Part shown: positions 1-64,000 of the stretch, one piece after another
Layout of the letters: each line of letters opens with the position of its first letter
Numbering within the stretch: position 1 is the first letter of the stretch
Assembly: GCA_023379805.1 (NCBI GenBank)
Contig: JAMCPI010000015.1
Location: forward strand, 1-64,000
Length of the DNA: 64,000 nt
Source: Nitrososphaerota archaeon
GTDB lineage: Archaea; Thermoproteota; Nitrososphaeria; Nitrososphaerales; JACPRH01
Reading direction: 5' to 3'
The notes under the pieces: generated by a model
What the model was told of the DNA's origin: nothing
Database searches by the model: none
The model's input: the letters and a program-made list of their open reading frames with translations, nothing else
Position numbers and translations under genes: made by a program

Positions 1-123
1 AGGTTCTTCGCATGGATCGAGAACTTCAGAAAACTAACAGTAAGATATGAAAGACTCTCAGAAACATTCTCGGCATTAATCCACATCGCCTGCATCATGA
101 TACTATGGAGAGTATTGAGATAG
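1..123 (+). mobile_element. IS5-like transposase, C-terminal fragment
   Basis: The first 123 bases form an open frame entering from outside the window and ending at TAG 121-123. The 40 residues read as the end of a DDE transposase of the IS4/IS5 group: an Arg-Phe-Phe-Ala-Trp start, then FRKLTVRYER, then a hydrophobic tail with IHIACIMILWR. The Y-x2-R-x3-E style spacing in this stretch resembles the C1 signature of the group. Only the tail is visible, so it cannot be said whether the element is intact upstream. The terminal inverted repeat should lie shortly after position 123, but I could not identify it without the other end. Confidence 0.7.
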
Positions 124-338
124 GTTCGTTAGCTCAAGACAGTCACCTATGAGAAGTCTTCCATATTATCTTAGCGTCTCCGGGTCGTAGAGTAGGGCAG
201 TCACCAATACGCCCAACTGCGTAACTCCTAAATTCATTAAATTTATCTCATTCTGCACCTTATTAAATATGCGATTATTAACTTATTGTGTTTAACGCGG
301 TGATATTTTGCCAATACTCAACGGGTCAGATAGTGAAA
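124..338. other. Intergenic, likely right flank of the IS element
   Basis: There is no convincing open frame here. The stretch separates the transposase stop from the convergent stop of the exported-protein gene and probably includes the right end of the insertion sequence. AT-rich patches near 240-285 could hold promoter elements, but nothing decides this. Confidence 0.3.
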
Positions 339-965
339 CTATGAGAGTTCTTGACCGTAAGAATTTGGTTGCGTGAGGATGCTGGGTTCACCTGCTGATT
401 CTAAAGATGTTACATTTTTCAATTCAATATCCATCACATATCCTCCGTTATCATTGATATTTTCTGCGAAAATGAAGTAAGTTGTAGTTACCCCTTCTTT
501 TATTCGTATCACCGTCCCCGTCACATCCGTCGCTAGAGCTCCAGTAGCGGAGTTATGTATGATGACCCGGGCATCGGCAATGTAGTCTTCCATTAAAGAA
601 TCCTTATTGGCAATGGTTATCCTGTATATTGATACCCCGTCGTACTTGGAAATAGTTGTTGCTCCTGCGAAACTTGTGGTGAAACCAGGATCTCCATGGA
701 TGGTGAACATGATTTGGCGCGTCAGATTATCAGCATGTGGGACAGCAAGTGGTTTACGCCACAATAGTTCATCAGCAGCACCCCCACCGTTTATGAATAC
801 TGTTGGGTCTAGCCCCGCTTCCAACTTTGCTTGGGCTTCGCCGCCGAAATATACGAAGCCTATTACAAGAATAAGTATCGAAATGAATAGACGCAGCATT
901 GGTAGATGAAGTGATCTAGTTCTTAAAAGCGAAAGAAGCGATAAAATAGAATCACGTCTACTCAC
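339..965 (-). CDS. Exported or membrane-anchored hypothetical protein
   Basis: A 208-residue protein I do not recognise. A basic N-terminus with several Arg is followed at about residues 23-42 by a hydrophobic segment (MLRLFISILILVIGFVYF) that looks like a signal peptide or anchor ending near Ala-Gln-Ala. The rest is polar and rich in beta-prone residues, without cysteines or known motifs, and is probably outside the cell. The GTG start at 965 is chosen because a GAGGTGA Shine-Dalgarno sequence lies about seven bases upstream; an ATG at 899 is the alternative. It is convergent with the transposase fragment and has no operon partner. Confidence 0.6.
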   Translation of the reverse strand: MSRRDSILSLLSLLRTRSLHLPMLRLFISILILVIGFVYFGGEAQAKLEAGLDPTVFINGGGAADELLWRKPLAVPHADNLTRQIMFTIHGDPGFTTSFAGATTISKYDGVSIYRITIANKDSLMEDYIADARVIIHNSATGALATDVTGTVIRIKEGVTTTYFIFAENINDNGGYVMDIELKNVTSLESAGEPSILTQPNSYGQELS

Positions 966-1508
966 AATTCTTCACCTCAACCTGACGACACATGTATTCA
1001 TAATATGGGCACCTATGACACTATTGATAATATAGTGTTTACTACAAATGATATAGATATCTCCTATATATTTTGCCTATATATTTTACAAATATTAACA
1101 GCATCAGGCATTGACTATATAGAATCAATTGTAGCGAATATAGAGTCTAGGATGAAGAGCAAGGCAGTTGACTCTGAACCTGACTATTCAGACAACCAGC
1201 TGCGACAGTGAAAACCAGGGAGAACATTACATAATGGCGCATCTGTGAGAGGCGGAGCCACCTCTTCTAGGAAAAAACATTCTCGACCCGACAGCTCTGC
1301 AATCCATCAACGGAGAAGGGGCGTGGAACAAGCTGAGGATACAGTGTAGCCAAGTAGGATCCGTTGCGTTACCCGGAACACCTAAGAAAACACCACGTAT
1401 GATATATTTATTTGTTAATAATAGGTAATATCACATATAATTTCTGATTATATCGATTAATCAATCAATAAAGTCGACTCAATGTCCACAGTAGTTAGAT
1501 CGGAATCT
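966..1508. other. Long AT-rich intergenic region without a supported gene
   Basis: This stretch lies between divergent genes. A 68-codon frame at 1005-1211 is AT-rich and has no recognisable features, so it is not called. Around 1245-1275 there is a small hairpin-capable segment (GAGAGGCGG against CCACCTCTTC). From about 1286 a stop-free frame encodes a few dozen residues that look protein-like but lack a start, possibly a gene remnant. Nothing else can be supported. Confidence 0.3.
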
Positions 1509-1520
1509 TTCGCCGGCGAA
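1509..1520. promoter_or_regulatory. Perfect 12-bp palindrome TTCGCCGGCGAA before trpB2
   Basis: The sequence TTCGCCGGCGAA reads identically on both strands and is immediately followed by an AT-rich TATA-like stretch (TAAAATATTA, 1521-1530). The same 12 bases, again directly followed by an AT-rich box, occur at 7325-7336 ahead of the corrinoid protein gene. A dimeric repressor or activator binding next to TATA is the simplest reading. The regulator is not identified. Confidence 0.5.
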
Positions 1521-1534
1521 TAAAATATTAATTA

Positions 1535-2929
1535 ATGTTAGAGAAACCGCTATTACAAAGGTGCTTTCTTCTGCCCAATACAACGGGTATGCAACGCATT
1601 ATTTCGCTTCCACAAGAGGAGATGCCGACCTCTTGGGGGAACCTCAAGGCTGAGCTGCCTGAGCAGCTTCCGCTACCCCTAGACCCTAAGACAAAGAAGC
1701 CTGCATCCTTAGACTTCCTTTACCGACTCTTCCCGAAGGAGCTAGTACATCAGGAGCTCTCCAACGAACCTTCCATCAAGATCCCTGAAGATGTCTTCAA
1801 CGAATACCTTAGAATCCCGAGGCCCACTCCCCTGGTCAGGGCGACACGGCTAGAAGAGTACCTGAAGACCCCGGCGGAAATCTACTACAAAGCTGAGCAC
1901 CTAAGCCCTACTGGAGCGCACAAGATGAACGTCTCAATCCCGGCAGCGTACTACGCCAAGAAGCAGGGTGCTGAACGGGTGGTCACCTTGACAGGCGCAG
2001 GACAATGGGGTTCAGCTCTAGCGTTAGCCAGCGCATCGCTTGGAATGAAATGCACAGTATACATGGTGAAGGTGAGCTACGAGCAGAAGCCCGGCAGAAG
2101 AATCATGATGAAACTGTGGGGCGCCGACATTTTCCCCTCCCCAAGCGATCACACAGCAGCTGGTCGCCGCTTCTTGAAGGAGAACCCGAACGACCCAGGC
2201 TCAATGGGAACAGCTGTTAGCGAAGCGCTTGAAGACGCGTTGGGTGATCCGAAGGCAAAGTACTGCACAGGCTCCCTCTGGAACTACACAATGATCGACC
2301 AGTCAGTCATAGGGCTGGAGGCGAAGAAGCAGTTCGAGCTTATCGACAAGTACCCGGACATCGTCTGCGGATGCATAGGCGGAGGCTCAAACCTCGCCGG
2401 CATGTCACACCCATTCATGGTGAACAAACTGAAGGGAAAGAAGCCTGACACAGAGTTCATCGCCGTTGAACCTAAAGCTGTGCCGTCAACAACACGAGGA
2501 ACATATACCTATGATCACGGAGACTCCGCTGAGATCACTCCGCTGATCAAGATGTACACGGTCGGCCACAAATACTCTAACCCACCAATACATGCAGGAG
2601 GATTACGTCACCACGGCAAAGCCCCGGTGATAAGCTACCTGATCTACAACAAGCTGATGAGATCCGTCGCCTACCATCAGAACGAGGTGTTCGAAGCCGC
2701 GAGAATATTCGCTCAGACCGAAGGCATAATCGTGGCCCCTGAGACAGCTCACACAATTAAATGCGTCGTCGACGAGGCATTGAAGTGCCGTAGAACAGGT
2801 GAGAAGAAGATAATCACGTTCGCGTTAACGGGTCACGGACTCCTAGACTTGGCCGCATACGACATGTTTCTCAGCGGCAAACTTGTGGATTGGGAACCCA
2901 CCAACATCGAGGTCCCCCACTACATCTAA
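1535..2929 (+). CDS. trpB2: Tryptophan synthase beta chain, TrpB2 type
   Basis: A pyridoxal-phosphate enzyme that condenses indole with serine, or possibly O-phosphoserine, to form tryptophan. The 464 residues match the long TrpB2 subfamily, which has an N-terminal extension and usually does not pair with TrpA. The PLP lysine lies in SPTGAHKMN (about residue 130), and the phosphate-binding loop is CIGGGSNLAG. No trpA or other trp genes are nearby. The first ATG is 15 bases after a palindrome plus TATA-like box. If that box is used, transcription would start near 1550 and Met19 (1589), which begins MQRIISLP as typical family members do, would be the true start. So the N-terminus is uncertain while the identity is firm. 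Confidence 0.93.
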   Translation: MLEKPLLQRCFLLPNTTGMQRIISLPQEEMPTSWGNLKAELPEQLPLPLDPKTKKPASLDFLYRLFPKELVHQELSNEPSIKIPEDVFNEYLRIPRPTPLVRATRLEEYLKTPAEIYYKAEHLSPTGAHKMNVSIPAAYYAKKQGAERVVTLTGAGQWGSALALASASLGMKCTVYMVKVSYEQKPGRRIMMKLWGADIFPSPSDHTAAGRRFLKENPNDPGSMGTAVSEALEDALGDPKAKYCTGSLWNYTMIDQSVIGLEAKKQFELIDKYPDIVCGCIGGGSNLAGMSHPFMVNKLKGKKPDTEFIAVEPKAVPSTTRGTYTYDHGDSAEITPLIKMYTVGHKYSNPPIHAGGLRHHGKAPVISYLIYNKLMRSVAYHQNEVFEAARIFAQTEGIIVAPETAHTIKCVVDEALKCRRTGEKKIITFALTGHGLLDLAAYDMFLSGKLVDWEPTNIEVPHYI

Positions 2930-3015
2930 CCGGCTGCAACGACCAGCCAATAGTACCGGTTAACAGAATTATAATCTACTTTTATTTTTATTTCAGATGA
3001 TTTTTACCATACTTG

Positions 3016-4191
3016 ATGAAGCTAGCTGTTCCATGTAGGTTTGAATTTGATCTTCTCGAACGTCTGAACGAAATCAACAGTAAGTACGAGACTATCCACG
3101 AGGTATTCGGGTCTATTCCAGCCTCGATCATCGGGCATGGACGCGCCACCGCAGGCATTGAGTACTTCGGGAAGGTCGATATGGATCATGTTAAGAAGTT
3201 CGCTGAGAAGGCCCATTCAGTAGGAATTCAGGTTAACTATCTCCTTAACGCACAGTGCCTTGGAAACACCGAGTATACTGAGGATGGCCGCACAGAGATT
3301 ATGAAGTATCTTGAATCGATTTACGCCGCAAATGTTGACTCAGTGACAATCGCTATCCCGCTTCTCGCAGACATTATCAAAAGAGAGTTCCCAGGCTTGA
3401 AGGTTGTTGTCTCCGTGATTTCGGAGGCGAATAATCCGCATCGAGTCGCGCTCTGGAAGAAGATAGGAGTAGACCGCATTAACATCGATTATGATAGTAA
3501 CAGAGATTTCAAACGACTCAAAAGCATCTCTCTGAACGCAAACATCGATCTTGAACTACTTCTCAATGACGGATGTCTCTTCTTCTGCCCCTTCCAAAAG
3601 TATCACCGCGTCCTATCTGCCCACGGCTCCAAGACAGGCACGGCTAGAAAGAACTACATAGATTACTGTCTACTCAAATGCTCGATTGAGAGAACAGATA
3701 ATCCAGGTGAAATCATTAGAGGACCCTGGATTAGACCCGAGGACACTGAATTCTACGAGAAACAGTTCGGTATCCACCTCTTCAAGATATCGGGCAGATA
3801 TCAGCCGGCGGACTGGATAGTGAATGTCGCCGAAGCTTATTCACGCAGAAGCTATGAAGGAAATTTCATGGATCTTCTAAGCCTAACCTTCCCCACCCTC
3901 GCAGCCCACAGGATCATCGTCCCAGTTATGAATGAGGGGCAAATCGTTGCAACACCTCCCAAAGTCTATATTGACAACAAGAAGCTAGACCGCTTCTTCA
4001 ATCATATCGTGAAAATAGGTGGATGCGGTGACGACAGCCAATGCGAGGCCTGTCGATTCTGTGAAAAAACAGCCCAAGAGGTCGTCGAGATAAGGGATCC
4101 GAAGATGATGAAGGGATACAACAGCTCACTCAAGAGCTCACTGGACACTCTGCTCAAAAGTCCAGTCGAAGTTGACTTACCCCGTCGATGA
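3016..4191 (+). CDS. Peptidase U32 family protein (UbiU/UbiV-like)
   Basis: A 391-residue member of the U32 family (COG0826), a TIM-barrel-like fold formerly annotated as collagenase and now known to include iron-sulfur proteins in hydroxylation and tRNA or quinone modification. The family signature region NDGCLFFCPFQKYH holds Cys187 and Cys191, followed by YCLLKC with Cys218 and Cys222, a four-cysteine pattern suited to a 4Fe-4S cluster as in UbiU/UbiV. A second cysteine-rich patch, CGDDSQCEACRFC, sits near the C-terminus. TTG at 3013 is directly followed by ATG at 3016; I chose ATG. Substrate unknown. The gene stands alone between trpB2 and the convergent LeuA-like gene. Confidence 0.75.
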   Translation: MKLAVPCRFEFDLLERLNEINSKYETIHEVFGSIPASIIGHGRATAGIEYFGKVDMDHVKKFAEKAHSVGIQVNYLLNAQCLGNTEYTEDGRTEIMKYLESIYAANVDSVTIAIPLLADIIKREFPGLKVVVSVISEANNPHRVALWKKIGVDRINIDYDSNRDFKRLKSISLNANIDLELLLNDGCLFFCPFQKYHRVLSAHGSKTGTARKNYIDYCLLKCSIERTDNPGEIIRGPWIRPEDTEFYEKQFGIHLFKISGRYQPADWIVNVAEAYSRRSYEGNFMDLLSLTFPTLAAHRIIVPVMNEGQIVATPPKVYIDNKKLDRFFNHIVKIGGCGDDSQCEACRFCEKTAQEVVEIRDPKMMKGYNSSLKSSLDTLLKSPVEVDLPRR

Positions 4192-4288
4192 CGAATTCCC
4201 AGTGTTGCCAAACTTAGACCGAGGATGCTAGGAGAAAAAAGTGTGATCTTTAACTGTTAGACGGAATCGTGCCGTAACTGGTTAAAAT

Positions 4289-5506
4289 CTATCTTTTCAA
4301 AACTTCCTTTGAGATCTTGTCGAACTCCTCTTCTGTAACGGCTCGTTTCTCCCTGATTGAAAGCTCCTTGACTTTCAACAGAATTTTATCGACCTCTTCG
4401 TCTCCCGCTTCGATACTTCTTTTTTGGAGTCTTTGCTTGACGCCGTGTTTTCCACTCTTCTTTCCTAATACAATTTTGAATTCGTTACCGACAAACTCAG
4501 GAAGATAACTCAGACATGCTTGTAGCTGGTTTTCAGCGACCAAATTTTGGCTTATCATCACAGGTATGCCCGCCTCGTAAGCAAAGGCAGTTTCACCAAC
4601 AACAGGTTTGTAGGGTGGCAGATTGATTCCCGATGCTTCTTGAACAAGCTTAGATAGTCCTTGTAGTTGGTTATGCTTCAATCCTAGATCGACGTTGTAG
4701 AGTATTCGAAGGGCTACTGCCAGCTCCTCAGTCGGGGTCATGCCACCTCTTTCACCTAAGCCATTGACAGTCGTATGCACCACCTCAGCGCCTGCAGCCA
4801 ACGCCGCCAAAGAATTGGCCATGGCAAGCCCCAACTCATTATGACAGTGAGCTTCGATAGTTACATCAACCCAGTTTTTCATCTGTTTAACCAAGTATGA
4901 TATTGCTTGAGGTGTTGCGCAGCCGAATGTGTCAACGAGCGCAACCGCATCCACATGGGATTCGTTCACCACCGCCGTTATCAACTCCCGCAGAAAGTCG
5001 GGGTCACCTCTAGTCGTATCCACTGGGAAGTATGTTACACGTAGACCACGCTCCTTAGCATAACTCGTCGTTTCAATAGCCAGCTCCTTCACCTTGTCCT
5101 TAGTCCATTTGAACCCCTTCTCGATCATCCTAGTGCTTGAAGGAAGCGAAATAACAATTGAATCTACACCGCATTTAACAGCTAAGTCAATATCATCCTT
5201 TCGGGCTCTAGAGAAAACGCCGATCTGTGCGTTCAAACCCATTCGAACGATCTCCTTGATTCCTTCAAAGTCTTCCGTTGACGAACCGGGCAGTCCGACT
5301 TCTATACGAGGAATACCGATCTCATCCAAGGCCTTCGCTATTCGGATTCGCTCCTCTTTTCTGAAGACGATTCCTGGCATCTGCTCCCCGTCACGCAGAG
5401 TCACGTCGTAAATTGTGATACGTTTAGGGAAATCTAAACCTGCTCTTGCTTCACTGGTGAAGTTATATTGGCTACTGATCCATTGAGGACCAATCCAAGG
5501 CTCCAT
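4289..5506 (-). CDS. Isopropylmalate/homocitrate/citramalate synthase family enzyme
   Basis: A 405-residue DRE-TIM metallolyase that condenses acetyl-CoA with a 2-oxo acid. The N-terminal motif YDVTLRDGEQ provides the catalytic Arg and a metal-binding Asp, HCHNELGLA provides the metal-binding histidines, and NGLGERGGMTPTEE is the usual GxGER region. After the barrel there is only a short C-terminal region (LGKKSGKHGVKQRLQ) and no full LeuA regulatory domain, so feedback control by leucine is not expected. Candidate activities are homocitrate, citramalate or isopropylmalate synthase; the sequence alone does not decide. The ATG at 5506 is used. It is divergently oriented to the CoA-ligase gene with a 137-bp gap. 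Confidence 0.85.
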   Translation of the reverse strand: MEPWIGPQWISSQYNFTSEARAGLDFPKRITIYDVTLRDGEQMPGIVFRKEERIRIAKALDEIGIPRIEVGLPGSSTEDFEGIKEIVRMGLNAQIGVFSRARKDDIDLAVKCGVDSIVISLPSSTRMIEKGFKWTKDKVKELAIETTSYAKERGLRVTYFPVDTTRGDPDFLRELITAVVNESHVDAVALVDTFGCATPQAISYLVKQMKNWVDVTIEAHCHNELGLAMANSLAALAAGAEVVHTTVNGLGERGGMTPTEELAVALRILYNVDLGLKHNQLQGLSKLVQEASGINLPPYKPVVGETAFAYEAGIPVMISQNLVAENQLQACLSYLPEFVGNEFKIVLGKKSGKHGVKQRLQKRSIEAGDEEVDKILLKVKELSIREKRAVTEEEFDKISKEVLKR

Positions 5507-5643
5507 TTTTCATGGAATCTCATTTCAAAATATATCAAGGTTTTCGAACACTAAATCAATTCACGACAAAGTTTCCATCACACAGTCAAAAATGATTTTA
5601 ATCGAGAAGCAAAAGGATCTCGTTCAGAGGAACGCACAGAGGC

Positions 5644-7239
5644 ATGTTCAAGGAAACGGTAGAGTTCAACGTTTCTGAAGAATTGGTCGACGCGAATGTG
5701 CAGAGAGGCCGAGGCGGCAAAGAAGCCTATCTTTATCATCGAGACACAGAACCGAGGCGATTATCTTACCGCGAACTCTTGGAATTGGTGAATAGAACTG
5801 GCTCCGGCTTGAAAAGGATCGGGGTTTCGTTTGAGAACCGGGTCATGATACTCGATGACGACACTCCCGAGGTTGTCGCATGTGTACTGGGTGCGATTAA
5901 GATAGGGGCGATCCCGTTTGTAGCAAACACGATGATGACAAGAGACGACTACGAGTATCTCGTAAACGACAGCAGGAGCCACACCGCAATAGTGGGTGCT
6001 GATTACGTTGAAAAGGTCGAAGGTATTTTAGGTGTATCAAAATACCTCAAGAATCTAGTAGTGATCGGAAAGCCTGAGACCGACCAAATTTCGTATCAAG
6101 AAATAATTGGTGAAGCATCGACGGATTTGGAAGCAGTTAGATTACCTCCAGACGAAGTAGTGCTCTGGCAATATAGTTCAGGGACCACAGGGAGACCAAA
6201 GGGAGTTATGCACACTCAGGGAGGCATCCTCCATTCGACTGATACCTATTTCAAACAGGTTCTAGGACTTGGCGAAAGAGATGTTTGCTTTTCGGTAAGC
6301 CGACTATATTTCGGGTATGGTCAGGGGAACAGCATGTGGGGTCCATTAAGATTCGGGGCAACTACCGTTCTCGCTGGCGGCAAATTTAGTCCTGAAGGGG
6401 TACTAAAAATTCTTGAAAGATACGGGGTCACGATCTTATTCGCAGCACCCACTCATTATAATAAGATGCTTGAGAATAGGGATATTCTACGCCGATACAG
6501 CCTAACCTCTCTCAGAATGTGCGTTTCAGCAGGCGAACCGTTACCCCCTGTGATATATCGGAAGTGGAAGGATCTAACGGGTCTAGATATCCTTGACGGA
6601 ATAGGTTCGACCGAAGCGTTTCACATCTTTATGTCCAACAGACCAGAGAACGCTCAGCCGGGTAGCAGTGGGACTCCGGTTCCAGGATATGAAGTGAGAA
6701 TCATCGATGGGCAGTTCAACGATGTCCGAACCGGCGAAATGGGAAGACTTCTGGTCAAAGGTGGAAGTATGGCGTCAGGCTATTGGAACAGATACCTGAA
6801 AACGAAAGAGACGTTCATTGGAGAATGGCTCTTAACTGGAGATGTCTATTACAAGGACGACAAGGGCTACTACTGGTACTACAGCCGATCCGACGACATG
6901 ATTAGGTCGAGCGGAGTGTGGGTTTCCCCGATTGAAGTTGAGAAGATTCTAATGGAGCACCCAGCAATTCTAGAAGCTGCGGCTGTGCAGGGATATAATG
7001 AGGATGGTCTTCAAAAGGTTAAGGCGATCGTCGTCCTGAGACCAGGGTATGCGGAGTCTCCAGATTTGATTGAAGAACTCAGAAATCACGTCAAAGATAA
7101 AACTGCGTCTTACAAAAAACCTGAACGAATCGAGTTTGTTAAGGAGCTGCCCAAGACTTCGACTGGGAAGATACAGAGGTACAAGTTCAGGGAATCTGAA
7201 GAGCAGCGCTTGATGCATATCCGGAATGGGCAGATATAG
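5644..7239 (+). CDS. Benzoate-CoA-ligase-like acyl-CoA synthetase (AMP-forming)
   Basis: An ATP-dependent acid:CoA ligase of the ANL superfamily, 531 residues, full length. The P-loop-like motif is YSSGTTGRPKGVMHT, the adenylate-binding motif is DGIGSTEAFHIF, the hinge region is TGDVYYKDDKGYYWYYSRSD, and the catalytic lysine lies in TSTGKIQRYKFR. The segment GIGSTEAFHIFMSNRP followed by GSSGTPVPGYEVR closely resembles benzoate and hydroxybenzoate-CoA ligases, so an aromatic or similar carboxylate is the likely substrate. It lies upstream of a corrinoid/methyltransferase pair and an ABC importer on the same strand, which fits activation of an imported organic acid. The specificity is an inference. 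Confidence 0.85.
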   Translation: MFKETVEFNVSEELVDANVQRGRGGKEAYLYHRDTEPRRLSYRELLELVNRTGSGLKRIGVSFENRVMILDDDTPEVVACVLGAIKIGAIPFVANTMMTRDDYEYLVNDSRSHTAIVGADYVEKVEGILGVSKYLKNLVVIGKPETDQISYQEIIGEASTDLEAVRLPPDEVVLWQYSSGTTGRPKGVMHTQGGILHSTDTYFKQVLGLGERDVCFSVSRLYFGYGQGNSMWGPLRFGATTVLAGGKFSPEGVLKILERYGVTILFAAPTHYNKMLENRDILRRYSLTSLRMCVSAGEPLPPVIYRKWKDLTGLDILDGIGSTEAFHIFMSNRPENAQPGSSGTPVPGYEVRIIDGQFNDVRTGEMGRLLVKGGSMASGYWNRYLKTKETFIGEWLLTGDVYYKDDKGYYWYYSRSDDMIRSSGVWVSPIEVEKILMEHPAILEAAAVQGYNEDGLQKVKAIVVLRPGYAESPDLIEELRNHVKDKTASYKKPERIEFVKELPKTSTGKIQRYKFRESEEQRLMHIRNGQI

Positions 7240-7324
7240 GGGCTCAAACGGTCTGAAGATACATACTCTCGATGGAATCGGGTTCCGACGGTCGGGTTGA
7301 CAATTTATCTTCACAATAAAATTA

Positions 7325-7336
7325 TTCGCCGGCGAA
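7325..7336. promoter_or_regulatory. Second copy of palindrome TTCGCCGGCGAA with TATA-like box
   Basis: Identical to the element at 1509-1520 and again followed at once by an AT-rich TATA candidate (AAATCTTAAATTT, 7337-7349). A TATA here would place the transcription start close to the ATG at 7370. The shared element suggests that the corrinoid operon and trpB2 answer to one regulator. Confidence 0.5.
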
Positions 7337-7369
7337 AAATCTTAAATTTGCGGGCTCATTAATCGAGTT

Positions 7370-7480
7370 ATGCCTTCGAGACTTCAATTTATTCAACTTA
7401 CCATGATGTCAGTGCTCTTGAGGAGAGCAACGACTGAGAGAATTAAGGGACAGCTCCGGCTACGTTTTGCCGGACAATAG
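7370..7480 (+). CDS. Possible small leader ORF (36 codons)
   Basis: ATG 7370 to TAG 7478-7480 encodes 36 residues, beginning MPSRLQFIQL and rich in Arg and Leu. Its start sits about 25-30 bases after the TATA-like box, so it would be translated from a leaderless mRNA if that promoter is real, and it ends about 20 bases before the corrinoid gene. It could be a leader peptide or a chance frame; I recognise no family. It is shorter than genes usually called automatically. Confidence 0.25.
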   Translation: MPSRLQFIQLTMMSVLLRRATTERIKGQLRLRFAGQ

Positions 7481-7499
7481 TCTCGACGGTGAGAGATAA

Positions 7500-8189
7500 T
7501 TGGCTATGATAAGGTTTGGCGGTAAGACGAATTTACAAACCCTTCGAGAGGCTTTGATAGAACTGAGGGAAGACGAAGCGGAACGGCTCATCAACGAGAA
7601 ACTTTTGGATGGAGAAAATCCACTGAAGATCGTAGAGTGGCTCCGTGAGGGAATAAACAGTATTGGCCACCAATACAAAGAAGGTGCGGTAGGCATAGTA
7701 GAGCTTGGAATGGCCAGCATGATACTTCAGGGATGCCTAGAGAATCTTAGGGACTGGTACGAAGGAGTAGTGTTTCCGAGTGTTGGCCGAGTCATCATCG
7801 GAACAATGCGTGGAGATCGTGGTGACATAAGCAGGGGACTAGTCGGATCTCTGCTCTTCGGAGAAGGTTTCACAATCTACGACTTGGGTGATGATGTATC
7901 ACCTGAGCAGATCGTCGAAAAAACCGATGAGATATCCGCTGAACTAGTCGTCATTACTGGTTTGGCTGAAGATTCTATCAAGATGATCAGAGAGACCGTC
8001 GACGCGATCAAGAAATCAGAAATCTCGGCCAGAGTGATAGTCGTGTCTCGAATCGGAATCGATAGCGCCTTCAATATAGACGATAACCTGAGAATGACCA
8101 TCCATGCCGATGTCGTCCTAAATAATTTGGCAGCGGTGAGTGATTCAGCGCGGGAACTCGTCAGGAATAGAAAAACTAAGAATGACTAA
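7500..8189 (+). CDS. Corrinoid (B12-binding) methyltransferase-type protein lacking the axial His
   Basis: A 229-residue protein with the two-domain layout of MtaC/MtbC/MetH-type corrinoid carriers: an N-terminal four-helix cap (residues about 10-90) with GINSIGHQYKEG and VELGMASMIL, then a Rossmann B12-binding domain beginning VIIGTMRGD. The family motif GD-x-HDIGKN that supplies the lower cobalt ligand reads GDRGDISRG here, so the His is Gly108 and the following Gly is Ser111. DLGDDVSPEQIVEK matches the usual downstream motif. The TTG start at 7500 is preferred because GGTGAG (7488-7493) is six bases upstream; an ATG at 7506 is the alternative. It overlaps the URO-D gene by eight bases, implying paired function. 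The methyl substrate is unknown. Confidence 0.8.
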   Translation: MAMIRFGGKTNLQTLREALIELREDEAERLINEKLLDGENPLKIVEWLREGINSIGHQYKEGAVGIVELGMASMILQGCLENLRDWYEGVVFPSVGRVIIGTMRGDRGDISRGLVGSLLFGEGFTIYDLGDDVSPEQIVEKTDEISAELVVITGLAEDSIKMIRETVDAIKKSEISARVIVVSRIGIDSAFNIDDNLRMTIHADVVLNNLAAVSDSARELVRNRKTKND

Positions 8190-9288
8190 AATCAACTATT
8201 CCAAAGAGCGGGTTCAGAAGGCAATAGGATGCGAAACCCCTGATCGAGTTCCAGTAGCGTTAAGGCTTGACTACTGCGCCGCTCGTTGGGCGGGCATCGA
8301 TACTCAGAGCTTCACCCTTGATCCCGAAAAGGCTTCTCAAGCCATCGAATGGGCGTTCGATCGATCAGGCGGCTGGGATGCCGTGGACAGTACGTGGACT
8401 CAAGGAATTAGGTTTGACAGACTTGAAACGTGGCGGATGCCGATGCCTGGGATTGCCATTCCTCCGGATAAGATGCCGGAGGCTGACACCGAGCCTGCAA
8501 TGATAGCGGTGGATTATGATGCAGCGGTAGAGCGGGGCATGTACGGATTATTCAACGTGATCCGACGCCGGTTTGGTGAAAAATATGATGCCAAGATGGA
8601 GGAAGAGCGTGTCTACAAAAGTTTTGCACCTCTATACCGATACTGGACCGAGCAGAAGGGGGCAGTTCCCTTTAGAGGAGGGATGACTAGACTACCTATC
8701 TTTCAATTTGGGTATTCACGAGGCTGGTTCGGCTTCATCAAGGATCTCCTAAGGCAACCCGAAACGGTGAAGGCGGCTTGCGATGCCACTTTTAATGATA
8801 CGGTGAATATGGGCGAATATCAAAGTCGATTAGTGGGGTGCAATATCGTTTTTGTCCCTGCTGGTCACGCGTCACCTGCATTCATGTCTCGCGAGATGTA
8901 TGATCGATATTTCTTTCCTTACTTCAGAGAGGCCTGCAAGCGGCTGGTCAAGGATGGTTTCACACCACGTCTCCATCTAAACCTAGATTGGACACCATAT
9001 CTAGAACAGTTGCTGGAGCTCCCGAAGAAAAGCTGCATAGCCGAATTGGAAAGCACCACAGATCTGAAGAAGGCAAAGCAGATACTTGGGGGACATATGT
9101 GCATCTGCGGAGGAGTACCACCGCACCTGCTTACCAGAGGAACTCCACGGCTGGTTCAAGAATACTGTCGAAAACTCATCAGTGAACTCGGCCCCGACGG
9201 CTACATCCTCATGAACGACGACGTACTGCCAATCGACACCGAGTTCGAGAACGTAAAAGCCATCGCTGAAGCAGCGAAGATTACTTGA
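8182..9288 (+). CDS. Uroporphyrinogen-decarboxylase-family (URO-D) methyltransferase-like protein
   Basis: A 368-residue TIM-barrel protein of the URO-D superfamily, the group that includes MtaA/MtbA and many O-demethylase methyltransferases. It starts at ATG 8182, overlapping the corrinoid gene stop, rather than at the upstream frame opening at 8140. Methyltransferases of the MtaA type bind zinc through His-x-Cys and a distal Cys. Here the corresponding stretch is RLHLNLDW (His265, then Leu-Asn) and the distal site near residue 345 reads LMNDDVLP, so the cysteines are absent. CxCGG at 307-311 does not align with either site. Partnership with the adjacent corrinoid protein in methyl transfer is likely but unproven; the donor may be a methoxylated acid, given the neighbouring CoA ligase. 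Confidence 0.8.
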   Translation: MTKINYSKERVQKAIGCETPDRVPVALRLDYCAARWAGIDTQSFTLDPEKASQAIEWAFDRSGGWDAVDSTWTQGIRFDRLETWRMPMPGIAIPPDKMPEADTEPAMIAVDYDAAVERGMYGLFNVIRRRFGEKYDAKMEEERVYKSFAPLYRYWTEQKGAVPFRGGMTRLPIFQFGYSRGWFGFIKDLLRQPETVKAACDATFNDTVNMGEYQSRLVGCNIVFVPAGHASPAFMSREMYDRYFFPYFREACKRLVKDGFTPRLHLNLDWTPYLEQLLELPKKSCIAELESTTDLKKAKQILGGHMCICGGVPPHLLTRGTPRLVQEYCRKLISELGPDGYILMNDDVLPIDTEFENVKAIAEAAKIT

Positions 9289-9352
9289 AACACTAATAGG
9301 TCATATTTAGGTATCGCTCCAAAATTGTTTTTAGATTACTTTAGTTAGAGTA

Positions 9353-10402
9353 GTGATTATGAATAGGTCCACGCTCGCTGCAGTAGCAATTATAGCTGTT
9401 ATCGCGATAGGCGGTTTATCTGCGTATTACTTCTTAGGAACAGGAGGAACCCTCTCACCAACATCTTCGAACACCGCTTCAACCACTACCACCAGCTCTT
9501 CAGCCGCTCCTTCGGAGCCGTTTAAGGTCAAGGCGGGTGACAGCTTCCCCTTCGCTGAACAGTTCTTCCTAGTCGAAATGGCCGGTCAAGACAAAGGATA
9601 TTACAAGAACAACTATGTGCAGCCTGAGTTCTCAAGCTTCCGTGGAAGTTCACGACTGTATGAGGCGGTTGCTGCAGGTCAAGTCAACATCGGATACGGT
9701 ATCTGTTCAGATGTTATCGCATACCGTACAATGGGAGTCCCAGTCAAGGTCTTAGCCACCTATGTAACAGGTAACCCGTGGAGAGTTTTGGTGAAGGGTG
9801 ATAGCCCACTTCAATCAGCCAAGGATCTGAGTGGAAAACGTGTTGGAACATCAGGTGTACGAGGAATTGATCATCTCCTCGGTGTATTGATTGAAAACAA
9901 GTACGGTATCAAGATGGAGTTTGTGCCCATGGGCGGTGTGCCTGAGATGCTTGCAGGCATCAAGTCAGGAAGCATCGACGCCTTCATTCAGACACCAGGG
10001 CCAACTCAAGGACTCGTCGAGGCTGGACAGCTAAAGGTTCTTGTTGAAACAGATAACGCTGTACCGAAGCCGTGGCCCACCTTCTGCGTATGGGCTACAG
10101 ACGACATGATCAAGAACAACGGTGACGCTGTATCCCGCTTCGTAAAGGCAACCCTTGAATCAGTCCAATATGCGCAGACTAACCCGGACTACACAACTAG
10201 CCTCTACGTTAAACGCACCAACGCTTCACAGACTATTGCAGGCAAGGTTGTCGGAGATATCCAGTGGCAACCTAGCGGCGTCATCAGCGAAGAAGGAGTC
10301 AACAACATCATTGCAGCTGACAAACAAGGCGGAGACATCAGCGCAAACAGCACGGTGAGGGCGCAAGAAGTCTACACTAACCAGTTCATCACGAAACCAT
10401 AA
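9353..10402 (+). CDS. ABC transporter substrate-binding protein, NMT1/TauA/SsuA type
   Basis: Extracytoplasmic solute-binding protein, 349 residues. An N-terminal hydrophobic anchor (about residues 6-30) is followed by a Ser/Thr-rich linker, as is common for archaeal membrane-tethered binding proteins, and then by an NMT1/THI5-like periplasmic-binding fold: VAAGQVNIGYGICSD, LSGKRVGTSGVRG and MLAGIKSGSIDAFIQTPG. The family imports sulfonates, nitrate/cyanate, pyrimidine precursors or aromatic acids. GTG 9353 and ATG 9359 are both possible starts. It heads a complete importer operon with the ATPase and two permeases. The substrate is not readable from sequence; the flanking CoA ligase and methyltransferase genes hint at an organic acid. 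Confidence 0.88.
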   Translation: MIMNRSTLAAVAIIAVIAIGGLSAYYFLGTGGTLSPTSSNTASTTTTSSSAAPSEPFKVKAGDSFPFAEQFFLVEMAGQDKGYYKNNYVQPEFSSFRGSSRLYEAVAAGQVNIGYGICSDVIAYRTMGVPVKVLATYVTGNPWRVLVKGDSPLQSAKDLSGKRVGTSGVRGIDHLLGVLIENKYGIKMEFVPMGGVPEMLAGIKSGSIDAFIQTPGPTQGLVEAGQLKVLVETDNAVPKPWPTFCVWATDDMIKNNGDAVSRFVKATLESVQYAQTNPDYTTSLYVKRTNASQTIAGKVVGDIQWQPSGVISEEGVNNIIAADKQGGDISANSTVRAQEVYTNQFITKP

Positions 10403-10426
10403 CTTAGCCGTGAAGGGAAAGAAGTA

Positions 10427-11248
10427 ATGCCCGCCCCCGTGGCGATCAAGACGGTGCAGAGCCAGAAACCGAAGATCAACGTAAGAAACCTATCGGTGAA
10501 GTACCACGATCGCCCGAACAGCAGGGAAATCACAGCCATAGAGGACATCAACCTGCAGGTCAACGAAAACGACTTTCTAGTCATCATAGGGCCAAGCGGC
10601 TGCGGCAAATCATCCCTACTCGGCGCCATCGCCGGCACCGTGAAACCCACTCAAGGAGAGATTGTAATCAACTATGACAGTGATGCGGGGGAAGATCGGG
10701 AAAAGAAGACTCGAAGCATCGCGATGATGTTTCAGGATCCTCTACTTCTACCTTGGCGCACCGTCGCAAAGAACATCGAGTTCGCCCTTGAACCGAGGAG
10801 AATCCCGAAACCTGAACGTGAAGCACGAATAGACCGGTACCTCAAGATGGTGCATCTGGAAGAGTTCCGTGACTGTTACCCGCGGCAGCTCTCAGGTGGA
10901 ATGCGGCAGCGGGTCGCACTTTGCCGCGCGTTAGCGGTTGAACCTGAGATACTGTTAATGGATGAGCCGTTCGGAGCACTTGATGAGCAGACAAGGCTTC
11001 TGCTGGCTGATGAGCTTGCAAAGATATGGAGAGAAGTGAAGCGGACAATAATATTTGTGACCCACAGCCTAAGCGAGGCTGTTTACTTAGGGGAGAACAT
11101 CGCGGTCATGACTAAGAGACCAGGCAGAATCAAGGAGGTTTTGAAGGTAGATATTCCGAGACCCAGAGATTTTGAAAGCCCACATTTCAACGGTCTTCAA
11201 CAGCAGCTGTGGGAGAAGCTGAAGATAGAAGCGTTTGGGAGCCGATAA
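10427..11248 (+). CDS. ABC transporter ATP-binding protein, TauB/SsuB type
   Basis: A 273-residue nucleotide-binding subunit that powers the importer. Walker A is GPSGCGKSS, the Q-loop lies in MMFQDPLLLPWRTV, the ABC signature is LSGGMRQR, Walker B and D-loop are LLMDEPFGALDEQT, and the switch His is in FVTHSLSEA. The Q-loop phrase LLPWRTV is typical of the nitrate/taurine/sulfonate family, agreeing with the NMT1-like binding protein. The ATG follows an AAGGGAAAG ribosome-binding sequence. It overlaps the first permease by 14 bases. Confidence 0.92.
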   Translation: MPAPVAIKTVQSQKPKINVRNLSVKYHDRPNSREITAIEDINLQVNENDFLVIIGPSGCGKSSLLGAIAGTVKPTQGEIVINYDSDAGEDREKKTRSIAMMFQDPLLLPWRTVAKNIEFALEPRRIPKPEREARIDRYLKMVHLEEFRDCYPRQLSGGMRQRVALCRALAVEPEILLMDEPFGALDEQTRLLLADELAKIWREVKRTIIFVTHSLSEAVYLGENIAVMTKRPGRIKEVLKVDIPRPRDFESPHFNGLQQQLWEKLKIEAFGSR

Positions 11249-12023
11249 AACGATGCTGCTGCTGAGCAGAGTAAACCAGCTTCGGCTCCTGATAGCCGCT
11301 TTGCTCATCATCGTCTGGCAGAGTGTCGCTAGTTTACCCTCGGTCAGCAAGCTAATTGTGGCTAGCCCTATGGAGGTGCTTCGAGCCACAACGAGCATAT
11401 TTCTCCTCACTAACAGTAAGGTACCAAATTTTTACCTGCATCTGCAGCGAACCGGTTACGAGGTTTTCATTGCTTATCTGCTTGTTATCGCGGTTGGGCT
11501 GCCACTAGGCATAGCTTTTGGAGCATCTCGCCGCGTCGCGGATACCTATGAGCCGCTGCTGCTGGCGTACTTGGCGTTTCCCACCGTTGTTCTGTTTCCA
11601 CTTATCTTTCTGATATTCGGCTCCGGAGAACTGTCAAAGATTGTTTACGGTGTTCTAATAGGCTTCGCCTATGTTGCTTTTAACGCGGCGTCAGGGGTTC
11701 AGCAGGTTGAAAAGGGTCTTGTTGATCTGAGTCGTTCGCTGGGGCACAGCAGGCTGTCTACAATTTTCAAGGTTGTTTTGCCTTCGGCTATGCCAACGAT
11801 TATCGGTGGTTTTCGGCTTGGATTCGGCTTCACCTTCATCGGGGTAATGGTGGGTGAGATTATCAATGGAAGCGTCGGCCTCGGATACCTTCTGAACTGG
11901 ACGGCCCTAAGCTTCCTCACGCCTGAGCTTTACGCGATAATTATCATCTCAATAGGCGTAGGTGTGGCCGGAGACTCCGTTTTCAGAGCGGCAGAGAACA
12001 GGCTGATGAGGTGGCGATACTGA
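11235..12023 (+). CDS. ABC transporter permease 1
   Basis: A 262-residue polytopic membrane protein with about six helices and the binding-protein-dependent permease (EAA) loop around DLSRSLGHSRLSTIFKVVLP, which docks on the ATPase. It overlaps the ATPase gene and is directly followed by a second permease that is clearly paralogous to it (compare ALPTFIAGF downstream with AMPTIIGGF here), so the transport channel is probably a heterodimer, whereas TauC/SsuC systems usually use a homodimer. Confidence 0.9.
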   Translation: MGADKTMLLLSRVNQLRLLIAALLIIVWQSVASLPSVSKLIVASPMEVLRATTSIFLLTNSKVPNFYLHLQRTGYEVFIAYLLVIAVGLPLGIAFGASRRVADTYEPLLLAYLAFPTVVLFPLIFLIFGSGELSKIVYGVLIGFAYVAFNAASGVQQVEKGLVDLSRSLGHSRLSTIFKVVLPSAMPTIIGGFRLGFGFTFIGVMVGEIINGSVGLGYLLNWTALSFLTPELYAIIIISIGVGVAGDSVFRAAENRLMRWRY

Positions 12024-12797
12024 GTGAAAAATAAGAAGCTGAGCGAGATTACGCTGTCCCCCTTCGTTCTGAGATTAGCGACACTAGCAGTTTTCGTCGT
12101 CGTCTGGGATGGGAGTGTCAGAGCAGGGTATCTTGATCGCCTATTCTTCGCATCCCCTACCGAGATAGCGGGTGTACTCCCTTACACATTCACAAATCTC
12201 TTCATACCGAATCTAGGTGTAACGCTGCTTGAATATGCAGCCGGCTTCACGCTCGCCATAATCGTAGGGTTGGCGGTGGGTGTTGCAACTGGAACTAATG
12301 ATAGCGCGTACAGAGTCACTAACCCCTTCATCGGGCTTGGGATGACCACACCTAAGGTGGCGTTGGTGCCGCTTTTCATGCTTGCACTCGGTTTAGGATG
12401 GAACTCAATAGCAGCCTTCGGTGCGCTTCTAGGGGTCTTCCCAATAATCATTAATTCGGCTGCAGGCGTTAGGCAGGTGAAGCCTGAGTATCTAGCGGCT
12501 GCGCGGTCGATGGGTCACTCGCGCCTCAAGACGTACTGGAAGGTTGTGTTTCCCTTCGCGCTCCCAACATTCATAGCAGGTTTCTTCCTCGGATCTAACC
12601 TCGTAATGATCGGCGTGCTCGTCATGGAGTTAATCATGGGGCGGGCTGGACTGAGCCCAATGATGGCGGAGCTATCATACAACTTCCGAACCCCCGAGCT
12701 TTACGCGGCAGCCATACTCACAATCACGCTCACAACAGGGATAAACGGCGCAATATGGCTCATCTCACGCAGAATGAACAGCTGGCGAAACAACTAA
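12024..12797 (+). CDS. ABC transporter permease 2
   Basis: A 257-residue permease with about six membrane helices and the EAA-type loop YLAAARSMGHSRLKTYWKVV. The GTG start comes immediately after the TGA of permease 1, indicating translational coupling. It is the last gene of the importer operon; the next genes are on the other strand. Confidence 0.9.
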   Translation: MKNKKLSEITLSPFVLRLATLAVFVVVWDGSVRAGYLDRLFFASPTEIAGVLPYTFTNLFIPNLGVTLLEYAAGFTLAIIVGLAVGVATGTNDSAYRVTNPFIGLGMTTPKVALVPLFMLALGLGWNSIAAFGALLGVFPIIINSAAGVRQVKPEYLAAARSMGHSRLKTYWKVVFPFALPTFIAGFFLGSNLVMIGVLVMELIMGRAGLSPMMAELSYNFRTPELYAAAILTITLTTGINGAIWLISRRMNSWRNN

Positions 12798-12860
12798 TCA
12801 CATACTAGTGGGTATACCGTCGACAAGTAATTTGTTGATAGGCAACAAGAGTTCCTTTGT

Positions 12861-13640
12861 TTAGAAGTAGCCCTCAACCATTTCACGTAGATGTCGTGTT
12901 TCCTGCTTGCCCGCCGTTTTTGCTAGCTGCTGAATTCGGCTGATACCGGTTACGATGGGTATCTTTACTGGACAGGCTTTTTCGCAGGAGTAGCAGCGGA
13001 TGCAGTCGTAGATGTGTTCCTTGAAGGCTGCGTCAACTCTCGGAAGCGAGTCTCGTGGATCGAAGGTATATTGTGCTAACCTAGTTAACGCGGCTGGGCC
13101 CGGGTACTTCGCGTTTCCTCCATCAGCTACCGGGCACACCGAGACGCAGAGAAGACATTCTATGCACTCTTGGAATTTGACTGCGAGTTGCGTTTCCTCC
13201 GGCTTTAAGTTGTAGAGTGTTTCGGGGCTGATTTCGCCGGTGACTGGTCTAGGTTCACGGGGCTCCAAGTATGGATGCATCTGCTGGATGCGGCTGTCGT
13301 AGATGCTTCTATCTACCACCAGATCCTTTATTACCGGAAAATTAGGTAGAGGCTTAACAGTCATTTCCGGTACAGCTTCGTCCCAGCAGAGAAGCTTAGG
13401 TGCACCGTTGACGAGCACACCGCAGGAGCCGCAGATCCGGTTTCTGCATGACCATCTAAACGCTAAATCTTTTCCAAGGTCTTCCCGCACTTTGAGAAGC
13501 ACATCAAGAATACGGTCGCCTCGCTCGTAGCTAACTTCACAGGTCTCGTAACGAGGTGTCTTATCGACGGTGGGATCGAAGCGGAAAAACGTTAAGCGAC
13601 ATCGAAGCGTGCTCTTCTGCGTAACATCATCTAATCCCAA
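12861..13640 (-). CDS. Succinate dehydrogenase/fumarate reductase-like iron-sulfur subunit
   Basis: A 259-residue SdhB/FrdB homologue carrying the usual three-cluster wire. The N-terminal ferredoxin-like domain has the 2Fe-2S motif CRNRICGSC plus a later Cys in LLCWDE. The C-terminal domain has CIECLLCVSVCP (4Fe-4S) and CIRCYSCEKACPVKIP (the second cluster). It passes electrons between the adjacent flavoprotein and a membrane partner. The TTG start overlaps the flavoprotein stop by ten bases, so the two are cotranslated. No SdhC/D-type anchor is present; the divergent cytochrome b at 15479 is a candidate partner. Confidence 0.9.
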   Translation of the reverse strand: MGLDDVTQKSTLRCRLTFFRFDPTVDKTPRYETCEVSYERGDRILDVLLKVREDLGKDLAFRWSCRNRICGSCGVLVNGAPKLLCWDEAVPEMTVKPLPNFPVIKDLVVDRSIYDSRIQQMHPYLEPREPRPVTGEISPETLYNLKPEETQLAVKFQECIECLLCVSVCPVADGGNAKYPGPAALTRLAQYTFDPRDSLPRVDAAFKEHIYDCIRCYSCEKACPVKIPIVTGISRIQQLAKTAGKQETRHLREMVEGYF

Positions 13641-15352
13641 GGTATCTTCACCGTAACCGTGCGAAACCTCTTCTCGCCATCCTCAAGCCTGACTCGGACA
13701 CCTGTGAAGACGCTACTTTCCTCAGGATAGTCGAGGCGTCTGAATACACCGCGGCTCTCCTTCTTCCTCAGAGCCATCTCAATATACAGCTCAGATAAAT
13801 CAAGAAGGTTCTCGGCGTCCAAAGCGTCAACCAGACCCTGATTAAACCGGCGGGAACCTGACTCCAAGCGAAGATTAGGCAAAACATCTCTGCGGATAGC
13901 GGCAAGACGCTCTAAACCCTGCTGCATCATCTTCTCCTCCTTCCAGAAGAAGCACGTGTCCTGCAACACCTGCTTAACCATCCGCTTGACCGATGACGAA
14001 AAGAAGCATTCCCCTTTTCCAACGGTTTCCAGCAGCCGTGAAATCCGGCTCTCCTCAGCCACTACATCAGATTCATCTGGAGCCGGTGTCTTCTTCACCT
14101 GTTGACACCGCTCAACCCCGTATTTCGCGCTCCACTTCGCTGTTGAGACGCAGCCCATTAGGCCGCCAACTCCTGATATTGCGCTCCCTATTACGAAGAG
14201 ACCGGGGAGACCAGTGGCCTCGGTCTTTGCATCAGTCACCACGCCTCCGCGCTCAAGGTGGGGAACAACACCGACCTCCATAAGGTCGCGCATAGGGTTC
14301 ACCCCGATCTTCTCGAAGAAACTGTATCGCCACCAGCTCTCCTTCATTTTACCTGCAAGATCAGCCATATGCCGGTAGCTCACATAGACGCCTCCTCGGT
14401 CAGTACCGCGCCCCGCGGCGATTTCACATGCGTTGACGTAGACCTTTAACCAAAGTGGGATACCCTGCTTTTTACCGTCTAATCCGTGTGCAGCGGCAAC
14501 GTTAAACCACCGCTGGTATTCAGGCATCTGCCAAATATCGGCTCCGCGTGCGTTCAACGTTTTAGGTGTTCGCCAGTCCAGCGGCTTAATGTCCCAATCC
14601 TCGATCGGGAAGACCCAGCGCCGCGGAGGAACAGCAGGGTTCTTATAATTGTAGAAGATGATTTCGCACAGATCCGCTAGCTCAGCCCCTGCACGGAAGG
14701 CCATTGCTGAACCGTCACCCGAGAGGTTATCTGGAAGAGTAGATGTAGGGTACCAAGCTGTTGAGCCTGTAGCCAAGATTACCGATTTCGCCGCTATAGC
14801 CAGTAGCTCACCACGCTCGATATCGAGGGCAGTTACACCAACCACCTCTCCATTACGTGTGAGAAGGCGGGTTGCGACTGTTGACTCCAGTATCTTTACA
14901 CCGCGTTTCTTGACCTGGGCACCGAGAACCTGCATCACCATCTTCCCAGTCATGTCGAGCTTACTGCTGTGGCACCCGCCGGCGGTCTGCGGCCAGATCT
15001 TTCCATCAGATGAACGTCTGAAGAGGGCACCCATATTTTCAAACTCGGCGAGGAACCTCCAAGATGCTTGAGCATTACTCGCGGTCTCAACCTTCAAGTT
15101 GCGCCTAAGATCCTCATCGTCGATTAGACCCGGTTGGACATAGGGACCACCACCCCAGTCTGAGAGAGGCTTCGGGTCGAAAGTGTAAAGGCTGAAGCGA
15201 CTGGCCATCACGCTTGAACCACTCTTGGCGAAAAGACCCTTCTCAAGAACCAATACTTCGACGCCGAGATCATGCGCCTGTATTGCGGCGATGCAGCCCG
15301 CTAATCCGCTGCCAACAACAAGGATTTCTGTCCGGATTAGCTTCGCAGCCAA
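13631..15352 (-). CDS. SDH/FRD/APS-reductase superfamily flavoprotein, divergent
   Basis: A 573-residue FAD protein. The dinucleotide-binding motif VVGSGLAGCIAAIQA is at the N-terminus, and ATGSTAWYPTSTLPDNLSGDG and LFVIGSAISGVGG are the other FAD-contact regions of the SdhA/FrdA/AprA superfamily. The His that covalently holds FAD in SdhA (RSHTVAAQGG region) is replaced (KSGSSVMASRF), and the substrate-site HPT motif region reads CEIIFYNYKNP. It is therefore unlikely to be an ordinary succinate dehydrogenase. The tightly coupled FrdB-like subunit indicates a real electron-transfer complex with an unassigned donor or acceptor. The start is TTG at 15352. Confidence 0.8.
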   Translation of the reverse strand: MAAKLIRTEILVVGSGLAGCIAAIQAHDLGVEVLVLEKGLFAKSGSSVMASRFSLYTFDPKPLSDWGGGPYVQPGLIDDEDLRRNLKVETASNAQASWRFLAEFENMGALFRRSSDGKIWPQTAGGCHSSKLDMTGKMVMQVLGAQVKKRGVKILESTVATRLLTRNGEVVGVTALDIERGELLAIAAKSVILATGSTAWYPTSTLPDNLSGDGSAMAFRAGAELADLCEIIFYNYKNPAVPPRRWVFPIEDWDIKPLDWRTPKTLNARGADIWQMPEYQRWFNVAAAHGLDGKKQGIPLWLKVYVNACEIAAGRGTDRGGVYVSYRHMADLAGKMKESWWRYSFFEKIGVNPMRDLMEVGVVPHLERGGVVTDAKTEATGLPGLFVIGSAISGVGGLMGCVSTAKWSAKYGVERCQQVKKTPAPDESDVVAEESRISRLLETVGKGECFFSSSVKRMVKQVLQDTCFFWKEEKMMQQGLERLAAIRRDVLPNLRLESGSRRFNQGLVDALDAENLLDLSELYIEMALRKKESRGVFRRLDYPEESSVFTGVRVRLEDGEKRFRTVTVKIPWD

Positions 15353-15478
15353 CTGTGTCTCGAAGCGTAGAAGCAGCTCACTATTTTAGCTATTTTTCAC
15401 GCCGCGTTTTCCGCCTTCTTCGCTCGCTGAGAAAAACCATATAGAGACTCGATAAACTACTTTCAGTGAACCTAAAGG

Positions 15479-16171
15479 ATGATTAACTTCAACTCTCTTC
15501 TTGACTCCACGGTGATTCACAATGCAGGTTTGGTGCTCCTCATCTGGGTCGTCGGGGGCATCCTCTTCAACCTGATTCGCTGGCGATCAATTATCAGGGC
15601 AAGCGTGATGCAGGCCGGCCCATGGGAGGGCAGGGGTTTTGCAGCTCCGCTTAAGATCCTAGGTGTGACGCTTGGACGAGATGTTTTTCTTCAGCTGGAT
15701 ATTCTGGGGTGTAACTTACGGAAATGGGTCTCGCATCTAACGGTCTTCTGGGGCTTCGTCATCTTAGGCTTGTCAACAATGTTGAATTTTTCTGTTAATC
15801 CGACTGCGTTACCGCTTCCGCTGAGCCACGCGGTCAGGGTTTTAGGGAATGTGGGGGGAGTTGTGTTCATGGTGGGGCTTGTTTTGATGGCTTATGAACG
15901 GGTTGTGACTCCAGGTTCGATGAGTAACACTTCTTTTGGTGACGCATTCTTCATTATGCTCCTTTTTTCCGCTGGCTTCACAGGGTTTATGACTGAATTG
16001 GCAAGCGAATCGAATATGACGTCAACGACGGCTGTTGTTTACTGGGTACATTTAGCTCTTGTGGCGAGCTTGTTCATAGTAGCGCCTTTCTCTAAGTTTG
16101 TACATGCGCTTGGTCGCGTCCTCTTGCGGTTTTTCGAAAATTCGGAGAGGTCAAAGAAACCTCCTCAGTGA
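15479..16171 (+). CDS. NarI/HdrE/DsrM-like membrane cytochrome b
   Basis: A 230-residue integral membrane protein with about five helices, resembling the NarI/HdrE/DsrM/TmcC group of diheme b-type subunits that exchange electrons with quinones. The histidines in NLRKWVSHLTVFWGF, LPLSHAVRVLG and VYWVHLALVASLF are plausible heme ligands. It is divergent from the flavoprotein/iron-sulfur pair with a 126-bp gap that probably holds promoters for both, and is followed by convergent multiheme cytochromes. I infer that it links the SDH-like pair to the membrane pool or to the external cytochromes. Confidence 0.78.
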   Translation: MINFNSLLDSTVIHNAGLVLLIWVVGGILFNLIRWRSIIRASVMQAGPWEGRGFAAPLKILGVTLGRDVFLQLDILGCNLRKWVSHLTVFWGFVILGLSTMLNFSVNPTALPLPLSHAVRVLGNVGGVVFMVGLVLMAYERVVTPGSMSNTSFGDAFFIMLLFSAGFTGFMTELASESNMTSTTAVVYWVHLALVASLFIVAPFSKFVHALGRVLLRFFENSERSKKPPQ

Positions 16172-16290
16172 ACCTGTTTTCTGATTTTTTGGTGAATCGT
16201 GGGGAGCTACCATTATCCTCTGCGGCTAATTGACAAATAGAAATATTCGCCTAATATTGTTGAACCTTCGATTTAGACAAAGATATAGGT

Positions 16291-16320
16291 GGTCGATCAG
16301 CTGATATACTCCGATCGACC
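16291..16320. terminator. Inverted repeat between convergent genes
   Basis: GGTCGATC (16291-16298) and GATCGACC (16313-16320) can form an eight-base-pair stem with a 14-base loop. It sits between the stops of the cytochrome b gene and the convergent tetraheme gene, a position suited to a bidirectional terminator or transcript-end structure. Confidence 0.45.
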
Positions 16321-16343
16321 GGTTTACTCTGGCTTACTTGGCT

Positions 16344-16769
16344 CTAAAGGGCGTGGCACTTCATGCAGAGCTTGTTGTAGTCAGCGAAATCAATTCGTAC
16401 TGATGTACCATTGGTGTATCTTAGGCTTAGGAAGTTAGGTTGGTGCGGGTTGTGGCAGGTTAGGCAGTATTTGACTCGAATTGTGCCGCTTGACATCTGT
16501 AGTTGTCCTTCGAAGAAAAGTTTTGAGTGCTTGCTCGCAGAGACTGTATTCCAGACATTTGAGTGGCAGGTTTTGCAGATAGTTGCGTTTATGTTTGTAG
16601 TGTGCCATACGCCTTGTCCGTGACAGTTGCTACATGCTAGAACGGCGTGTGGGCCAGTTAGTCCCTTCGTTGATTGGTTTTGTTGAGGTGTTGCGAATGG
16701 GAGAACCGCTATTACTGCTGAAACACCTAGGAGCGCAAGAAGAATTATGACGTACCGTCGATGAAGCAA
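16344..16769 (-). CDS. Small exported tetraheme c-type cytochrome
   Basis: A 141-residue protein with an N-terminal hydrophobic export signal (about residues 6-26) and four CxxCH heme sites: CSNCH, CKTCH, CLTCH and CMKCH, the last at the extreme C-terminus. Additional His residues (GVWH, SKH, NPH) can serve as distal ligands, so bis-His hemes are likely. Phrases such as GVWHTT, WNTVSASKH and YCLTCHNPH are shared with the N-terminal part of the protein encoded just upstream (16977-17963), so the two are tandem paralogues. The start is TTG. Role: electron carrier on the outer face of the membrane. Confidence 0.9.
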   Translation of the reverse strand: MLHRRYVIILLALLGVSAVIAVLPFATPQQNQSTKGLTGPHAVLACSNCHGQGVWHTTNINATICKTCHSNVWNTVSASKHSKLFFEGQLQMSSGTIRVKYCLTCHNPHQPNFLSLRYTNGTSVRIDFADYNKLCMKCHAL

Positions 16770-16976
16770 TTTTTATCCGGTGTAAGGAGTAAAGTCAGGT
16801 ATTGATATACTTTTCCATCGTATCACATTTATGTTGTATAATATTATTTACTTTTATCCGCAATATATAGTTTTATTACGAGATACTCCTTAGTAGGAGC
16901 CTACTCCACCCAGCATTGCCGAATATCCAAACTTCGTTCAGTCAATTTAGCGCAGAGGAAGAGTTGCTTGGCCCGC

Positions 16977-17963
16977 TCAAGCTTTTTTCCTCTTTCTCAC
17001 GAAGACGAGTGCAGCGACGACCGCTACAGCTACCGCCGCGAGTATAGCTCCTAAGAAGAGTGGTGATATGGATAGACCTAGCAGGCTGGATGATCCTGTA
17101 CCGGTACCCTCTGAAACCTTCACTGTGTAGACATCGCTTTCAACGCGGCCTGAGGAGGCCATTAGCACAAAGTTGCCGGCTGAACTCGGAGTCCAAGTGA
17201 CCTCGTATTTTCCGTCCGCATCAGTAGCCACATTCCCAAGGATATTCCAAGTGGTGTTTCCTTCAGACTTTACTTTAATCGCAACCTCGGCGCCTGCTAC
17301 TGATGGGTCAATCTGGCCGTTAAGCACCAGCGGCGAGGAAACAGTAGTTGCTAAAGCTGAAGGCACAAGTGAGAGAGTCGTTTGCTTAGTTTTTGTTGTT
17401 GTCGTGGTTACTGAGGTTTGGTTAGTGGAAGTCCGCGTTGTAGTCGTTATGTTGCCCATCGTTGTTGTCGTTGTAGTTGTAGTTTTTGTTGTGGTAGTGT
17501 TTTGCGGCATCACATCGGTATTGGAAATTGGCCTCGATCCGTCGGATAAGGAGTGACAGTTGAGACAGAGGGGCATAATGTCGTCGAACTTGTAATATGT
17601 TTCTTTACCGTCTTTGGCGGTTATTCTGAGATAATCGTTATGGTGCGGATCGTGGCAGGTGGTGCAGTACTTGACTTGGAAAGAGCCGCCTTCACGATCG
17701 ATTGTTCCGTTTCGCATTAACGCCATGTGCATACTTTGCTTCGTTACGGTATTCCACTGATCTTGATGGCACTTTTGGCAAACTTTTACATCCTTGTATG
17801 TGTTGTGCCATACACCGGTTTGATGGCACATACCGCAATCGAGTGATGCGTGTTTGCCGGTTAGCTGTCCTCTTGGAGGTGTAACCTCCTGTGCGTAGAC
17901 CGTGCCTACGGCTGTGACAGCTACAAGAAACATTAACGCTAAAACTAAGTGGGCCAACCTCAT
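16977..17963 (-). CDS. Membrane-anchored tetraheme cytochrome with Thr-rich stalk and Ig-like domain
   Basis: A 328-residue surface protein in clear modules. Signal peptide at about 1-24; heme domain with CGMCH, CQKCH, CTTCH and CLNCH at about 40-140; a Thr-rich low-complexity stalk at about 155-205, probably glycosylated; an Ig/Big-like beta domain with a PSSAGNFVLMASSG motif at about 205-285; a C-terminal membrane helix; and a basic RKRKKA tail. The heme domain is paralogous to the neighbouring 141-residue cytochrome. The design puts the hemes beyond the membrane, perhaps beyond an S-layer, and suggests extracellular electron transfer. The start is ATG at 17963. Confidence 0.9.
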   Translation of the reverse strand: MRLAHLVLALMFLVAVTAVGTVYAQEVTPPRGQLTGKHASLDCGMCHQTGVWHNTYKDVKVCQKCHQDQWNTVTKQSMHMALMRNGTIDREGGSFQVKYCTTCHDPHHNDYLRITAKDGKETYYKFDDIMPLCLNCHSLSDGSRPISNTDVMPQNTTTTKTTTTTTTTMGNITTTTRTSTNQTSVTTTTTKTKQTTLSLVPSALATTVSSPLVLNGQIDPSVAGAEVAIKVKSEGNTTWNILGNVATDADGKYEVTWTPSSAGNFVLMASSGRVESDVYTVKVSEGTGTGSSSLLGLSISPLFLGAILAAVAVAVVAALVFVRKRKKA

Positions 17964-18254
17964 ACGTGACTAACCGACAAGCGAGTGGAGATCGACACGT
18001 ATATACATTTTGGTAAATACAGAAGAATCTTATTCACCATCTTTGGGTCATCTGACATATAATACGATGCAAACCCGGTATAATGTTGGTTATTTTATAG
18101 ACATTAGTGCTAATGATTTGGGGTAACACATCTACAAATTTCGGAAAAAAGCCACCTTCAAACTGATAAAAAGCAAACAACATCCGGTCGGGGCTGTACC
18201 ACGCAGAACGTTGTCGAATACGAATTAAGAAAAAGGAAGGAAAAGTGGCCTTCA
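17964..18254. other. Intergenic region, no supported gene
   Basis: A 74-codon frame on the minus strand here has no start support or domain features and is not called. The part next to 17964-18010 is the likely promoter of the large tetraheme gene. Confidence 0.3.
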
Positions 18255-18707
18255 TCAAGGTACAGTAAGAGTGAACGGAGACGGAAACGGTGGGAAAAAC
18301 CGGGCGGGAAGAGTCACACCGAACAGGAGGCCCACCGCAGCATTGATTATTATGAAAACCACTACAGCTAATATTGCTATTGCGATTGCGCCGAGCCAGC
18401 CTGTTTGAAATACCGCCTTATACACCCACAGCCAAGCTAGGAACGCTAGGATAAAGGCCCAGACGTAAACGCCTTCGTGCACAACTGCACCTAGAAACAG
18501 ATCCACAGCCACCAGCACCACGATGTATACAACTGCACCTAGGAATGTTGCAGCCATAGCGCCGCCCAGCGACGCGCGCCCACCAGTCACTATCCCTGCT
18601 GCAAAGTACACCGGTAATGAGATGATTATCCAGAGAATGATTAGCCCCACTAATGTTACTATCAGGTTCGACGTCGAAAACGTAGTTATGATCGAGAGGC
18701 CCAGCAA
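18255..18707 (-). CDS. Hypothetical membrane protein (4-5 helices)
   Basis: A 150-residue, strongly hydrophobic protein with four or five predicted membrane helices and a proline-rich tail (RFFPPFPSPF). The segment SLGGAMAATFLGAVVYIVVL resembles small archaeal membrane proteins of unknown function. A GAGGAAG Shine-Dalgarno sequence a few bases upstream supports the TTG start at 18707. No operon partner. Confidence 0.6.
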   Translation of the reverse strand: MLGLSIITTFSTSNLIVTLVGLIILWIIISLPVYFAAGIVTGGRASLGGAMAATFLGAVVYIVVLVAVDLFLGAVVHEGVYVWAFILAFLAWLWVYKAVFQTGWLGAIAIAILAVVVFIIINAAVGLLFGVTLPARFFPPFPSPFTLTVP

Positions 18708-18940
18708 CTTGCTTCCTCACATATCTTATAACGTCACCCAAATATTTAACTATCAATATGAAATCTTCAACGTGAGATATTATAGAATATTCATCCATTG
18801 ATTAAAGAACATGAGTTGCTCGCAGCATACCCATCACTGACCTTCTGAAGCATTGAGAGGCAGGCTACGCTACGCTAATACGTGAAGATGCTGATGATTA
18901 GCTAAATACGGCTTTTACTTTCCAGAATAGCTGGCGGACA

Positions 18941-19867
18941 TTATTGGATTACGCCGCGCCCAACTATTCTCATCGGTGCATCCAAGTCAAGAATTAGGCA
19001 GGAGTTTCCGGGTTCATAGGCGAACGGTTTGTCGGTTGCCGCGGTCAGATCGTTGCCTTCGAGTTTGAGTTTCACTGGTTTTGCCTGAAGATCTACGGAT
19101 AGGTGGTAGCTGGAGGAGGGGTTGATCTCTCCTTTGTAAAAGGGACTCTTCTCAAACTTTATTTTCAACTCGCTGCCGGTTTTCAGGGTATCCTTCGCAG
19201 CTATAACGTTGCCGCGCTCGACTTCGTCGGCGGTTACTCCTTTCAGTGCTACGCCGACTCTTGCCGGAGAGGATGCTTCATCAACATCTTCATCATGCAT
19301 CTGGATAGATCTCACGGAAACCGGTTTCGATTCAGGGTAAACCATTAGCTCATCATGTTTCTTCAACAGGCCGCGTCTAACAACACCAAGCGCAACCGGT
19401 CCAATACCTTTCACTTCAAAGGCTGCGTCCACAACAATCTTTGTTGCCCCTGTGACTCCAGCCTCCACTACACTGTCGAGTTTACGCTTCAAGTTGTCCA
19501 GCGTTATGAACTCATACTTCTCAAGAACCGTTGACCGAACAATTTTTTTCACATCGTCATCTAAACCGTTCGCAACGACGATGAAGCCCCGCTCCATCTT
19601 TAACGCGTTTAATGCAACTATCTGCTCCCCAAGCACTCTATCAATAGCGGTGACGTTAACTATAGCATACTCTGCGAGTGCAATCGCTTGTATAAGCGGC
19701 TGAACCTTCTTCGGGAAACCGGAGGGAGCGATAAACGAGAATATAGTGTCTGAGAGCTTCCGTTCGTAGAAGGTCATATCTGCTGAAGAGCCTTTCTTAC
19801 CCAGCTCACCCGCGATAGAAGAGTCGCCGAGCACAACAAAATTCACCGATTTCATTATTACCACCAA
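18941..19867 (-). CDS. EF-Tu/SelB-like protein with degenerate GTPase domain
   Basis: A 308-residue protein with the domain order of a translational GTPase. Residues about 1-140 correspond to a G domain but the signature loops are lost: the P-loop position reads GDSSIAGELGKKGSS, the DxxG region reads IAPSGFPKK and the NKxD region reads ANGLDDD. From about residue 145, FEVKGIGPVALGVVRRGLLKKHDEL is a typical EF-Tu domain 2 (compare SelB and EF1A), followed by a domain 3-like beta barrel. It probably does not hydrolyse GTP, so a regulatory or RNA-binding role is likely. Such EF-Tu-related archaeal paralogues are known but poorly characterised. ATG 19867 is used; a later ATG near the fifth codon is an alternative. 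Confidence 0.75.
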   Translation of the reverse strand: MVVIMKSVNFVVLGDSSIAGELGKKGSSADMTFYERKLSDTIFSFIAPSGFPKKVQPLIQAIALAEYAIVNVTAIDRVLGEQIVALNALKMERGFIVVANGLDDDVKKIVRSTVLEKYEFITLDNLKRKLDSVVEAGVTGATKIVVDAAFEVKGIGPVALGVVRRGLLKKHDELMVYPESKPVSVRSIQMHDEDVDEASSPARVGVALKGVTADEVERGNVIAAKDTLKTGSELKIKFEKSPFYKGEINPSSSYHLSVDLQAKPVKLKLEGNDLTAATDKPFAYEPGNSCLILDLDAPMRIVGRGVIQ

Positions 19868-20270
19868 ATTAACTGTATGCTACCGGAAGCTTGGGAAACC
19901 GATCGCTATTTAAATTGAACATACATGTGCAGATGCAGCCTCGACGAGCTCATTGATACTTATCAAACAGTTGATAGATGGGTTTAATCATCGACTCAGC
20001 AAATGTGCGAACTATTCAAGCCTGATTATATTGAACAGATGCTTAATCGACCAAACTCATTACCAAAACCTAGATTAGTTCTGTCTCAATGCAGACCTGA
20101 TTCTTGAACGGGGAAAAAATTCGGATGCAGGCATGTGGCTCCTGCACCCCTAAAGGGAAAATACTGACCAGCCTGTCATCTAAGCCGCCACAACTCCCAT
20201 CGTAGAGATTACTGCATTTGTGTATCAAGCGTAATAATTAATCAGTCATTTCCCAATAAAAGAAGGGGAG
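19868..20270. other. 400-bp intergenic region, no gene seen
   Basis: No stop-free frame of note on either strand. It contains the upstream region of the EF-Tu-like gene and, at its far end, the terminator of the PQQ dehydrogenase gene. Some short inverted repeats (for example GATGCAGG with CCTGCACC near 20124-20150) are present but not convincing as an RNA gene. Confidence 0.25.
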
Positions 20271-20295
20271 GAGACGACCCCAAAGGATCGTCTTC
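20271..20295 (-). terminator. Hairpin terminator of the PQQ dehydrogenase gene
   Basis: On the minus strand GACGATCC, loop TTTG, GGGTCGTC forms an eight-pair stem with one G-U pair that exists only as RNA from this strand, followed by pyrimidine-rich sequence with T runs toward 20255. It lies about 20 bases after the PQQ gene stop. Confidence 0.5.
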
Positions 20296-20310
20296 TTCAG
20301 TATCTTCCAT

Positions 20311-22548
20311 CTACTTCTTTCGCATTACTAGTACTACGGCTGCGATGACTGCGATTACAGCTACTGCTGCTACCGCATAGGTTACTTCTGCAGGTAGGCC
20401 GGTGGTTTGAGTGACCTGTGAGGTTACGGTAGTGGTCTGGGTTTTTGCTGGTTGTGTTGATACTAGGGTTGTTGTGGCGGTGGTTGCTGATGTTGTGGTG
20501 ACTGTAGCGGTTGTGGATGAGGTTGTTGTAACGGTTGAGGTTGTAGCAGTTGTTGTGGTGGATGTTGAGGTGGTGGTGGCGGTAGTGGTTGCGGTGGTTG
20601 TGACGGTTGTTGTTTGAGTTGAGACTCCTGCGGATTGTCCTGATAGACCTATTGCGATTAGTGTACCTGGGTTGGATCCTCCGAATGAGCTGGCTATGCC
20701 GAGCAGTCCGAATATCTTCTGGTCGCCTTTGGAGTCTTGTCCTGTGGTGAACTGGATCTGCAGGTTTGAACCTAGGTTCATTTCGCGTAAGACATTACCG
20801 TTGCTCTTGTCGAAGAATTTCAGGTATCCGTCTGTGAATCCTGCGAATACTAGGTCAGATGTTACAACCATTGCTGCTCGTTGCTGCGATATTGGGTAGA
20901 AGTACTTCCACTTGATGTTACCAGTCGCTGCGTCTCTTGCAACGATGGTTGTGTTGGTTGGGAAGTTGCCCGTAGTGATAGCGGTGTTTACTCCTAGAGC
21001 CGGCGGCAGTGACTTGACGATTGTAGTCTCGAGAGCTGCTGCGTAGTGGTAGAGAGTGTTGGTTGTAGGATCAAAGGACATGTCTGTGGCGAATATTCCG
21101 TTAAAGAAGTTGGGGAAGACATTGCATGGTCCTTTACAGTAGGTGCTGTTGTCTGGAGCGTTCATCTGCCTCATGTCGTAAGTGCTGAATATGTCGTTGA
21201 AGTGGTATCTGACACCGCCTTGGTATGGCTCCTTAGCAGCTGCTGATGTGATTTGTCCCCAAGACATCTCCTCGTCGACTAGATCCTTCACGTATAGCGG
21301 CTTGCCGGTTGCTGCATTAAGGACATTCAAGCGTCCTTCCTTGCATCCCTTCATGTAGACCTTTCCTACATTAGGGACATCCGCCAATATTCCGCTCCAG
21401 TTGCAGTCATAGTCGTAAGGATCGCGCGGGAACGGCTGGAACCACCAGACACGTTTGCCTGCGTTCAGATCGATAGCCATTATAGTTGAACCGTAGAGAC
21501 GTGGACCAGGTGTTGCACCGATCCATGTGTAAGGTCCTTGGTTACCGGTCTGGGTGTAGGCGATACCAGTGTCCTCGTCAACCACTACTTCACCCCAGTT
21601 GGCGGTGACACCTGCAAAGTTTGGTGGAACCTGTCCAGGCTGAGCCCAGTCCCACTCAAGGTTTCCTGGAGCCTTGGCCTGTACTTCGCTACATGGAACT
21701 ACCGAGAAGTACCCTACGTTGCACTCTTGTAGTGCCCAGTCTTTAGTTGGCTTGTCTTGAGGTGGGAAGCTGTAGATTCTCCACAGAACTTTGTTTGGTG
21801 CATCCATGCTTACACCTGTGGTGACATGTCTAGCGTCTCCTCCGTAGATGTAGCTGTGCATAGCACCTGGCTGCACTGTGATGAATTGGCGTCCCTTGTC
21901 ATATGTACCGATGTTGGTTGTACTCATAGTTCCCTGTCTGTACTTGTAGAGGTTGCCAGGAATATCTTTGCAGAGGTCAGTGATGTGGAATGATTGTTTA
22001 CCTGTGTCTGCGTTGATGCCGTAGACATCGCATGCATATCCGTTCATTAGGATTGAGTTACCTGCGGCCCAATATCTGAAGCCGTGTAAGTGAGTTAGCA
22101 GACCAATTCCAGGCAGGATTCCGCCGAAGTCTACAGGGAGCTTCTTCTCAACATCTGTTATGTTGATTGTGTAGTCGTATTTCCAGAGGAGCTTACCTGA
22201 CGCAGCGTCTACTGCGTAGGTTCGTCCATACTGGGTGGCTACGAACACCTTGCCGTTCACGACGATTGGTGGTGTGGTTGAGCCTTCCATTACAATGCCT
22301 TGTAGAGCTGCTACGGCTGAGGATTTACTGTCGAGTGGGAACACCCACTTTAGCTCAAGGTTCTTTACTGTGTCCTTGTTGATCTGTGTCTCAGGCGTAT
22401 AGTTCTGTGCCCATGAGTTGCCGTTTGTGTATTGCCAGTCTTTGCCGTTGCTTGTTCCGGTTGGCGCTGCATATGCGATTGCTGATAAGGTGCTGAATGA
22501 CAGCACCAACAGAATACTTAACGTGGTTATACGATAAGTCGCATTCAT
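20311..22548 (-). CDS. Exported PQQ-type beta-propeller dehydrogenase with C-terminal anchor
   Basis: A 745-residue protein. Signal peptide at about 1-27 (ends AIAYA), then an eight-bladed quinoprotein propeller resembling methanol/alcohol dehydrogenases: tryptophan-docking repeats such as SGKLLWKY, GKRVWWFQ and GNIKWKYFYP, and the catalytic Asp region RDPYDYDCNW. A Thr-rich stalk of about 70 residues and a final GLPAEVTYA plus membrane helix plus MRKK tail fix it outside the membrane. No heme c domain is fused, so electrons must pass to a separate carrier such as the cupredoxin or multihemes in this window. It likely oxidises an alcohol, aldehyde or sugar. The repeats also suit a non-enzymatic PQQ-like propeller, but the DYD motif favours an enzyme. 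Confidence 0.85.
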   Translation of the reverse strand: MNATYRITTLSILLVLSFSTLSAIAYAAPTGTSNGKDWQYTNGNSWAQNYTPETQINKDTVKNLELKWVFPLDSKSSAVAALQGIVMEGSTTPPIVVNGKVFVATQYGRTYAVDAASGKLLWKYDYTINITDVEKKLPVDFGGILPGIGLLTHLHGFRYWAAGNSILMNGYACDVYGINADTGKQSFHITDLCKDIPGNLYKYRQGTMSTTNIGTYDKGRQFITVQPGAMHSYIYGGDARHVTTGVSMDAPNKVLWRIYSFPPQDKPTKDWALQECNVGYFSVVPCSEVQAKAPGNLEWDWAQPGQVPPNFAGVTANWGEVVVDEDTGIAYTQTGNQGPYTWIGATPGPRLYGSTIMAIDLNAGKRVWWFQPFPRDPYDYDCNWSGILADVPNVGKVYMKGCKEGRLNVLNAATGKPLYVKDLVDEEMSWGQITSAAAKEPYQGGVRYHFNDIFSTYDMRQMNAPDNSTYCKGPCNVFPNFFNGIFATDMSFDPTTNTLYHYAAALETTIVKSLPPALGVNTAITTGNFPTNTTIVARDAATGNIKWKYFYPISQQRAAMVVTSDLVFAGFTDGYLKFFDKSNGNVLREMNLGSNLQIQFTTGQDSKGDQKIFGLLGIASSFGGSNPGTLIAIGLSGQSAGVSTQTTTVTTTATTTATTTSTSTTTTATTSTVTTTSSTTATVTTTSATTATTTLVSTQPAKTQTTTVTSQVTQTTGLPAEVTYAVAAVAVIAVIAAVVLVMRKK

Positions 22549-22625
22549 AATTTTCAGCCTCAGTCTTGGGGTGCAAGATATAAATACATGTAAGAAGCCG
22601 TACTAACAGCTATTTCACATAAGTA

Positions 22626-23456
22626 GTGAAAAGGGGCCAGTACACATTGAGATTGCAAAGCGAAGATCTGTTGAAGGATCTTGAGCTAATCGGCTTATCA
22701 AAGCTTCAAGCCAGCGTCTACATAACGCTACACGTGTTGAAGGAGGCCCCAGCGAACACAGTCGCCGAGATCACACAGATACATCGAGCTGAAGCCTACC
22801 GAATCCTGAAGGAACTCACAAGAATGGGGGTGGTAGAACCGGTGATTTCACACCCGGTTCGCTACAGAGCAAAGGGTCCGAACGAAGCCCTGAAGAGCCT
22901 GTTAGATCCGTTTACCCAACATCTTTCTCAACTTAGAGAGGCTAGAAGCAGGATCTTGACTAAGCTAGCTAAGATGCCTTCGCTGAACGATGGCACGGAT
23001 TTCGACAATGGATTTGAGATGCTTGTAGGCAGCCAAGTGATAAAGCGTATGGAGATGATGATCGATAATGCATCCTGTGAGATTTGCAGCGCTGCAGTTA
23101 TCAGTCAAGACGCACTTTTGTTAAGAGAATCGTTCAACAGGGCAGTTGAGGGGAGAGGGGTAAGTGCGATGGTGCTGCTCAACTTCACCAAGCGCGACCT
23201 AGAAGCTGTGAAGCATCTGAAACGAAGTGGGAGAATAGTAATGAGATATAGCGACAAAGTTTACTCAAGATCGCTAATAGTTGACGGCAAAGAGATTGTG
23301 TTCAGCTCTGCGCCAACAGTCGATTCAAGAGACGTGTTTCTCTACACGAGAAACCAGAGGTTCATTGAACATTACTCTCGAAGCTTCGATCTCCTCTTCA
23401 AAGACGGCATACCAATAGACGAGTACATAGAGACACTAGCCGATAAGCCCGCCTAG
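22626..23456 (+). CDS. TrmB-family transcriptional regulator
   Basis: A 276-residue regulator. The N-terminal winged helix (about residues 15-90) shows the TrmB pattern: LIGLSKLQASVYITL, APANTVAEITQIHRAEAYRILKEL and VVEPVISHPVRYRAKGPNEAL. The C-terminal part resembles the TrmB PLD-like effector domain (MIDNASCEICSAAV). Members bind sugars or other metabolites and repress or activate transport and metabolic genes. It is divergent from the PQQ dehydrogenase with a 77-bp gap, so that gene and itself are the obvious targets. The start is GTG at 22626; an RBS is not evident. Confidence 0.82.
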   Translation: MKRGQYTLRLQSEDLLKDLELIGLSKLQASVYITLHVLKEAPANTVAEITQIHRAEAYRILKELTRMGVVEPVISHPVRYRAKGPNEALKSLLDPFTQHLSQLREARSRILTKLAKMPSLNDGTDFDNGFEMLVGSQVIKRMEMMIDNASCEICSAAVISQDALLLRESFNRAVEGRGVSAMVLLNFTKRDLEAVKHLKRSGRIVMRYSDKVYSRSLIVDGKEIVFSSAPTVDSRDVFLYTRNQRFIEHYSRSFDLLFKDGIPIDEYIETLADKPA

Positions 23457-23520
23457 GACAACAACTGAACGTCTTATCACAAAGACTAAACGATACCGGT
23501 TCGAAGGCTAACCGATTCAC

Positions 23521-23745
23521 GTGAGCAGTGCAAATCTTAGAAAGAACATTCTTGTTGGGTCTCGTGTTAAAGTCGTAAAGAAGCAGCATCAGAAGACTGG
23601 TGAGTTAACTGAAGGAATTGTCAGGAAAGTTTTGACCAACTCCGCAGAGCATCCTCACGGAATAAAAGTAATGTTAGAAAACGGGGCAGTAGGCCGAGTA
23701 AAAGTGATTATGAACCCAAACCTTGACGATAAGAGCCCAAAATAA
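23521..23745 (+). CDS. YwbE family protein (DUF2196)
   Basis: A 74-residue protein matching the YwbE family throughout: NILVGSRVKVVKKQHQKTGE, LTEGIVRKVLTNSAEHPHGI and KVMLENGAVGRVKVI. It is a small beta-rich, KOW/SH3-like fold of unknown function found in bacteria and archaea. GTG start. It stands alone after the TrmB gene. Confidence 0.85.
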   Translation: MSSANLRKNILVGSRVKVVKKQHQKTGELTEGIVRKVLTNSAEHPHGIKVMLENGAVGRVKVIMNPNLDDKSPK

Positions 23746-23872
23746 TTAGGGACCAACCGACTCAATTATCTGAACGCGAATGAGATAATTCACACACCTA
23801 TATCCTGAAGAATAGACAGAAATTCTACGCAAGCACTTCCTGCGTGCTGCGTGCTTAATGCCTCTGCTTCAA

Positions 23873-24460
23873 TCAGTCGGTGTTGTCGTTGAAGCGCTGT
23901 GCTGGATGTTCTCTACCTTTATGGCCCTGCGGTACATGTGGATTTGCTTGTTGATCTGCTGACAGTGGATCTGATTGCTTCTGTGAGGGATTGCCTAGAT
24001 TCGATGTGTCCATAGGCTTTACAGATGCGATGTTGCCTTTGTTGAAGCGCTCGCTGAATATGTCAATAAGTGTGGACGGTTGTTGTTGCAAGGGTATTGC
24101 GGCCGGCGGAACAGGCGTTGCAGGTGTTATCAATCCGGTTGATGATACTGTTGCAGTTGGAAGCTGAGGCTGAGGGGGAGAGTGAGGTTCGAGAAGCTGA
24201 GGCTGAGGCATTCTGTTTAGGAGTCCTAGGATTCCAGGTGGAAGCTGCGGAGGAGTGGGTCGTCCTTGGTTCTGCTGAGCACGGTTAAGCAGGTGCGCGG
24301 ATAGTTGAACTTCCTGTTGACTATTTTGATTCTGTGGCGATTGAAGCGGATGAGCCTCCTTCTGAACACCTGAAGTTATTGGCTGAACCGCTGCTGACCT
24401 AATCTTCTGAACACGGTTCTTGATCTCAGCAATGTCGTCCCCAAGTTCTTGTTCCTGCAT
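23873..24460 (-). CDS. Pro/Gln-rich disordered protein
   Basis: A 195-residue frame with a short helical N-terminus (ELGDDIAEIKNRVQKIRSAA) and then a low-complexity body dominated by Pro, Gln, Asn and Leu (for example PQPQLLEPHSPPQPQ), ending in a polar tail. No known domain. It may be a scaffold or interaction protein, or a biased frame without a product. A shorter frame on the other strand overlaps it but looks less natural. The start is ATG at 24460; no clear RBS. Confidence 0.45.
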   Translation of the reverse strand: MQEQELGDDIAEIKNRVQKIRSAAVQPITSGVQKEAHPLQSPQNQNSQQEVQLSAHLLNRAQQNQGRPTPPQLPPGILGLLNRMPQPQLLEPHSPPQPQLPTATVSSTGLITPATPVPPAAIPLQQQPSTLIDIFSERFNKGNIASVKPMDTSNLGNPSQKQSDPLSADQQANPHVPQGHKGREHPAQRFNDNTD

Positions 24461-24656
24461 ACTTTACAACGCATTGTACTGAAAGACCCCTACGTTTCAA
24501 CTTTTCCTTAACCTTAAGCCCCAATTCATACCGTGGTGGAACGGCCAGAACCCGGGACGTTAACGTTGCTTGAACTTTGAGGTGTGAATAGCAATCAGGT
24601 AACGATGCTGGATTGAATCGATATATTTATTTCAACTGAGGTGGGGTTCGTGTGTT

Positions 24657-25133
24657 ATGACACGGCCATCGTGGGATCAGTATTTCATTGAGCTTGCTCG
24701 AAGCGTGGCATCGCGTTCCACCTGTGATAGAGGACGAAGCGGCTGTGTTATTGTGAAGAACAAACGAATTCTCTGCACGGGTTATGTTGGTTCTCCGCCT
24801 AGGATGCCTCATTGCGACGAGGTTGGCCACAAACTTAGGCAAGTCACTGATGACAACGGCAATGTGAGTCAACACTGTGTTCGCACGGTTCACGCAGAGC
24901 AAAATGCGATGATCCAAGCCGCGAGGTTTGGAATATCACTAGAAGGAGCCACCTTATACTGTAAGATGGAGCCCTGCAGAAGCTGCGCTATGAGCATAGT
25001 GGGGGCTGGAATAAAGCGGGTAGTATGCGAGAAGAAGTATCACGCTTCAGAGGACACTAGAGAAATTTTCTCCACCTGTGGCGTAGAACTCGTTGTTCTG
25101 AACGACGATGTCGAAAAATACCCGAATATGTAA
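24657..25133 (+). CDS. dCMP deaminase (ComEB-like)
   Basis: A 158-residue zinc-dependent deoxycytidylate deaminase that converts dCMP to dUMP for thymidylate synthesis. The catalytic site is VHAEQNAMIQAA (zinc His and proton-shuttle Glu) with the second zinc motif MEPCRSCAMSIVGAG. The N-terminal WDQYFIELARSVASRSTCDR and the GYVGSPPRMPHC segment are typical of the dCMP deaminase branch rather than of cytidine deaminases. A GAGGTGGGG sequence upstream and a TATA-like ATATATTTA near 24620 support the ATG at 24657. Confidence 0.93.
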   Translation: MTRPSWDQYFIELARSVASRSTCDRGRSGCVIVKNKRILCTGYVGSPPRMPHCDEVGHKLRQVTDDNGNVSQHCVRTVHAEQNAMIQAARFGISLEGATLYCKMEPCRSCAMSIVGAGIKRVVCEKKYHASEDTREIFSTCGVELVVLNDDVEKYPNM

Positions 25134-25358
25134 GCGTTTGTCGTTCCGTTTTGCATAATAGTCAGTCGGTTGACCAACTAGGATACCGAGAATTCGTGGA
25201 TGTATCCATTGCCAAGGAAAATGTACGGTGACGCACCCCCTTTAGCTCCTCAAAACCTTATATCGATTCAAGAGTTTCAAAGATTCATTAATGATTAACG
25301 AGACAACACTACTTCTTTCTGATTCTTCTATGATCACTGGATAATCCTCTTCTTTAAC

Positions 25359-25604
25359 TTGCTCTACGCGATCGGACGACTCGGCGAAAAAGATGAAGGA
25401 GCCCGTAGGAGAAGAAGATACTATTATGGGATAACTGGTACTCTTATCTTGTTCGCCCTATCGCCTTTCACAGTATCTGCAGTTCTCATTTTGCTAGGAA
25501 ACTTTGATTATGCATTGTACTCCGCCATTGCTGGATACATTATGCTGGTAGTGTTTCTAGTGTTGTTTGCAGGAGTACTTCTATCTAAAACAAAACAAAG
25601 CTGA
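25359..25604 (+). CDS. Small hypothetical membrane protein
   Basis: An 81-residue frame with an arginine-rich N-terminal cytoplasmic patch (ARRRRRYYY) and two predicted membrane helices separated by a short loop. No family recognised. The TTG at 25359 has no clear RBS, so the start is uncertain. Composition and helix layout suggest a real gene. Confidence 0.45.
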   Translation: MLYAIGRLGEKDEGARRRRRYYYGITGTLILFALSPFTVSAVLILLGNFDYALYSAIAGYIMLVVFLVLFAGVLLSKTKQS

Positions 25605-25920
25605 GACGCGACCTATTCAAACTCGGCTGATGCGGGGCTTAGACGAGCGGTTAAAAACGGATGATACAGACGTCGATGCAAATACGTATATAATAATTGT
25701 ACTTAATTAATTGTATAATAATCTATGATACAAAGTAATATTACCAAGTCTGGTGTATTAGCGGCTAGTGTTACCTCGCTTGGCGGGTGTGAAGTTGGGT
25801 CCGCTGCTTTCGAGAAACGTCGCCCTAACCGTTACGATGGACGCGTATACACTATTTAGCATGCGTATATCGGGAGTTTTAGAAAATTATGCCGCGTTAG
25901 CGGCGGGAGTAAGGTGAAAT
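25605..25920. other. Intergenic region with a possible 44-residue ORF
   Basis: TATA-like ATs at 25687-25698 are followed about 30 bases later by ATG 25725, which opens a 44-codon frame ending at TAG 25857-25859. This could be a leaderless small protein, but it has no recognisable motif. The segment just before 25921 carries the AAGGTGA ribosome-binding sequence of the next gene. Confidence 0.25.
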
Positions 25921-26694
25921 TTGATCTTTTTTGAAGATCTACTTGCTCTGAAGACACTAAACCATGCGGTGGTGAATATCATAGGGCCGCCTGGTTCAGG
26001 AAAGAGCAGTATCAGCTTGAACTATGCCGCTGAGGTGATTAGTAGGCGGCAACCTGTAGTATTTGTAGCATTAGATCAGCCACCGCAGCAGATTATTTCA
26101 AGAATAAAGAAGAGTGGGCAGATTGATAACGAAACGATTGACAGATACCTGATTATTTTAGATGGGTATAGCAAGGCAGTTGGGCTCAAACCGGATTCGA
26201 GGTACTCCTTTAACGGTGGGAACCTTTCCGACTTCAACATAGCCTTGTCTGAACTTTTGACCAATAAACCTGAGATAGTGATTATTGACCCAATCTCATC
26301 TCTTTTCATCCAGAATGATGAGGCTTCGATGATAAGGGCGGTTCAGATAATTACGGCTAAGATAAGGGCAGGCGCGACTCACGGCTTCATCAGCTATGAA
26401 GAAGGGGTTCATTCAGAGACAGTCTACAACACGATCCGTTTTCTCAGCGACATAAATCTGGTCGTTAAACGCGACGTAACCGAGAGCGGAGAGGTTATGC
26501 GAGCTATACGTATAGACAGCTCAAGAGGCGTAGCTCTGGATGAAACCTGGCACCAGTTCTTAGTTGATCCCTGTGGAAAGATAATCTGGGCATGCAACAG
26601 CATTTACAAGCCTAGTTTAGAGCAAACACAAGTAATTCCGCTGCCAAAAACTAACGAGACGCACAATACTTATAACTTCAAAGCAAACACGTGA
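25921..26694 (+). CDS. KaiC/RAD55-like RecA-superfamily ATPase
   Basis: A 257-residue single-domain RecA-fold ATPase. Walker A is GPPGSGKSS (residues about 24-32), VVFVALDQPPQQIISRI is the KaiC-like strand with nearby acidic residues, and Walker B is EIVIIDPISSL. Archaeal KaiC-like proteins act in signalling, motility or DNA transactions; this one lacks the second domain of cyanobacterial KaiC. AAGGTGA five bases upstream supports the TTG start. Its TGA overlaps the GTG of the next gene (GTGA), so it is translated with a small three-helix membrane protein, hinting at a membrane-linked sensory role. Confidence 0.8.
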   Translation: MIFFEDLLALKTLNHAVVNIIGPPGSGKSSISLNYAAEVISRRQPVVFVALDQPPQQIISRIKKSGQIDNETIDRYLIILDGYSKAVGLKPDSRYSFNGGNLSDFNIALSELLTNKPEIVIIDPISSLFIQNDEASMIRAVQIITAKIRAGATHGFISYEEGVHSETVYNTIRFLSDINLVVKRDVTESGEVMRAIRIDSSRGVALDETWHQFLVDPCGKIIWACNSIYKPSLEQTQVIPLPKTNETHNTYNFKANT

Positions 26695-27029
26695 TAATTA
26701 TGGAAATTACACTTCTACTTGACCTTCTTTCGCTTATCGCAGGCATCGTTTTCCTCTATTATGCGATTCTCATAAGACGCAAGGTCAAACTTCCCCAGAA
26801 TGACTTATTACTGTTAGTAGGAGTTATATCGGTCATCAACATAGGAGTGCACATTCCAGGGTATTTTCCCACCTTGTTTCCCATGTTAGTGTATGAGTTA
26901 GGGCACCCGATATCCGACGCAGCATTGCTCACAATGTCCATATCTCTTCTTTGGTACGGCTTCACATCCTACTCATACGTTAAGAAGCTAGTAAAAAGAC
27001 CCAAACTACAGTCATCAGCGCAGGCCTGA
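26691..27029 (+). CDS. Small membrane protein coupled to the KaiC-like ATPase
   Basis: A 112-residue protein with three predicted helices (about 6-26, 37-60, 75-97) and a basic cytoplasmic tail. No domain recognised, though the pattern resembles small archaeal membrane partners of KaiC-like or sensor proteins. The GTG start overlaps the upstream stop by four bases, a strong sign of coupling. Confidence 0.6.
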   Translation: MIIMEITLLLDLLSLIAGIVFLYYAILIRRKVKLPQNDLLLLVGVISVINIGVHIPGYFPTLFPMLVYELGHPISDAALLTMSISLLWYGFTSYSYVKKLVKRPKLQSSAQA

Positions 27030-27232
27030 CCCCGACATCCAGAATCGCCCGGCTGCAGAAACTAAGTCTATACAACCCCCTTCCCGAAGAGCCTGACATA
27101 GATGCGATGCCAGGCACAAATATCGCGTATCTAGGCGACCTGTTCAAGTCGGATGAGCCGAGACACAAGCAACCCCAAACGAGGCGCGACTTAACAATTT
27201 TAGGCGACTATCTTTCCCGACGCTGTAATTTC

Positions 27233-27354
27233 TGGTGGGCCGACCAGGATTTGAACCTGAGTTACTACCGTGTGAGGGTAGTGTCCTGACCAGGTTTTCC
27301 GCATATGGTTGGCGAATAAGGCGAAGCCAGCTCTATGCTCTAGACCATCGGCCC
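27233..27354 (-). tRNA. tRNA-Val (CAC) with putative 46-nt D-loop intron
   Basis: On the minus strand GGGCCGA (27354-27348) pairs with TCGGCCC, followed by encoded ACCA (CCA at 27233-27235). The anticodon arm CTACC-CTCACAC-GGTAG gives anticodon CAC (27274-27272), so valine. The T arm is TCAGG-TTCAAAT-CCTGG. The anticodon loop is intact, but the D arm is interrupted: removing 27338-27293 restores a normal D arm GTCT-AGATGGTC-AGGAC and a 76-nt tRNA. The exact splice points are not certain within a few bases. The inserted piece can pair internally (GCATA with TATGC, TGGC with GCCA). A TATA-like box (CTATTTTTAATCC) lies about 28 bases upstream. Confidence 0.88.
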
Positions 27355-27407
27355 ACAGGGCAGCTGGTGCTGGTGGGGATTAAAAATAGTTTGATAGTGC
27401 TGCGGTG

Positions 27408-28616
27408 TTATGGTTGTTTTTTGATTGCGTGTGAGTTGTGGCATGTGTAGCAGTTTCCGTTGTAGTGGGTTGTTGGGCCGTCGGCGAACATTGGGGCGTG
27501 ACAGATGCCGCAGGTTTTGCTTGGGTCTGTTGAGAGGGTCATGGAATGCTCATAGTATGGTAGGTAGCCGTATGCGGCTCTTGTTTCATGTAGTTTTCCT
27601 TCTGATGTGAGGTTTATCATCCGCAGGGTTGAGTGGCATAATCCTTGCGTGGATGAGCAGCTGCTCTTTTCACCGGTTACACCAAGGTAATCTATCGGGA
27701 CTCCTCTTGTTGGAAACGTGGCTGTAGCGATTGTTCTAATATTCTCCCAGACCGAACTCATCTTAGCGACATTTGTGTATGCGCCGGTGTGGAAGTTCCA
27801 GTCATCGGCATACCTGTCCCAAGTCCAAGCACCAGTAGTCTTGTTCTTCACCATCGGAGCCAATGTGACTGTCGAAATGTTGCTTAGACTCAGCTCCTTC
27901 TTGCCTGTTGCTGATACCTCGTAGATAGATCCGTCGCTGCTTACTGTCAGTGAACTGGCTGTGAGATTCTTGTCGGATCTCAATTGTATCCTGAAGTAGT
28001 CCGGGTAAATCCCGGCGATGCTCGCAGTGTAGTGTCCGCTTGAGCTTTCTGACAGAATCATCAAAAGATCTGTGTTGTCCGCTGCATAGTCGAAGAATGT
28101 CAAGTTAGCTTGGATAGAGGCACCAGCAGTAGCTGAATACATGTCGATAGATAACGTAGAGGAGGCTGTTGCAGTGGAGTTGCTCCAAGCGCCGCTGTAA
28201 CCTTTCCCGTAAGGGAAGGGCACCTGCTTATAGCCTAAGGACACCCATCGGCTTTGGTTAACCGGAGCAGTCGAGTTTTTGAGCCAAACCACCCAGTCAG
28301 CCATCCCGAAGCTGCCCCAGCGATCTCTCTTTCCGTGGCAAACTAAGCAGGCGTTCGCATCAGGCCCATCATTCTTGATAGACATGAGCTCACGCACAAT
28401 TGTTCGGCTGTGGTTGGTGCTAACCATCTCCTCGTATATCCCATAGTGGCATTTCAGGCATGACGACTCACCTTTAGCGACGATACTGTGCGGGGTAGTG
28501 GTAGCTATCTGACCTGCTGCACCAAAAGCACCGTACACACCTAAGCTAACCAGCATCACCGCTACAACGAGCAGTATGATTACTCGCCCTCTGCTTGAAC
28601 CGAGCTGTTCAGGCAT
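27408..28616 (-). CDS. Large exported multiheme cytochrome-like protein
   Basis: A 402-residue protein. Signal/anchor helix at about 9-30; two CxxCH sites near the N-terminus (CLKCHYG, CLVCHGK); a central beta-rich region of about 200 residues; then CGICH and CYTCHNSH at the C-terminus, giving four canonical hemes. A further CSSTQGLCHS has the form Cys-x6-Cys-His and could be an unusual heme site or a disulfide. It resembles cytochrome c554/NapC-type or ethylbenzene-dehydrogenase-like heme proteins only loosely. ATG 28616 is chosen over TTG 28649 because a TATATA box at 28651-28657 would place the transcript start between them. Confidence 0.82.
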   Translation of the reverse strand: MPEQLGSSRGRVIILLVVAVMLVSLGVYGAFGAAGQIATTTPHSIVAKGESSCLKCHYGIYEEMVSTNHSRTIVRELMSIKNDGPDANACLVCHGKRDRWGSFGMADWVVWLKNSTAPVNQSRWVSLGYKQVPFPYGKGYSGAWSNSTATASSTLSIDMYSATAGASIQANLTFFDYAADNTDLLMILSESSSGHYTASIAGIYPDYFRIQLRSDKNLTASSLTVSSDGSIYEVSATGKKELSLSNISTVTLAPMVKNKTTGAWTWDRYADDWNFHTGAYTNVAKMSSVWENIRTIATATFPTRGVPIDYLGVTGEKSSCSSTQGLCHSTLRMINLTSEGKLHETRAAYGYLPYYEHSMTLSTDPSKTCGICHAPMFADGPTTHYNGNCYTCHNSHAIKKQP

Positions 28617-28807
28617 ACGGTGCACTTTTATAGAATAATAGCCGCCCAAGTATATAACTAGTAGTGCAGTCTAAGCAGCAAAACAGCACATAGTCACCAG
28701 AATCTGCGTCTGAAGAAACGCGTACCCCACAAACCTTACTCCGCCATACCACTACCTGTTTTAGAAGCAAATAGAAGAGGAGGAGAAAGGAGCGTGCGTG
28801 TCAGAGT

Positions 28808-28975
28808 TTACTTCTTGACACCTAACGCCCTGTTCTTTAGGCGGAGATCTGGGCTTCTGCATTTTCTGCAGCGGGTGGCGCTGATCGGGTTCTTGCTTCC
28901 GCATCTTAGGCAGATCTTAAAGTAGAGTCGTCGCTTCTGCGCAATCTGTTTCTTCACGGCGTCGGTGATAGGCAT
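28808..28975 (-). CDS. rpl40e: Ribosomal protein eL40
   Basis: A 55-residue ribosomal protein of the large subunit. The sequence runs from MPITDAVKKQ through RLYFKICLRCGSKNP and TRCRKCRSPDLRLKNRA. The four cysteines in CxxC and CxxC pairs form the zinc ribbon typical of archaeal eL40, and length and basic character match the family. ATG at 28975, TAA at 28808-28810. It lies in the gap between the multiheme gene and the divergent Alba gene. Confidence 0.9.
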   Translation of the reverse strand: MPITDAVKKQIAQKRRLYFKICLRCGSKNPISATRCRKCRSPDLRLKNRALGVKK

Positions 28976-29096
28976 AGCACATCCGTCCTCAAAGAGCCTC
29001 TTATTACTTTTCCTCTCAAACTCGTGAATGGGCCGCTTCGATCCCGTATCATGCGCAACATATTTAAGCGTCCTGACCTAATGATGAGGATACAAC

Positions 29097-29378
29097 GTGA
29101 TCAAAATGGATAACAACACCGTGTTAATCGGACAGAAACCTGTAATGAACTACGTTCTAGCGGGCCTAACCTTGGTGCAAAACGGCGCCGACGGAGTGGT
29201 TCTGAAGGCACGTGGAAGAGCAATCAGCAAAGCTGTTGATGTTGCTCAGATCATTACTAAGAGGTTCGCAACAGACATTACCATCAAGAGCATCGAAATT
29301 AACACCGAACAGGTAAAGAGCACAGAGACCGGCAACCTCAGCAACGTCAGCTCAATCGAAATCACTCTAACGAAGTAG
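29097..29378 (+). CDS. albA: Alba DNA/RNA-binding chromatin protein
   Basis: A 93-residue Alba-family protein, a dimeric nucleic-acid-coating protein. The N-terminal VLIGQKPVMNYVLAGLTLVQ and VLKARGRAISKAVDVAQII are the conserved Alba core, with the lysine in IGQKPVMNY corresponding to the acetylatable lysine region of Sulfolobus Alba. A GATGAGG ribosome-binding sequence seven bases upstream favours GTG 29097; TATTTAAG near 29061 is a good TATA box. It forms a divergent pair with eL40. Confidence 0.93.
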   Translation: MIKMDNNTVLIGQKPVMNYVLAGLTLVQNGADGVVLKARGRAISKAVDVAQIITKRFATDITIKSIEINTEQVKSTETGNLSNVSSIEITLTK

Positions 29379-29483
29379 CGACACAACGCTCCTTCTCCTA
29401 CTTTTTTAATCATTACACTTTTTACGCAGTTCTGTTAGTTCTGGGTTATACCAGACGTTGTCTTCTACGGTTTGCTCTGAAGC

Positions 29484-31571
29484 TTAGCCGTGTATATGCT
29501 CTTGAGGAATGTACTGGTAAAGTTCATTCGCTACATCCGTGAGACCCAGTTCGTTTAGCTTCTCTTTGGTTGGTATCCCTGTCTTCTGATCCCAGCCGCG
29601 CATCTGGTAATATTCGTCCTTAGCTTTCTCCCAAGCGGGGCGGTCGATCGCGTTTCCTCGCCGGTCTTTGTGTGTGAAGTAGTATTCGTTGAAGGTGTCG
29701 TCTTCACGGCGGCGACCTCGCCTCACTTGATTGGCTCGTTCAAGGTTGAATACTCCCTCAGAAATCTTCAGCAGATCCTTCATCGTTGTGTCAATACCTG
29801 TAGCCTGCGAGTATAATTTGGCCTCTAACTCCAGTCGCTTCGGCCCACTTTCCATCTCAGGATCGTCGGGCTTCTTGTTTTCGGTGAAGAACGTGTCCAG
29901 CTTCATAAGCGCAGTTGGGAAGAACCAGTCGCACAAGCCCACTGAATCTATTAGCACAGCATGGTGCTGCGCCACCACAGCGGCTTGCGGCTTCCCCTCG
30001 TAAGTGAAGGGATTTGCTGCAGCAGCGGTGCCGTAGAACCATTTACACATCTCCTGGTCACCGTATGGAACTCTAGTCCAGCTGTGGTTTGAGTACGGAT
30101 CACGTGTATCTGTAGCCCACAGAATCTGCCCCACCGGGTTCGGATACCCGGTGGGATCTCCAGGACCCTTAGCGGTGCCTATGTAGAACCAGTGCTGCCT
30201 TGAGCCGTGAGCTGTGTATCGCTCCTCATACAGCTCCCAGATGCGGTTTCCATACTTCTCCCTAAGCTTCTCAGCGGTTCGATGAACCCCGTCCGCTAAC
30301 AGGTTACCGAACTCACCTTCACGCCTAGCTAACATTCCGAAGAGCTTGTCAGCAAACTCTATGCTACCCATATCCTGAATAGGTACGCCTGTGTTCTGCT
30401 CAGTCAGTATACCCTCTTTATACGCAGCCCACAGCCAAGAAAGTATTCCTGTAAGCTCATACGAGTTTATCCCCATCCTGTCAGCCAGCTTCACACCGTA
30501 CCATGCGGTCTCGTCCTGCGGCCTCTCCGCGAAGTCTTTGTGAAGCGGCGCCACCGGGCCTACTCCTTCCCAGTTATAGTACATCTGAAGCGCAACACAC
30601 TGCTGGTGACCGGGGGTCATACCCGGCGGAGCAATATATGCTCTGCATATGACTTGGCAGCCGAAGCAGCCGTCAAGCCTCTTCATGTGGCTCGTCAAGA
30701 TCTTTGGGTTCCCGCCGTAGATGCCACCAGGGCCACCGTAAGCAGGTACTACAGGCATGGCTTTTACTCGGATTAGTTTACGAATCTTAAAGACAGTTTC
30801 AACTAGTTCTTTCGGCTTGGCCACCGGCACAGAGCCGGTTCCTCTCACAGCGATGGCTTTGAGGTTCTTTGAGCCCATTACTCCGCCGAAGCCGCATTGA
30901 CCGGCAGCGTCACCTGAATCATGCATTATAGTAGCTACCCTTGAGAGTTTTTCACCCGCTGGGCCGATAGCTACACATCTCACATGCCTAGGATCGTATC
31001 TCGCTGCATACCTCCATTCTTTCGTATCGGGAAGATTAACGTCTTTACCAGCGGTTCGGAATCTAGGGTTAGAACCAGCTCCTCCAGAGGCGTTTCCCCC
31101 GTCGTTTGTAAGTTCCTGCTGTATCCTCTTCTGAACCTCTAAAGCCTCCATGCCCCAGAGATTACCTGCGCTTCTAATCTCGACCTCTTCATCCCTTATC
31201 AGGATGTACACCGGTTTACTGGCCTTGCCGTGGACTATAACACCGTCGTAACCAGCAAACTTGAGCTCAGGAGCCCAGTGACCCCCTATACCTGAGTGCG
31301 AAGGGTACTCCTTGGGATGCTGCGGCGCAAGTGAACCTATTCTCCACCTACCGCTGGACGGTGAATTGGTTCCTGCTAAAGCGCCGGGAGCGAATATGAG
31401 CCTATTTTCAGGATCAAAAGCCCTCGCATCAACAGGCACTTCATCCCATATCACCTTCGCGATCAAACCTCTGCCTCCGATGAATTTAGGGAAGTACTGC
31501 GAGGAAGAAACCTCTGTAATCTTCTGAGATGTTAGATCTATTCGTAGAATTTTACCAGTCCATGAGAACAT
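29484..31571 (-). CDS. Tungsten/molybdenum aldehyde:ferredoxin oxidoreductase family enzyme
   Basis: A 695-residue AOR-family enzyme, which oxidises aldehydes (or related substrates) to acids with a bis-pterin W/Mo cofactor and a 4Fe-4S cluster. The N-terminal domain begins with the usual WTGKILRIDLTSQKITEV and GGRGLIAKVIWDEVP; the pterin region has SGIGGHWAPELKFAGYDG; the cluster cysteines are CFGCQVIC and a distal Cys in GLCDWFF. An insertion near residues 155-190, rich in Gly, Asn and Arg, is not usual. Good TATA and GGAGGT sequences precede ATG 31571. No accessory ferredoxin gene is adjacent, unlike the second AOR at 46983. The substrate is unknown. Confidence 0.9.
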   Translation of the reverse strand: MFSWTGKILRIDLTSQKITEVSSSQYFPKFIGGRGLIAKVIWDEVPVDARAFDPENRLIFAPGALAGTNSPSSGRWRIGSLAPQHPKEYPSHSGIGGHWAPELKFAGYDGVIVHGKASKPVYILIRDEEVEIRSAGNLWGMEALEVQKRIQQELTNDGGNASGGAGSNPRFRTAGKDVNLPDTKEWRYAARYDPRHVRCVAIGPAGEKLSRVATIMHDSGDAAGQCGFGGVMGSKNLKAIAVRGTGSVPVAKPKELVETVFKIRKLIRVKAMPVVPAYGGPGGIYGGNPKILTSHMKRLDGCFGCQVICRAYIAPPGMTPGHQQCVALQMYYNWEGVGPVAPLHKDFAERPQDETAWYGVKLADRMGINSYELTGILSWLWAAYKEGILTEQNTGVPIQDMGSIEFADKLFGMLARREGEFGNLLADGVHRTAEKLREKYGNRIWELYEERYTAHGSRQHWFYIGTAKGPGDPTGYPNPVGQILWATDTRDPYSNHSWTRVPYGDQEMCKWFYGTAAAANPFTYEGKPQAAVVAQHHAVLIDSVGLCDWFFPTALMKLDTFFTENKKPDDPEMESGPKRLELEAKLYSQATGIDTTMKDLLKISEGVFNLERANQVRRGRRREDDTFNEYYFTHKDRRGNAIDRPAWEKAKDEYYQMRGWDQKTGIPTKEKLNELGLTDVANELYQYIPQEHIHG

Positions 31572-31906
31572 CCGCGTAGATACCTCCGTTACCTTTCATG
31601 AACTTGCTCATCCTGTTTTATTCCAGGAATCAGAGTGGTAAATACGATACGTTTTCACTTTCAGAAAAATCTTGAACCATCCAAAGAGAGGCTGATGCAA
31701 CTAGCACCTCTTTTCTTTATTTACAGATGCTTTAGCAGGGGTCGTATTACATCTTCATAAACTTCTGGATGAGTCCACCGGGGGTTCTGTCAGAATCTCT
31801 GAACAAGGCGGGTTGATTTACACTGGCATGTTCCGATGAATTGACAAATCTCTGAACATAAATATACTTTTATTACCCCTTTTTACCACCCCCCGCCAGA
31901 CTACCT
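31572..31906. other. Intergenic region with AOR promoter and a hairpin plus T-run
   Basis: The left part is the promoter and leader of the AOR gene, including a 19-codon frame (31611-31552, minus) that overlaps the AOR start. Around 31690-31722, AGAGG and CCTCT flank a loop and are followed on the plus strand by TTTTCTTTATTT, which looks like a terminator although no plus-strand gene precedes it. AAATATAC near 31859 is the TATA candidate for the next gene. Confidence 0.3.
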
Positions 31907-32416
31907 TTGCGACTTCCCATCTGCTCATTTGACGCCAAAACCGGAATACTCTGCCCAAAATGCGAGAGTAAGCTCCGGAGCGGTCACATAACACAGTCCG
32001 ACGTCGAAGTATCCATTAAAATGTCTGAGCTGCAGGAGAAGATACCGGAGCTTGACAAGACAACCCTCCTACATGCAACAGAGGTGGACAGGGATTTACT
32101 GCTCATAATGGGCAAAGGAGACCATGATGTAATCCGCAAAAACCTCACACTCTTCAAAAAGGTAGAGGGGGCACTTCACCGCAAAATTTGGATAGTGGAA
32201 GGAGATGCATCAGACAGACAGGTTCTTGAAGACATCTTTTTCCCGATAAAAATACTGATGGTTAACGTAGTCTGGCTACCAGACGGAAGCCGACTCACAA
32301 AGGTAATTATCCCAGGTCGAAGAACGGAAAGATTCCCACTCGACCTTGAACAGGTTAAGAATGTAGTGAAAGCAGTCAGGGGCATCGACCTCCTAGTCGA
32401 GTTCGAGAGATCTTGA
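31907..32416 (+). CDS. Archaeal NusA-like RNA-binding protein
   Basis: A 169-residue protein with an N-terminal zinc-ribbon-like start (CSFDAKTGILCPKC) and a C-terminal KH-like region: KIWIVEGDASDRQVLEDIF, PIKILMVNVVWLPDG and PGRRTERFPLDLEQVKNVV. This matches the archaeal family annotated as NusA-like or KH-domain transcription factor, thought to bind RNA during transcription or ribosome assembly. The TTG start sits about 45 bases after a TATA-like AAATATAC. It is followed at short distance by the AspRS gene on the same strand. Confidence 0.72.
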   Translation: MRLPICSFDAKTGILCPKCESKLRSGHITQSDVEVSIKMSELQEKIPELDKTTLLHATEVDRDLLLIMGKGDHDVIRKNLTLFKKVEGALHRKIWIVEGDASDRQVLEDIFFPIKILMVNVVWLPDGSRLTKVIIPGRRTERFPLDLEQVKNVVKAVRGIDLLVEFERS

Positions 32417-32536
32417 CCCTGAACTTGATACCACTAATCTCGACAAATAGCCGAACCTTATCACCGCATGCTCATCGGTTAGCCAGTCAGCCGGTTGGAA
32501 AACAATTAAAACATATGACGATAAGGCGGTGTGAAA

Positions 32537-33862
32537 ATGGCTTCTGACTCGGGTGACACGCTCCTCCGCAGAACACAACCTGTTGCAAAGGTTGTTTCAG
32601 ACAAAGAAAAGATCGGCAGCGAGATAGTGGTAGCAGGCTGGGTTGAGGATATCAGACCTTTAGGCTCACTAATCTTCATGACTGTCCGTGACAACTCAGG
32701 GCTCATCCAGAGTGTCTTCAACCGCAAGAACGTTCCGGAAACGCTGTTCGAAGCGGTCAAGAACATCCCGAGGCAGAGTGTTGTCGCGGTTAGAGGCGTA
32801 TTGAAGGCGGGGAAGAGTCCGGCGAATCCCGTTGAGGTTCAGGCTGAGGAGATACAGGTTCTCTCGGAGGCTGTTCACCCGCTTCCCCTAGACCCAACTG
32901 GAAGAGTTGAAGCGTTAATTGATACTCGGTTGGACTCGCGGGCACTGGATCTCCGGAGCCCTAAGACAATGGCCATCTTCAAGATCCGCCACACGGTCCT
33001 ACACTCAATTAGGGAAACGCTATACGAAGAGGGCTTCTGGGAGGTGAATACAGCCAAGATCATTGGGCAAGCAGCTGAGGGCGGTGCAAACCTGTTCCCG
33101 TTCAGCTACTTCGAGCAAAAAGCGTTCCTAGCCCAAAGCCCGCAGCTGTACAAGGAGCAGCTCACAATGTCTCTTGGCAGAGTGTTCGAAATAGCAAACT
33201 ACTACCGGGCTGAAAAATCTCATACCACTAGGCATCTCAACGAGTTCACCAGCGTAGACATTGAAGCCGCATTCGCGGGGAAGGATGATGTGATGAAAAT
33301 CCTCGAGAAGATGGTTGTAAACGCGGTCAAAGACGTAGTGAAGCAGCGAGCCGCTGAGCTAGAAGCACTGGGGCAGCGGCTGAATGTGCCTGAAGCCCCC
33401 TTCACTCGTGTAACCTACAGTCAAGCAGTCAAAGAGCTGAACAGCAAAGGAGTCAAGATAAGCGAAGGAGATGATTTGCGAGATAATGATCTGAGAATGC
33501 TAGGGGAGATCCACCCTGAGTACTGGTGGTTAGTTGACTGGCCAGCCTCGCTGAAACCGTTCTACATCAAACGGACAGCGGACGGCAAATACGCGTTATC
33601 ATTCGATCTTCAACATGGATACCTTGAACTAGCCTCAGGAGGTAGCCGCGTGTCAAACCCCAAGGAGCTGGAACAGAGACTTAAAGAAGCAGATCTGCAG
33701 ATTGAAAGCTTCGAATCCCACCTGAAAACCTTCCAGTGGGGAATGCCCCCGCACTCCGGATGGGGCTTCGGACTTGACCGCTTCATAATGGTGGTCACCG
33801 GAGCTAAAAACATTCGGGAAGCAGTCCTTTACCCGCGAGACCAGTTCAGACTAACCCCTTAG
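32537..33862 (+). CDS. aspS: Aspartyl-tRNA synthetase (archaeal type)
   Basis: A class IIb aminoacyl-tRNA synthetase of about 441 residues. An N-terminal OB-fold anticodon domain (AGWVEDIRPLGSLIFMTVRD) is followed by the catalytic domain with motif 2 in NYYRAEKSHTTRHLNEFTSVDIEAAF and motif 3 in GWGFGLDRFIM. KPFYIK and FDLQHGYLELASGG are typical of AspRS rather than AsnRS, although motif 2 has Lys-Ser where many AspRS have Glu-His. No bacterial insertion domain is present. Whether it is discriminating or also makes Asp-tRNA-Asn cannot be read directly. ATG 32537 follows GGTG; GTG 32531 is the alternative. Confidence 0.9.
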   Translation: MASDSGDTLLRRTQPVAKVVSDKEKIGSEIVVAGWVEDIRPLGSLIFMTVRDNSGLIQSVFNRKNVPETLFEAVKNIPRQSVVAVRGVLKAGKSPANPVEVQAEEIQVLSEAVHPLPLDPTGRVEALIDTRLDSRALDLRSPKTMAIFKIRHTVLHSIRETLYEEGFWEVNTAKIIGQAAEGGANLFPFSYFEQKAFLAQSPQLYKEQLTMSLGRVFEIANYYRAEKSHTTRHLNEFTSVDIEAAFAGKDDVMKILEKMVVNAVKDVVKQRAAELEALGQRLNVPEAPFTRVTYSQAVKELNSKGVKISEGDDLRDNDLRMLGEIHPEYWWLVDWPASLKPFYIKRTADGKYALSFDLQHGYLELASGGSRVSNPKELEQRLKEADLQIESFESHLKTFQWGMPPHSGWGFGLDRFIMVVTGAKNIREAVLYPRDQFRLTP

Positions 33863-33906
33863 CTGTCAACAAAAAACAGCCAATGAGCGCTGGAGCATCT
33901 AGTAAT

Positions 33907-35130
33907 CTAAAGGGCCTTGAAGTTGTCAGCCCAGCTGGTGTATGCTCGGAGCATGTCACCTGAGACGCTTGGTCGACGTCTCTTCAAGACCTCTTTGAAG
34001 TCGTCCAGTGTGATTGCGCGCGGCTGTGAGGTTTTGTCCTTAGCGACACCGGATTCGAACAGCTCCGAGACCACTCTGATCTGGACTGCTTGACAGATGT
34101 CTTTGACATCGCTACCGGTGTATCCTTCGGTGATGTCAGCTAGATCCTCCAGTTTCACGTTAGGATCCATTCTAAGCGGCGCTGTGTATTGTCGCAACAT
34201 GTAGATCCGTGAGTCCTTATCCGGGAGCGGCACGTAGATCCGTTTCTGGAAACGTCTCAGAAAAGGTGAGTCGAGCGCCCAAGGCTTGTTAGTAGCGCCG
34301 ATAACGTATAGGTGAAGGTTCTTGCCCTTGTCGGAGATTCCGTCCATCTCCTTCAGGAACTGGTTTCTGACACGCACCTCGCCACCAACCTCCTGTGAAC
34401 GGGAGCCAAGGAGCGAGTCGAGCTCATCGATGAAGATGATTACTGACGGGGCGCCGTTCTTCAGCATATCGCGGGTAGAGTTGAAGAGCTTGGCAACGTT
34501 CTTCTCAGCCTCACCCAGCCACTTTGACATAATCGAGGCGGCATCAACAGTCAAGAAGTAGCCGTCTATTTTCGCCGCGGTCGCAGCAGCCAGCATAGTC
34601 TTGCCGCAGCCAGGAGGACCATACATGAGTATCCCGCGCGGCCACCCTAGGGGGAAAAGATCAGGCCGCTCAATAGGGAAGATTATAGATTCGTTGAGTG
34701 CCTTCTTCGCATCATCTAGACCGATGACCTCCTCCCACTTTACGTCAGGCTTCTCCTGAACAATAAGATCCTCGTAAGTCGCTTTAAGGGACTGAACAAC
34801 TTGAGGAGTGTTGCCGTTACCACCGACGTTAGCACTCTCAGAAGGTGTCATTGCGGTGAAGGCTGGACCGGACTCGGTGTCGCGCGACTCTTGAATGCTG
34901 TATCCGTGAGCTGATGTCAAGGCCTTGATGCGCTCCTGATAAGCGGATGCTCGCTCAAGGTAAAGCTTGTTCAGATTATAGTCAGGGTAAAGTTGAGCCA
35001 GCTTGATGAGTGTGGAGATCGCGCGTTGATACATTTGGATCGCCATGCCTCGCGAGCCCTGTGAATCGAAGCGAATTGCTTCAGCGGCGTATTTTCCTGC
35101 GGCGTCCTCCAACTCTTTAGCTGCTGACAA
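33907..35130 (-). CDS. cdvC: CdvC, Vps4-like AAA ATPase of cell division
   Basis: A 407-residue AAA ATPase that remodels ESCRT-III filaments at the division site. An N-terminal MIT domain (about residues 1-80, with YAAEAIRFDSQGSRGMAIQMY) precedes the AAA core: Walker A GPPGCGKT, Walker B IIFIDELDSLLG, sensor and arginine-finger region FLRRFQKRIYVPLP, and the Vps4-like C-terminus. MIT binding to a MIM motif on CdvB is the expected interaction. The TTG start lies nine bases after the cdvB stop and is preceded by purine-rich GGAGGAG and AGGCGG sequences. This is the last gene of the cdvB-cdvC unit. Confidence 0.93.
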   Translation of the reverse strand: MSAAKELEDAAGKYAAEAIRFDSQGSRGMAIQMYQRAISTLIKLAQLYPDYNLNKLYLERASAYQERIKALTSAHGYSIQESRDTESGPAFTAMTPSESANVGGNGNTPQVVQSLKATYEDLIVQEKPDVKWEEVIGLDDAKKALNESIIFPIERPDLFPLGWPRGILMYGPPGCGKTMLAAATAAKIDGYFLTVDAASIMSKWLGEAEKNVAKLFNSTRDMLKNGAPSVIIFIDELDSLLGSRSQEVGGEVRVRNQFLKEMDGISDKGKNLHLYVIGATNKPWALDSPFLRRFQKRIYVPLPDKDSRIYMLRQYTAPLRMDPNVKLEDLADITEGYTGSDVKDICQAVQIRVVSELFESGVAKDKTSQPRAITLDDFKEVLKRRRPSVSGDMLRAYTSWADNFKAL

Positions 35131-35138
35131 TTAACCGC

Positions 35139-35984
35139 CTACTCCTCCGTGCTTCCCAGTTTAACCTTACCTTCGGAAACCAGTTTAATCACTGTTTTCT
35201 CAACTTCATCAGCTGGAAGTTTCAAAGTGGCGGCTGCATCCAAGATGTTCAAGTGACCGCTCCGTCTATCAATGTAGTTAAATATCTTATCCTCCGCCGC
35301 AGCATTCCCCTTAGGTTTACCGAGAATCACCGGTTTGAAACCCGGCTCGCTTGAATCATCATCAGTGGCCAGCAACGCGATCCGCTCAACCTTCTCGAAC
35401 ATTGAGTCACCGCTCGCCGAGGCGATTGACTGCGGAATATCGTCCTTTAGCTCCATAGTCTTCTCCTCGCTGAAGAGCTTGGCCTTTTCAAAGAGATCCC
35501 GCTCGCTCTCGTTCTTGATGTCTAGCGAAATCGATGGGGAGAGGTTACCTAAGCCAGCCAACGTCTCTGAAAGCGATTTGTTAACTTCATCAGTCGCATT
35601 TTCAAGCGCAGGCACTACACCCGAAATAGATTTGCTGATGCTCTTTATGATTTTGAACGACTCATTCACGTTAACAAAGACGTCACCAACATCCCGTATG
35701 CTCTGAATCCTCACAATAATCTGGGTTAAGGCCAGCTCGCTGACCTTCACCACCCGCAGCACCTTCTTTATCTCTGAGAGCTCAACTGCAAAAACTGTCG
35801 CACGACTATCATCTCGCTCCTCAATCGACTGGACAACCTGTTCAAACAGAGCCTGACGCCGGTTCTCCAGCCTAACGCGAAGCAGAGCTATCTCCCGTTT
35901 ATGAGCCTCAATCTTGTTTGTAGCAGAGGCTAGCTTCTGCTTTAGATCATCCTCGCCACCAAAAAGACGTTGCGCGAGCCTCAA
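35139..35984 (-). CDS. cdvB: CdvB, ESCRT-III-like cell division protein
   Basis: A 281-residue ESCRT-III (Snf7-family) homologue. The helical core occupies about residues 10-140 (HKREIALLRVRLENRRQALF and VKVSELALTQIIVRIQSI), a Pro-containing patch near KPVILGKPKG may be the MIM that binds the CdvC MIT domain, and the last 50 residues (FNYIDRRSGHLNILDAAATL) form the winged-helix that in other archaea binds CdvA. It polymerises at mid-cell and is disassembled by CdvC. TTG 35984 is supported by GGTGAT six bases upstream. No cdvA gene lies upstream in this cluster, which is unusual for cdvABC loci. Confidence 0.9.
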   Translation of the reverse strand: MRLAQRLFGGEDDLKQKLASATNKIEAHKREIALLRVRLENRRQALFEQVVQSIEERDDSRATVFAVELSEIKKVLRVVKVSELALTQIIVRIQSIRDVGDVFVNVNESFKIIKSISKSISGVVPALENATDEVNKSLSETLAGLGNLSPSISLDIKNESERDLFEKAKLFSEEKTMELKDDIPQSIASASGDSMFEKVERIALLATDDDSSEPGFKPVILGKPKGNAAAEDKIFNYIDRRSGHLNILDAAATLKLPADEVEKTVIKLVSEGKVKLGSTEE

Positions 35985-36102
35985 AACAATATCACCAGAT
36001 TACTAGCTAGGAATCTCCATCCTCCAAGGGAGACCATGTCCTAGCTACGCTAACCGCCAATTAATGTAAACCACCGGAAAGTCTTAGTGTAAAATAGGGG
36101 AA

Positions 36103-36169
36103 GACAGTTGTGTCGATCCGGCAGGGACCCATTTGTTTGGGCCCCGACTCCGGATTAAACGCAACTGTC
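36103..36169. ncRNA. Strong three-stem structured element upstream of cdvB
   Basis: Three nested inverted repeats line up in one hairpin: GACAGTTG (36103-36110) with CAACTGTC (36162-36169), ATCCGG (36116-36121) with CCGGAT (36150-36155), and GGG-A-CCCA with TGGGCCC around a six-base loop (36124-36144). That is 21 base pairs in 67 bases. It lies between the CdvB-paralogue stop and a TATA-like box (CTATTTTA, about 36099-36092 on the minus strand) that may drive cdvB. It could be a small RNA, a terminator/attenuator or a leader element. The strand cannot be decided. Confidence 0.4.
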
Positions 36170-36191
36170 GCGCTACCTTCGTCTGATGGGT

Positions 36192-36950
36192 TTAGCTGAA
36201 GCTTGCGGTACTTGTGAAAGATGAGTCAGAGGTAGCGGGAAGATCTGGGAACTTCTCCTTCATTCTCTGCTCGGCAACAGCTGATGCCTCGGCCATGATC
36301 TTCTCAGCCTCTTCGTTAGCGGCCTCGAAGTTCAGGGTAGATCCACCGAGCTGCCCAGCATCTACGAGGATGCTGCCTAGCAGTCCACCGATCTCTCCTA
36401 TCTCGTTCTCAGCTTCGGGTAAGACGCTTGTGAGCCCGGCCTTTACGCTCCTAATGACGGACATTGCAGGTGTTAGGGTGACCACAATGTCTCCTAGTTC
36501 CTGAACGGTGTTGAGTCTCATGCTGATCTGTTCAAGCGCTAGTTTCGCAGAGGTTACCATCTTGTTCATCTTTCTGAGCTCAGCGAGTTCGTTCGCAAAG
36601 ACAGATGCGTGCGCTACATCGTGTTTTTGGATGGATGCTACAACCTTAGCGAAGATAGCCTGATCTCTATCCTTTAGCTTCGCAGATGCGGAGTCGAGTT
36701 TCGAGATTTGTACTTGGATTTGTCGCATTGCTTGTTCGAGACGAGGCTTCAGAGGTCCAGCTGACCTGACCGCGCCGCGAACTTTTTCACCTAGTGTTGC
36801 TTGATTCGGCTTAACCCAATTTTTACTGAAGCTAGACGTAGTTTTACACCTGTTTCTAAAGGGGAGGACTTTTGTCGATAAGAAGGGAAGTATAACAAGT
36901 TCAACCAAAAAGGAAAAAACGATGCACCCTTTCAACAGCACACACAGCAT
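36192..36950 (-). CDS. CdvB paralogue (ESCRT-III-like)
   Basis: A second ESCRT-III protein, clearly related to thaumarchaeal CdvB paralogues: WVKPNQATLGEKVRGAV, PLKPRLEQAMRQIQVQIS, FANELAELRKMNKMVTSAKL and LGDIVVTLTPAMSVI. It lacks the winged-helix tail of CdvB and ends in a Ser/Thr-rich region. The homologous part starts near residue 39 of the frame drawn here. The preceding 37 residues are hydrophobic and Cys-containing, unlike the family. No ATG/GTG/TTG occurs in frame near the conserved start, but an ACG (36839-36837) preceded six bases upstream by AGGTGT does. The product probably begins there or the upstream region holds an error. Confidence 0.88.
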   Translation of the reverse strand: MLCVLLKGCIVFSFLVELVILPFLSTKVLPFRNRCKTTSSFSKNWVKPNQATLGEKVRGAVRSAGPLKPRLEQAMRQIQVQISKLDSASAKLKDRDQAIFAKVVASIQKHDVAHASVFANELAELRKMNKMVTSAKLALEQISMRLNTVQELGDIVVTLTPAMSVIRSVKAGLTSVLPEAENEIGEIGGLLGSILVDAGQLGGSTLNFEAANEEAEKIMAEASAVAEQRMKEKFPDLPATSDSSFTSTASFS

Positions 36951-37021
36951 ATACGTTCAAAAAAAGCTTACAAAGCCAGTTCACAGAGATTCTTAAAAAC
37001 AACCTGAATCGAATAGGCGAG

Positions 37022-38179
37022 ATGATGAAGATAATCCGCCTCAAAATACTGAGCCCAATACTAGTACTATTAATCGCAATGCCGCTGCTAAGCGTCCCCC
37101 ACATCGCTGCATCAGACTGCGATAAAACATCCACAGGCAACACTCCGCTAACGGAGATGGGTAACAACCTATACCAAGGAAAGAAGGGAGGGTTATACCC
37201 CGATGGAAACACTCTTCCAGCAAATGTACAGCAAATAGATTTGGCGATTGCGAATGAGATTCAACCGTTGAACAAAGAAGGCAAGCCTGACTCTGAAAAC
37301 GGAAAAATTGTATTCCTATCTATTGGAAACATGATCACCTCAATGGAGTTCCAAGTCTTCAAAAGGGTAGCAGATCCAGACCCGTTAAAGAACCCCAAGG
37401 TAACAGTCATCAACGGGGCCATGGAGGGAGTGGCTGCGTCAGGAATAGCTACCAGAGAAACAGATCTTTACTGGAAAGGCATCCGAGGCATCCTTAACGG
37501 CAGCGACTTAACTCCTCAACAGGTTCAGGTGGTTTGGCTTAAAGACAACAACCAAGCCCAACGATTCTTCCCTGGCGACGCCGAGAACCTTGAACAAGAT
37601 TTGAAGATAGGAGTGCAAAACCTGAAGCAGGAGTATGTTAACCTCAAAATTGTCTACCTGTCAAGCAGCAGCTATGACGGCTACGACGTAACTAGAGATA
37701 TTCCCGAACCCTACGCATACGAAACGGGTTTCGGAGTAAAGTGGTTGATCGAATCTCAGCTTAACGGTGATCCAGAGTTGAACTACGACCCCTCAAAGGG
37801 CCCCGTAAAGGCGCCACTGCTTAGATGGGGACCATACCTCTGGGCGGACGGAACAAACCAGCGTAAAGTAGACAACCTCAGCTGGCAATGCTCAGACTTC
37901 GATGACACAGGAACCAATCCCTCCGACACAGGTCAAGCAAAAGTATCTAAGCTACTTCTCAACTTCCTCCAAAGAGACCCTGTCGCCCGCACATGGTATC
38001 TCTCAGATAAGGCGCAGAGCAGCACAGTAGAACAGCTAGTATTCACGCAACCCTTCCCAATCGAGCTAATAGCTGTCCCAGCAGTCGCAATCATCGTTGT
38101 AGCAGCACTACTGGTAAGATTCATAAGAAAAAGGGGCGAAACGGACGAGGAACCCCGGCGGCCCGATGACTCAGAGTAG
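37022..38179 (+). CDS. Membrane-anchored extracellular protein, possibly SGNH-hydrolase-like
   Basis: A 385-residue surface protein. Signal peptide at about 1-30, an extracellular domain of about 310 residues, then a membrane helix (about 350-370) and a charged tail. Patterns such as KIVFLSIGNMITSMEF, NGAMEGVAASG, KIVYLSSSSYDGY and a late SDFDDTGTNPSDTGQAKVS, which resembles the Asp-x-x-His/Pro block, suggest an SGNH/GDSL-type fold, though the classic GDS serine is not obvious. Function unknown. It is divergent from the CdvB paralogue with a short shared upstream region; two adjacent ATGs (37022, 37025) are possible starts. Confidence 0.6.
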   Translation: MMKIIRLKILSPILVLLIAMPLLSVPHIAASDCDKTSTGNTPLTEMGNNLYQGKKGGLYPDGNTLPANVQQIDLAIANEIQPLNKEGKPDSENGKIVFLSIGNMITSMEFQVFKRVADPDPLKNPKVTVINGAMEGVAASGIATRETDLYWKGIRGILNGSDLTPQQVQVVWLKDNNQAQRFFPGDAENLEQDLKIGVQNLKQEYVNLKIVYLSSSSYDGYDVTRDIPEPYAYETGFGVKWLIESQLNGDPELNYDPSKGPVKAPLLRWGPYLWADGTNQRKVDNLSWQCSDFDDTGTNPSDTGQAKVSKLLLNFLQRDPVARTWYLSDKAQSSTVEQLVFTQPFPIELIAVPAVAIIVVAALLVRFIRKRGETDEEPRRPDDSE

Positions 38180-38307
38180 GCAAACTAACTAGCCGGTTAC
38201 CGGATGATTAACTGCAAGAAAACAGCATGTCTGTAAAGCAAATATAATCTGAAAGATTGAAGGAATAATTAGTATTACATGCTGTTCATCTACTACTGCG
38301 CTGGAGA

Positions 38308-39012
38308 GTGGTAATCGGATTGCGGTCTGGATTTGTGTTGATATCTGATGTTCACTCGAACTTGGAGGCGTTAGAGGCTGTTTCGAGAGATATGCCGCGG
38401 CTTCCGATTTACTGTATCGGTGACATTGTCGGTTACGGTGCTTCTCCCGTGGAGGTTGTTCAGCGGATTAAGATGCAGGATGCCTCCGCGGTTATGGGGA
38501 ATCATGACTATGCTACCTGCACCGGTGACACCAAGTGGTTCAACCCCGAGGCGGCGACTGCTGTCGAGTGGACTAGGCAACATATTGGCTCTGCAGAAAT
38601 GAAGTATTTGCAAAGCTTGCCGTTGAGAAGAGTAGTCGAAGTTGACGGGGTAAGACTGCTCTTAGTGCACGGTAGCCCAACTGACCCGATCTTTGAATAT
38701 GTTACCCCCTCAACTCACGAGCATCTCTTCAACGCATATCTCACCCATTATGAAGCACATGTCATCGCAATGGGCCATACACATGTCCCATTCATCTGGC
38801 AGGGTAGAAACGGATACCTTGTGAATCCCGGCTCAGTAGGCCAGCCTAGAACAGGAAATCCTGAGGCCAGCTACCTGATAATGTGGGTCGAAGACCAACA
38901 GGTCAACTTTGAGCATCGAACCGTTCCTTACGACATTAAGACAGCAGCTGAAAAAATCCAGCAAGCAGGATTACCGGTCTTTCTTGCTGAGCGACTGTCA
39001 AGAGGCATTTAA
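38308..39012 (+). CDS. Calcineurin-like metallophosphoesterase (YfcE/MJ0936-like)
   Basis: A 234-residue dinuclear-metal phosphoesterase. The ordered metal motifs are all present: ISDVHSN (DxH), YCIGDIVGYG (GDxxG), VMGNHDY (GNHD), LLVHGSP (H) and AMGHTHVPF (GHTH), with NPGSVGQPR closing the site as in YfcE/MJ0936 phosphodiesterases. The likely substrate is a small phosphodiester such as a cyclic nucleotide or nucleic acid end, but it is not fixed by sequence. The GTG start has a weak GGAGA nearby. Confidence 0.88.
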   Translation: MVIGLRSGFVLISDVHSNLEALEAVSRDMPRLPIYCIGDIVGYGASPVEVVQRIKMQDASAVMGNHDYATCTGDTKWFNPEAATAVEWTRQHIGSAEMKYLQSLPLRRVVEVDGVRLLLVHGSPTDPIFEYVTPSTHEHLFNAYLTHYEAHVIAMGHTHVPFIWQGRNGYLVNPGSVGQPRTGNPEASYLIMWVEDQQVNFEHRTVPYDIKTAAEKIQQAGLPVFLAERLSRGI

Positions 39013-39104
39013 TCAACGCGCTAACTTCTGTTCGTTACGTCTGTTACACACAAGGAACTAAAAACCTCAATGGTTTCTCACAGAAATAAGGGCGACCAAC
39101 TCCA

Positions 39105-39152
39105 CTAGGATGGGAGGATCGCGGGCTGATTACGCCCGCCTCCCAATCCTAG
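39105..39152. terminator. Long GC-rich hairpin after the phosphoesterase gene
   Basis: CTAGGAT-GGGAGG, then GCGGGC, loop TGATTAC, GCCCGC, CTCCC and ATCCTAG form an almost continuous stem of about 19 pairs within 48 bases. It lies 90 bases after the phosphoesterase stop and 117 before the collagen-cytochrome start. No T-run follows on the plus strand, so it may be a transcript-stabilising structure, a small RNA or a leader element instead of a terminator. Confidence 0.4.
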
Positions 39153-39269
39153 AGCGAATGAAAGAAACATATGTTTGCATAATTCGATATTTATCTACAT
39201 ATCTCGCAACAAAACTAGAATTATATTCTACTAAACTTAATTAAATACGCAGCTCATCTCTAATCCAAG

Positions 39270-40049
39270 ATGAGCAGCCGAGTAACGACCTCGATTGCAG
39301 TTTCGATCATAGCAATAATAATCGCAGCAGCAGCGATCGGACTCGCCCTTACTAGAGCGGGACCTCAAGGTTCAGTAGGCCCGCCGGGACAAGCTGGGCC
39401 ATCCGGACCAGCTGGACCTGCAGGACAACAGGGCCCGCAAGGACCAAAGGGCGAGCAAGGACAACAAGGGCCACCTGGGCCACAAGGACCTCCGGGACTA
39501 CAGGGCCCGCCGGGACAAGCAGCTGGCGGAGGAGTTGGTAATCTCACCACGGCGGCGGTAACCCAGATAGCTAACCAGACCGTTATGAAGGCGCTATCTA
39601 AGCAGCTTGCGTTTCCGATTACTGCCACGATTGAGCCTAGAAGGGGCTGTCCAGCGTGTCACACCTTGATTAACTCTACGAGTGGACAGTACACACTGGC
39701 TTACGAGGCGATCCAAGCAGCTAAAGCTATGAATAAGACGCATCCAGCCTTCAAACCTACTGACAACCCGAATGTTACAGAGTGCTTCCCCTGCCATGCT
39801 CCTGCCCCGTCCAACGGTACGCGTGCAGGTAGAGGAACAGTGGCTCCCCTGACGCTTAGAGACATTGTGCATCCAGCCCACATGGGCAGCCAAGTCTTCA
39901 AGGTGCATTATGGGGGGAACTGCTTCACCTGTCACGACGTTGACGGTGAAGGCAACTTCCTGATACTCAGCCAGAAGGTAGACACCAACAACAAAGGAGT
40001 ACCCAACCCGGACAAGATACCCATACCCGGAGCAATACCAGCACCATAA
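39270..40049 (+). CDS. Collagen-like repeat / triheme cytochrome fusion
   Basis: A 259-residue exported protein of unusual design. Residues about 7-28 form a membrane anchor or uncleaved signal. Residues 31-84 (39360-39521) are 18 uninterrupted Gly-x-y triplets with many Pro at x and y ([15 protein letters not shown]), a collagen-like triple-helix sequence. A Gly/Ala hinge is followed by a C-terminal domain with three CxxCH heme sites: CPACH, CFPCH and CFTCH, plus extra His ([15 protein letters not shown]) for distal ligation. The heme part resembles class III/NrfB-like cytochromes only by motif. If the repeat trimerises, each unit would carry nine hemes on a rigid rod outside the membrane. 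The predicted role is electron transfer across the cell envelope. Confidence 0.9.
39360..39521 (+). repeat. Collagen-like Gly-x-y coding repeat
   Basis: Eighteen consecutive codon triplets encode Gly-x-y with the first position always glycine, with no interruption. At DNA level the units vary (ggaccagct, gggccgcca and so on), so the repeat is kept by protein selection and is not a recent slippage product. Confidence 0.9.
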
Positions 40050-40143
40050 ACAGAACAGACAGGTCTAATGCTGACTGATTTATGGTGCACCCAAACTTTA
40101 GGTATGGGCCACCTTTTTCTTTTCTTTACACTCTTCCTGATGA

Positions 40144-41808
40144 TTAGTCGCTTTGTTTGGTTAATCTTACAGCCTCGGCTATCAACCGGTTCTGTAGATC
40201 AAGAGCCTCTCGACCCTCGGGGTACTTCTCAAGGGCGATTACTTTGGAGACAAGCCTCACTACGTGGCGAAGAAGTATGTTGGAGCCTCTCAGGGCTTCA
40301 GCCTGATATGCCTTGTGGGCTTTGTTGACGTAGATGACGGCGCCTTCTGCAAAGGCTTCTCGTTCATCAGCTTCATCCTCATAAGGCACGACTCTGAAAC
40401 CGACCTTCTTCAACGTGAAGGTTCGCCTAACTCTAACTTTTCCAAGACTTCGGCTCTGGATAGTGATGGGTTCCGTGGGTTGACCATCTATTTGGGAGAT
40501 TTGTGTATTGATCTGAGTATTAGATTCAAGTTGTGTCGGTGTCTCGTCGCTGATTGAGGTTGGAGAAGGCATACTTGGCTCAATTCTCTGGTTTACGTTC
40601 TCAGCAGAAGGAGGCTCGTTAACAGCAGTTCCAGTGTTACCTGCGGTTTGCTCCTGTGGTTGCGGCTGTGGCTGAGCTGTGACGGATTCCTGTTCTTCTC
40701 CGCCTACTGCTCCTCTATCTGTTTGCGTTTGCTCAGTGTATGATGATGTGCTGTACACCGGGGTTCCGCCAGCTGCCTCCCAAGGTTCCAGAACTTCGTC
40801 GCTGGGGTGTAGCACGATGTGGACTGCGTTGGCTAGGAGAGAGTCAACCTTCCGGTAGACTCGTGTCTCCTCGGTGGTTATTACGGCTTCGATGAGTCCT
40901 TTTGCCTTCGGCAGAACCTCGTCTCGCATCAGGGTTTTTACCTTTGACTGGAACTGTTCGTAAGCATTATTCTCGATTATAGACGCTTTGTCAGCGAAGC
41001 GGGTCGTGAGGTTGTCGCACCTGAGCCAGCCGGTGATGCGCTCCACGTCGAAGCCGAAGCTCCTCCGTTCCACCATGTGGCTGCCTACGATAACTGCCAG
41101 TCCACGCTCTTCCTCCGGTAGGGGTCTTTTAGCTACAACTACCTCACCGGTGATATCTGGAAGATTCACAGGGATGACAAGCCCCTCGGTTTGAGGGGGC
41201 TCCATACGCTCAGCGCCTTCAAAGCTCCAAGCATGGAACTCAGCTGCCTCCTTCAGAAAGACCTCAAAGAATGGATATCTCAGTATCGCAAGTCGTCGTA
41301 TCTCACGGCGCATCTTCAAAGGATCGACCTGTATACTCGGCTCCATTAACTTGATCTCTGTTCCATCTCTACCCAGAGGCGGATAGTCGAGGCTCTTGAG
41401 CTCCGCTTCACCGCCAGCGAGCTGTTCAAACACCTTTTCGTCAACCAAGACAGCCTTGACATGATCCTGCTTTCTAGTCCTCACAACCATCTTTCCAAAG
41501 GCTGTTAGGAAGCCGAGACGACCTGTTCCGTACCTGCCGCTTCTAGGTCGACCGAACTTCGGGGAAAGACGCTCCTCAGCCTTGTGCGGTGAGCCTACTA
41601 GGAGGAAACTCTCGAAGTCCCCGGCGCTCATCCCCACATCATCTTCAACCACGACAGAGCCGTCTCTCAGCAGAGTAATCACTACTTTTGTCGCGTCCTC
41701 ATCAAAGCTGTTCTCAATGAGCTCGGCTACTACTCCATACGGTGAGGTCCAGGTTTTGGACGCGAATTCCTTGAAGAACGATGGATGAACACGTAATGAT
41801 GAGACCAT
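40144..41808 (-). CDS. GHKL (HSP90/histidine-kinase/MutL-like) ATPase
   Basis: A 554-residue protein with a Bergerat-fold ATPase at the N-terminus: N-box VVAELIENSFDEDAT, G1 region VVVEDDVGMS, and G2 region GRYGTGRLGFLTAFG. The remainder of the N-terminal half resembles MORC/HSP90-type proteins. Residues about 345-450 are a Gln/Thr/Pro-rich linker (QPQPQPQEQTAG), and a small C-terminal domain (NKAHKAYQAEALRG to the end) is helical, matching the tails of other GHKL ATPases. The function is unknown; candidates are a DNA-associated or chaperone-like ATPase. It is convergent with the collagen-cytochrome gene. The start is ATG at 41808. Confidence 0.75.
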   Translation of the reverse strand: MVSSLRVHPSFFKEFASKTWTSPYGVVAELIENSFDEDATKVVITLLRDGSVVVEDDVGMSAGDFESFLLVGSPHKAEERLSPKFGRPRSGRYGTGRLGFLTAFGKMVVRTRKQDHVKAVLVDEKVFEQLAGGEAELKSLDYPPLGRDGTEIKLMEPSIQVDPLKMRREIRRLAILRYPFFEVFLKEAAEFHAWSFEGAERMEPPQTEGLVIPVNLPDITGEVVVAKRPLPEEERGLAVIVGSHMVERRSFGFDVERITGWLRCDNLTTRFADKASIIENNAYEQFQSKVKTLMRDEVLPKAKGLIEAVITTEETRVYRKVDSLLANAVHIVLHPSDEVLEPWEAAGGTPVYSTSSYTEQTQTDRGAVGGEEQESVTAQPQPQPQEQTAGNTGTAVNEPPSAENVNQRIEPSMPSPTSISDETPTQLESNTQINTQISQIDGQPTEPITIQSRSLGKVRVRRTFTLKKVGFRVVPYEDEADEREAFAEGAVIYVNKAHKAYQAEALRGSNILLRHVVRLVSKVIALEKYPEGREALDLQNRLIAEAVRLTKQSD

Positions 41809-42083
41809 GCCAATGGCCCCTCCACACCCAGCTTAATATTATTCGTACCAAAAAAAGATGTCTTTTAGTCAGCGTACATTCACCAAGTCTATACAGATCG
41901 GCTGACAAACACCTTAACCTGCAGCAGCTTGCTTGAGCTGCTCAGCCTAGGAATTAGCAGCGGTGCCTGTTTTTAGCGGATATATTTTTATCTGCATAAA
42001 ATACACGTGAAGAAGATGTCTCAATACTCTATGAGTCGCCACTCATGTTGCATGACCAAGGAGCAAGCAGGAGAGTCACTAAT

Positions 42084-45000
42084 ATGACTAAGAGTGAAAC
42101 TGAAGAATCGTTGAACCCGGAATTTCAGCCGAAGGATGTTGAAGCAGCTACACGGAAGCACTGGGAGGAAATCGATGTTAAGAAGATGGTGGTAGCTAAA
42201 AATGCAGGTAAGCCGCCGATAGGTTACGTGGAAGGACCTCCGACGATGAACGGAGAGCCTCATATCGGGCACATTCGTGGACGCATCATGAAAGACATCT
42301 GGTACCGCTTCAGCGTGTTGAAAGGTTTGAACGTGGTGTTCCGCGCAGGCTGGGACACTCAGGGGCTGCCTGTTGAGCTCCAAGCGGAGAAAGAGCTTGG
42401 GTTGACTGGAAGCAAGGCGGAGAATCTTGAGATCGTCGGTGAGGAGAAGATAGTCGAGGCCTGCAAGGGGCTCATTGGGAAATACAACGCATCGTGGAGA
42501 GAATCTGATAGGCTTCTCGGCATGTCAATGGATTACGAGAAGGCATATTGGACATACAGAGACGAGTATATTGAGCGTGAATGGAAGTATCTTGAGCAAG
42601 CTTGGAAGAAGGGCCTGATGGGTGAAGGTTTCCGAGTGGTGCCGTACTGCCCGAGCTGCCAGTGCTCGCTCAGCCATGCAGAGGTTGGGCAGGGATACGA
42701 AACTGTATCCGACCCCTCACTCTACTACAAAGTCAAGGTGTCAGGTGAAGAGAACAGGTATCTTGTTCTTTGGACTACGATGCCGTTCACCGTCGTAACC
42801 GATGAGATGGTGGGTGTCAAACCTGGTGAAGAGTACGTCGAGGCGCAGGTCGGCTCTGAGAAATGGGTGGTAGCGGCCACTAGACTTGAAGGTTTGATGA
42901 AGGAGCTCGGAATCGATGATTACCGGGTTGTCAACCGGTTTCAAAGCGAAGAACTGGCGGGTTTAAGATACGATTACCCTCTTTCGAAGCAGGTTCCAGC
43001 TCAAGCAGAGCTGCATCGAAACGAAAAGGTGCATACTGTTGTCGCAGAGGAGTTTGTTGACGTTACAACCGGTTCCGGACTGGTTCACCTCTCTCCCGCG
43101 AACGGTGAAGAGGACTTTGAAATTGCTAAGCGGCGACATGTACCTGTTTTCAACCCGATTAACGATCAGGTGCAGTTCACAGCTGAGGCAGGTGTATTTC
43201 AGGGGCTGTTCGTCCGCGACTCTGATGAGAGAGTTGCTGAGCATCTCGAATCTGTGGGAAGCCTCATCAAGCTAGGCAAAATCAGGCATGAATATCCTAC
43301 TTGCTGGCGGTCGCATCACAAGCTGGTCTGGACGGCTCGCCGCGAATACTTCTACTGGGTAGAGAAGCTCGGAGATCTCGCCGTTGAAGCAGCTAAGCAG
43401 GTAGAATACTTCTTTGAACCACCTAAGAACCGATTTATCGAGATCATCAAGGAAAAGGTTCCGTGGTGTATCTCACGGGAGCGAGTATGGGGCGCGCCGC
43501 TACCTGTATGGGTCTGCCCTAAATGCGGAGAGAAAACAGGTTTCTTCAGCCGAAACGACATCGTGAAAAACGCAGTGGATCTGCCGGATGGCCCCAACTT
43601 CGAGCTGCATCGACCCTGGATTGACCGAGTGAAGACGAGATGCCCGAAGTGTGGTGGAGCAGCTGTAAGAGAACCGTTTGTACTCGACACATGGCATAAC
43701 AGCGGAGCCGCACCTTACGCTTCGTTCACGGATAAAGAGCATCGAGAGCTTGTGCCTGTAGCGTTTCTAACCGAAGGAATAGACCAGACAAGAGGCTGGG
43801 CCTACACACTGCTGATAGAAAACGTGATACTCACTGGAAGAGCAGAAGCGCCTTACCGCGCATTCCTGTTCCAAGGTCTTCTCCTAGACGAGAAGGGGAA
43901 CAAGATGAGCAAAAGCCTTGGGAACATGATTGAAGGAATAGCGGTTATGAATGCAAACCCGGTTGACATCATCCGCTACTACATGACTTGGAAGGCAAGC
44001 CCGATTGACAACCTAGACTTCAGCTTAACAGAGATGAACAGCCGACCTTACCAAGTGCTGAGCACCTTGCATCACCTCCACATATACTTCCAGCAGAACA
44101 GCAAATACGATAACTTCGACCTCGATCAACACACAGTTCAATGGGCTGTTGAGCAGGCTCTCCTCGGCCCCCAAGAGAAGTGGCTCCTATCCCGCCTCCA
44201 AAGAACCATAGACGTAGTTACAAGAGCAAATGAGACCTGCCGCTTCAACGAATCTGCACACGCCATCGAGAAGCTCCTCATAGACGATCTAAGCCAAACC
44301 TACATTCCGATCACAAGACGGGAAATATGGGATGATCGACCTGAAACCCGGAGCCGTAGACTAGCCATCTACGCTATACTCGCCTACACCTTGAAGAGTA
44401 TAGATATACTTCTTCACCCCGTGTCACCCTACGTCACCGACCACCTATTCAGACAGGTCTTCGCGCGAGAAGAAAACCCGTCATCAATTCTCCTTGAATC
44501 TTGGCCAGCAGTCAACAACGATCTACTCGACACCAAGCTCGAAGAGGATATGGAGCACCTGTTGAAGGCGGTCTCAGCGGTAAACTCAGCCCGCATGAAG
44601 GCTAAAGTAAAACGGCGATGGCCGCTCAGCGAAGCAGTCATCATCTTTGACGAAGCCTACAGGTTGAAACCATATGTGGATTTAATCAAGGAGCAGGCTA
44701 ACATCAAGAACGCCTCTTTAGCCACAGAGCTGAATGGAACTCCTGTCAGCCTAAAAATTAAGCCGCGTTACGATCTCCTCGGAGCCCGAATGAAGGATAA
44801 GACGCCGGCCGTAGCTAAGCAGCTCACCCAAATCGACGCCCTGAAAGCCTATAGTACGTTGAAGGAAAAAGGCGAGATATACGTCACAGTTGACGGTAAG
44901 AAGATATCGATCTCCCGAGACGAACTTGTAGTCGAATACGTCTCAACCAGCGATGCCTACGTAGTCTCTGAGAGAGAAGGCATAGTAGCAGCCCTAAAGA

Positions 45001-45284
45001 TTGAGCGTGACCCAGAACTCATATCCGAAGGAAACACACGGGATCTGGCGAGAAGACTTCAAGCGCTGAGGAAAGAAAGAGGCTATAACCCGACCGAAAT
45101 TCTAAACGCAGCCTACATCGCAGGCCTCGACACCGAGTGGCGTGAAAGCATCCAGCCTCGCCTAAAGGAGCTAGCATACCTAGTTAGAGTGAAGCAGGTC
45201 AATCTATTGGATGAAGAAGCCACAGGTATCAAGTGGGTTGACGCTGATATCGACGGAAAAACAATCAAGGTCTCAGTCGAGTAA
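42084..45284 (+). CDS. ileS: Isoleucyl-tRNA synthetase
   Basis: A class Ia synthetase of about 1066 residues. The HIGH motif is in PTMNGEPHIGHIRG, KMSKS is in DEKGNKMSKSLGN, the CP1 editing domain occupies roughly residues 190-390 (FTVVTDEMVGVKPGEEY), and CPKCGEKTG with CPKCGGAA provides the zinc site. The C-terminal anticodon-binding and tail domains are full length. ATG 42084 is chosen because GCAGGAGAG lies about eight bases upstream; the frame is open from ATG 42045. The eukaryote-like long form is usual for archaea. Confidence 0.95.
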   Translation: MTKSETEESLNPEFQPKDVEAATRKHWEEIDVKKMVVAKNAGKPPIGYVEGPPTMNGEPHIGHIRGRIMKDIWYRFSVLKGLNVVFRAGWDTQGLPVELQAEKELGLTGSKAENLEIVGEEKIVEACKGLIGKYNASWRESDRLLGMSMDYEKAYWTYRDEYIEREWKYLEQAWKKGLMGEGFRVVPYCPSCQCSLSHAEVGQGYETVSDPSLYYKVKVSGEENRYLVLWTTMPFTVVTDEMVGVKPGEEYVEAQVGSEKWVVAATRLEGLMKELGIDDYRVVNRFQSEELAGLRYDYPLSKQVPAQAELHRNEKVHTVVAEEFVDVTTGSGLVHLSPANGEEDFEIAKRRHVPVFNPINDQVQFTAEAGVFQGLFVRDSDERVAEHLESVGSLIKLGKIRHEYPTCWRSHHKLVWTARREYFYWVEKLGDLAVEAAKQVEYFFEPPKNRFIEIIKEKVPWCISRERVWGAPLPVWVCPKCGEKTGFFSRNDIVKNAVDLPDGPNFELHRPWIDRVKTRCPKCGGAAVREPFVLDTWHNSGAAPYASFTDKEHRELVPVAFLTEGIDQTRGWAYTLLIENVILTGRAEAPYRAFLFQGLLLDEKGNKMSKSLGNMIEGIAVMNANPVDIIRYYMTWKASPIDNLDFSLTEMNSRPYQVLSTLHHLHIYFQQNSKYDNFDLDQHTVQWAVEQALLGPQEKWLLSRLQRTIDVVTRANETCRFNESAHAIEKLLIDDLSQTYIPITRREIWDDRPETRSRRLAIYAILAYTLKSIDILLHPVSPYVTDHLFRQVFAREENPSSILLESWPAVNNDLLDTKLEEDMEHLLKAVSAVNSARMKAKVKRRWPLSEAVIIFDEAYRLKPYVDLIKEQANIKNASLATELNGTPVSLKIKPRYDLLGARMKDKTPAVAKQLTQIDALKAYSTLKEKGEIYVTVDGKKISISRDELVVEYVSTSDAYVVSEREGIVAALKIERDPELISEGNTRDLARRLQALRKERGYNPTEILNAAYIAGLDTEWRESIQPRLKELAYLVRVKQVNLLDEEATGIKWVDADIDGKTIKVSVE

Positions 45285-45307
45285 AACCAGCCAACTAGCA
45301 GCACCGT

Positions 45308-45886
45308 CTACCTGAGATATCGATCGATGAGATGAGCCGCTGATTGGTCTGAAAGCCACCTCACCTGCCCGAGAGACCGCGGCTTCAATCCTTTGAAAAC
45401 TGCTACAACATCCCTAGCAACATCCTCCGCATGCTGCCCGGTTGTATCAAACTCAGCAACCCTGTTAGTGCCGAACTGCTTCAACGCATCCCCTAGACAG
45501 ATATCCAGAATCTCAGACGCAATGTTTTCCTTAACCTTCGCCTCCGAATAGCCTCGCCCAACATATCTTTTCTCAAGCTCCTCAGGGGAACAGCGCAGCA
45601 CAGCTACGAAGTCGGCCTCACCGCGCTTCAGGATGTATGGCAAAAGATGACCTGACAGCACGATACCTCCACCTTCTATTCTCTTCAGAATGTTTCGCCT
45701 AAGCTGCTTCGGATCAACCTCAAAATCCTCTTCGCGACTATCCAGAATTGAACCTGTTTCAAAGGCGACCCTGTTCAGCTCAAGAAACCGGTAGCCCAAG
45801 AGCTGAGCCACAATCCTTCCTGTTGACTTCTTTCCGGTACCAGGAGTCCCAGTGATCCCAATTATTGGAAGACGCTCAGACTTCAT
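45308..45886 (-). CDS. Fap7/AK6-like adenylate kinase
   Basis: A 192-residue P-loop kinase of the Fap7/hCINAP (adenylate kinase 6) family, which acts in the last steps of small ribosomal subunit maturation. Walker A is GITGTPGTGKKS, and SGHLLPYILKRGEADFVAVLR with SPEELEKRYVGRGYSEAKVKENI are family features (compare the CSPEEL/RGY motif). The C-terminus (about 20 residues after RSLGQVRWLSD) is longer than in typical members. Convergent with ileS. Confidence 0.85.
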   Translation of the reverse strand: MKSERLPIIGITGTPGTGKKSTGRIVAQLLGYRFLELNRVAFETGSILDSREEDFEVDPKQLRRNILKRIEGGGIVLSGHLLPYILKRGEADFVAVLRCSPEELEKRYVGRGYSEAKVKENIASEILDICLGDALKQFGTNRVAEFDTTGQHAEDVARDVVAVFKGLKPRSLGQVRWLSDQSAAHLIDRYLR

Positions 45887-45910
45887 TCAGCCAAGACCTA
45901 CCTCTTCATC

Positions 45911-46243
45911 CTACTTCGGTTGAGATGACGGCCGTTCGCCGCCGGTCTCTTCCAAAGGTTTAACTTGAAGCAAGCGACCTTCGCTCCGAATAATCCTGAC
46001 TTTACTCTTAGGATGTATAGGCGCATCAGTTCTAGCCCTCCAATACTCATTCTGATAAAGCACGTAGCCATCAGCACCAGGAAAAAGCCCGTCTATAGCT
46101 TCAGCGACGCCTCCAACCACATCGGCCGAAACTGACCCCCCTCGCCTCAACCTAAATGCACGATAAGCAAGGAGAATAATCACTAAAAGAATAGCTAAGA
46201 GAGCCAACAAGGCGGAGAATACTTCTGGAAGTATCTGAAACAC
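45911..46243 (-). CDS. NfeD-like membrane protein (short form)
   Basis: A 110-residue protein with one membrane helix (about residues 8-28) and a soluble OB-fold C-terminus. The segment DGYVLYQNEYWRARTDAPI followed by GSKVRIIRSEGRLLQVKPL-like sequence matches NfeD C-terminal domains (GxVxVxGExWxA pattern). These are partners of stomatins or membrane proteases, but none is adjacent. It lies just downstream of nothing on the same strand and 24 bases upstream of the kinase gene, so the two may be co-transcribed. Confidence 0.72.
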   Translation of the reverse strand: MFQILPEVFSALLALLAILLVIILLAYRAFRLRRGGSVSADVVGGVAEAIDGLFPGADGYVLYQNEYWRARTDAPIHPKSKVRIIRSEGRLLQVKPLEETGGERPSSQPK

Positions 46244-46390
46244 GGTGCGAAAATACGCGTAAGCATTCTTAAGGATTCCTTAACATCAACTCAATGTGAA
46301 ATCAACTCTAACATCTTGCTTAGCAGAAATATGACAACCAAGCTAGCTTTTTAAGGCGCTAGGCCGTTATTTTTTACTGAGGCCACGGAT

Positions 46391-46807
46391 ATGGCGACTA
46401 GAAATACGTATATAATCGCAGTGATACTTGCGATTATAGTAATAGTGGCGATATCGGCCTTCGTACTAAGCAGCACCACAACACCCACAACACCTACTAC
46501 AACCACAACAACTCCAGGAGGAGACGCAACCACAGCGACAACCATAACCCTCACAGCTGAAAACATAAAGTTCAACGGTACTAACCCAACGATAACGGTC
46601 AAAGCAAACACTCAAGTAACCATTACCGTGAACAATAAGGACAGTATGCCTCACAACTTCATAATCCAAGGTGTGACGGGTGGTTCAACTAATTTGCTGA
46701 GCCCAGGACAAAGTGGACAAGTAACAGTGACACTTCCGCCAGGAACTTACAAGTATTATTGCTCTGTTCACCCAGGACAAATGGACGGTCAGATAGTGGC
46801 GAAGTAG
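46391..46807 (+). CDS. Membrane-anchored blue-copper protein (cupredoxin)
   Basis: A 138-residue cupredoxin. N-terminal anchor at about residues 8-30, Thr/Gly-rich linker, then a plastocyanin-like domain with the type-1 copper ligands: His in NKDSMPHNFI and Cys-x4-His-x4-Met in YYCSVHPGQM. It is a soluble-face electron carrier outside the membrane, a natural acceptor for the PQQ dehydrogenase or partner of the multihemes or an oxidase. ATG 46391 is preceded by a weak RBS. Similar small cupredoxins are numerous in Nitrososphaeria. Confidence 0.9.
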   Translation: MATRNTYIIAVILAIIVIVAISAFVLSSTTTPTTPTTTTTTPGGDATTATTITLTAENIKFNGTNPTITVKANTQVTITVNNKDSMPHNFIIQGVTGGSTNLLSPGQSGQVTVTLPPGTYKYYCSVHPGQMDGQIVAK

Positions 46808-46982
46808 CAAGTAGGTAGCAAAGAGACACACATGTGAGCTGAAGTCGAGACTGGTGAGCGAGACAAAGCTGCTTACGAAGACCCTCACGTTTTTGTTTTT
46901 TCATCTTTTTAATTGACTTGATTTAGACTTGATCGTTCACTTATTACAGATCTTCCGAAGCTGCTTTTCGCCTGTTTGCGTG

Positions 46983-48956
46983 CTAAGCAATCAATCCTTT
47001 CTTGTTAAGATCGTCAGCCACGTCTTCTAACCCCAGTTCCGTTAATCTTCGTGCAGTGGGTTTCCCAGTTTCCACATCCCAGCCTCTGAACTGGTAGTAT
47101 CGGCTCTTGAGCTCCTCGAACTTCGCTCGGTCAAGCGATCTGCGGGCAACCTCCATATGTCCGTCTGAACGAGTAACTTTTCCAGCTGACCGCTCATTGT
47201 AGTAGTATTCGGAGACTGTGTCCTGTGCTCTAGTGCGGCCCTCTCGAGTCATAATTGCTCGTTCAACATTATAGATGCGTTCACCTATTTTGAGCATAGA
47301 TTCCGGGTCAGGCATCATGTTTGAGCCGGTGACGGCTGTGAAGAGCTTAGGCTCCAAGTTAGGGGTGCAGCCTCTGTGCTTTTCCCCGTACCAGCTAGCG
47401 TAGTTTCCGAAGTACCAGTCGCAAAGCGTAAGCGACTTCTTCACACACTCATAATTCTGAACCCACTGCGTAACGTAGGCGTGGCCTTCATTGTACATTC
47501 CTTCATTCGTTTCATCCAGCGCTTTTACACCCATATCGCCCCACACATCCTTCACAATAGCGACCAGCTCATCCGCGGTTATCCACCCGTAATTCGCATA
47601 TTCAGCGTGACTTCTGGTGACTAGGAAGTAGAAGTCATGCTCATTCGGAAGCCTGCTTTCCATAGCCAGTTTTAGCGCAAAAACAGGAAGGATTCTACCG
47701 TCAAACTGGTTCGCAAAACCTCGGTGATAATTCTTCAAGTAGCTTGCAGCGTTTTTACCTATAATATCTGCTGCGCGCGCATTGCCTTCAGACAACGTAT
47801 TGCCGAAGCCGTCTCTATACGCGATCTTGCGGATAAGGGTCTCAGCGAACTCGTACTCTCCTAACTTGTCGAACGGCAAACCGGTGTCCGCGTCACTAAT
47901 TACACCAGCATTGTGAAGCTTGACAAGCCAATCCATCATCATAGACAACTCAAAGGAGTTTACAGCTAAAGCATCAGCGAGCTTAGCAGCCTTCCAGTAA
48001 GCGGTCGTCAGTTCACCGTGCGCGCCGATATCGAACTTCGCGTACCAGAGCAGCTGCTCACACTGAGCTTGACCTGCAGGTATAGCTGCATCTGAGATTG
48101 ACGCATAGGTTCTGCATGCGATTGGGCAGCCGTAGCAGGCCTCCGCCTTTACACTATACTTGTCTACCCACTTCTCGCCGTAGTCGGAGTATTCTAGCAG
48201 GTTGTTTATGCGGTGGTAGCCGTGCTGAGCGATTTTTGGAGGACGCTGATCTGGTCTGAAGAGAAGGTTCCGCATCTCTTCAGATATTCTCATGAGATCT
48301 TCTGGTTTTGCTACTTCGACGCTTTTGCTTCCCTGCACAGCTATTGCTTTGAGGTTCTTTGAGCCCCAGACGCCGCCGAAGCCGCCTTGACCCAGGGCGC
48401 TTCCTGAGTCGTGAAGTATAGAGGCTATTCGCGATAGATGTTCGCCTGAAGGCCCTATTGTGAGGACAGCGGCTTTCCGTGGAGTGTTAAGATCGCTCCA
48501 TATCGTTTTCTGCGTCTCGTAAGTGGTTAAGCCCCACAGGTGACCGGCGTCCTTTATCTCAACCGTGCCGTCGTTAATAGATATCCAGACAGGCTTAGAG
48601 GCTTTCCCCCGAATTATGAGCCCGTCGAAACCTGAGAACTTCAAGAAGGGTCCGAAGCGTCCACCTACACCTGATCTAGTGTAGACTTCACGCGGGTAAG
48701 GTTGAGCGGCCGTACCCCCTACTTCGCTTTTCCCAGCTTGAGGCGCAAAGGTTCCGGTTGTCGGCCCTGTAGTGAGTGAAAACACGTTTTCTGGATCGAA
48801 GGCGCCCACTGAAGGAGGAACCTCGTCCCAGTGGATCTTAGCGTTAATTCCTCTGCCGCCTAAGAAGCCTGAGGCGTACTTCTCTGTCGGCACCTCGCTG
48901 TATTTACCTGAGGTGAGGTCTATGCTGAGTATCTTGCCAACCCATCCGTAGCTCAT
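46983..48956 (-). CDS. AOR-family tungsten/molybdenum oxidoreductase (YdhV-like operon)
   Basis: A 657-residue AOR-family enzyme with the usual start GWVGKILSIDLTSGKYSEV and GGRGINAKIHWDEVP, the pterin region SGVGGRFGPFLKFSGFDG, and the cluster ligands CYGCPIAC with a distal Cys in TLCDWYFG. It shares its gene order with E. coli ydhV-ydhY-ydhU: the next genes upstream encode a four-cluster ferredoxin and a membrane cytochrome b, and the stop/start of the ferredoxin overlaps this gene by four bases. So electrons from substrate oxidation probably go to ferredoxin and then to or from the quinone pool. The substrate is unknown; related BamB enzymes reduce benzoyl-CoA, but no other bam genes are here. 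Confidence 0.9.
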   Translation of the reverse strand: MSYGWVGKILSIDLTSGKYSEVPTEKYASGFLGGRGINAKIHWDEVPPSVGAFDPENVFSLTTGPTTGTFAPQAGKSEVGGTAAQPYPREVYTRSGVGGRFGPFLKFSGFDGLIIRGKASKPVWISINDGTVEIKDAGHLWGLTTYETQKTIWSDLNTPRKAAVLTIGPSGEHLSRIASILHDSGSALGQGGFGGVWGSKNLKAIAVQGSKSVEVAKPEDLMRISEEMRNLLFRPDQRPPKIAQHGYHRINNLLEYSDYGEKWVDKYSVKAEACYGCPIACRTYASISDAAIPAGQAQCEQLLWYAKFDIGAHGELTTAYWKAAKLADALAVNSFELSMMMDWLVKLHNAGVISDADTGLPFDKLGEYEFAETLIRKIAYRDGFGNTLSEGNARAADIIGKNAASYLKNYHRGFANQFDGRILPVFALKLAMESRLPNEHDFYFLVTRSHAEYANYGWITADELVAIVKDVWGDMGVKALDETNEGMYNEGHAYVTQWVQNYECVKKSLTLCDWYFGNYASWYGEKHRGCTPNLEPKLFTAVTGSNMMPDPESMLKIGERIYNVERAIMTREGRTRAQDTVSEYYYNERSAGKVTRSDGHMEVARRSLDRAKFEELKSRYYQFRGWDVETGKPTARRLTELGLEDVADDLNKKGLIA

Positions 48957-49672
48957 CGTAGCAACTCCCTTGGTATGTCCTTCTTCCGCTCATCTAGAAA
49001 GACCGCTAGGCTTGAATTCCCGACACCAGCCGTTCCTTCAGGAAGCTTCGGAACATATCTTAACGCACCGTTAGGACAATGTTTTACGCATCTCGGTGAG
49101 CCGTAGCAGAGATGACATTTCAACGCCGTGTTCCGCTTCTCATCAAACCTTATTCTTGCGACACCGTGAGCAGCACCGCATGCAGCTATGCATTTTTTGC
49201 AGCCTATACACTCAGTCTCATCTATTATTCGCGCATTGGTTCCTGACTTCTCGTCCACCTTCAAAGCTGCAACGGGGCAGACCGGAAGACAGTGCGAGTT
49301 TTCGCATTGAAAACACGGTGTGGGGTCGAAGTTGGTGATGTCAGGCTTGAAGGGATCTCGAATTATCTGTATCCTAGATAAAGACGTGTTTGAGACTCCG
49401 TAGTTGAAGGTGGTGCAGGCGGCTTCGCAGGACTGGCAGCCTGTGCATAGAGCAGGATCGAAGAGTATGTAACCGTTGGCGGTGGGAACAGCAAGCTTTC
49501 CCAGCGAGTTCTCCCAGATATTCATACCTGTTGTCCAGAGCTGGTATGCGGTGGAGTTGAAGATCACAACAGTTGCAGACGCTGCTGCAAGACCGCCCAT
49601 AAACTTCCTCCTAGAAATCCGGAGCGAGTCATCCTGATCGTTACGCTTTTCGTGTTCTGCCAAAATTTTCAC
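48953..49672 (-). CDS. Twin-arginine exported four-cluster ferredoxin (YdhY-like)
   Basis: A 239-residue iron-sulfur protein with a Tat signal (SRRKFMGG, then a hydrophobic stretch) and four CxxCxxC-type cluster motifs: CTGCQSCEAAC, CFQCENSHCLPVCP, CIGCKKCIAACG and CHLCYGSPRCVKHCP. This is the subunit type that sits between a molybdopterin or AOR subunit and a membrane cytochrome b. Because of the Tat signal, the AOR partner, which lacks its own signal, may be exported with it or the complex may face outside. It is translationally coupled to the AOR gene and lies 21 bases downstream of the cytochrome b gene. Confidence 0.9.
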   Translation of the reverse strand: MKILAEHEKRNDQDDSLRISRRKFMGGLAAASATVVIFNSTAYQLWTTGMNIWENSLGKLAVPTANGYILFDPALCTGCQSCEAACTTFNYGVSNTSLSRIQIIRDPFKPDITNFDPTPCFQCENSHCLPVCPVAALKVDEKSGTNARIIDETECIGCKKCIAACGAAHGVARIRFDEKRNTALKCHLCYGSPRCVKHCPNGALRYVPKLPEGTAGVGNSSLAVFLDERKKDIPRELLR

Positions 49673-49693
49673 TTCTCCGTTTATATGGGCAGT

Positions 49694-50242
49694 TTACTTG
49701 TGAGCTACTCTCCTGTCTAAGACGAGGTATACGACTAGGTAGATGACTAGGAATAAGGTGACCCCATATGCTAGTAGAAGATGAGCATTTTTGGCGGCGA
49801 AAATGAAGCTCCAGCCTAGGTTGAAGAGCCAGAAGGGAATAGCCCATCTAAACGGCTCGTAGATGATAAGCCCAGTTATCCCTGTAACTAGCACCAAAGC
49901 AGGGATAACCCACTTTATCAGCAGAGCAGAGGAGGTGCGTGGACCCATAGATATGACTGGTCTATGCGTAAACAGGTTGAATATTGTGATAAACACGATT
50001 GATGAGAGTAGAGTTAGAACTGCCACTATGTGTGCCTCGAAGAGCACAACGGTAGGCAAAACCCCGACCGTCTCATTGAGGGGCTGCAGACTCTCTCTAC
50101 CAGCCATTACTAAACCGGTTAATACGACTAATACCAAACTTATGAACTTGACGAACCGATAGGCTGCATCAACTGAAGCGTAACGCTGAAACATCAAGAT
50201 ACCGGTGACACGCTTCCTCAGCAGCAACGCCAACTGTCGCAT
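49694..50242 (-). CDS. Membrane cytochrome b subunit of the AOR complex (YdhU/b561-like)
   Basis: A 182-residue protein with four membrane helices. Conserved His residues in FEAHIVAVL and NAHLLLAYGV, each within a helix, suit two b-type hemes as in thiosulfate reductase cytochrome B or YdhU. First gene of the cytochrome b - ferredoxin - AOR operon, it would join the complex to the quinone pool. The start at 50242 is used; a nearby internal start is possible. Confidence 0.75.
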   Translation of the reverse strand: MRQLALLLRKRVTGILMFQRYASVDAAYRFVKFISLVLVVLTGLVMAGRESLQPLNETVGVLPTVVLFEAHIVAVLTLLSSIVFITIFNLFTHRPVISMGPRTSSALLIKWVIPALVLVTGITGLIIYEPFRWAIPFWLFNLGWSFIFAAKNAHLLLAYGVTLFLVIYLVVYLVLDRRVAHK

Positions 50243-50310
50243 TGATAAAAGTATTCAACCTAAATCGCTACAACACAGATGCGCACTACCTTTTTTCAAA
50301 TCGCGCTGTA

Positions 50311-50710
50311 TCAGGGCGAAACATGTTCGGGCTTTATCTTCAATATGACACGTTGCTCATCTAGTAGCCTATTCGGATACTTTTCTACTCCGAGATACTT
50401 GTGCGCGAGCTTGTCGATGTGCTCATCAGCACCTTCACGAATTTGCTCTACTACACGACCCCGAATAGTCACTTTGCGGTAAGGATTCTTCTGATCGGTG
50501 ATATCGATTGCGACTCGGATCACGTGTCACGTTCCTCTGCTTCACCCTACCTACAGCCGTGTTAACTAGGATGAAATCCCCATCGTGGTCAACCCAGACC
50601 GGTGTTACCTGTGTTGAGCCGTCTGGCATAAGCGTGGCTAAATGACCGAAATTAACCCCTTCAATAATGTTAACGGCTAAATCGGTAAGTTTTGCGGTTA
50701 CAAGATTCAT
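50311..50710 (-). pseudogene. PPOX-type (pyridoxamine-phosphate-oxidase-like) protein, frameshifted
   Basis: Two overlapping minus-strand frames give the halves of one protein. The first (from ATG 50710) reads NFGHLATLMPDGSTQVTPVW through VGRVKQRNVTRD, the second (to TGA 50311-50313) resumes as RVAIDITDQKNPYRKVTIRG through PEHVSP. Joined, they form a full 130-residue F420/FMN-binding PPOX-family protein. The junction at about 50515-50523 needs one base removed or two bases added in the sequence CGTGATCCGAGTCGC. It is either a recent pseudogene, an assembly error or a site of ribosomal frameshifting. A good GGCGAG lies upstream of the start. Confidence 0.75.
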
Positions 50711-50804
50711 TGATACTCGCCTATCTTGAATTAGACGGCGAGAATCATATTTAGTATTAACTGCTAATGTGTGAAGACGTCTTTTTTGGTTAAAGGCTGG
50801 TTAA

Positions 50805-51326
50805 TTACTTCCACGCTAATTCTGTTACCAGTGGAATAGGTCTTGTTAAGCATTCAACTCCTGGGCAGCGTTGATCAGCCATTTCTTTGACACGCTGCAT
50901 CAAGTCCTTGGACGCGTTGCCTTTAGCGGTAACCGTAAACTTGACATTCTCAATTATGTTCTCACTTGAGAGTCCCAGCTGCTTCGTGAGGTTCATCTGG
51001 TTCTCGGCGACGATTTTCAAAGAGGTTAGCTCGACGCCTAGTGAAGTGGCGGCTGCGACGAAGGTGGTGGCGTAGCAGGCAGCTAAACCATAGAGACAGT
51101 ATTGTATCGGGTCAGGTGCACCACCCCATCCACCGGAAAAAGGTGGAAGTTCGCATCCAAGAGTCATCTGGCCTTTCTGGTACGCAAGTGTTGAACGAAA
51201 CTGTGGTTTACCTTCCTCAAAGACCCACTCGCCCTCGATGCGCTTAGACTTCTTTGCGTCCTGCGGATTGCGCTTAACTTGGTTCACAAACTTCTGCATC
51301 TCAGCCTGATTCACGTTATTAGTCAA
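50805..51326 (-). CDS. OsmC-family thiol-dependent peroxidase-like protein
   Basis: A 173-residue OsmC/Ohr-family protein, which reduces organic peroxides through two cysteines. The first catalytic Cys lies in QYCLYGLAACYATTF and the second in MADQRCPGVECLT, with FRSTLAYQKGQMTLG as the usual N-terminal beta sheet. It is likely an oxidative-stress defence enzyme, which suits a cell with many exposed redox proteins. TTG 51326 is the open start; ATG at codon 10 is an alternative. Confidence 0.85.
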   Translation of the reverse strand: MTNNVNQAEMQKFVNQVKRNPQDAKKSKRIEGEWVFEEGKPQFRSTLAYQKGQMTLGCELPPFSGGWGGAPDPIQYCLYGLAACYATTFVAAATSLGVELTSLKIVAENQMNLTKQLGLSSENIIENVKFTVTAKGNASKDLMQRVKEMADQRCPGVECLTRPIPLVTELAWK

Positions 51327-51425
51327 AATCGCTCATGTATTAAGCCGTCGAGTAACTGTTAAGCTTTTTTGGAATCAGGCGGTCTAGGGTAAAGTATAAA
51401 GCGGCTAGACTAAGACGGAGGCTCG

Positions 51426-52490
51426 ATGCCTAAGAAGATTAGAGCGGCTCTTATGGGTATAGGAAACAGCGCCAGCATATTCGTCCAAGGCTTAGCGTAT
51501 TATCGGAAAAAAGGTGAAGCACCGGGCCTTTGGCACCCAAACCTCGGAGGACAAAGTATTGAAAGCATCGAGATTGTAGAAGCCTTTGATGTTAATCCCA
51601 CGAAAGTTGGACACGATCTAGGAGAAGCAATCTTCGCTAAACCGAACACAGTCGGAAAATACGTTAACGTAGGAAAGACAGGTGTGACTGTGAGAAAGGG
51701 AACGCTGCTTGACCCGCTGCCAAAAGATGTTGCGGAGATGATTTCTGCAAAGGAAGGTAAGGGTGAAGACGTTGCCAAGGTGTTGAAAGCCAGCCGAGTA
51801 GATGTTGTTTTGAATCTAATTCCTTCAGGCCTAGACAAGACGTCAAAAGCCTATGCCGATGCCGCGCTACAAGCAGGATGCTCCTTCATCAACTGCACAC
51901 CATCACCAATTGCACGGGACCCTGCCACCGCGGCGGCCTTCGCTAAGAAGGGGTTGCTGGTGGTCGGAGATGACCTGATGAGCCAGTTCGGAGGAACGGC
52001 TTTCCACAGAGGTATCTTGGAGTTTATGGAAAGCAGAGGAATCAGGTCGGTGAAGAGCTATCAGCTCGATGTCGGAGGCGGAGCGGAGACGCTTAACACA
52101 GTTGATGAGCGCAATAAGATGGTGAAAAGAGAAATCAAGACCTCGGCAATCGCTTCAGAGGTGCCTTACAACATGGAGATTGTGACCGGAACCACAGAGT
52201 ATGTGGACTACATGGAGAACAATCGAACAAGCTACTACTGGATACTCGGAGAAGGTTTCCTAGGCGCCCCCATCAAGATGGACATCTACCTGAGGACAAG
52301 TGATGGCCCAAACGCCGCAAACATTCTCTTCGATGTAGTTAGGGCGGTACAGACAAGCCGAGAGAAGAAGCAGTACGGCGCACCTAATGAAATCTGCGGA
52401 TACGGCTTCAAGAAACCACCTGAAAAACTAAGGCTAGACAAAGCATACGAAAAATTCTCTAAAACATTCCTGAAAGCCAAACCAGCGTAG
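51426..52490 (+). CDS. ino1: Myo-inositol-1-phosphate synthase
   Basis: A 354-residue NAD-dependent enzyme that converts glucose-6-phosphate to inositol phosphate, a precursor of archaeal phosphatidylinositol-type lipids and solutes. The NAD-binding start is RAALMGIGNSASIFVQG, and GDDLMSQFGGTAFHRGILEF and KSYQLDVGGGAETLN are conserved catalytic regions with the key lysines. GGAGG five bases upstream supports ATG 51426. The archaeal enzyme is shorter than the eukaryotic Ino1, as here. Confidence 0.92.
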   Translation: MPKKIRAALMGIGNSASIFVQGLAYYRKKGEAPGLWHPNLGGQSIESIEIVEAFDVNPTKVGHDLGEAIFAKPNTVGKYVNVGKTGVTVRKGTLLDPLPKDVAEMISAKEGKGEDVAKVLKASRVDVVLNLIPSGLDKTSKAYADAALQAGCSFINCTPSPIARDPATAAAFAKKGLLVVGDDLMSQFGGTAFHRGILEFMESRGIRSVKSYQLDVGGGAETLNTVDERNKMVKREIKTSAIASEVPYNMEIVTGTTEYVDYMENNRTSYYWILGEGFLGAPIKMDIYLRTSDGPNAANILFDVVRAVQTSREKKQYGAPNEICGYGFKKPPEKLRLDKAYEKFSKTFLKAKPA

Positions 52491-52716
52491 CAGTACCCAC
52501 ACACAATCTCCGACAATCCCCAATAAGCTTGGACAATCAACCAAGTATCTTCAAAGTAATGTGCAAACTAGGTGAATCCACATTCATTAATCCAAGATGA
52601 AACATATCCTGATTAGGGAGCAGCGAAACCAGAAACAAGTTATTTGCTTATGTTTGCACAATAATCGTTTTACGTAAATTGTAGACATGCAGGGTAAATA
52701 GAATGAGACCCCAGAT

Positions 52717-52944
52717 ATGTTACGTGAGAACATGCAAAGAAGCGAGCTAAGTGGCATGAAAACTGGACTAGAACACTTGAAGAACCATATTGACTATCCT
52801 GCGACCAAAAGTGACATCATAACAGCATGCAACAACCTCTCTGATGTCCCCAAGGCAGATAAGGACTGGTTCGAGAAAAATCTGCCTGACCGCACCTACA
52901 AGAACGCCGAAGAGGTTCTAACAGCAGTCATTAAAAGCATCTAG
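52717..52944 (+). CDS. Small DUF2795-like protein
   Basis: A 75-residue helical protein. The pattern HLKNHIDYPATKSDIITAC followed by WFEKNLPDRTYKNAEEVLTAV matches the DUF2795 family of small unknown proteins, common near stress or regulatory genes. A pyrimidine-rich T-run region (52988-53010) after the stop probably ends transcription. The start is ATG at 52717; later Met codons are possible. Confidence 0.65.
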   Translation: MLRENMQRSELSGMKTGLEHLKNHIDYPATKSDIITACNNLSDVPKADKDWFEKNLPDRTYKNAEEVLTAVIKSI

Positions 52945-53487
52945 AGTAAAAAAAGCTCGTTTGGAGAGATTCAAAGCTCCCACCATCCCCTCTTTCTTTT
53001 TCTTTCCAATAAAGGGAAGAAGAAAATCCGTTCTCGGTAAGTAATCAGCAACCTAAAGAATCACTATTTACTCACATACCTGAGGGTCTATATAGCGATG
53101 AAATGTGCGTAGAAAAGCAGCTTTTTTTCTGCCTGATCTGCATTTGTAGAAGTACTCTAGTGTGCAGGAGTTGCTGGATTGCAGCAATAGGGCTTGCAAG
53201 ACTATCTGCAGATACTTTTGCTTCGAAAATATGTCAGAATTGTAAATCCCGCCAGCTTGTGAGTCGTTTACTGTATGGGATTATGTAAGTTGACGTAAGG
53301 CTGGACAGGTGGGATATCTTCGCGGGTTTGTTGCCGCGGTCGGCGATAATGACGATTGGTCTATTGAGGCGTATTTTGGCTACAGGTTGTTAGGGCTTCG
53401 TTAAGGCTGTGGGTGTCGGATTAATGCCTCAATCTTTAAAGCGGTTAGTATTGTCGGAATATTTGGCGCTTAGCTGGGTGATGTGTA
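52945..53487. other. 543-bp region without a supported gene
   Basis: It holds a T-rich terminator just after the DUF2795-like gene, a 61-codon cysteine-rich frame at 53103-53288 with no supporting features, and, at 53309-53404, a short frame beginning GTG whose product (GYLRGFVAAVGDNDD) looks protein-like and may be a remnant. The GGGTGAT sequence before 53488 is the ribosome-binding site of the thioredoxin-like gene. Confidence 0.3.
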
Positions 53488-54069
53488 ATGGCTGAACTGA
53501 AGCATGTCTTTGTGTTGGGGATGGTTGCAGTGCTGGCTGCTGTATTGGTTTACTTTGTTCTTGCTCCTTACGCTGAGCAACCAGTCTCTGCTTGTAACTT
53601 TAGTGAGCCTCCTGCTGATCTGAATCTACCTAAGGTTTCTCCGGAGCTTCAGAACGGTATGCAAGCCCCACTCTTCAACGCTACCGATATTGATGGCGGA
53701 AAGGTGGTGTTGAGCAGTTTTAGGGGGCAGGTTGTTGTAGTTAACTTCATGGGTACATGGTGTCAAGCCTGTGTTTGGGAGGCCGGTCGACTAGTTGGCG
53801 TTTACAACACATATAGCAACCGCGGTCTCAAAATGCTGTCCATTAGTGTTGAGCCGGACAATTCGACTGCAAAAGTTAGGGAGTTCAGGTCTAAGTATTG
53901 CACCGGATGGCAGTTTATTCTTGATAACAAGGGGCTTGTAACGCTTTACAAGGCAGAGAACCTGCCAACAACTTACGTCATCGACCGGTCAGGATACATA
54001 GTATACGGGCATGTCGGGATAATCGACACCCAAGAGTTGTCAAGCGAGATTAATCGGCTGCTAAACTAA
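53488..54069 (+). CDS. TlpA/ResA-like membrane-anchored thioredoxin
   Basis: A 193-residue thiol-disulfide protein facing outside the membrane. The N-terminal helix (about 5-27) anchors it; the thioredoxin core has the active-site WCQAC in NFMGTWCQACVWEAG and the cis-Pro loop LPTTYVIDRSG. Such proteins reduce apocytochrome CxxCH cysteines before heme attachment, a likely role given the multiheme genes in this window, though no other cytochrome-maturation genes are seen here. GGGTGAT upstream supports ATG 53488. Confidence 0.87.
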   Translation: MAELKHVFVLGMVAVLAAVLVYFVLAPYAEQPVSACNFSEPPADLNLPKVSPELQNGMQAPLFNATDIDGGKVVLSSFRGQVVVVNFMGTWCQACVWEAGRLVGVYNTYSNRGLKMLSISVEPDNSTAKVREFRSKYCTGWQFILDNKGLVTLYKAENLPTTYVIDRSGYIVYGHVGIIDTQELSSEINRLLN

Positions 54070-54167
54070 CTATCAACCAGTTAGGCGAGTGACTTTTCCC
54101 GTAAGAGGCTCTGCTAGTTCAGGTTACGCGTTTCTTATCTGTCGGTTTTTGGTAGATTGGTTTTCTA

Positions 54168-54401
54168 TTAGACTTTGGTTTCGCTCATTACCTTCTCGGC
54201 GGCTCGTGTTATCACGTAGGTTTTGATTAGTGATGTGCCTGTTGAGAGCATCAGGAAGCCGATGACTGTTGAGAGAAGCGATGCTACTACAGCGTAGTTC
54301 GGTGGGCTGATGAGGGTTATTGCTGCTAGGAAGAAGTAGAGCGCAATCGCTATTAGAATCATTCCGATAAAGAGTACAATGCTTGAGTAGCGGCTTGTCA
54401 T
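54168..54401 (-). CDS. Small membrane protein of the MoxR/DUF58 operon
   Basis: A 77-residue protein with two membrane helices and a charged C-terminus (ITRAAEKVMSETKV). It starts nine bases after the stop of the 340-residue membrane protein, with GGAGGTTAG inside that gap, so it is the last gene of the operon. No family recognised. Confidence 0.55.
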   Translation of the reverse strand: MTSRYSSIVLFIGMILIAIALYFFLAAITLISPPNYAVVASLLSTVIGFLMLSTGTSLIKTYVITRAAEKVMSETKV

Positions 54402-54410
54402 TCTAACTGA

Positions 54411-55433
54411 CTAACCTCCCCAAAGAAGGCTAATGAAATAACGTATTAGGTTTTCTACTTGAAGCATCTTTGAATCAATATAGTGAGTTGCGGCTGAAAA
54501 TATTTTGAGAAGCGCCTCCTCATCTAATCCCTTGGGCACAATGCTTGATGCTAAGCCGCTTCTCTCCGCCATCATGCTGGGTGTCGGTCCGAAGAGCATC
54601 AACAGTAACGACGCTAAAACCGCGCATGCGATTATCCAGCGTTGAGACGGTGACTTCAACTGAATTGGGCTTCCAATCTTTCGTCTTAAGAACCGTTTCT
54701 CAAGCCCCTGCTTCTCGTAGTTGTACTCCTCGATCAGCATCTGACGCGCTCCTGCGCTGTCGAGCGAGTAGTAGAGTATAGCCGGTTCCAGAAACTCCCT
54801 GATTATCCAGAGCAGAACGCCTGCGGCGGCTGTTGCGAGTAACACGAAGCCGATTCTCGTCTGCAGGTAGAGCCTTACGAGATCAGCAAGCGGGTAAGGC
54901 AAGACTGTAGACTCTGATTGAGCTAAGCCGGCTACTAGCGAGGTGGCTGCTACTAGCGCAACCGCTGCGGCTACTGGGAGCACCCAGCTAAGCGATACGC
55001 TCAGAATCTTTAGGTGAAACGGTCCAGTGCTTGAGATTATGGGTTTGCGTCCAGCTACTGTTTGAGCGGTTCTTCCGTAGTTGAAGCTAATCATCAGCAG
55101 AAAAATCGATATTAACAAGATAAGCGGCTCGGTGGTCAGGGTGTGCGGTAACAGGGTAATTATGAAGTAGGATGCACCCAGGGTGAGCATATTCAATGTA
55201 GGTCGGAACATCGCGATCGAAACGAGCGCTATGATTAGGGCTGCGGCACCGATGAGTCTGATGATTAGGTCGTACGGTATGAGGTTGAATGGTGGCGGAA
55301 TGCCTGCTACGCTTAATGGGGCTGTGCTGTATATTGCTATTGAATAAGTGGCTTGAACCATTAAGGCTGGGAGAGTCAGAAACAGGTAAGTGGCTCCCTC
55401 TCTTGTTAGGAACATTGCGGCTCTGCTATCCAA
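54411..55433 (-). CDS. Polytopic membrane protein of the MoxR/DUF58 operon
   Basis: A 340-residue membrane protein with about seven hydrophobic segments in the first 210 residues, a soluble basic stretch (EEYNYEKQGLEKRFLRRK) and further helices near 255-275. The stop of the DUF58 gene lies three bases before its start. Proteins in this position of MoxR operons are often transglutaminase-like or DUF4129-like membrane components, but here no such domain is seen. Function unknown. Confidence 0.65.
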   Translation of the reverse strand: MDSRAAMFLTREGATYLFLTLPALMVQATYSIAIYSTAPLSVAGIPPPFNLIPYDLIIRLIGAAALIIALVSIAMFRPTLNMLTLGASYFIITLLPHTLTTEPLILLISIFLLMISFNYGRTAQTVAGRKPIISSTGPFHLKILSVSLSWVLPVAAAVALVAATSLVAGLAQSESTVLPYPLADLVRLYLQTRIGFVLLATAAAGVLLWIIREFLEPAILYYSLDSAGARQMLIEEYNYEKQGLEKRFLRRKIGSPIQLKSPSQRWIIACAVLASLLLMLFGPTPSMMAERSGLASSIVPKGLDEEALLKIFSAATHYIDSKMLQVENLIRYFISLLWGG

Positions 55434-55435
55434 CT

Positions 55436-56764
55436 TTACGACCCTCCCCGGCGCCTAAGCTCCTCTACCTGTGTCAAAAGTCCCGGAATGAGATCTTCAG
55501 GGCCGACGTGGAATATTGGGATACCCATCTTCTCGATGGCTCGAATACTCTCTCCTCGCTCCTTCCAAGAGTGCGACGCATGAATGCGGTATGCGATCCG
55601 ATCAACTCCGGTTAGGTCTCCGATTTCGAATAGAGGACTATAAGGTGAAATTACTACCACTTCATGCCTCATCGCTTTTAAGGTTCGGAACTGGTCGATT
55701 ATGCTGCTCATTTCCCCCTCGAGATCAGAAACTATGAAGAATAACCCTCTTCCACGTATGCCGCCCTTAACTACCGCTTCACGGATAGCTTTGGGAAACC
55801 CTGCTTTTGATTCGCTTTGAGGCTCTACTGAGCTTAAAGCAGCCATCAGCCGGTGAAGCTGCAGTCTTCCTCTTGAAAGAGGTTTAATTTGTGTGTCAAC
55901 GCCGTTGTAAACAGTTAGCCCGATGAAGTCGCCTCTCTTGCTGAGATAGTTGAGAAGCGTGGCTACTGCTCGCGCCGAATAGTCGAGTTTTGTCTGCCCT
56001 CTCAACCCGAATATCATACTCTTAGACGCGTCGATTATCGTCATTACATGGAGATGCGTTTCAGCTAATGTTTCTCTCACCATCAGCTTGTTTGCTCTGG
56101 CGGAGGCGTTCCACTCAATTTTACGATACTCGTCAGATGGATTGTATTCACGAAGATCGGCAAACTCGAAGCCTTCTCCTTTCCGTCTTGACGTCAAAGC
56201 TCCCGCGTAGGATGAAAGCGCGGTGGCTGTGATGTGCGTCAGCACCTGCTGCGTCTTGGGTCGAACATGTATCTCTGTCTTCAACGGCATGTTCACCTCA
56301 TAGTAGAAGAGAGCTGCGAGATCTCTAATCATTACATGTAGATTGTCGAAGTGGTGTTTTCCGATTGAGGTTGGTTTTACTCTGTAGCGTAGAGATGTTT
56401 CACCGTGGCCTGGAACGGTCAACATAGCTGAATTGGAGCCCAAGGTTAACCGGAATGTCGATGGGTAGTAGTCAATGACCTCGACGCTTGAGAGCTGCAT
56501 AAAGGATGGGTTCCGAACCCTGAGGTCAACATCTACGTCATCGTCCTCCGAAACTCTTGCATCTACGATGCGGTTGAACTTGAGTCCACCTACAACCTTG
56601 GTGTTTATCTCAAGAGTTAGCTTCGTCACGTAGACATACAGGAAGAGGCCTAACCCCGTGAAGGTTAAGAGCGGTGCTCCTTCGCTTTTGACGTAGAGTG
56701 ATAGAGCCACGAATATGGCTGCGATGATGATGAGGCCCCTTCCACGCTGCGTGAGCTTGAACAT
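55436..56764 (-). CDS. DUF58 / von Willebrand A domain protein
   Basis: A 442-residue protein with two N-terminal membrane helices, an Ig-like region, the DUF58 signature DLREYNPSDEYRKIEW, and a vWA domain with the metal-binding DASKS (MIDAS). It is the standard partner of MoxR ATPases, acting in metal insertion or assembly of extracytoplasmic proteins. The gene starts 11 bases after the MoxR stop. Confidence 0.88.
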   Translation of the reverse strand: MFKLTQRGRGLIIIAAIFVALSLYVKSEGAPLLTFTGLGLFLYVYVTKLTLEINTKVVGGLKFNRIVDARVSEDDDVDVDLRVRNPSFMQLSSVEVIDYYPSTFRLTLGSNSAMLTVPGHGETSLRYRVKPTSIGKHHFDNLHVMIRDLAALFYYEVNMPLKTEIHVRPKTQQVLTHITATALSSYAGALTSRRKGEGFEFADLREYNPSDEYRKIEWNASARANKLMVRETLAETHLHVMTIIDASKSMIFGLRGQTKLDYSARAVATLLNYLSKRGDFIGLTVYNGVDTQIKPLSRGRLQLHRLMAALSSVEPQSESKAGFPKAIREAVVKGGIRGRGLFFIVSDLEGEMSSIIDQFRTLKAMRHEVVVISPYSPLFEIGDLTGVDRIAYRIHASHSWKERGESIRAIEKMGIPIFHVGPEDLIPGLLTQVEELRRRGGS

Positions 56765-56775
56765 CTGATAGGAAC

Positions 56776-57732
56776 CTACGGGGACTTTATCCGTGTCAAT
56801 ATCTCTTTGATTACGTCCAGTGAAGATATCCCGTCTAACTCCGCCTCAGGCTTCAGAATTATTCGGTGGTTCAGCACCTGCGGCGCAACTCGTTTCACAT
56901 CGTCAGGAATAACGTATCCTCTTCCATCCATCAGGGCGAGGGCGCTTGCAGACATGAAGAGAGATATGGCTGCTCGTGGACTTCCCCCTATTCTGACATT
57001 CTGGTGTTTTCTCGTCTCCTCGATTATATCGATGATGTAGTTCTTCACAGTGTCGTCAATGTGTGTTTCAAGCAGGTGGTCAAAGACCCAAGTTATGGCG
57101 TCACCCTTGGTGACAGGCTTGATGCTCCAGTCTCTGATTTGCTGTAGGTTGGAGATTATCTTCAGGGTCTCATCATGGCTTGGGTAATCCACTTTTACCT
57201 TCATCAGAAACCGGTCGAGCTGAGCCTCAGGCAGGGGATAGGTGCCTTCGAACTCTATAGGGTTCTGTGTTGCAATTACCATGAATGGGCTTGGCAGCGG
57301 CAAAGTGTTGCCTCCTATCGTTACCTGCTTCTCCTGCATCGCCTCTAGAAGCGCGGACTGGGTCTTAGGGCTGGCTCTGTTAATCTCGTCAGCCAAGACT
57401 ATGTTGGCAAAGATAGGGCCCTTTCTCAGCTTGAAGTCTGATGCTTGCTGATCGTAAACATAGGTTCCGATGATATCAGCTGGGAGGAGGTCTGGTGTAA
57501 ACTGGATGCGGCTGAACTCTAGGTTAATTGAGTTCGCTATGGCCTTGGCGATCGTGGTCTTTGCAACACCAGGTACTCCTTCGAGGATGACGTGTCCTCC
57601 CGCGAGGAGGCTTGCGAATATCATTCGAATGACCTCCTCGTCACCCACGACCACCTTCTGGACTTCACTGAGGGTCTCAGCGAAGATTTCTCTAGTCTTA
57701 ATCGCGTTATCTTTTCCTGAGCCTGTACTCAA
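56776..57732 (-). CDS. moxR: MoxR-family AAA ATPase
   Basis: A 318-residue AAA ATPase. Walker A is GVPGVAKTT, Walker B is [21 protein letters not shown], and the sensor and arginine residues follow in [22 protein letters not shown]. MoxR chaperones cooperate with vWA proteins to mature metalloproteins, including PQQ-methanol dehydrogenase in bacteria, and a PQQ protein exists in this window. The TTG start overlaps the upstream DUF4350 gene end by about 25 bases. Confidence 0.93.
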
Positions 57733-59155
57733 TCCCTCTCACTTCTTCTCCTTCGGACTCAACGAGGTATGTTCCCATAGCTTTTAGAACTTTATCTGTG
57801 TCTGCAGTGATTTGGCTGAACTTACGTTTCCAGCTTAAAACAGGTGGCAAAAAGAATCTCCTGCGTCCCTCCGCCTTGTCCCGTATCTTGCTGAGATCTC
57901 TAGCTATCTTCACTAGTCGCTGCTGGTTATCCCATCCGATCCGGTCGCTGATATTCCCGTCTGTGTTGTCGAAGCCGATCTGTTCAAGAAGGACTCCAAA
58001 TTCCCGGTTCACCAAGTCATCAAGTACATAGTAAAGCTTCGCTAACGTATCTAGGTAGAATCTTCCGTTCGTCTTCATATCCGCTATAGCTGTTCTGGAT
58101 GAGTTCTCAATCAGCCTGCTCGACTCAATAACCGGTACCTTCGGCGTATCGTTGCCGATAGGTTGTCGTCCCATCCACCGCTTCAACCCAAAGTATGTTC
58201 CTACTAGCGTTGAAACGCCGATTGTCAGAAGCAGCGGAACTGATGCGGATGTCAGAAACGAATCATAGGACTGGTTGAAGGTCTCCAGATACGATGTTAA
58301 GAAGACCGCTACGAGCATTCCTATGGGCGGTATACTGAACGGAAGCGCTGCACCGATTTTTTCATAGTGTGAGTTATCGATAAGAATGGTTGTTTTACGG
58401 TTTCCCTGAGTCAGGCTTTCAATCACGTTTGCCGCCAATTTTTGTTCATCATTGGCTTCAGTTGAGTTGAGAACGGCGTTGATGAAGATACCTGAATCGG
58501 AGAAGATGATGCTCTTCGTCACACCGTTTCGGTTGACGGATTCAGCTACAACTCTGGCGCCGACTCTGCTGTTATCCGCATCGTAACTGTGCACTCCAGT
58601 GTAGCCTATGGGTTTCGCGCTGTAGATTGCATCCGTATTTCCAGATGATATTATCGGGGATGCGACATTGATATGTATCTTATGTGTGCCGTTAAGCTGG
58701 ACTGCGGCATACATCACTCTATTGTCTTGAAACGGTGAGTCGGGGTCGGAGATGGGTTTTCCCGTAATTGCGATACCAAACATCTTGGAGAGAAATACGT
58801 TGTTAGTTTGGTTGCCTTCAGCAATCAGCAGAGAAAGATCGTTTGACTGCATCTTCGACTCTATAAGCGTCTGTTCACGATCGGTAAGCGCCGAGTCGGA
58901 ACCCATGAGCACGTAGAGCGCCTTACCCTTGACCTTCGTCAGGTCGTTAATAGTTGAATTGGCATAAATTACGTGGTAACCCATCTTCCTCGCCTCTGTC
59001 ACGAAGAAAGAAGTTCCACCCCAGCCTGTGTTTAACGGTCTAACCGCCGATCCTGAGCCGAACTGATCCTGAGCTGCAAGCTGAATCGGAGGCGCGTAGA
59101 TCGCTGCTACTATCGCCACAATTATCAAAAGCTCTGAGAACTGTCTGAACTTCAT
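57707..59155 (-). CDS. DUF4350-like exported membrane protein
   Basis: A 482-residue protein. A signal segment is followed by an extracytoplasmic domain that begins with the DUF4350 pattern ([20 protein letters not shown], then [18 protein letters not shown]), a central helix at about 250-310 and a cytoplasmic helical part. In MoxR operons such proteins likely form part of a membrane assembly or polysaccharide-linked system of unknown function. It overlaps the next upstream gene by four bases and the MoxR gene downstream. Confidence 0.75.
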
Positions 59156-60405
59156 TTCTCAGCCTTCTCCACCGAGTCAACCAGATGGGCGCATTGATTC
59201 GCCTCTTCAGATGAGATTTGATCGTCAGTAAACCTCGCTTCTTCGTAGACGTTCGAGACACTCTTCACAGCTGCGCCTTCACTTCGACCGGCGCATCTTG
59301 CAGCAAACTCCCTGTGCGTCTCATAATCAGGCTTCACTGCTCCACGAGCACCCATAACCCTAACCAGCCTCCTAAACTGGTAGAATACTCGCTGCCTTGG
59401 ATCAGCCGGCTCCGCCTCCTGCGCCGCCGTTTCTGACGATACGATCCGATGAGCCACTGTGGAAGCCATCTTCGGCAGAGCCACCTGAAGCCTGTTCTGA
59501 AAAATGAATAACAACAGGAGGAAAATAGGTAGCGCAATGACGAAGAGTAAAAGGAGCGGGTTGGCTAAGTTGACGGAGGGAAGCGAGCTGAACGCAACTG
59601 GGGCTCCTGCCACCGGCGAAGCTAGGTCTCCAACCCTAGGAAAAGGGTTTGTCTGCTCTGAGGGCCTAGGTGCCTCCTGCGGTTGCTTTATGTTTCCCAC
59701 CGGTCCAATGCCTTCACCAAGGCTCTCAAACGCCTTTGTAACCAGATCTGGATCCATTTTGAGAAGCGCTCCCAGCAGATCCGCGTCGATCTGACCGTAG
59801 ACTGTTCGCGCGTCTTTGTTCATTCCGAAGTTGACTAGGTTGGACATGCTCATTATCTGGTTCTTCAAAGCTGGGTTATCGCTGAACATTTGGGCGAGCT
59901 GCTGAAGATTCTGGGCGCGGGCCGCCGCATTATCGCTGAGATCACTTGCTGGTTGCATAGATTTGGAGAGCGCTTGAAGGTCAACGTTCACATTGCCGCC
60001 CCCGTTCTTCTGCATGCCTTGCAGCGCTGAGCTGCTGAGAAGCTGGTAAAGACCGTAGGGTGCCACCTGCGGATTCTGGTCAATGTATTTGAGAATCTGT
60101 TGACGTGTAGCCTCGGCACCTACTGCATCTCCTTTGATTATCTGGGCCTGCAGTTGATCAAGCATCTGTTTCAGTTTTGCGTCAGTTACCTCCTTGCTGA
60201 AAGAGTTGAGGATCCCGCTGTAATCTCTGGTGCTTAGCACGGTGGAGTTGGTGTTGTTTGTGCCGCCCTGAGAATTCAGTGCTGGTTCGTTCAGGTTCAA
60301 GTCGTCGGCACCGAAAGCTAAACCTATGTTGCAGATTAGTGTGAGAATTAGAAGGGACGTTCCAAGCGTCCAACGGATAGTTATGCTGCTTGACCGCCGT
60401 TGCAA
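59152..60405 (-). CDS. Exported DUF4129-like protein, first gene of the operon
   Basis: A 417-residue protein. Signal peptide at about 1-33, a long polar helical region with Gln- and Asn-rich stretches, a membrane helix at about 285-305 (FVIALPIFLLLLFIF), and a C-terminal cytoplasmic part with YQFRRLVRVMGARG and YETHREFAARC, which is the DUF4129 pattern. The gene starts the MoxR cluster and overlaps the DUF4350 gene by four bases. Confidence 0.72.
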   Translation of the reverse strand: MQRRSSSITIRWTLGTSLLILTLICNIGLAFGADDLNLNEPALNSQGGTNNTNSTVLSTRDYSGILNSFSKEVTDAKLKQMLDQLQAQIIKGDAVGAEATRQQILKYIDQNPQVAPYGLYQLLSSSALQGMQKNGGGNVNVDLQALSKSMQPASDLSDNAAARAQNLQQLAQMFSDNPALKNQIMSMSNLVNFGMNKDARTVYGQIDADLLGALLKMDPDLVTKAFESLGEGIGPVGNIKQPQEAPRPSEQTNPFPRVGDLASPVAGAPVAFSSLPSVNLANPLLLLFVIALPIFLLLLFIFQNRLQVALPKMASTVAHRIVSSETAAQEAEPADPRQRVFYQFRRLVRVMGARGAVKPDYETHREFAARCAGRSEGAAVKSVSNVYEEARFTDDQISSEEANQCAHLVDSVEKAEK

Positions 60406-60520
60406 CAGACCTATTGTCTATATCTTGGGGAGATAAAGATAACTATGTTTTGTAAATCCGCTCAATAACATTTAGGTTCGACGAGCCTGTGTTTAATCGT
60501 GCAGACTCACGTCTGCCTTG

Positions 60521-60570
60521 TGAAAATAAAAAAAGAAAATAAAAAGGGAAGGGGCGCCCTTATCGGCGCC
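60521..60570 (-). terminator. Hairpin plus T-run after the Thr-rich surface protein
   Basis: On the minus strand GGCGCC, GATAAG, GGCGCC form a hairpin overlapping the last codons, followed by CCCTTTTTATTTTC and further T-rich sequence. It ends the monocistronic surface-protein gene. Confidence 0.5.
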
Positions 60571-61327
60571 TTCTCGTCGCTAAGAGGGCTGCCGCGATTA
60601 TTGCTATAACCGCAATACCGACTGCCGCGTAGGTGACTTCAGCCGGAAGGCCTGTTGACACCGTCGAGGTCATGGTTGTGGTTTGTGCTGGACCTGTTGT
60701 GGTCTTTGTGGCTGTGGTTGTGGTCAATACTGTAGTTGTTGCCATCGCAGTTGATGTAACTGTGCTGACTTGTGTGCTTACTGATGTGCTTGTTGTAACT
60801 ACAGATGTGGTTGAAGTTACGGTTGTTGATGACACTGAGGTCGTTGTTGAAGTGCTGGTTGAGGTCACTGTTGTGTTTCTGGTGGTTGTCTTAGTTATTG
60901 TACTGTTGACAGTCACTGTTACCGTTTTGGTTGTGTTGCCCGTAGTGGTGGTTGTAGTGGGTGGTCCAGACTGAGCGAATTTTACTGTCGCTTGTGCTGT
61001 TGCACCTGTGAGCACGTCTGTCACCGCGACTGTGTATGTTCCGAAGGGTGTTGCTGTTGAGTTTGTTGCTGGCCAAGCCAGTACTGTGACGTTGTATGCT
61101 CCTGCTGCGTTGGTGTTGCCCTGCTCAATACCGTAGATGTCGCTGTTGGGCTTTATGACCTTGATTGTAACTGAAGAGCTAGCGGAAGCTGTGCCTGTTA
61201 CGACGAGTTTGTCATTAGGAACGTATGTAGTCTTGTTCGGCACCACGGTGAGAGTAGCTGCTAGTGCAAGTGGGCTGAACAATACCATTCCTATAATGAA
61301 TAAAACGAGGGTATCTGCGAACCTCAT
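60560..61327 (-). CDS. Thr-rich surface protein with shared C-terminal anchor
   Basis: A 255-residue exported protein. Signal peptide at about 1-23, then an MG2/Ig-like beta domain (YVPNDKLVVTGTASASSS, DVLTGATAQATVKF), a Thr/Ser/Val-rich stalk of about 100 residues, and the C-terminal segment GLPAEVTYA plus membrane helix plus RRRR. This last part is nearly the same as in the PQQ dehydrogenase. The stalk is probably glycosylated and spans the cell envelope. Function unknown. A large opposite-strand frame overlaps the repeat stalk and is spurious. Confidence 0.82.
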   Translation of the reverse strand: MRFADTLVLFIIGMVLFSPLALAATLTVVPNKTTYVPNDKLVVTGTASASSSVTIKVIKPNSDIYGIEQGNTNAAGAYNVTVLAWPATNSTATPFGTYTVAVTDVLTGATAQATVKFAQSGPPTTTTTTGNTTKTVTVTVNSTITKTTTRNTTVTSTSTSTTTSVSSTTVTSTTSVVTTSTSVSTQVSTVTSTAMATTTVLTTTTATKTTTGPAQTTTMTSTVSTGLPAEVTYAAVGIAVIAIIAAALLATRRRR

Positions 61328-61593
61328 TCGAATTACCTTTCTATTATCTCTACCCTGTTCTTACTGCTATTAGAAGATTTTGTCAAGTTATATTCCCTAT
61401 CAGGTCAGTAAGATTGGTTATACCGGAAAAAACGCCATTTTCAGTCCCGAAAACCACCGATCAACCCCTATACTTAGCCTAAAACGGCTCAAAATTCCAT
61501 GCCGAACCCTGAAATCATAGTCAAACCTCGCTGTAACTGCGCCCGCCGCACTCCTAATAGTTTAAAAAAGCACCTTGTTAAAGGGGGTGCGAC

Positions 61594-61668
61594 GCTCCGG
61601 TGGTGTAGCCCGGTCAAGCATGCCGGCCTCTCGAGCCGACGACGCGGGTTCAAATCCCGCCCGGAGCA
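61594..61668 (+). tRNA. tRNA-Glu (CTC)
   Basis: A standard 75-nt cloverleaf without intron. Acceptor stem GCTCCGG with CCGGAGC, discriminator A at 61668, no encoded CCA. The anticodon loop CTCTCGA gives anticodon CTC (61630-61632) for glutamate. The T arm is GCGGG-TTCAAAT-CCCGC. The anticodon stem has a C61623-A61639 mismatch at its base. A TTTAAAAAA box lies about 26-34 bases upstream and a T-run follows. Confidence 0.92.
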
Positions 61669-61904
61669 CTTTTTGCATAAATGCACGAAAAATGGTAACA
61701 TGTCGTTGGATGATGTTGCTCCTAGGCCTACTGCAGCACTGGTGTGCGTGCGCTAAGAGGAAAGCCAGCATTCAAACTAAACAGATAGAAGAGTTCTAAC
61801 TAGTTCTAATCGATAGAAGCAATCCGAATCCTTGAACTCGTTCAATCGACTGACTGATTAAAGGCTTTATCGAAGAATTGTTAGAATAATGTATAGGCGA
61901 TAAA

Positions 61905-62624
61905 GTGTCTCGCCACAGCGAGTGGTATGTGCCTAAGTTCGGCCCGTTACGAGCGAGAACAATCATCGGCCTAACCTTTTGGCCCTATACTATGATGAAC
62001 CTCTCATATGTGATAATTGGGTCTATGCTGTCCACTCAGGTAGACTGGTACAGGGTGTCGCTGATTTCAGTGGTGTATTTACTGGCTTTAGGGGTGGCGG
62101 CGCACGCGCTGGACGCAAGAGCCCCTAACAAGCCTTGGGCCGCTTATCTTAGCGATAAACAACTTCTAAGTTTGGCAGCATCAGCCCTCGCACCAGCAGT
62201 CGTAATCGGCACTTACCTTGTGGCAACCGCGACCTTTCTGATAGTAATAGCGGTACTAGAAGCATTCTTCCTATTCGCATACAACACCGAGTTGTTCTCA
62301 GGACGTTTCCACAACGACTGGTGGTTCGCCTTCAGCTGGGGCTTCTTACCAACATTAGCTGGCTACTTCAACCTCTCCAGCCAAATAAGCACACTACCGT
62401 TCTTAGCAGCTGTCTTAACAAGCTTCACCGCGGTTGTGGAGGTATCAGCCTCAAGACCCTACAAGAACTACAAGAAAACGCTCCAGACATCCCCGTCATC
62501 ATCGTCGCTAACCATGCTTGAAAGATACACCGTTAAGATGCTTGAACGAATACTGAAGTTTCTAGTAGCAACTGTCTGCGGCACCGCAGCACTGTCAATA
62601 CTGGCCAGAATGATACAGCCATGA
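61905..62624 (+). CDS. Polytopic membrane protein, possibly UbiA-like
   Basis: A 239-residue protein with about seven membrane helices. Features such as YLLALGVAAHALDARAPNKPW and FAYNTELFSGRFHNDWWFAFS resemble archaeal UbiA-like prenyltransferases, but the Asp-rich motifs are not clear. The following gene encodes a DUF98 chorismate lyase and overlaps it by four bases, which supports a role in an aromatic prenylation or quinone/cofactor route. The start is GTG at 61905. Confidence 0.55.
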   Translation: MSRHSEWYVPKFGPLRARTIIGLTFWPYTMMNLSYVIIGSMLSTQVDWYRVSLISVVYLLALGVAAHALDARAPNKPWAAYLSDKQLLSLAASALAPAVVIGTYLVATATFLIVIAVLEAFFLFAYNTELFSGRFHNDWWFAFSWGFLPTLAGYFNLSSQISTLPFLAAVLTSFTAVVEVSASRPYKNYKKTLQTSPSSSSLTMLERYTVKMLERILKFLVATVCGTAALSILARMIQP

Positions 62625-63139
62625 TCTACAGAATAACGGTCAATGACTTCGGTAAATCTATGCTTGAAACCTTAGAGAAACTCGAAGCTGAATGCCGCAT
62701 TAAACTCAGCAAATACCAAAAGCTGATACTAAGCGAAGTAGCCACAGTAGAGCAAACGCTAAGCATAATCATTGGAACACCAATAACTATTGAACTGGTA
62801 AAACAGGAAGAGATACACCATCAACACCTCAATCACTCCACGACACCAATCATGCGAAGAGAAGTATGGCTAAAAGACGCTGAAGGAAAAAGACTGATAC
62901 ATGCGGTAAGCAAATACTGCCCCAGAAACCTTCCCGGAAACATAGAGGCAGACATGAGAAAGGGGCTAATTGGTATTGGAACCAGTATAGCAAAAAATGA
63001 ACTACCCACATGCCGCAAAGTAATCGAGATAGGCTATAACCAGAACTCAAACACACTGCACAGAGAGTACCGTATAATCGGTAAGCAAAACACGCTTTTT
63101 GAGATATTCGAAGAATTCAACGCAAACCTATTCAAGTAG
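62621..63139 (+). CDS. DUF98 chorismate lyase (4-hydroxybenzoate-forming)-like protein
   Basis: A 172-residue protein of the DUF98 family, whose archaeal member MJ0807 is known to make 4-hydroxybenzoate from chorismate for tetrahydromethanopterin synthesis. Matching regions are MRREVWLKDAEGKRLIHAVS, LPGNIEADMRKGLIGIG and TCRKVIEIGY. It overlaps the membrane-protein gene by four bases. So 4-hydroxybenzoate may be produced for a pterin cofactor or prenylated by the upstream protein. Confidence 0.78.
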   Translation: MIYRITVNDFGKSMLETLEKLEAECRIKLSKYQKLILSEVATVEQTLSIIIGTPITIELVKQEEIHHQHLNHSTTPIMRREVWLKDAEGKRLIHAVSKYCPRNLPGNIEADMRKGLIGIGTSIAKNELPTCRKVIEIGYNQNSNTLHREYRIIGKQNTLFEIFEEFNANLFK

Positions 63140-63485
63140 ACCAAAACCTCACACCCACCGATTTGTCACCATCACGCAGAGGCAAGAGAAACTATCAATC
63201 AAAGACAGAACATACGGAAAAATTAATAAGTAAAGACATTTGTGTAAGCAATTAAGCGTTCACAAAAATGCATCGGATTAATCATCATTACTCAAAAAAC
63301 AATGAATTCAAACGTACATCAACAAAATCACGTACAAATCAGGATATGCACACCTTTAGCCTAAAAAATCGAGAGTCGAATGAGCAGTTCACCTCAACAT
63401 CACCACTCATTATGCAAATCTCACAGAAGAGGAGCCAACCGTATGAGCAGTCCGGCTCAAGAGAAAGAGGTTGGCCATCAGGCAC
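63140..63485. other. Intergenic region, no supported gene
   Basis: AT-rich sequence. A 73-codon plus-strand frame at 63268-63489 has unnatural composition and overlaps the next gene, so it is not called. The promoter of the sensor gene presumably lies here. Confidence 0.3.
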
Positions 63486-64000
63486 ATGAAACTAGGCAAT
63501 GTTGTGAAAACGAAATTTCTGTGGGTTAGCTTTGGGTTTGCATCGCTAGCATGGATTTTTGACACCATCTTTGATTCTAGAGTACTTGAGGAAGGCACAG
63601 TTGTACAGCAATTAATTGGCCCAAGTTTCGACGAGATTTTAGTCCGCACGTTATTCACCGCAATTATCGTTTCCTTCGGGGTTTATGTCCAGTTAAACGT
63701 GACAAGACGTAAAAAAGCGGATGAGTCATTGTGGTTGTTTTCCGAGGCTGCAGACGCTGCTTACAACGGGATTCAAATCACGGATCTTAGTGGCAGGATA
63801 CTTTACTCAAACAAGGCTGTGGAAGGAATGTACGGCTTCTCCCCCGATGAATACAAAGGAATGAATGTAGCCGAAATGAACGCTGACCCCGAGTTCGCCA
63901 GCAAGGTAGTATTCCCTAGCCTTCAAAAAAATGGCCGTTGGAGGGGCGAAATTGAAGTGAAACACAAAGACGGACACACATTCCCGATATGGCTTACCGC
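63486..64000 (+). CDS. PAS-domain sensor protein, 5' part (cut by window end)
   Basis: ATG 63486 opens a frame that runs off the end of the window. Two membrane helices (FLWVSFGFASLAWIF and VRTLFTAIIVSFGVY) are followed by a short coil and a PAS domain (NGIQITDLSGRILYSNKAVE, then MYGFSPDEYKGMNV and the PAC-like GRWRGEIEVKHKDGHTFPI). This is the N-terminal part of a histidine kinase or similar signal receiver; the output domain lies outside. TTG 63471 is an alternative start. Confidence 0.85.
   Translation, partial: MKLGNVVKTKFLWVSFGFASLAWIFDTIFDSRVLEEGTVVQQLIGPSFDEILVRTLFTAIIVSFGVYVQLNVTRRKKADESLWLFSEAADAAYNGIQITDLSGRILYSNKAVEGMYGFSPDEYKGMNVAEMNADPEFASKVVFPSLQKNGRWRGEIEVKHKDGHTFPIWLT

Follow-up and report, generated by a model that had tools for sequence, protein, structure and literature searches.

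A triheme cytochrome domain joined in frame to a collagen-like stalk in a Nitrososphaerales archaeon, with homologs in Chloroflexota

Introduction

Cytochromes of the OmcA/MtrC family are known for extracellular electron transfer, and their bacterial members have a porin complex or a lipoprotein anchor. Geobacter PgcA, an extracellular cytochrome that has a signal sequence with a lipid attachment site and a role in mineral reduction, resembles the protein described here in combining three CxxCH motifs with chain-extending repeats (PMC5732950). The latter protein is encoded on the forward strand at 39270..40049 of a 64,000-nucleotide stretch of archaeal DNA, hereafter the window. Whereas the PTx/PAx repeats of PgcA lie between its hemes, the repeat of the window protein is of the Gly-X-Y type and lies N-terminal to all hemes; no trimer has been proposed for PgcA, and the likeness is one without established homology. 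Surface-anchored Gly-X-Y stalks that carry a globular domain are also found in Scl1/Scl2 and Lcl (PMC4066190). The heads of these proteins are not hemoproteins, however, their anchoring is different, and the window stalk scores far below the cut-offs of their models. Closer to the archaeal setting, multiheme cytochromes of Ferroglobus and Methanoperedens likewise join a heme domain to a surface structural module, but that module is a surface-layer-like beta-sandwich rather than a collagen (PMC4429474).

Both parts of the window protein are of known kinds. The initial annotation knew of no described collagen-like multiheme cytochrome in an archaeon, and in open-access papers we found no description of a collagen-like module together with a multiheme or c-type cytochrome, nor of their recurrent joining in cytochromes of several unrelated families from two domains of life.

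Domain organization of the window protein

The open reading frame encodes 259 amino acids without internal stops, and the anchor, the repeat, and all three CxxCH sites share one frame. Residues 1 to 30 (39270..39359) comprise a short N-terminus and a single hydrophobic helix, a putative membrane anchor without a lipobox, and are followed by 18 Gly-X-Y triplets that include one Lys-Gly-Glu pair (residues 31–84; 39360..39521). A linker with a predicted helix (residues 85–120; 39522..39629), its length kept in the alignment of archaeal homologs, is a candidate trimer-forming neck. The triheme domain occupies residues 121 to 259 (39630..40046), with heme sites CPACH (39648..39662), CFPCH (39783..39797), and CFTCH (39921..39935) recognized from the sequence and the alignment. 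Modeled in AlphaFold2 with 22 homologs, this domain reached a pLDDT of 50 and a pTM of 0.29, and the linker helix was the sole part of the model with a block pLDDT of 65 to 75.

The Pfam Collagen model PF01391 matches the protein at 34.5 bits (cut-off 27.2; E = 1.7e-8). Among 20,000 shuffled versions of the glycine-rich segment, the longest Gly-X-Y run reached 10 triplets, and shuffling the whole protein gave runs of at most seven, which rules out a chance or low-complexity origin. The 18 uninterrupted triplets between anchor and three-CxxCH domain that the initial annotation had reported are thus borne out by the reading frame, the Pfam match, and the shuffles. Glycine in the repeat is encoded by all four GGN codons (10/4/3/1), and an 18-base tandem pattern in the DNA is matched at only 68%, so the periodicity seems to be kept at the protein level. 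Taken from its sequence, the gene appears to encode a surface triheme cytochrome on a collagen-like stalk, with anchor, stalk, and head in one frame.

Across 22 homologs, candidates for distal heme ligands are His158, present in at least 90%, and His201 and His204, which are invariant. Together with the three CxxCH sites, these three conserved histidines make the head a probable bis-His triheme domain. The protein has the sequence features of a multiheme cytochrome c, namely the three CxxCH sites, the distal candidates, and lipobox-bearing homologs. Against three families tested for the head, the scores were 19.5 bits for Cytochrome c7 (PF14522; cut-off 24.8), 20.6 for Paired_CXXCH (PF09699; cut-off 20.6), and 21.2 for the MtrC-MtrF domain (PF22113; cut-off 30). 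The OmcA/MtrC decaheme model TIGR03507 gave no match to the window protein, which has three hemes and not ten, and a profile search of solved structures with the head returned only weak local CxxCH matches.

Collagen-stalked cytochromes of the same genome

With the window protein as query, twelve matches were obtained in the complete assembly (G000; 2.34 Mb). Two are paralogs over the whole heme domain, on contigs C17 and C10. The C17 paralog (256 amino acids, 17 triplets, three CxxCH) is 64% identical to the window protein, and both it and a sister-species protein keep the anchor, repeat, and heme domain in frame; the earlier reading of the repeat as translated in frame with the heme domain, in an archaeon, accordingly holds both for the single frame of the window gene and for these relatives. 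Four further proteins match in the anchor and stalk only.

Exactly six proteins of this genome match PF01391, and every one contains CxxCH motifs (3, 3, 2, 8, 10, and 10). The chance of such a complete overlap is at most 3e-8, a generous bound that takes all 271 CxxCH pattern matches of the genome to occur pairwise within genes and assumes ~2,340 genes. The stalked heads are of four types: triheme (two proteins), EB_dh-type (PF09459), 8/10-heme, and OmcA/MtrC decaheme. This set was beyond the view of the initial annotation, which was confined to the window. Two stalked proteins that combine CarboxypepD_reg with a multiheme part are 59% identical to each other. By its TIGR03507 score (480 bits; cut-off 209), the stalked paralog on C3 is a genuine OmcA/MtrC-family decaheme, for which extracellular electron transfer is the expected task; in it, a collagen stalk and a transmembrane anchor replace the bacterial anchoring. 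In this archaeon the genes stand isolated among housekeeping genes, and the window gene is without an operon partner.

The window and the assembly also contain multiheme genes without a stalk. Three window ORFs on the reverse strand have four CxxCH each (16347-16769, 16980-17963, and 27411-28649), the first and third of which pass a Pfam multiheme cut-off. Elsewhere, a small contig (L110; G000:C6:1-11404) holds many non-stalked multiheme genes (8, 8, 3, 3, and 4 CxxCH) along with large membrane proteins without Pfam matches. The window further encodes two aldehyde ferredoxin oxidoreductases (46986-50242 and 29487-31571, both reverse). One of the two has genes for a small membrane protein and a Tat-type 4Fe-4S protein as neighbors, and may form a respiratory oxidoreductase. 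At 33910-36950 (reverse), a Vps4/CdvC-like ATPase adjoins a weakly Snf7-like (CdvB) protein, reminiscent of the Cdv cell-division loci of related archaea.

A stalkless paralog

The C10 paralog (213 amino acids, three CxxCH) lacks Gly-X-Y repeats altogether. The block from −55 to +27 of the window gene (39215..39296), likely the promoter and start region, is common to both genes, with 74% identity to the C10 paralog and 78% to its sister-species ortholog. From 39790 to the stop (39790..40049), the window gene and the C10 paralog differ at 5 of 260 bases (98% identical), against 53 differences in the preceding 250 bases (79% identity), a pattern that suggests either recent gene conversion or duplication. 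In a tree of the heads, the window copy groups with two stalkless genes (support 97/95), apart from the stalked C17 pair. The window gene may have been partly overwritten by C10, or the stalk may have been gained or lost in this small clade; either way, the stalk would be an exchangeable module. A homolog lacking the repeat, which the initial annotation had taken as evidence against the fusion, does therefore exist, but it points to an optional stalk module rather than a spurious fusion. The stalkless triheme paralog of locus L055 (5533-6171, forward) directly follows phosphate uptake (Pst/PhoU-like) genes, and its flanks can be aligned in the sister genome.

Archaeal relatives

The sister genome (G001) also encodes six collagen proteins, all six with two or more CxxCH; one is of a new type in which the stalk precedes two cytochrome c domains. 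This stalked diheme gene lies ~4 kb from genes for a Tat-type 4Fe-4S protein and a DOMON protein. The single collagen protein of G003, a genome of the same family, is of the OmcA/MtrC-like type. Matches to TIGR03507 occurred in only G000 among 398 sampled genomes of the phylum, a sample from which the sister genome and G003 were apparently absent.

Across the class, PF01391 matches occur in 209 of 400 genomes, mostly from AmoA-bearing families, and the collagen frame is free of CxxCH in all of the 28 best-scoring loci read there. Four families of the order carry AmoA, and the source genome and its family lack it; on this basis, we infer that the source genome belongs to a non-ammonia-oxidizing member of the Nitrososphaerales.

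Outside this order, a bathyarchaeal triheme relative has a transmembrane anchor and eight triplets, its contig ending within the head, and both weaker collagen matches of the same bathyarchaeon, this relative and an octaheme protein, carry CxxCH motifs. The octaheme protein is 55% identical over 352 amino acids to a stalked octaheme lipoprotein of the Anaerolineales. This pair (L109 484-1710, reverse, and L096 6532-7791, forward) constitutes a second shared family, that of the stalked octahemes.

Bacterial homologs

A scan of the genomes of 84,980 species located the triheme head in Chloroflexota, one member of the Thermoleophilia, and one bathyarchaeon, and the nearest relatives of the head outside the genus are bacterial. 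In nine loci (L056-L064) from Anaerolineales and other Chloroflexota, ten copies of the same head are preceded by a bacterial lipobox-like end and 7 to 16 Gly-X-Y triplets. The archaeon has this arrangement in common with certain bacteria of soils and sediments. The lipobox takes the position of the archaeal transmembrane anchor, and its presence with Gly-X-Y repeats ahead of the head suggests that the head is extracytoplasmic and tethered. Homologs with both modules, which the initial annotation had proposed to look for, are thus found in the same genus, the bathyarchaeon, and the Chloroflexota. In several of the Chloroflexota stalked trihemes, two extra cytochrome c domains close the protein, and this diheme end shares 56% identity with the stalked diheme that the sister archaeon encodes as a protein of its own. 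In other Chloroflexota and in the Thermoleophilia homolog, Ig-like (Big_7), DUF11, or SLH domains precede the head. As read from these domain orders, the head is the common element, and the device that holds it varies (Gly-X-Y, SLH, Ig-like, or DUF11).

In G404, the stalked triheme gene is located immediately upstream of an operon resembling that of alternative complex III (ACIII), whose products include a pentaheme protein, an FeS/molybdopterin-type protein, and NrfD. The layout recurs in G405, and the name ACIII is based on the order of the genes, their heme counts, and Pfam matches to some subunits. Besides CcmF, Rieske, and cytochrome b genes, the G404 stretch includes two additional stalked cytochromes, with 8 and 6 hemes. 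In G406, the triheme gene follows 4Fe-4S, NrfD, and cytochrome c genes. Within the order of G404, the triheme head occurs in 7 of 301 genomes and PF01391 matches in 38 of 301, and 8 of the 23 readable collagen-like frames are multiheme. The tree of archaeal and Chloroflexota heads is unrooted, with weak middle branches, and is compatible with transfer in either direction.

Sequence signatures of a possible triple helix

Thirteen archaeal stalks keep glycine strictly at every third residue over 17 to 30 triplets and never place Lys or Arg at X. Pairs of the Lys-Gly-Glu/Asp type number 10 in these stalks against 1.3 expected, a count reached in 0 of 20,000 shuffles, with related stalks counted as independent. 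Such pairs raise the melting temperature of a triple helix by 15 to 17 °C through inter-chain salt bridges (PMC7824840), and bacterial collagens fold into a triple helix without hydroxyproline (PMC4066190). The excess of these pairs indirectly makes the putative trimer more plausible. At 0.286 nm per residue, 17 to 30 triplets correspond to stalks of ~15 to 26 nm, and the 18 triplets of the window protein to ~15 nm. The depth of the archaeal pseudo-periplasm is comparable, so the heads would sit at or outside the S-layer. Some Chloroflexota stalks consist of only seven triplets, mostly Gly-Pro-Ala, which is short for a stable triple helix.

Discussion

We consider it probable that the window gene encodes a trimeric stalk of ~15 nm on which heme heads are presented level with the S-layer or outside it, for use in extracellular electron transfer. 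The triple helix, made of three chains, would begin at the membrane, and each trimeric head would bring nine bis-His hemes close to the outer side of the S-layer. From this position, the heads could pass electrons between redox carriers of the membrane or pseudo-periplasm and extracellular acceptors such as metal oxides, humics, or partner cells; alternatively, the cell's own larger stalked cytochromes (OmcA/MtrC-type decaheme, 8/10-heme, or EB_dh-type) may be their partners. The stalk would serve as a mechanical spacer, with electrons handed over through other cytochromes or by contact or diffusion rather than along the rod.

The stalk could instead be a single-chain, proline-rich tether of polyproline-II-like form, as in PgcA, that holds a monomeric head on a long leash. 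The seven-triplet Gly-Pro-Ala stalks of some homologs, the occurrence of a stalkless paralog, and the precedent of PgcA, in which a repetitive linker accompanies a triheme cytochrome (PMC5732950), all speak for such a tether. The strict glycine spacing over 17 to 30 triplets and the excess of Lys-Gly-Glu/Asp pairs in 13 archaeal proteins are, however, what a triple helix demands, and we judge the tether rather unlikely. An adhesin or matrix protein, attached to minerals, polymers, or partner cells by its collagen part and using its hemes chiefly for sensing or detoxification, might be expected from the NCBIfam models nearest to the stalk alone, which are those of the Scl/Lcl adhesins, albeit far below their cut-offs. 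Yet the repeat is placed between the anchor and the head, and SLH or Ig-like domains can take its position, which agrees better with a stalk than with a binding part, and the heads are cytochromes of the electron-transfer type that stand beside respiratory complexes in Anaerolineales; a primarily adhesive role is accordingly quite improbable.

The initial annotation had raised a conductive rod as plausible, a reading in which the stacked hemes of the trimer form a wire leading away from the membrane. A trimer, if formed, would indeed bring nine hemes together. The 18 triplets of the stalk contain no CxxCH, however, and span ~15 nm without cofactors, far beyond the electron-tunneling limit of roughly 1.4 nm, so the stalk would be only a spacer and conduction along it is very improbable. 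Finally, the bacterial affinity of the head outside the genus could reflect an assembly artifact or bacterial contamination of the archaeal genome bin. Against this, the genes lie on contigs of 87 to 229 kb among archaeal housekeeping genes and encode a transmembrane anchor instead of a bacterial lipobox. Moreover, the C10 and C17 copies, flanks included, align in the sister genome (76–77% over 1.1–1.3 kb), on which ground we reject contamination as scarcely credible.

Beyond spaced display by the window protein itself, collagen-like triple helices might be a general display device for respiratory cytochromes, in the form of modular trimeric stalked heads with 3, 2, 8, or 10 hemes, OmcA/MtrC included; we put this forward tentatively. 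The carriers would possibly be an AmoA-less lineage in the order of the ammonia oxidizers, at least one bathyarchaeon, and the Anaerolineales. It is conceivable, with similar reserve, that the heads project through the S-layer and that the height at which a redox partner sits is set by the length of its stalk.

A 2015 survey found no cytochromes c in Thaumarchaeota (PMC4429474). Multiheme cytochromes, among them an OmcA/MtrC decaheme, can now be placed in an order that belongs to this group. In archaea, the export of electrons from a cell that has a single membrane and an S-layer is an open question, and a collagen stalk would be a simple answer to half of it, in that it fixes the place of the heme head. 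Because one genome holds two closely similar heads, one stalked and the other stalkless, the role of the stalk is directly testable. A bacterial-style collagen gains a likely respiratory use.
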